A DNA stretch of 20,087 bases from Spirogloea muscicola. Taxonomy: Eukaryota; Streptophyta; Zygnematophyceae; Spirogloeales; Spirogloeaceae. The DNA lies in NCBI GenBank assembly GCA_009602725.1, contig WELB01000007.1:137332-157418 (forward strand). Reading direction: 5' to 3'. The position numbers and the translations under genes were made by a program. Position 1 is the stretch's first letter. Each line of letters opens with the position of its first letter. Below, piece by piece: positions 1 through 20,087 of this stretch. The notes under the pieces were generated by a model that saw nothing but the letters and a program-made list of their open reading frames with translations, ran no database searches and was not told the origin of the DNA.

Positions 1-120
1 GGAGCGGGGAGCGAGAGGGGGAGAGAGGAGGAGAGGGAGAAAAGAGAGGGGGAGTGTGGTGAGGCATTAGCGGGCGGAGGGGAGGGAGGGAGGGAGCAAG
101 AAGAGGAGGGAGGGGGACGG
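1..120. repeat. Purine-rich (GA/GGGA) low-complexity tract
   Basis: The first 120 bases are almost entirely G and A, in runs such as GGGAGGGAGGGAGG. Read on the minus strand this is a CT-rich tract, as is common in plant 5' leaders and core promoters, so it could belong to a minus-strand gene starting left of the window. No reading frame supports a protein here. Confidence 0.7.
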
Positions 121-216
121 GGGGCTCGGATCCGCGGCCTCCCCGTATCTGCCGCGCTACCCGCCAAAAGAGGCGCGCGTCGTACGCCGGGCCCGTACGG
201 CGGCCTCGGAGTGGAC

Positions 217-378
217 GACACGTGTCCCCAGCCGCCAGCTGCGTGACCCGCTACGTGACACGAGGAGCCGCCGCCGTGTCCCCCGACCCACTTTGTCGTC
301 TAGCGGCCGGGGCCGTCAGCAGCACCGAGGGCGCTCAGGTGCGGACACGTGTCGCGCCGGCTGGAGGCGCCGCACGTG
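217..378. promoter_or_regulatory. Cluster of four ACGT-core (G-box/ABRE-type) motifs
   Basis: Two copies of the perfect palindrome GACACGTGTC lie at 217-226 and 344-353. TACGTGACACG lies at 252-262 and CACGTG at 373-378. ACGTGTC/ACGTGGC are the classic plant bZIP (ABF/AREB) and bHLH target cores. Four within about 160 bases, next to the purine-rich tract, suggest a promoter. The gene it serves is not visible; a minus-strand gene beyond the left edge is the simplest guess. Confidence 0.55.
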
Positions 379-469
379 GGCGGGCTCCCCCGGTCCAGGG
401 TTGCCCTCACCGGCGCTGGCAAACCTCTCTCGGGATTGCCGCAGAAGGGTGATTAAATAATAGCCATCC

Positions 470-1950
470 AGGGGGGTCAAGTGTTCGAACTCCAGGGGGT
501 CGACGATCAGCAAACAATTGGATTGATTTTGGAGTGTGTATTCAGTTTTGGGTTGCCCGAGTGGCCAAGTGCAGAGGCAAGCCACAGTGACTGTTGCACA
601 CCGCCTGCTCCTAAGCTGACGTTCAGCGTGATGGTGCACCCAGAACCCGGCCTGCACTGCCACCAAGCGGCAGGCCTTGCAAAAGCCCGCGCTCTACTTC
701 ACAATCACAGTTTCTCTAGAGTGGGCCTGCCACATACCCGCTCCCTGTACGTGCATCTGTACCTCCCTTGGTGATATGTGGAGAGGGAAGTCGTTCGAAG
801 ATGTCCGAGTAAGAGACGTCAAACTGCTGTCAAGGGGTTCAGGCTTTATATCACTATCTGGTCTCTTCTTCGATGGCAACCTTGAGGAGGTCTATCAAGT
901 CGAATTCTGGCTTCTGACCCATACAATCAGTCCAGTATCTGAGCATACTCTGAGCTAGTTGACCTCTGGTTGGCCGCTTTCGTTCTTCAGCGCAGCCCCT
1001 CAAGAGATGCTCTGATGCTAACATGAGGAGCGTCTGACATGTGAAGCTTGAGAGCAGCCAAGTAGCCAGACTCTCAAGTCCAAAAGACTCCTACCCATGT
1101 AGCCACCACTGCGATGTGAAAATGCCCACGCCCAATCGATGCTGAAAGCTTCGTTCTTATGGACTATCATTTCTGGTTTTCTTCTCAAGTTGGAAAGTAT
1201 TTAGCTCTTGTGCTAAGATGCCTTGCATCTAATCGTGGGTTGATTTGCAGGAGACGATCACCAGACCAGCTGAGTAAGAACTCCAACATATCTATTCCAC
1301 AACCTTACAACCTGAAGCACATGGCAGCTACTTGTCTTGTCATCAAATAGTGGTCGAGTAAGAGAACAAAGACCGGCGCCGTTGCTTCCTGGAAATAAGA
1401 AAGAATTGGTTATGACAAAGAATGTGTTCTTAAGCTACAAAGTGGACATCAGGGAAACTGTAACCATGTCCGGCAGACATGGAAGTGAGCGGAAAGAGCT
1501 GCATGGCTAGTGGGGGCAGCCTTTCGTGCTCAGCAAGCTCCAGAGCTTCATGTCAAGCCGAAGGAGGACTTGTTATTGAGAGATGCGGTGGTGGTGTCAC
1601 TAGGTGCACCATCACCACGTGATTATGCCAGAGCTACTTGACTAGACTGAAATCACAGAGCCCCAATCTTTGAGTGGAAGCGGATACTCACGCCTACGTT
1701 ATTGGAAGAGAAAGCAGTAGGGGCCCACGCGAGCTATCTTGCCTGTCATTACCGCATGTGGGTCAGTAGTACTGCAACTGGTGATAGAAATAATTCGGTC
1801 GTCTACTTGCACTTCAACTGCTAAGCCCCTCAGTGGTCAGGCTTTAGCTCCATCTCGAAGCTGACGAGTTATTTAAAGATGGACACTGGCAATTGTCGCT
1901 CATTGCGTTGGGGCCTTTGGCAGACGTTGTTGGCATGTGCTCCAGGATAT
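470..1950. other. Stretch without a supported gene
   Basis: GC content drops to around 50% and the open frames are short and unlike known proteins. Part of it may be 3' untranslated sequence or further 3' exons of the armadillo gene on the minus strand, because a strong donor (2105-2100) and one clean 45-base candidate exon (1953-1997) lead into it. Beyond 1953 no exon could be placed with confidence. A 47-codon frame starting at 1479 (+) is serine-rich and resembles nothing recognised. Confidence 0.5.
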
Positions 1951-1952
1951 AC

Positions 1953-1997
1953 CTTCCGGCAAGTTGGCCTGACAATCTGAGTGCTCTCGGGGTAGGT
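1953..1997 (-). other. Candidate 45-base downstream exon of the ARM gene
   Basis: On the minus strand the sequence CCCATCTTGCAG precedes this segment and GTATATCC follows it, both good splice signals. The segment reads TYPESTQIVRPTCRK in phase 0. This matches the phase left by the strong donor GTGAGT at 2105-2100, after DKSLVL. It is seen only as a splice-consistent frame; nothing in the peptide is recognisable. Confidence 0.4.
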
Positions 1998-4900
1998 CTG
2001 CAAGATGGGACACAACGATTGACTCAAGCAATCAGATGCCATTCATAAGATACATTTCTCATGCACAATGACAAACTCTCACAAGTAAGCCGAGGCGGCA
2101 CTCACCAGCACCAGGCTCTTGTCCCGCGACGGGGTGCGCGGGGTGGGAAGTGCGGCAGGCCTGGTGCAGCCAACGGTCACGAGGGACCTAAGGCCCCTGA
2201 GGAAGAGTGACACCCTGCTGAGCTGCGGCTGGCCGTCCGTGAGAGACGCCTTGATGGGCTGGGCCTTCAGCTGCCGATGTGCCTGTAAGGACCAGGCCAA
2301 GAATTTAGCAACAGTTATGAACTCATTATCCGGGCACCTCAGCTCTAGTTGTGCCATGTTAATCTGCTGAATCTTGGCTTGGCGGTGGACGCTGACCAGA
2401 TGATTGCGGGTGGGGCTGTCCCAAGCATTCCCCAGGCTCCTCGGGCGAACCGTGGTGAGGGACATCTTGGAAGCCATCTGCGACTCGGCAACATCTGGCG
2501 TGAACGTTTTCACGCTCGTCTCCTGAGCGCGTTGCATCTGTGGGCATAGCAGTGGGCACGGGCTGGGGTCAGGAGACCAACCAAGTAGACTGTCACGTCT
2601 TACATAAACAAGTAACGCAGTTGTCTGATAGAAATTCGGCACGTGTAAGCTTAAAAGCTAACATTATGGACTTGATGGTGGACTTCAGTCCACGGAGACC
2701 GTCATTCCACATGTCATACCTGGAAGAAGCTGAGCAGCTTTTGCGCTTTGATGCGAACTTTGTCAGTCCCAAGCAAGCTGAGCTCCACGGCAACAGGGAT
2801 GACGCGTTCCATGACGGCGGCCCGGCGCAGCTCCTCGTTGGTGCTGCAGATCCGCAGGAGCACATTGGCGGCATGCTCCTTGGACACGTTGGTGCCGTCG
2901 TCAAGGACGCCGATGAGCGCGGGGATGACGATGGCCTCGGCGCAGAGTGCGGCGCGGCCCTCTGGCACGGTCGACAGCTGCGCAATGACGGCCATGGCCT
3001 TCTCTTGGATCTCAGGCTGCGCCCCGCTGACGGTGGCAAGCAGGGGCGACACACCGCCTGCGGCGACAATGAGGGACTTGTTGGGGCCATGGAAAGAGAG
3101 GTTGAGCAGCGCCCAAACGGCGTCCAGCATTCCGTGCGCCGAGCTGCATTCAGTGAGCGATGGCACAGACGGCATCAGGAGCGGCGACCAAAGCCGGGTC
3201 AGCGTCGCCCAGGACAGACAGTGTGTGACTACAACATATCATACGTATAAACTTAACAAATATGACAAAAGTATAAAGGGTTTGAAGCCGCGACCTCCAC
3301 TGCCTGCAGCAGGGCAGAGGGCTTCACCTGCCGGCCGTGAGCATGGAGACGAGCGGCGGGATGGCGCCGGCGTGGCCGAGCACCGGCTTGAGCTGGTTGG
3401 ACGCGGCGAGCGAGAGCACGAGCGCCGCCGCGGCCTCCTGCACCGCCACCTCCGCTGCGCTGGGCGCAAACCTCGGCTGCAGCACGTCCACGAGCTTGGG
3501 GATGCCGCCGGCCTCCACAATTGCATGCTTGTTCGCATGGCTGCTGATGGCGAGGTTGAGTAGCGCCATGATGACGGCCTCCTCGGCATGCCCGCGGCAG
3601 GCTGGTGAGCGCAGCAGCGCCACGAGCGCCGGCACGGCGCCTGCCGCTCGGAGCTTGTTGCGTGCCTCGCTGTCCTGCGCCATCTGCTGCACATCCTTCA
3701 CTGCCTCCTGCGCACCACAACAATGGACGCCTGCTGCATGAGCCGCCATTCGCAGGCCAAGCTCTGCCGCCGAAGTGCTCGGGGGCGGCTGCCTAGCAAG
3801 TGCCGGCAAGTGGTGGCGCATACCACGTGGGCCTCAGGACCGCCGCAGATGAGCCGCGCGACGACCGCCTCGTAGGGCCCCAGCGACGGCTCCTGCTTGC
3901 CGTCGCCTCCGTCGTCGCTCTGCCCAGGCTTGGGGTATGTGAGCTCGAGGGCCGGCGCTGATGGCGGCGGCAGCTGCTCTTGCAGACGGTCCTGGCGGCC
4001 AGCAGGCCAAGCAGCAGCGTGGTGATATGCGCGCGTCTCCGCAGTGGCGGTGGCCTTCATCGCAGGAGGTGCGCAGCGGGGGGCCTGCCGCCGCAGCGAG
4101 ACCTGGCGCAGGAGGCGTGCCGGGGCCCGGGACCGCGGCCGGGCCGCGTCGGCGGGGCAGGCGAAGAGCGCGCACGGCAGCGCCAGCCCCCGGGCCGGCG
4201 AGAGCATCGGGACCGCCAGTGCTTGCAGAGGCTGCTTGGCGGGGATTCGCGGCTCCTTGGGTGACGGTGCCCAGGTCCGGCCGCGGCGGCTGCGCTTGGC
4301 GCTCGGCGAACCGGCGGTTGAGCCGCTTCCCTGGTCGGCGTAGAACTGCGCCGCCGTGTAGAAGCCCTCGTCCTCGTCATCCGCTTCGTCCATGGTCGCC
4401 GCTGCTCCCGTCGCCGGGTGCGACGTGGGCGACAATAGCGTCATCCTCGGCGGAAACTGCATGGGCGGCTGCGGCGGCAGCTCGACGTCGGGCTTCTTGG
4501 GCGTGCGGGCGCGGGGCGGAGTCCTGGCTTTGGCCTGCGCTTCCCCGGCGTCGTCCGCTGCGACGGCAGTGAAGGCAAAGGGGCAGCTGCTGATGTCGTC
4601 GGAGACGAAGCGGAGGTCCAGCGCTGCGGGCCGCATGAAGAACGGGTTGGGCCGCGTCGAGAAGGCCGCCGGCACTGCCGTCATGGCCGGCACTGGGAAG
4701 AAGCTCGGAGGCAACGCCGCAGTGTCCTCCGGTTGCGGCGGCGACGACACCGAGGCCAAGAGGTGCAAGGCCCGCGTCGCTGGCGGCACAACCGTGCCGG
4801 CGGCCGCAATGTGACGGCCCACGTTGGCCTTGACGGCGACGTTATTTGGCAGGCCGGAGCCGCCATGGGATAAAGGCTTGGTGGCAGCAGGCGGGGGCGA

Positions 4901-5569
4901 GAGGGACGAGAAGCTGGAGCCGGGGGAGGTGGCCCGCGACGCAGCAGACACGGGAGACGCGCCGCCGCTGCCGCCGCTGCTGGTTGTCGTGAAGCTCGCA
5001 TCGGTGTCCATGGAGCCGCCGCCACTGGCAGCGGTGGTCACCCGCTTGAAGTAACGGTACTGGCGGCTGCGCCGGTACGGATGGCCGCCGCCGACGCGCA
5101 ATGGGCTGCCGTCGTCGACGCCGGGCGCCGCTGCCACCGCCGCCTTGTTGCCGCCCCCGGCGGTAGCGAACGAGGCGCCCTCGGGGGACATCACCTCCGC
5201 CACGTACTTGGCGAACGAGGCGCCGTGCTCGCCAGCGTCGCCGCCGCTGGCGCCCGCGTCGAAGCTGGCGGAGCGCGACGACGACAGCGCCGCCACGAGC
5301 GGGAACTCCACCCACGCCGGCCCGCTGGCGATCGCCGCCGCCGCCACTGCCGGCTGGTCCGCCGGCCTGCGACAAAGCCAACGATGGAAACGTTAGCCTG
5401 CCCATCTGCGGTAGGTGGGACGGAAGGTGCTCACCAATGCAGGCGCCGCGGGAGGCCGCCATGGCGCTCACCTTCGGACGCAGCGGGTCCGCCTGGAGGA
5501 GGCGACGCCGCCGAGCATGCGGCGGACCAGCGACGGCCGGCGCAAGGGCTCGTCCATGAGGCCGTCCAT
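1953..5569 (-). CDS. Armadillo (ARM) repeat protein with long low-complexity N-terminus
   Basis: The exon model is 5569-5472, 5366-3824, 3707-3328, 3143-2720, 2537-2106 and 1997-1953. All junctions are GT-AG and phase-compatible, and the 3' end beyond 1953 is not resolved. The start is ATG at 5569 (MDGLMDEPLRRPSL), because an in-frame TGA lies 15 codons upstream. Residues of about 35-525 are Ala/Ser/Pro/Gly-rich and probably disordered. Residues of about 530-815 form a run of ARM repeats, seen in AGAVPALVALL, NKHAIVEAGGIPKLVDVL, NKSLIVAAGGVSPLL and VELSLLGTDKVRIKAQKLL. The pattern resembles the plant ARM group around Arabidopsis AT4G31890 and AT2G25130, judged from memory. No U-box is visible, so a scaffold or protein-binding role is likelier than a ubiquitin ligase. 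The exon at 2537-2106 encodes no known domain and begins with ATG right after its acceptor. It may be a C-terminal extension, the protein may stop at 2714 by read-through of intron 4, or that exon may start another gene. Confidence 0.82.
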
Positions 5570-6370
5570 GAGTGGCGCCGCCAAGGGCTGGCTGGCGACG
5601 GCCGCCGCCGCCGGCGCTCAAACGTTTCTCGCCGCCATCATCCCGCGCCGCTCAGCGGGCCGCTCGGCAGGCCAGCCCGGCGCCGGCCGCCGCGACGGGC
5701 TCGCTCGCTGGTGAAGGACCGCCGCCGCCGNGGGGGGGGAAGGACAAGACTCCCTCCGGGAGCAGAGGAGGGAGGGAGGGTGGGTGGGAGGTGGGCCCCC
5801 CCCTCCTCCCTCCGTCCCCCGTGGCTTGCCACGTCGGCAAGTGCTCCTGAGTGGCACCACAACGTCAGCCTGAACGGGTACAGCACGGACGCAAAACGCC
5901 ACGGTGTCCGCCACAAGGCAGAACAATGTCCAGGTGGCAGTACACGTGGCAGGGGCAGTCCTCCACGTATGCACGGAGCCGACGTGGCGGCCCGCCCAGT
6001 GGCGCCACTGGGGGTGGGGTTGCTCCCCCCAGGCTGGCACCCCCCGGGGCGGGTGGGGCCCGGAAGCGTCGTGCCCGGGACGTGCGTCCCATGTCTCCCG
6101 CCGCGCCCGGCGTTTCTGGCCGCCAGCAAGGTCCCGACAGTTGGCACCGGCGCCGTCAAGGTGGACTCGTCCACTGGTCAGAGCGCGTGAAATGGACTCC
6201 GTGGACTGTTGCAGCATCGGCCGGGGGCCCTCCCGAGCGCGGCCCGAGCGCATCCTCCCCCCGGGCCCGCGGCGGTTCGGCTCCCCGGGGGGCCTACCAG
6301 TGGGGTCGCCCTGCTGTTGCACCGCCATGGCCTCAGCCGCGCCGAGGTTCATTCTGTTCCCTTCCACAGC
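5570..6370 (-). promoter_or_regulatory. GC-rich upstream region of the ARM gene with ACGT-core motifs
   Basis: Between the ARM start and the repeat zone lies about 800 bases of very GC-rich DNA. Its long open frames on both strands are typical artefacts of GC-rich sequence. ACGT cores occur at 5829-5837 (CCACGTCGG), 5860-5869 (CAACGTCAGC), 5942-5950 (ACACGTGGC, a consensus ABRE/G-box) and 5981-5988 (GACGTGGC), that is 260-420 bases upstream of the ARM ATG. An N at 5731 sits at a CCG/G-run boundary. No TATA box is obvious on the minus strand. Confidence 0.45.
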
Positions 6371-6449
6371 GCGGCCAGATTGACTGGTGGCTGTGAGAGG
6401 CCCAGCCCGAACAAGGTCTAGAGGAGCCGGATGGTGCAGAAAGCAAGGT
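6370..6449 (+). repeat. About 80-base direct repeat, copy 1
   Basis: It starts GCGCGGCCAGATTGACTGGT and ends CAGAAAGCAAGG. It matches 8019-8104 in direct orientation, including the palindromic core, an ACAAGGTC segment and a GGAGCCGGATGG/GGAGCCGAATGG segment. It marks the left edge of the repeat zone. Confidence 0.7.
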
Positions 6450-6654
6450 ACTTTCTGGTCCCACACTGTTGTTATTCCGTGCTTTTTGCACGAAATTTGC
6501 TTCTTATTTTCGGGCCTTTCCAGACGACGTACGTTCCTTTGTGCTTGCCTCTCACAGCCCTTGCCTTACTTTAGAAGAGCTGTTTCTTTCCGCTGCTGGC
6601 AGTCCAGCCCCCCCGTCAGCCACCTCCCTTGTGGGCTGGCCCTCATATAAACCT

Positions 6655-6864
6655 CTCCTTCGATCCTCTTTCCCACTCTCTCCCGTGTCAACTCCCGCCC
6701 TCCCATTTCCCCCTTCGCTCTTCGCCCTCCCAATCTCTCTCCGTACCGCTCTCTACCTTTTACTCCTCTCTCTCTCCCTCTCTCCCTCTCTCTCTTTCTT
6801 CCTCTCTCTCTCTCTCTCCGTCTCTCTCTCAAACCACCCCTCGCCCCCTCCCCCCCTTTCGCTT
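6655..6864 (+). repeat. CT-rich microsatellite/polypyrimidine tract
   Basis: About 200 bases of C and T with few purines, including long (CT)n runs near 6762-6830. It lies 10 bases after a TATA-like ATATAAA at about 6645-6651, so it could be a CT-rich leader on the plus strand. No convincing gene follows it. Confidence 0.8.
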
Positions 6865-6867
6865 GTA

Positions 6868-6945
6868 GGCCCCTCCAAACCTTTGTCAATTCTTTTTGGG
6901 CTGGCTTTTCGCAGCCCTTGCCCCCATTGGGAGTGCCACTTCTGT
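6868..6945 (+). repeat. About 78-base repeat unit, copy A
   Basis: This segment begins TAGGCCCCTCCAAACC and contains TTGTCAATTCTTTTTGGGC and GGGAGTGCCACTTCT. It matches copy B at about 7637-7713 in direct orientation and copy C at about 7865-7946 in inverted orientation, with only scattered differences. It contains one palindromic core. Confidence 0.8.
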
Positions 6946-7636
6946 CGGTCTGGCTCTCCTCAGCCACACGCTGAAGCTATGCCTGAAGCTGCCGACTCCG
7001 ACAACCTAAGCGAGCCACAGGGTGGGATGGCGGTAAGGCGGGGCCCACGGCAGCCTCCTCAGGCCGCGTGTGCAGCCGCCAGCCGCAATCACCTGAACGA
7101 CGCCCGCCCTCTAGACTTTGACCATTTCCATTCCATTTCTCCATTTGGGGCTGGCTTACACAGTTGTCGCCCCTTCAAATGAAAAGCTTTCCTTCATTTC
7201 AGGACTGACCTTTTCACTGGCCCTTCGAAGATTGTTCATTCTTATTCTGGGCCTGCTATCACAGTCATCGCCCTCTACTAGAAAAGGCATGTTTCCTTTG
7301 ACAAGCCTCGCGCCCTTTGGAAGAGCATACTCTTTCACTCTTCTTCTTCACTTTGTCCCGCAGGCGCGGCGAGCCGGCTGACTTCAACGCAGCTGGCTCG
7401 TGGGCTCAGGTATACCGGATGAGATTGTCAGTGTCCCTCCAGCGGTCCATGGCCCATGCTCTACATCTGCGTGCTGGCCGTGCTCTCGCTGCAGCCTCTG
7501 GCTTTCGGCAGGGGGATAGTTTTCCGGCAGCTAGTCTGTCGGAACTGCGGCTCCTCACTCGTAACTACTGAGTGATCCATCCTCCCCCTGTGCTGACATG
7601 ACATCTTCAAGCCCCTCTGTAGCTGCTAAACGCTTG

Positions 7637-7713
7637 TCGGCCCCTCCGAACCCTTGTCAATTCTTTTTGGGCTGGCTTATCACAGCCCTTGCCCCCATTT
7701 GGAGTGCCACTTC
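7637..7713 (+). repeat. About 78-base repeat unit, copy B
   Basis: This is a direct copy of 6868-6945. It shares GGCCCCTCC, TTGTCAATTCTTTTTGGGC, the core with CAGCCCTTGCCCCCAT, and GGAGTGCCACTTCT. It lies about 770 bases downstream of copy A and about 150 bases from the inverted copy C, so B and C could pair as the arms of a large hairpin. Confidence 0.8.
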
Positions 7714-7864
7714 TTTCTTCACAGCCATCGCCACCTTCTTAGTAAATCTCGAGTAGGCTTCTGGCAGGCGATTGCAGTGACCTCTCAGCCCTGAAGATCT
7801 CTTACAGGGGGCGCTGGCTGTGAAAGGCCAGCACAAGGGAGAGTAGATACTGTCCAGAGAGGCC

Positions 7865-7946
7865 GGAAAGAAGAAGTGGCACTCCCAATGGGGGCAAGGG
7901 CTGCGAAAAGCCAGCCCAAAAAGAATTGACAAAGGTTTGGAAAGAG
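7865..7946 (-). repeat. About 78-base repeat unit, inverted copy C
   Basis: This is the reverse complement of copies A and B, seen as AGAAGTGGCACTCCCAATGG, then GGCAAGGGCTGCGAAAAGCC, then AAAAAGAATTGACAAAGG. It resembles copy A (TTTTCGCAGCC) slightly more than copy B (TTATCACAGCC). Confidence 0.8.
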
Positions 7947-8018
7947 GGAGTAGCTCCTCCAGAGGAAGAAAACAGCTCTTAGACAGCAATGGCTGTGAGA
8001 GGCCAGCCCAAAAGAAAA

Positions 8019-8104
8019 GCGCGGCCGAATTGACTGGTGGCTGGGAGAAGCCAGCCCAAAAGGAATGGACAAGGTCAAGTGGAGCCGAATGGCGCAGAAA
8101 GCAG
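8019..8104 (+). repeat. About 80-base direct repeat, copy 2
   Basis: It starts GCGCGGCCGAATTGACTGGT and ends CAGAAAGCAGG. It is a direct copy of 6370-6449 with small indels, about 1.65 kb downstream of it. The inverted 78-base unit C lies just before it. Confidence 0.7.
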
Positions 8105-8358
8105 GGGACTAAGTGCTAAGACGACATGGAGGCTCTCAGTAACCTCTAGTCAGCAAGTGCAGGTCAGAATAGCTAGAGGGCGGGAAAAGGTCGCCCTGAC
8201 GAAACCCGGAGGCAGCCGCCAGGGCGCGGCCTGCACGTAGTTGGACGGCAAACGCAAGAGACTGCTGGAGGGAAGGCATGGACAAGTTCTGAAAGGGCCA
8301 GCCCTCCAAAGGGGGCTGTAAAGAGAAGCAGCTTCAGTGAAGAGAGCGAGGCCAGTTT

Positions 8359-8398
8359 TTGGGCTGGCTTTGCCAGCCCCTCTTCTCTATGGGCGAGC
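8359..8398 (+). repeat. 40-base unit with perfect hairpin core, copy 1
   Basis: GGGCTGGC (8361-8368), loop TTT, GCCAGCCC (8372-8379) is a perfect 8-bp stem with a 3-base loop. With its CTCTTCTCTATGGGCGAGC flank it is a near-identical inverted copy of 9779-9819, with one extra base in the latter. Confidence 0.8.
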
Positions 8399-9778
8399 AC
8401 TTTCTTCTTTCTTCTGTAGAAAGCCAGCCAACCAAGAGAATGAACAAGGCTGCAACGGGCCAACCCACAAAAGAATGTCGAGGTCCACGATAGGCTGAAA
8501 GAGAATCAACGGAAGCCTCTTCCAGTTGAGGGCGATGGCTGTGATTGGCCAGCCCAGACAAAAGAAATCAGGGGCCAAATTTTCAAGGGGCCAGGAAAAG
8601 CGCTGAAGCACAAAGAGAAACTAGACGCACCTGCGCAAGTGGTTACCAACGGGCGGCAGGGTGATGGGTCTCTGTAGCCGGTTGGGATGTCGGCTCGAGT
8701 GGGGGGAGCAGGGCTGCGCTACAGTTGGCTTGCCTACGCTGTCTTTACTGTGTCCCCCTCGCATGGACTGTCAGCGGTCCCTGATGGCGAGTACGGCTTC
8801 CCTACATCGAACTCATCGTTGCGCGTTGAAAAGCTACCTACAGCTTACAAACAGTAGCTAGGCCAGCAACAGGCAGGAAGCCGCTGTGCAAGGTATATAC
8901 TCAAACAACTTGCACGAGTGAAGCCCAAGCGTGCCATTTAAGACCTTGTTCATTTCTTATGGGCTACCCTCTCACAGCCATTGCCGTACACTGAACGAGC
9001 TGTTTCTCTTATCATTCCCGGCTCTCACAGCCACGGCCTCTGGCAGCCCAAATTGTGGGGATTGCCTAGTAGTTCCTCGCCTCCTACTGGAGGAAAGAAG
9101 GTCTACCAATAGAGCGCGATGGCTGGAAAAGGCCAGCCCAAAGTATCCAATAACAAGCGAGTCTTTTCTGAAGGAGGGGGCGCTGGCTGTGAAAGGCCAG
9201 CCCAAAGAAGAGTGGCCAGCCCAGAAGCCCAACACTGGAAGAGCTTTGTGTAATTTATATTATTTCGGCCCTTTCAGGACCGTGTTCAATCGCTTGGGCT
9301 GGCCTCTTTCAGCCATAGCCGTACTATGGAAAGGATGCTTGTGCTATGTTCTAGGGCTGGCCTTTCACAGCCTCGCCCTTTTTGGGAAGAGCTTACTTCT
9401 GTCTTGTTTTGCAGCTGCTTTGACCCGCACTGAGCTACCCAATGCTGCCACAGTCGTTCAAAGACGAGCTCTCAACAGTATACTAAGGTGTTGGCGGCTG
9501 CATATTGAGTAGATATTCTTGGCCCGGCCATATCTGACGAAGAGGTGCGCCGCCAGCATATAGCCATGCATAGAGCATGCAAGGAGAAGCACACGCCCGT
9601 CAAAACAGAAGGCGCGCGGTGCACATGGACTCAAAAGCGTGGCTGAATTAAGCCAACTGACTGTTCAGGCAAAAGCTAGCGCAAGAGTGGGGCTACATAC
9701 ATCGGAGCAATATGCTAAGGTGGCTAAGGTGACAAATATGAGACAAGACCAGCGGCCAGGGGGCGTTGCAAAGAAAGA

Positions 9779-9819
9779 GCTCGCCCATAGAGAAGAGAGG
9801 GCTGGCAAAGCCAGCCCAA
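9779..9819 (-). repeat. 40-base unit with perfect hairpin core, inverted copy 2
   Basis: GCTCGCCCATAGAGAAGAG is followed by GGGCTGGC (9799-9806), loop AAA, GCCAGCCC (9810-9817). It is the inverted copy of 8359-8398, 1.4 kb away. It is also the last strong copy of the repeat core before the amine oxidase gene. Confidence 0.8.
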
Positions 9820-9830
9820 AAAGAATGGAC

Positions 9831-10175
9831 AATGTCCAAAGCCAAAGAAAGAAGTACCGAAAAAGGACTACACTACACAAAACTCTGCGAAACACGAGAC
9901 GATGCAGAGGGAAGCTCAGTACCCGCGAGTGAGCACCGTCAGGTCTGAGCAGCTCGCTGCAGGTCCACCGGAACCGCACTGGTCGCTATTAGTGTACGGA
10001 AGTGTGTCGTAGCCACAGGAATCCTTTCGGCGCGAGTCAGCGTCACCGTGACGCCGGAGTCAGCGTCAGGCCAAATGCCCCAACCCCTGCCTTCCCCTAG
10101 AGGAGGAGGCCGCGGCTCCCGCCGCGAAGCCCGCCGCAGATCGCGGCGGGCCGCGTGGCGGGAGTTCCGGCGGCC
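9831..10175 (+). promoter_or_regulatory. Upstream region of the amine oxidase gene with paired TGACG sites
   Basis: The 12-base sequence GAGTCAGCGTCA occurs twice in direct orientation, at 10034-10045 and 10057-10068. Between them lies the imperfect palindrome GCGTCACCGTGACGC. TGACG/CGTCA cores are binding sites for TGA-type bZIP factors in plants (the as-1 pattern). Their position about 110-140 bases before the ATG fits a promoter element. No TATA box was identified. Confidence 0.45.
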
Positions 10176-12920
10176 ATGGCCCGCCGCCCCCGCCACGCGG
10201 ACGCCGTCGTCATCGGTGCCGGCCTTGCGGGCCTCCAGGCGCGCACNGCGGCGCAGACGCTGCGGCGCGCCGGGCTGGACGTGGTGGTCGTGGAGGCGGC
10301 CGACGCCGCGGGCGGCCGCGTCCGGCAGCTTCACGGCCTCGCCGCCTGGCCCATCGAGGTGAGGAGAAGCCCCGGGGACTCGGGCCTCGGCGGCGGCGAC
10401 GGCGGCGGCGCCGGCGGCGGTCTAGGCGGAGCGAGGGCACTGACGGCAGGTCCTGCGGGGGTCTTCATGTACCGGGAGCTCAGCTGGGCGCCGAGTTCCT
10501 CCACGGCGACCGCGGGTCCTCCGCCCACCGCCTGGCCGTTGCCATGGGCTGCCGTCTGCGCCAGCGGCGCTTCCATATCCCATCGCCGCCGCCGCCGCCG
10601 CCGCTGCCGCCGCCGCAGGCTGCGGCACCCTCGGCCGGGAGAGGGAGCCAATGAGCCCGCTGCCGCGCTCGCCCTTGACTTACTCTGGCAGCACCCGACC
10701 GCTACTTCCTTGGCGCCGAGCGCCGCCTGCTGACCGCCGCCGAGGCTGAGCGCCACGAGGGCCTCCGCAGTGTCCACGCCCTCTTTGGCGGCCTGGCCGA
10801 GGAGGCCCTGCCGCCGGTTGGGGCAGACGTATCCATGGAGGAGTACCTACGCGGCCGAGCCATGAGCAGCACTCTCCTGCAACTTGCCGAGTGTGAGTCT
10901 GAGAGCTGCATGCGGTGCCAGCCCATTACCAAGCTTTCTGCCTGCCATTGCCGGCCAGGCACCCTGCTGGGCCGCGCCAGCGGCGCTCGGGCATGCCTTG
11001 TCAGGAGTACGCACTGCAGCCGCCCCCAAACCTCGGCAGCGATGGCTGCAATGCGAATCCTGACCGGAGTACTGCGGCCCTGACCTTGACGATCATCCCA
11101 TCAATGAGTGGCGCAGCCATCTATGCCAACGACTTTGGGTGCTCCCTCGCCCACTTGGGGCTGGCGGAGTGCATCGACGAGGCTAGTCAGTGGACTTACG
11201 GCGACTCCTACTTCCTCCTTGATCGCTCTCTGCTAGCAGTGGTCGACCACCTCTTGCACGGCCTCGAGGTCTTCCCTGCCCATTGCCTACCGTTCCTGTG
11301 TCCTTGTTGAGCGAGGCTGTTTGTGTGGGCTTGACAAGCCAGCCATCTGTCTTAAGTACTGCACTAATTACTGGAATCGTTCAACTGGTATCGTTCAAGC
11401 ACGAGCACATCCTTCATCGCTAACTTCTGTGATTTACTATCACAAATTCCTGGTCAAGGCTGAAGCTCAGGGCTCTTAGAAGTCGTGCACTTGGTAACTC
11501 CTATATAGGCAATCACTTCGGAGAGCATTCTGTGTTTTAGCTGACATGCCCCGGCTGTCCATCTTCGTGCACTGATCACCACGAGCACCAGCTTGCTGCA
11601 GGTGTCTTTAAGCTGGCCCGTCGCCTCCATCTGCTACGCTAGCGGCGGTGCGGTCCAGCTCCAAAGCCAGCACGGGGAGGTTTTGCATGCCGACGCGGCC
11701 GTTATCACAGTGCCGCTGGTATCGACAACCGCACGTTGTAGCCAACTTCCGTCCTGCAGGGGTCCTGCATCCATAGTGTCCTGCATCTTGTTTGTCATGA
11801 TTGAGCTTCTCCAATGTGCTCTTTTTGCATTGCTGATGGTGCCTGACATAGTTGCTGAGCGGTCCTGCTCTTGCTGTCCCCAAAACCTGCATGTGACCCG
11901 AGGCCTGCCTTGAAAAGCCTGCAAAGCGTGATGCACATTGCCTTGTGGACTGCAGACCATCTTGAAGGATTGCGATATCGCTTTCACGCCCAGCCTTCCG
12001 GATCGTAAGCTGAAAGCCATTCAGGCCATCAGCATGTCCACCGCAATCAAGGTACAGACAATGGTTGCACATTGCCGGCTACTTCTGAGTCTTTTGATCT
12101 GCATGGGTGAGTTGATTGAGGTCGCGGCAATACCCCTCCATGGAGCAGGGGTTGCGGGGGGCTGCTTGCGCTGATCTTAAATGTCAAGTAACCATTGCAG
12201 GTGGTGCTTTCATTTTCTCAAAGATTCTGGCCAGAGGACTTTTTTGACGTGGTCTGCAGTGAGGCATTCCTGCCGGAAATGTGGACGAGCGAGTATCCGC
12301 CACTGGCCTTGGAAGACACTGCTGACCTTGAGGGCGTCAGGCCTTCACAGGCCTGCAAGACGTTGCCACCTGGGCAAGCTGTTGTGATTGGATTTGTGGC
12401 TGGAGAAGCCGCGGCAGCACTTACCAAACTCCCTCAAGCCGAGATTGTTGCAAAATCCCTTAGCCAGTTGAATGACATATTTTTAACAGCTGCCCAAAAA
12501 GATCCAAGCGAACAGGCATTGATTCGCAGCAGCATGTCGTGGTCAGCATTGGCTGCTGATGAGGAGCCTTGCTGCAGTGCTGCTATTGTGAGCAGCGATC
12601 TGGCGCAAGATCCCTGCTCCGGCATCTGGTTGCTCTCGCCGGCGGCCTCATGTCTCCATGGCAGCATCATGCGGTCGGCCTTCGTCGGCGGGTTCGTCTG
12701 CGACTGGTCAAAGGTGCCTTTCGTTAGAGGTGCCTACTCGCACCCGAGTATTGGGGCACTTGGAGAGCGAGCAGTCCTAGCAGAGCCGGTTGGCAAGTCT
12801 CTATTCTTTGCGGGTGAGGCGACGCACCCAGGGGTGAACCCCTGCCTGCAGGCAGCCTTGGACACTGGGACGCGAGCTGCTCACGAGCTCTTAGAAGCTC
12901 GAGGTCTAGCATGCAGATAG
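10176..12920 (+). CDS. FAD-dependent amine oxidase (polyamine oxidase-like), seven exons
   Basis: Exons are 10176-10358, 10484-10553, 10692-10892, 11117-11268, 11602-11718, 11956-12051 and 12201-12920, giving about 512 residues. The family oxidises amines or polyamines with FAD, releasing H2O2. The N-terminal Rossmann motif AVVIGAGLAGL (residues 10-20) and VVVVEAADAAGGRV are present. LGAEFLHG follows the first junction, then IYANDFG...LGL, VPL|TILKDCDI, IKVVLSFSQRFWP with the usual Lys, WSKVPFVRGAYSHPS, and the C-terminal FAD segment LFFAGEATHPGVNPCLQAAL. Start codon context is GGCCATGG. Weak points are the donors at 10554 (GTCTGC) and 11269 (GTCTTC), the N at 10246 inside the Rossmann fold, and an insert of about 60 residues before the VGGFVCDW segment. 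No signal peptide is seen. The exact substrate cannot be told. The last 40 coding bases overlap the coiled-coil gene on the other strand. Confidence 0.9.
10584..10616 (+). repeat. (CCG)n microsatellite in amine oxidase intron 2
   Basis: Eleven CCG-type triplets with one interruption, inside the proposed intron 10554-10691. The run ends in CCGCAG and could act as an alternative acceptor, but the acceptor CTCTGGCAG at 10691 gives the frame that matches the family. Confidence 0.7.
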
Positions 12921-15362
12921 CGAATGCGAGGAACGAGGTAGCTGACTCTGTCCGCACCTTGGCAAGGGGGCTGAGCAGCTGGTACTTCTGCCTGTGAGCT
13001 GTTGTTGACTGGAGATGGTGTTGGATGCTGAGATAGTACTAGGTCCTTCTGCTGTGCTGATGGGGCTTCTGCACAATGGCTATCGTTAGCTGGAGGCTTG
13101 GTCGAAGGCTGGAATGCTGCAGAGTCCTTGTGTTGCTGAAGCACAGACTCCTGCTCCGAGCAAATCCGTTGCGCCTCTAAGAGAGCCTTCTCAGCAGCCA
13201 ACAGTTGGCCTGCAAACGTCTGTGGGAGGAGCATGTCAGTAAATCTGCGCAATTCCACATGCACAGATGCGGCACATCAGATTGTCCATACCTCCCGTTC
13301 AGCTTGCAGATGGGCAAGCTGTTCATTTTGCAGGGCAACTGTCTCTTCTAGGTGGATCTGACAATGTAAGTCAAGAGGCCACAGCAAGTATTGGCACTGC
13401 TTCTGAGATCACACTTTATAACCAATCATGTGTGCTGCCGTAGTTGTTGCAACGCAACAGCTATGACTTTCGGGTTGCTTTGTTACTGTAAGGATATGAT
13501 TGCCATCCGACTTTTATCATTCTCTTGAAAAGCTTGCACCTCGAGCCTCTCCTCCTTGGCTGCGACAGACCTTTCTCGGTGCGAGACATGATCGAGTAGC
13601 TCTTCAGCCCTTCGCAATTGTGCGACCCTAAGTTCTGCCACACACCAATGGCCAACAAGCATCCACAGAAACTGCACACTGGAGGCACCTCATAGACAAG
13701 GAGCTGTATCACCCTTTGTATTGCAGATATGATGCATGCTCACCTGAAAATTTGCTCTCCAGCGCCAGCAACCCATCCATCTTCTCCCACAGGCCAGTCA
13801 CTGTTATACATCAGCTAGTGCACAGCTGTCAGGCTGCACTGATTGCTGATTTCAATCTCTGTTATATATCAGCTAGTGCACAATCTATTGTGGTCAGGCT
13901 GCACTGATTGCTGCAGTGTGGCTACAAAGACGCTAATATATACTACAAATCTGGACATCTTCTCCTTCATATCAGTCGACCACTTTGCATGTCACGACTG
14001 CACTCAGCTGTGCTCGTCCAGCTAAACTGCACCTTTCTCCTGCTTGGCTGAAACTGCTTGTGCTATCTCCTTGATATTCGTCTTGATGGACAGCATCTCA
14101 CGTTCTAACGCCTCCACCAAGGCGCCCTGCCCTTGAAGCTTCTCCAGAGCCGACCGCTCATCCATCTCCTTATCTCGTAGCTTACGCTCCAAGGCATACT
14201 TCTCAGCCTGCGCTCCCGTACACACTATACTTACGTGCAGATCATCCTGATCTATAGCAATTATTGCAGTTGTCACGTAATCTGCAAGCACAAGCTTGGA
14301 ACTGGAGCAATACTATGTCAACTGGAACTCTTGAAAGCATCAAAGGTGCAATATTCAGGTGCACTGTGGAGCAGAGGGTCTGGTTATCGTTGTTGTTCCT
14401 GCCTAGACAGATCACTACCATCTCGTAAGGTCTTGTCTGGATCTAGGTGGGTACACTGAGGCATTCGACTTGTGCATGGCGCGACTGTAAGAGGGCTGCG
14501 ATTTCCTGCTTCAAGCTCGTCTCCCTCTTTGCTGCTTCCTGTAATTGTTGTTGAAGGTCCTCACTCTTGTACTCAACAAGGTACAGCTATGAGTCCATTG
14601 TAGTCACGCCATTGACATGTAGCACACTGCTACAAAGCAAGTCAAGATGCCTGCATGCATCCTTGCCACTGCATATAGTTCCATAGACTGGTTGCTAGCA
14701 GCATCTGTCACAATATAAAAACCACCTGAAAATATCCGACTTCGGCCTCACCGAGGCGACCAATCTTTGATTCGAATCCTGACAAGAATTCAGCTTGGCC
14801 TTAAGACTCGACAGGCTGCGCTCTTTCTTAGCGTCTGATTCCTTGGCCTTCTGCGTATGAACAAGCTCACAGCATCCATGTGACATCTCGTGGCAAGCGC
14901 TCTGCAACAGGTCGTAGACAATGGGGAGCTGCTGTAGCCTGACGTAAGTGTGACAGCATGCTTGCCGTTCCTTCAGTCCTGTATCCTTGCGACATGGCAA
15001 TGTCGATATCCGGTAACAAGTGCCTTCACGCAGCGGCGTTGCAGACAGGACAGAACGTGACCAGAGACAATCATTCATCAGCTGCATATGCAGGACGCTG
15101 ACCTCGACAAGTGACCGTGCCTCCTCCGCAGCAGCATGCTCTCGCTCCTGCACAGTCGCATGGCAGCCATCACTGTGACCGTGTAATACTTGCCGATGGC
15201 AGGTGCTCCTGCTTGTTGGTCGCAGTCGTGGCGTGTCATTGCTGCTGGCGGCCAGGAGGCCACCTGGAAGACGCGGACGTCGGCGAGGAAGAGCTGGAGG
15301 CGGAACTTGAACTTGGAGAAGGTCATGGCCGGCGCCGGCGCCGCCGCCACCGACGCCCCCAT
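12881..15362 (-). CDS. Coiled-coil protein of unknown function, nine exons
   Basis: Exons on the minus strand are 15362-15264, 15147-15103, 14850-14752, 14586-14455, 14207-14033, 13800-13744, 13634-13540, 13357-13292 and 13219-12881. All have GT-AG borders and matching phases, for 368 residues. The start MGASVAAAPAPAMTFSKFKF is GC-rich. It is followed by LQLFLADVRVFQEREHAAAE and a nearly unbroken charged heptad-rich region from about residue 30 to 285, e.g. EYKSEDLQQQLQEAAKRE, EKYALERKLRDKEMDERSAL, SELRVAQLRRAEELLDHV and EETVALQNEQLAHLQAERE. The last about 75 residues are Pro/Ser/Ala-rich and probably disordered. No enzyme motif, membrane segment or signal peptide is visible. A LWxxxxxLxxLESKFS segment recalls the N-terminal coil of the synaptonemal protein ZYP1, but a match that short could be chance. 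A structural or cytoskeletal role is inferred. It shares a divergent promoter region with the peptidase gene. Confidence 0.75.
13801..13913 (+). repeat. Direct duplication carrying a copied 3' splice site
   Basis: CTGTTATACATCAGCTAGTG at 13801 recurs as CTGTTATATATCAGCTAGTG at 13859. Both copies continue into GTCAGGCTGCACTGATTGCTG, ending at 13848 and 13913. It lies in the intron just before exon 6 of the coiled-coil gene (minus strand), and copy 1 forms that intron's acceptor (TGTATAACAG). Copy 2 carries a second acceptor-like TATATAACAG. Confidence 0.8.
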
Positions 15363-15839
15363 GGCGGCGAGGGGGGCCTGATCAAATTCTCGATAAGAAT
15401 CTGACAATGGAAAGAAACAGATCGGAGAACGAGAGGGCAGGACGCACCACTGCAGTCGCCACGTGTCCACTCGTGAGGAGCCCGCCACCCGCCCACCCCT
15501 ATGATATAGTTATGAACACCTCTAAATATTATCTGTCTTCAGATTCTTTCTTCTTACAGAATTTCTTTAATATCGGCAGCCGTGTTGTTCTTCTTCACTC
15601 ACCCGGGCGCCCTGCCGCAAAGGCCGCCGCATGTCCCGCCGGCTCGTCCGCGGCGCCGCCCGCGCTCTCCGGCACCCGCCGCCTCGGCCGTCGNCGCCAC
15701 TCGGCAGGCGTCGGCGCGCGGGTGCCTGACCCGGCGCCGCGCCGTCGACGGAACGCCGCAAGGTGCGCGAGATCACCGCCACTGCCACCATTCTGCTCCC
15801 GCGGCGGTTGTCTGATGGCGGAATTGCTCATGTCCGCCG

Positions 15840-15874
<35 letters not shown>

Positions 15875-15915
15875 TCGGCGGATGACGGTCCTGCCGCGGA
15901 CATTGGCCCAGCAGC
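15363..15915. promoter_or_regulatory. Divergent intergenic region with ABRE/G-box
   Basis: This 553-base region separates the coiled-coil start (minus) from the peptidase start (plus), so it is likely to hold promoters in both directions. GCCACGTGTCC at 15458-15468 contains a palindromic G-box and the ABRE core ACGTGTC, the same motif as in the cluster at 217-378. An AT-rich patch at about 15500-15570 (GATATAGTTA, AAATATTATC) may hold the core promoters. An N lies at 15694. Confidence 0.5.
15834..15874 (+). repeat. (GCC)n microsatellite in peptidase leader
   Basis: About 13 GCC-type triplets with one CAC interruption, ending about 40 bases before the peptidase ATG at 15916. Such tracts are common in GC-rich plant 5' leaders. 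In one frame it would encode polyalanine, but that frame does not join the peptidase. Confidence 0.75.
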
Positions 15916-17496
15916 ATGGCCGCCGGGGAGCCCGCGCCGGCGGCGGCGCCGCCTGGCCGCCGCTTCTGCGTCCTGGAGGCGGGCCACGCGTCCGAGTACA
16001 CGGTGGCGCGCTACGGCGGCTACGGCGCCATGTTCGTCGACCTGCTGGCCGACCCGGGCGAGTCCTGGGCCGTCTTCCCCGTCGTCGAGGGCCGCTTCCC
16101 CACCGACGACGAGCTTGACGAGGCGCGGCCCCCACTGATGTCCCCAGGACTTGAACCCACGACCTTCAGAAGCCTACGACCTTAACTGCTGACCTGAGTC
16201 AGCAATGTAGGACCTGGGCATACTATCTGCAATGTCGCAGATAGTATGCGCGATCAGAGCCTACAGGTCAATGTAATATACACCAATGTCACAGGCCATT
16301 GGGGCCGCTGTTTGGTCTGCTGCGTGCCGCCCGCCGCTTAGAATGGAGTAAGCCTCGCACAGCACCCATCTCCCTGGCCGCCTACATAACAATTATATAA
16401 GAATCTACATACCACAGCAGCTTACCACAATCATTTTCCTCCTTGTTTCCGCTTTGCAGTACGACGGGTTCGTGATCACGGGCAGCCGGCACGACGCGCA
16501 CGGCGACGAGCCCTGGATCCTCCACGTGTGCAGCACGCTGCGCGCCGTGCACGCGCGGCGCCGCCGGGTGCTGGGCGTCTGCTTTGGCCACCAATTCAAC
16601 TGCCCATCACCACTTCTTCCCCTTGTGCAGCCCAGCGCCTGGAGGGCGTTGCCAGCCGGCTGAGCCGCACAGGCGGCTGACAAAGATAGATTACTGCCTC
16701 AATTCAGCGCCGTGAAAAGCAGTTATAGAGAATGTTTCAAATAACTTCCTAACTCTTATTATGGTAATCCCAGCCCCTGAACCTTCTGACAGGTGCTAAG
16801 CCGAGCGCTGGGCGGCCGCACGGGGCGTGCTTCAGCAGGCTGGAATTTCGGCCTCAAGTCCATACCCGTTAGCGATGAGCTGCGAGCCAAGCCTTACGGC
16901 GCAGGCCTGCCGCCTGTCCTTCGCTCGTTTGTCGTCCACCAGGACCAGGTACTTGCTCGCTTGCTCGCACCACACTGCCAAGCTCAGTACTTGCCTTCGT
17001 GGTCTTTGAACCCTACACTCTTAGCTTGATCTCAACATACACTTCAGGAAAGCTCAAGCCTCTGGTGGAAAGTGAAGTGTCTGCAAGGCGTGGATGGCAG
17101 GTGCAGGAGGTACCGCCAGGAAGCGAGATCCTGGGCGCGACGGCAGAGACAGCCGTGGAGATATTCTCGATTGGCGATGACGTCCTAGGCTTCCAGGGGC
17201 ACCCTGAGTTCACGGCTGACGTTGTTGAGGACCTCGTTCAGAGCCGCCTGAAGCTCGGTGCCATCTCGGTGAAGCCACTCGCCGCCATTATGCTTTTGGG
17301 GCTGCTTGTTACCGATGCAAGCATTTGGAGGTGTCGTGTCTGATTATAGGCGGTGGTCTGACACGTGCCAACCTGGCCACCACAGGAGGAGGTGGCAGCA
17401 GCGGCGCGCAAGTCCATGGCCAAGAGCCAGCCTGACACTAAGGCCCTGCGCAAACTTTGCAAGGCCTTCCTCAAAGGCCCTGCGCCAGTCCTATGA
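15916..17496 (+). CDS. Class I glutamine amidotransferase, gamma-glutamyl peptidase type
   Basis: Homology-based exons are 15916-16122, 16460-16594, 16793-16948, 17101-17268 and 17386-17496, about 258 residues, close to the family's usual 250. Plant members cleave the gamma-glutamyl bond of glutathione conjugates in the cytosol (glucosinolate and camalexin pathways in Arabidopsis) and in general glutathione turnover. Seen are RFCVLEAGHASEYTVARYGG, YDGFVITGSRHDAHGDEPWI, the nucleophile elbow LGVCFGHQ (Cys110), VLSRALGGRTGRA, SFVVHQDQVQEVPPGSEIL and the catalytic pair in GFQGHPEF (His200, Glu202). The C-terminus is LCKAFLKGPAPVL. The start context GCAGCATGG is good. The last two introns are normal GT-AG. 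The first two junctions implied by homology have no GT donor: position 16123 reads GCGCGG and 16595 reads TTCAAC. Either other sites are used, the sequence carries errors, or the gene is decaying. Confidence 0.85.
16138..16204 (-). mobile_element. tRNA-like / SINE-head-like sequence in peptidase intron 1
   Basis: On the minus strand this reads GGTCAGCAGTTAAGG (A-box-like), then CTTCTGAAGGTCGTGGG, then GGGTTCAAGTCC, a good RNA polymerase III B-box with the usual variable-arm/T-arm layout of a tRNA. The anticodon stem does not pair properly, and no 7-bp acceptor stem closes it, so a working tRNA is unlikely. No poly-A tail or target duplication was found. A tRNA-derived SINE head or decayed tRNA copy is inferred. 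It starts within about 15 bases of the homology-defined end of peptidase exon 1. Confidence 0.45.
16187..16204. repeat. 7-bp perfect inverted repeat
   Basis: TGCTGAC (16187-16193), loop CTGA, GTCAGCA (16198-16204). It forms the 5' edge of the tRNA-like sequence and lies 13 bases before the longer hairpin at 16218-16249. Confidence 0.6.
16218..16249. repeat. Perfect 13-bp hairpin in peptidase intron 1
   Basis: GCATACTATCTGC (16218-16230), loop AATGTC, GCAGATAGTATGC (16237-16249): every one of 13 base pairs matches. It has no T-run after it, and it sits in an intron, so it is not a terminator. It may be a foldback fragment, the core of a small RNA hairpin or a protein site. Confidence 0.85.
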
Positions 17497-17940
17497 CCTG
17501 CCAAGTCCCGCTCCTAGCACAATCACTCAGCTGTCAGCTACTGATGAGGCTCCTCGTGCACTACTGGCACACAGCTCGCCGTGCTAGGTGCCAGTCTTGG
17601 CAGCAATGCCTATAACCACCAGCAGATAGAGGCCTTGCAATGTGTTGTTGGTCAGCAAGGTGGGGAAGTTCCACACGCAACCAAGTGCGCAAGTGAGCGC
17701 GCCTGCACTTGAACCTTCCTCAAAGAGCTAGCCGTAGCCATTCTTACGGGATGCTGCTATACAGAATACAACCTCACCAACGTTCTTGTAACTGGAGTTA
17801 CTTTTTACATTGTGCTCGAGATTATATGGACGTATCACGTTTTGCTCATAGTAACACACAGAATAATAATACGCAGTAAGGGCACCCGAGCTTCAGCAAC
17901 TTCATGAGACGGGCGGGTAAACGTATGGTTGTGGGAGCGA
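17497..17940. other. Convergent 3' intergenic region
   Basis: These 444 bases separate the peptidase stop (plus) from the metacaspase stop (minus), so they should hold both 3' untranslated regions. No protein frame, RNA gene or clear repeat was seen, and no unambiguous polyadenylation signal was recognised. Confidence 0.5.
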
Positions 17941-20087
17941 TCAAATCGTGAAGGGCCGGTTGATATCAAACATGCTGGACGTTGTGAGCTGTGGGACCTG
18001 CGCAGCAAGTGGCCAACATTGTCAGGCCGGGGCTGAGTTTGCAGATACCAGAGCTGACTGTGCCGAGGCAAATGGCAGTAAACAAGAAGGCCCATCTTGG
18101 TGCACCTGCTTTTGGCATATGTATGGCCTGCCAAGATACTTCTTTTGACAACACCAATGCCGTGCATTGACCACAGTGCTTCAGATACGGCTCCACAACC
18201 CACAACGCTTCAGCATCACTGAGCTGTCAGAACGGACCTGCGTAAGGCCGCCGTGCATGCTGCCGCCAGAGATGAGCATGTCAAGGAGCGGGGACATGCC
18301 GCCACCGCCGCCACCCATCTTCTGGTTTGTCTCTCGGATGGCATGCCGCATGGCATCCAGGGTTCTGCCGTATGTCTGCGCGTGGCCCCGCTCAATTGCC
18401 TGGATGAAGCAGAATGTCATGGCGCCTGTCGATGTCACCCTTGATAGCGCCTGCACATGTGCGAGGAAGAGATGGGTCCAGGCACAAGCCAGTTATATTT
18501 GAAGTCTGGGTTAGCCCTTGGCTGCACAATCAAGGTGCAGTAGCACGAGACTTGAGACGGCCTAGTGTTCGGCTCGTGCCAGATCAACTCGTCACCAAGA
18601 CAACACAAACATCAAGTTAACAGCAACCTGCAAGATCAGCCTGTCAAACTTTCAACTTGAACTTGACTTGCAGCTGAGCAAGCACTCAGATCGCAGGGGA
18701 GGAGTGCATATTGTCATTATCAGCAACAAACATGCCAGATTTTGGCTTACAGCAAGGCGGTGGAACGTGTGCATAGGCCTGGCAGTGCAAGATGACTGAC
18801 CGACGTGTCGGCTGAGGTCTGCGAGTCGTCGCAGCCACTGAAGCAAAATACCTCGCCCCCGCTTGTGCCTGTGAACTTCAAGGTTGGCGGCCGGTCGTCC
18901 TGCCACGCAAACCGCCCATACCTGCCCCGGCCAGGTGACACTTTGGCCAATATAGACATGGCATTGACCTTGAGTCATGACCTGGAATGCTGCCAAGAGG
19001 TTTCTATCAAAGTGTCCACACAAAGACAAGGAGGGCCAAGACTTCCAAAAGGGGGACAACTTTCTAGTATGGGGGCTAGTATTGACTCATAATAGCAGTC
19101 AAATTGTAGCGACGCTGATGTCAAGATTGACAACGACGTGTTTGTGGCAATCACTGATGAGGTTTAATCATCTGGTGAAAGTTGGATGGTTCAGGGTTCA
19201 GGGTTTAGGGTCAGTAGTGGGGTTGACTTACTCAGGGGTAGGTAACTCGGTATCGAGGTTGATAGTCAGGCTTTCATGAAGGTGTAGGGCTTTCTGCAAG
19301 GGTTTGAAGGTACTTTGCGGGGTTTTGACTTCAGGTGCACTTGTTTGCAGAGTACGCCAGCAGGGAGTTATTGTCGAAGCGTACGCACGCCGCACCTGTC
19401 AAAGGTGCAAAGGAAGGGCAGGTCGAGGACGGTGCCCGAGTGGCAAGCGTCGATGACGGCGGTGAGCTTCACGCCGTGCGCGATGGGCCGCACCAAGCGC
19501 GCGTTGATCTCGTCGTCCACGATCATGCCCGCGCGCTCAAAGTCCACAGGGCAGATGGTCTCGTCCATCCCATCCGCCTCTTCGCCCGTGCGGTTGCGCT
19601 GCTGCGATCCGTGGCCGCTGAACTGGAAGACGAGCGAGTCGCCGGGCGCGCAGCCCGTGACGAGCCAGTAGATGGCCATGAGCATGTTCGCGCGCGTCGG
19701 CCACTTGGTGGGCTCCGTCTCCAGCTCTGCATAGCGGCGCGCCAGCAGGAAGCGGGCATCAGAGAATAGCATTCGGCTGGTCGTCACTACATGGGCACTC
19801 GCTCGATGTGCGGTGCAGGACTCGATGGCAACGGCAAGCCCCGCAGACCGCCCAGTGGGAGAGAGCTGAACACTAACCCTAAGTACAAACCCTTAACCCT
19901 TAAACCTACCCTAACCCGTAAACCCTAAACCCTGAACCGCATGAACTTCATGCACTTTACGTCGTTGATGCAGCCCTTGAGCTCGTAGCGCGAGCCGCGG
20001 TAGTTGACGCCGACGAGCACGGCCTTCTTGCGGCCGCGCGGCGGCGCGGGGCCCGGCGGGTGGCCCGCGGCGGCGACGGGGCCGCCG
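17941..20087 (-). CDS. Type I metacaspase, 5' end beyond the window
   Basis: Visible exons on the minus strand are 20087-19931 (partial), about 19776-19396, 18921-18801, 18450-18238 and 17997-17941. Metacaspases are Arg/Lys-specific cysteine proteases acting in cell death and protein quality control. The partial first exon has a Pro/Gly-rich stretch, then KKAVLVGVNYRGSRYELKG and CINDVKCMKF. The next carries WPTRANMLMAIYWLV, the catalytic His in VFQFSGHGSQQ and the catalytic Cys in VIDACHSGTVLDLPFLC. Then come FAWQDDRPP and FSGCDDSQTSADTS, and ALSRVTSTGAMTFCFIQAIE with TYGRTLDAMRHAI. The C-terminus is VPQLTTSSMFDINRPFTI. Both catalytic residues are present and the linker between domains is short, as in type I. 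The type-defining LSD1 zinc finger, if any, lies outside the window. The junction between the first two exons is unsure: phases do not fit simple sites, and the stretch FSDARFLLARRYAELE is not family-like. Confidence 0.93.
19190..19210 (+). repeat. Three telomere-like heptamers in a metacaspase intron
   Basis: TTCAGGG, TTCAGGG and TTTAGGG stand in tandem in the intron between 18921 and 19396. The plant telomere unit is TTTAGGG. On the gene's own strand they read as CCCTAAA/CCCTGAA. The surrounding 19170-19260 is also G/T-rich on the plus strand. Confidence 0.65.
19871..19936 (-). repeat. Degenerate interstitial telomere-like repeat in a metacaspase intron
   Basis: On the plus strand the stretch has repeated CCCTAA, CCCTTAA, CCCGTAAA and CCCTAAACCCTGAA units, degenerate forms of plant CCCTAAA. 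It abuts the proposed donor of the partial exon (CAGG|GTTTAG), so the intron begins inside a heptamer. It runs opposite to the short array at 19190-19210. The telo-box AAACCCTAA is known in plant promoters and introns, but this array is longer and degenerate. Confidence 0.75.

Follow-up and report, generated by a model that had tools for sequence, protein, structure and literature searches.

Among described LINEs, R2 and R2-like elements resemble the family analyzed here from the green-lineage genome of Spirogloea muscicola: each has a single long ORF with a central reverse transcriptase (RT), each leaves 5′-truncated copies, and candidate zinc fingers in the N-terminus, a CxC..HxxxxC knuckle in the C-terminus, and an RxD-x14-D motif, all read by eye in the present family, would be further shared traits. 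However, R2 is bound to 28S rDNA, while the LINEs studied here are dispersed on many contigs, show a target duplication of ~8 bp, and carry a C-terminal domain that escapes profile recognition. Dualen/RandI elements of Chlamydomonas are green-lineage LINEs as well; Dualen encodes two endonucleases, APE and restriction-like (RLE), and thereby differs from the present 1,350-codon frame, in which neither Pfam nor NCBIfam revealed an APE or other endonuclease domain at E ≤ 0.1. In the published passages that bear on this comparison, template jumping in vitro is reported for the RT of R2 (PMC4117753), and SINEs that carry a RandI tail are described with either (CTTT)n or (ATT)n at their end (PMC3747384). 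The sections on Utopia and HERO (PMC4640811) give the former 1–3 N-terminal zinc fingers, RT, one zinc finger and RLE, a layout resembling that of the present ORF with its predicted RLE, and the latter many non-specific families; Utopia, NeSL, and HERO differ in that no U2 snRNA or microsatellite target was noticed here across six sites, all inside repeats. Similarly, BLAG of the German cockroach is introduced as a set of non-site-specific R2-like LINEs dispersed over the genome (PMC7650587), alike by description, but from an animal. Zepp and Zepp-like LINEs also form clusters in green algae, but the relevant text places them in the L1 clade and at centromeres (PMC8226300), whereas the present LINEs are dispersed and R2-like. 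A literature search found no paper on this LINE family, which is no proof that it is unpublished.

The window, i.e., the whole stretch of 20,087 nucleotides analyzed, contains a repeat zone that is real and beyond chance. An initial annotation had placed it at 6370–9830 and described it as built on a palindromic core in both orientations, which our counts bear out. Exact cores (GGCTGGC, 4–9 nt, CAGCC) occur at 12 distinct places in the whole window, every one within the zone; the same search yields 28 script rows, because nested and both-strand matches are counted separately, compared to a mean of 0.01 and a maximum of 1 in 100 Markov shuffles counted alike. With ≤2 substitutions allowed, 42 rows fall in the zone vs 5.1 in shuffles (maximum 12). 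A whole-unit profile (nhmmer), made from sampled copies including the window’s own, recovered 21 units at E < 1, 18 of these at E ≤ 0.02, spanning 6368–9840. The unit measures ~75–90 nt instead of about 60. BLAST comparison with other fetched loci of the genome (E ≤ 1e-5) corrects the extent to 6365–9963, with no match in the remainder of the window; within 6370–9830, DNA-level matches to sampled loci cover only 48% of bases. The zone had also been placed between two genes, which is established on the right-hand side only, where the gene is an FAD amine oxidase (Pfam), since the left-side ORFs scanned (three, then five) gave no Pfam match. Scans of the window for Rfam families at gathering scores and for tRNAs were negative.

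The core belongs to the 3′-terminal ~80 nt of non-LTR retrotransposons (LINEs). Two full-length copies were fetched, each ~4.1 kb long with a 1,350-codon open frame encoding RT and with the hairpin in the 3′ UTR, where its core starts ~78 nt past the stop codon. In the shared ~80-nt 3′ end, a GGCTG/CAGCC hairpin is conserved, and the sequence closes with a CTT-rich stretch. Three more 3′ ends were read, one of them (C165) without its last ~19 nt. In the 3′ ends and 5′ sides inspected (five of each), no direct terminal repeat was noticed. A 946-bp inverted copy of the 3′ end was seen at the 5′ side of two full copies.

A protein search returned 21,610 first-look candidates, and 14 of the 111 scored had open frames of 1,324–1,403 aa. 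RVT_1 (PF00078) matched residues 627–855 of the full-length ORF (E 8.4e-16), and a PDB search with the LINE protein retrieved only three R2 proteins at E ≤ 0.1 (E 7e-07 to 1e-06). Zinc-finger-like and knuckle motifs were recognized by eye (CPTC..HRRHC, CQLC..HQRTC, and CECG..HVLRC; zf-C2H2_4 scored E 0.097, below the cut-off). An RxD-x14-D motif in the C-terminus, which we take to be that of a restriction-like endonuclease, is kept among aligned family members together with a downstream K; as the C-terminal domain has no significant Pfam or PDB match, the assignment to a probable RLE follows from this motif as read by eye. The best RVT_1 matches had been suspected as a partner of the units and were dropped, the fetched copy (L030) being Ty3/gypsy-like by eye and free of units at E ≤ 10.

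While no transposon protein had been seen at first, LINE ORF remnants do lie in the zone. The C-terminal 72 codons (7353–7568, plus strand; tblastn with the full-length ORF, 3e-16), with the stop codon next, stand upstream of an A-type 3′ UTR end with hairpin at 7636–7718(+) (nhmmer 1.3e-15), in a copy starting near 7351 (DNA coverage 7351–7740). A second C-terminus, at 8139–8273(−), lies upstream of a B-type tail and is 73% identical to that of the A-type copy over 45 aa (tblastn 6e-08). Finally, 9919–9963(−) holds what are probably the last ORF codons (..LTRGY stop, by eye; weak tblastn match of 12 residues, E 3.8), upstream of a D-type tail at 9768–9840(−) (nhmmer 2.5e-10; DNA coverage 9754–9963). 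Searched by tblastn, the C-terminal peptide of 7353–7568 matched 65 pieces in sampled loci, 2 of them in the window, and units follow. Four minus-strand tails form a head-to-tail chain at 7798–8089 with ~75-nt spacing, running from this B-type tail as first link, at 8016–8089 (3.7e-10), through 7943–8017 (4.4e-09) and an A-type link at 7868–7942 (9.4e-16) to the last link at 7798–7869 (8.1e-07; gap of −2 to its neighbor).

The remaining 3′-tail units are scattered over both strands, because LINE insertions land on either strand. In plus orientation are 6512–6593 (2.1e-08), an A-type unit at 6867–6946 (1.4e-16; 6860–6946 is 92% identical to 7631–7717), two decayed units at 7108–7181 (0.019, weak) and 7219–7299 (0.0011), a D-type unit (GGGCTGGCTTTGCCAGCCC) at 8357–8413 (1.1e-09), an E-like unit at 8936–9010 (2.6e-08), and two units separated by 11 nt at 9266–9334 (1.1e-06) and 9346–9402 (3.8e-07). 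Minus-strand units comprise a B-type unit (..ACCAGTCAATCTGGCCGCGCT; type by eye) at 6368–6431 (3.1e-08), one at 8507–8593 (6.5e-12), and an abutting pair (gap 2) at 9088–9157 (8.3e-08) and 9160–9218 (2.4e-08).

We thus read the zone, with a probability of roughly 94%, as a graveyard of nested, dead-on-arrival LINE copies and tails. Four points are directly shown: that the unit is identical with the LINE 3′ end, that copies follow a truncation gradient, that insertions are nested and, in six cases, that target duplications flank them. Near-identical copies numbered 1,893 at ~65 nt from the 3′ end, 990 at ~230 nt and 83 at ~2,000 nt (controls 0), a curve in which the tail pattern may include sister families whose coding part is more than three mismatches off. 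Right ends pile up 25–34 nt beyond the core, and left ends tail off gradually. Six insertions read as clean, with target duplications of ~8 bp (four exact, two with 7/8); five were picked by eye from 44 candidate junctions, many of them redundant or false in nested arrays, and one by hand, and only these six are counted. In two of the five (L010 and L008) the duplication falls within the hairpin core of a tail that has been interrupted and is less secure. The six target sites, found by a method that sees sites only inside repeats, differ from one another.

Under this reading, several related LINE families each encode one long protein with zinc-finger-like motifs, RT, a putative C-terminal Cys-His knuckle, and a probable restriction-like endonuclease. 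This protein would most likely recognize the hairpin-bearing RNA end, nick chromosomal DNA, and copy from the RNA 3′ end by target-primed reverse transcription, mostly stopping early. Such early stops would account for thousands of tails, some of ~50 nt, in either orientation and with ~8-bp target duplications, and new copies landing in older ones would fill a gene-free stretch with tails. Of the hot spot of nested small foldback elements suggested initially, the nested mobile-element insertions stand, and the foldback is unsupported. The annotation had further named a match of the whole zone to one family as evidence against its own proposal, and units and coding remnants indeed belong to one related LINE set, even if at the DNA level over only the 48% given above.

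The zone is mostly ordinary; its one unusual feature is the chaining of unlike tails, which hints that the enzyme jumps from RNA to RNA. Based on 239 of 270 unit matches (E < 0.05), same-strand head-to-tail abutments numbered 32 vs 3.3 expected under simulated placement uniform per locus, where clustering alone could lift counts, but would do so in all three arrangements. Only 2 of the 32 abutting tail pairs are of alike types. In one copy (C195), a single 8-bp duplication encloses a full-length LINE together with 17 nt of a foreign tail, and no further duplication separates the two. Template jumping would account for the abutments as well as for the foreign tail in C195: the RT may hop from one short, hairpin-ended RNA fragment to the next, several in a row and of unlike families, and the resulting chimeric concatemers would fill gene-free stretches. 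That unlike-family tails are strung together within single insertions by such serial end-to-end jumping in vivo is a tentative proposal, for which we would give somewhat less than even odds. If the chains do arise this way, the genome would be a large natural record of the reaction described for R2 in vitro. Alternatively, the endonuclease might prefer the 3′ end of earlier tails as its cut site and build chains without any jumping. The excess of abutments would fit such a preference, as would a full-length copy (C254) lying directly behind a tail, around which pair no duplication was seen; the shared duplication in C195 speaks against it, and the unlikeness of most abutting tails is predicted uniquely by neither model. 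We regard a cut-site preference as less likely than not to be the source of the chains.

Another possibility is that the bare units are a separate, SINE-like non-autonomous element with its own ~75-nt RNA, mobilized by the LINE protein. The shortest resolved insert, a stand-alone 52-nt unit with an 8-bp target duplication (L007 3552–3605), would fit such an element, as would the excess of tails over longer copies. However, the 5′ ends of units are ragged, with none fixed, no separate 5′ module was noticed, and the six resolved inserts are of all sorts of lengths (52, 167, 174, 196, and 751 nt, and ~4.1 kb), so that we consider a SINE-like origin unlikely.

A role of the zone as a chromatin boundary or double-stranded RNA source is far less probable still. 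Inverted arms of 70–76 nt with 91–100% complementarity are present (e.g., 7872–7941 is fully complementary to 6874–6943). However, nine arbitrarily placed loci contain about one unit per 1.2–1.5 kb, and therefore nothing singles out this locus; the zone is no locus-specific foldback or boundary element. The initial annotation had seen a fit to neither a simple tandem satellite nor a classic MITE. We give next to no credence to a locally amplified satellite, despite the ~75-nt spacing of the units at 7798–8089, since neighbors differ in type (similarity 0.47 vs 0.52 for random pairs) and units are dispersed over the genome. The same holds for a MITE or foldback DNA transposon whose terminal repeat would be the palindrome, despite the frequency of inverted pairs and the inverted 3′-end copy in two full-length LINEs, since single units insert alone with target duplication and lie behind LINE reading frames.

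Returning to the LINE tails, the 18-nt core has 20,684 exact occurrences in the 153-Mb genome (control 18). Extrapolating from 61 kb in the nine loci, which were set at round coordinates, we estimated ~105,000–126,000 units genome-wide. An “undescribed” repeat zone is thereby given a plain mechanism: in this green-lineage genome, the hairpin tails deposited by an R2-like LINE set number on the order of 10^5, and near-identical long copies persist. The Rubisco small subunit of the genome is nuclear-encoded and aligns better with land-plant chains (120 bits) than with that of Chlamydomonas (88 bits). The zone also serves as a warning that, in algae, repeats that are short, palindromic and of mixed orientation can be nothing more than LINE 3′ ends.

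Folding of five tails against shuffles gave z-scores of −3.3, −3.6, −1.75 (marginal), −0.98, and 0.20, the last two being no gain in stability. An outer RNA stem around the hairpin, hinted at by two of the five, found no support when 176 units were compared for pairing with themselves (−7.08 kcal/mol), across families (−6.88), and in a reversed control (−7.34). The family-level permutation value of 0.94 lay on the wrong side, in a covariation test that is crude because 136 of the 176 units belong to one family. Beyond the tails themselves, similarities of 516, 427, 403, and 395 bp start at a unit’s right end rather than stop there and are read, short of proof, as a further LINE copy set behind a tail; two others, of 436 and 432 bp, end ≤3 nt from a unit’s right end.

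In the zone (6365..9963), tails of R2-like LINEs (non-LTR retrotransposons, a known kind of element), truncated at their 5' ends, lie nested in one another, although the initial annotation had described it as an undescribed-looking palindromic-core repeat lying between two genes at 6370..9830. The repeat itself proved real: the window contained 12 distinct exact cores, every one within the zone (0.01 rows expected from 100 Markov shuffles), and a unit profile search recovered 18 whole units at E ≤ 0.02, ranging from 6368 to 9840. Nor was the core missing from the rest of the genome (153 Mb, 471 contigs, window at C7:137332-157418), where exact cores numbered 10,374 + 10,310 vs 8 + 10 for the backwards-read control pattern; the feature is therefore genome-wide and not a property of this locus. 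Nine loci at round coordinates (61 kb non-N) extrapolate roughly to 105,000–126,000 units per genome. Outside the zone, the window showed no match to the sampled loci at E ≤ 1e-5, and only 48% of the zone bases matched these loci.

Next, unit copies were compared across 202 kb of non-N sequence, window included. Unit types differed left and right of the hairpin, but all contained GGGCTGGC..CAGCC and were CTT-rich at the right end; right ends clustered 25–34 nt beyond the core, while left ends tapered gradually. The inner stem of the hairpin was nearly invariant, and a covariation test gave no support for an outer stem around it. By analogy with LINEs needing their 3' UTR, as reported for some (PMC3747384), the hairpin may be recognized by the LINE protein. 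Similarities of 436 and 432 bp ended ≤3 nt from the right end of a unit, and some others (516, 427, 403, and 395 bp) started at one, which we interpret as an additional LINE copy lying behind a tail. A peptide with an LLTRxY or LLSRGY end followed by a stop codon recurred in 65 tblastn pieces in the sample, two of them in the window (7353-7568, + strand; 8273-8139, − strand), and a weak third end was seen by eye at 9963-9919 (− strand). Three sampled loci (L007, L008, and L009) also carried a repeat, ..TGTATGCATCTGGCTGGC..CAGCCGA.., with the same core hairpin and other flanks (4 occurrences among the listed unit copies), possibly the tail of another LINE family.

Searching the genome with a 370-residue stretch from one locus (L010) yielded 21,610 first-look candidates; among the 111 scored, 14 had open frames of 1,324–1,403 aa and many were 100% identical. 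The two full-length copies fetched (L031 with L033 on contig C338, and L032 on C20) each had a single 1,350-codon open frame, with about 1,299 codons if counted from its first ATG, and a ~125-nt 3' UTR with the hairpin core ~78 nt past the stop codon. These two have common upstream sequence and are not an independent check of the 5' start; the element length is put at ~4.1 kb because the shared body of three other copies starts ≤10 nt from the same place. The protein matched RVT_1 (E 8e-16) and, in PDB at E ≤ 0.1, only three R2 retrotransposon sequences (E 7e-07 to 1e-06). By eye, two C2H2-like motifs could be recognized near the N-terminus, together with a C-terminal CxC..H..C knuckle and RxD-x14-D; since searches with the C-terminus gave no significant match, a putative restriction-like endonuclease there is proposed at the motif level.

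Besides the lack of support for an outer stem and the match to only 48% of the zone bases, one further feature counts against the LINE-tail reading, which does not account for it: at their different sites, the C338 and C20 copies both carry at the 5' side a 946-bp copy, in inverted orientation, of their 3' end. They also have 397 bp with older tails in common and are 99.98% identical across 5,451 bp; at C338, parts of the two outer flanks form an inverted repeat as well.

Near-identical copies became fewer with distance from the 3' end, falling from 1,893 (45–85 nt) through 990 (~230 nt) to 83 (~2 kb), with controls at 0. Insertions inside other repeats were resolved by comparison with empty homologues (5 of 44 candidate junctions, judged by eye, and a sixth located manually). 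An exact 8-bp duplication flanked a full-length copy on contig C195 and three shorter inserts, of 52 nt (L007), 167 nt (L022), and 751 nt (L010); around the 196-nt (L007) and 174-nt (L008) inserts, the duplications matched at 7/8 positions. The 52-nt insert, for which there were five matching empty sites, shows that an insertion can comprise nothing more than a bare hairpin tail.

Tails adjoined head-to-tail on one strand in 32 cases vs 3.3 by random placement (sd 1.8, maximum 11, 2,000 simulations), including a four-link chain at 8089-7798 (− strand); the other two arrangements were not clearly enriched (3 vs 1.2 and 3 vs 1.3). These chains are a possible new twist on truncated R2-like LINE tails. 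Besides template jumping, a rival explanation is that the endonuclease cuts preferentially at earlier tails; a copy on C254 adjoins a tail from behind with no visible shared duplication. Tandem duplication is argued against by unlike partners (2/32 alike in type; mean similarity 0.47 vs 0.52 in random pairs). Split profile hits are ruled out, since the upstream unit extends to model position 74 or beyond in 30/32 pairs and downstream units restart at 3–48. Template jumping would yield the order seen on C195, where an insertion flanked by GAAACAAA and GAAACAAA consists of 17 nt, then directly the full-length LINE, then two extra bases; the reverse transcriptase of R2 is described as appending as many as five nucleotides and then jumping to another template (PMC4117753). 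The 17 nt match the end of a B-type tail, with 16/17 identical to a copy at L006, while other B copies match only to GCGCTT.

A long CT-rich simple-sequence stretch (6590-6853) has a LINE tail on either side. Repeat coverage stops at 9963, leaving ~190 nt before the first ORF that matched Pfam; this ORF belongs to an FAD amine-oxidase gene split into at least two pieces (10155-12920). Elsewhere, a LINE copy holds a 1,506-bp insertion (L028:5984-7491) with ends TGTCGTGC..GCACGACA and a 4-bp AGCT duplication, which looks like a DNA transposon. By eye, locus L030 (C33:903500-911000) carries a Ty3/gypsy-like element whose frames are gag-like and pol and whose end resembles a chromodomain; its top RVT_1 score is equalled at five more places. 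Hinting at a streptophyte alga, the nuclear Rubisco small subunit gene rbcS (locus L040, in two pieces) gives better scores with land-plant chains than with Chlamydomonas.
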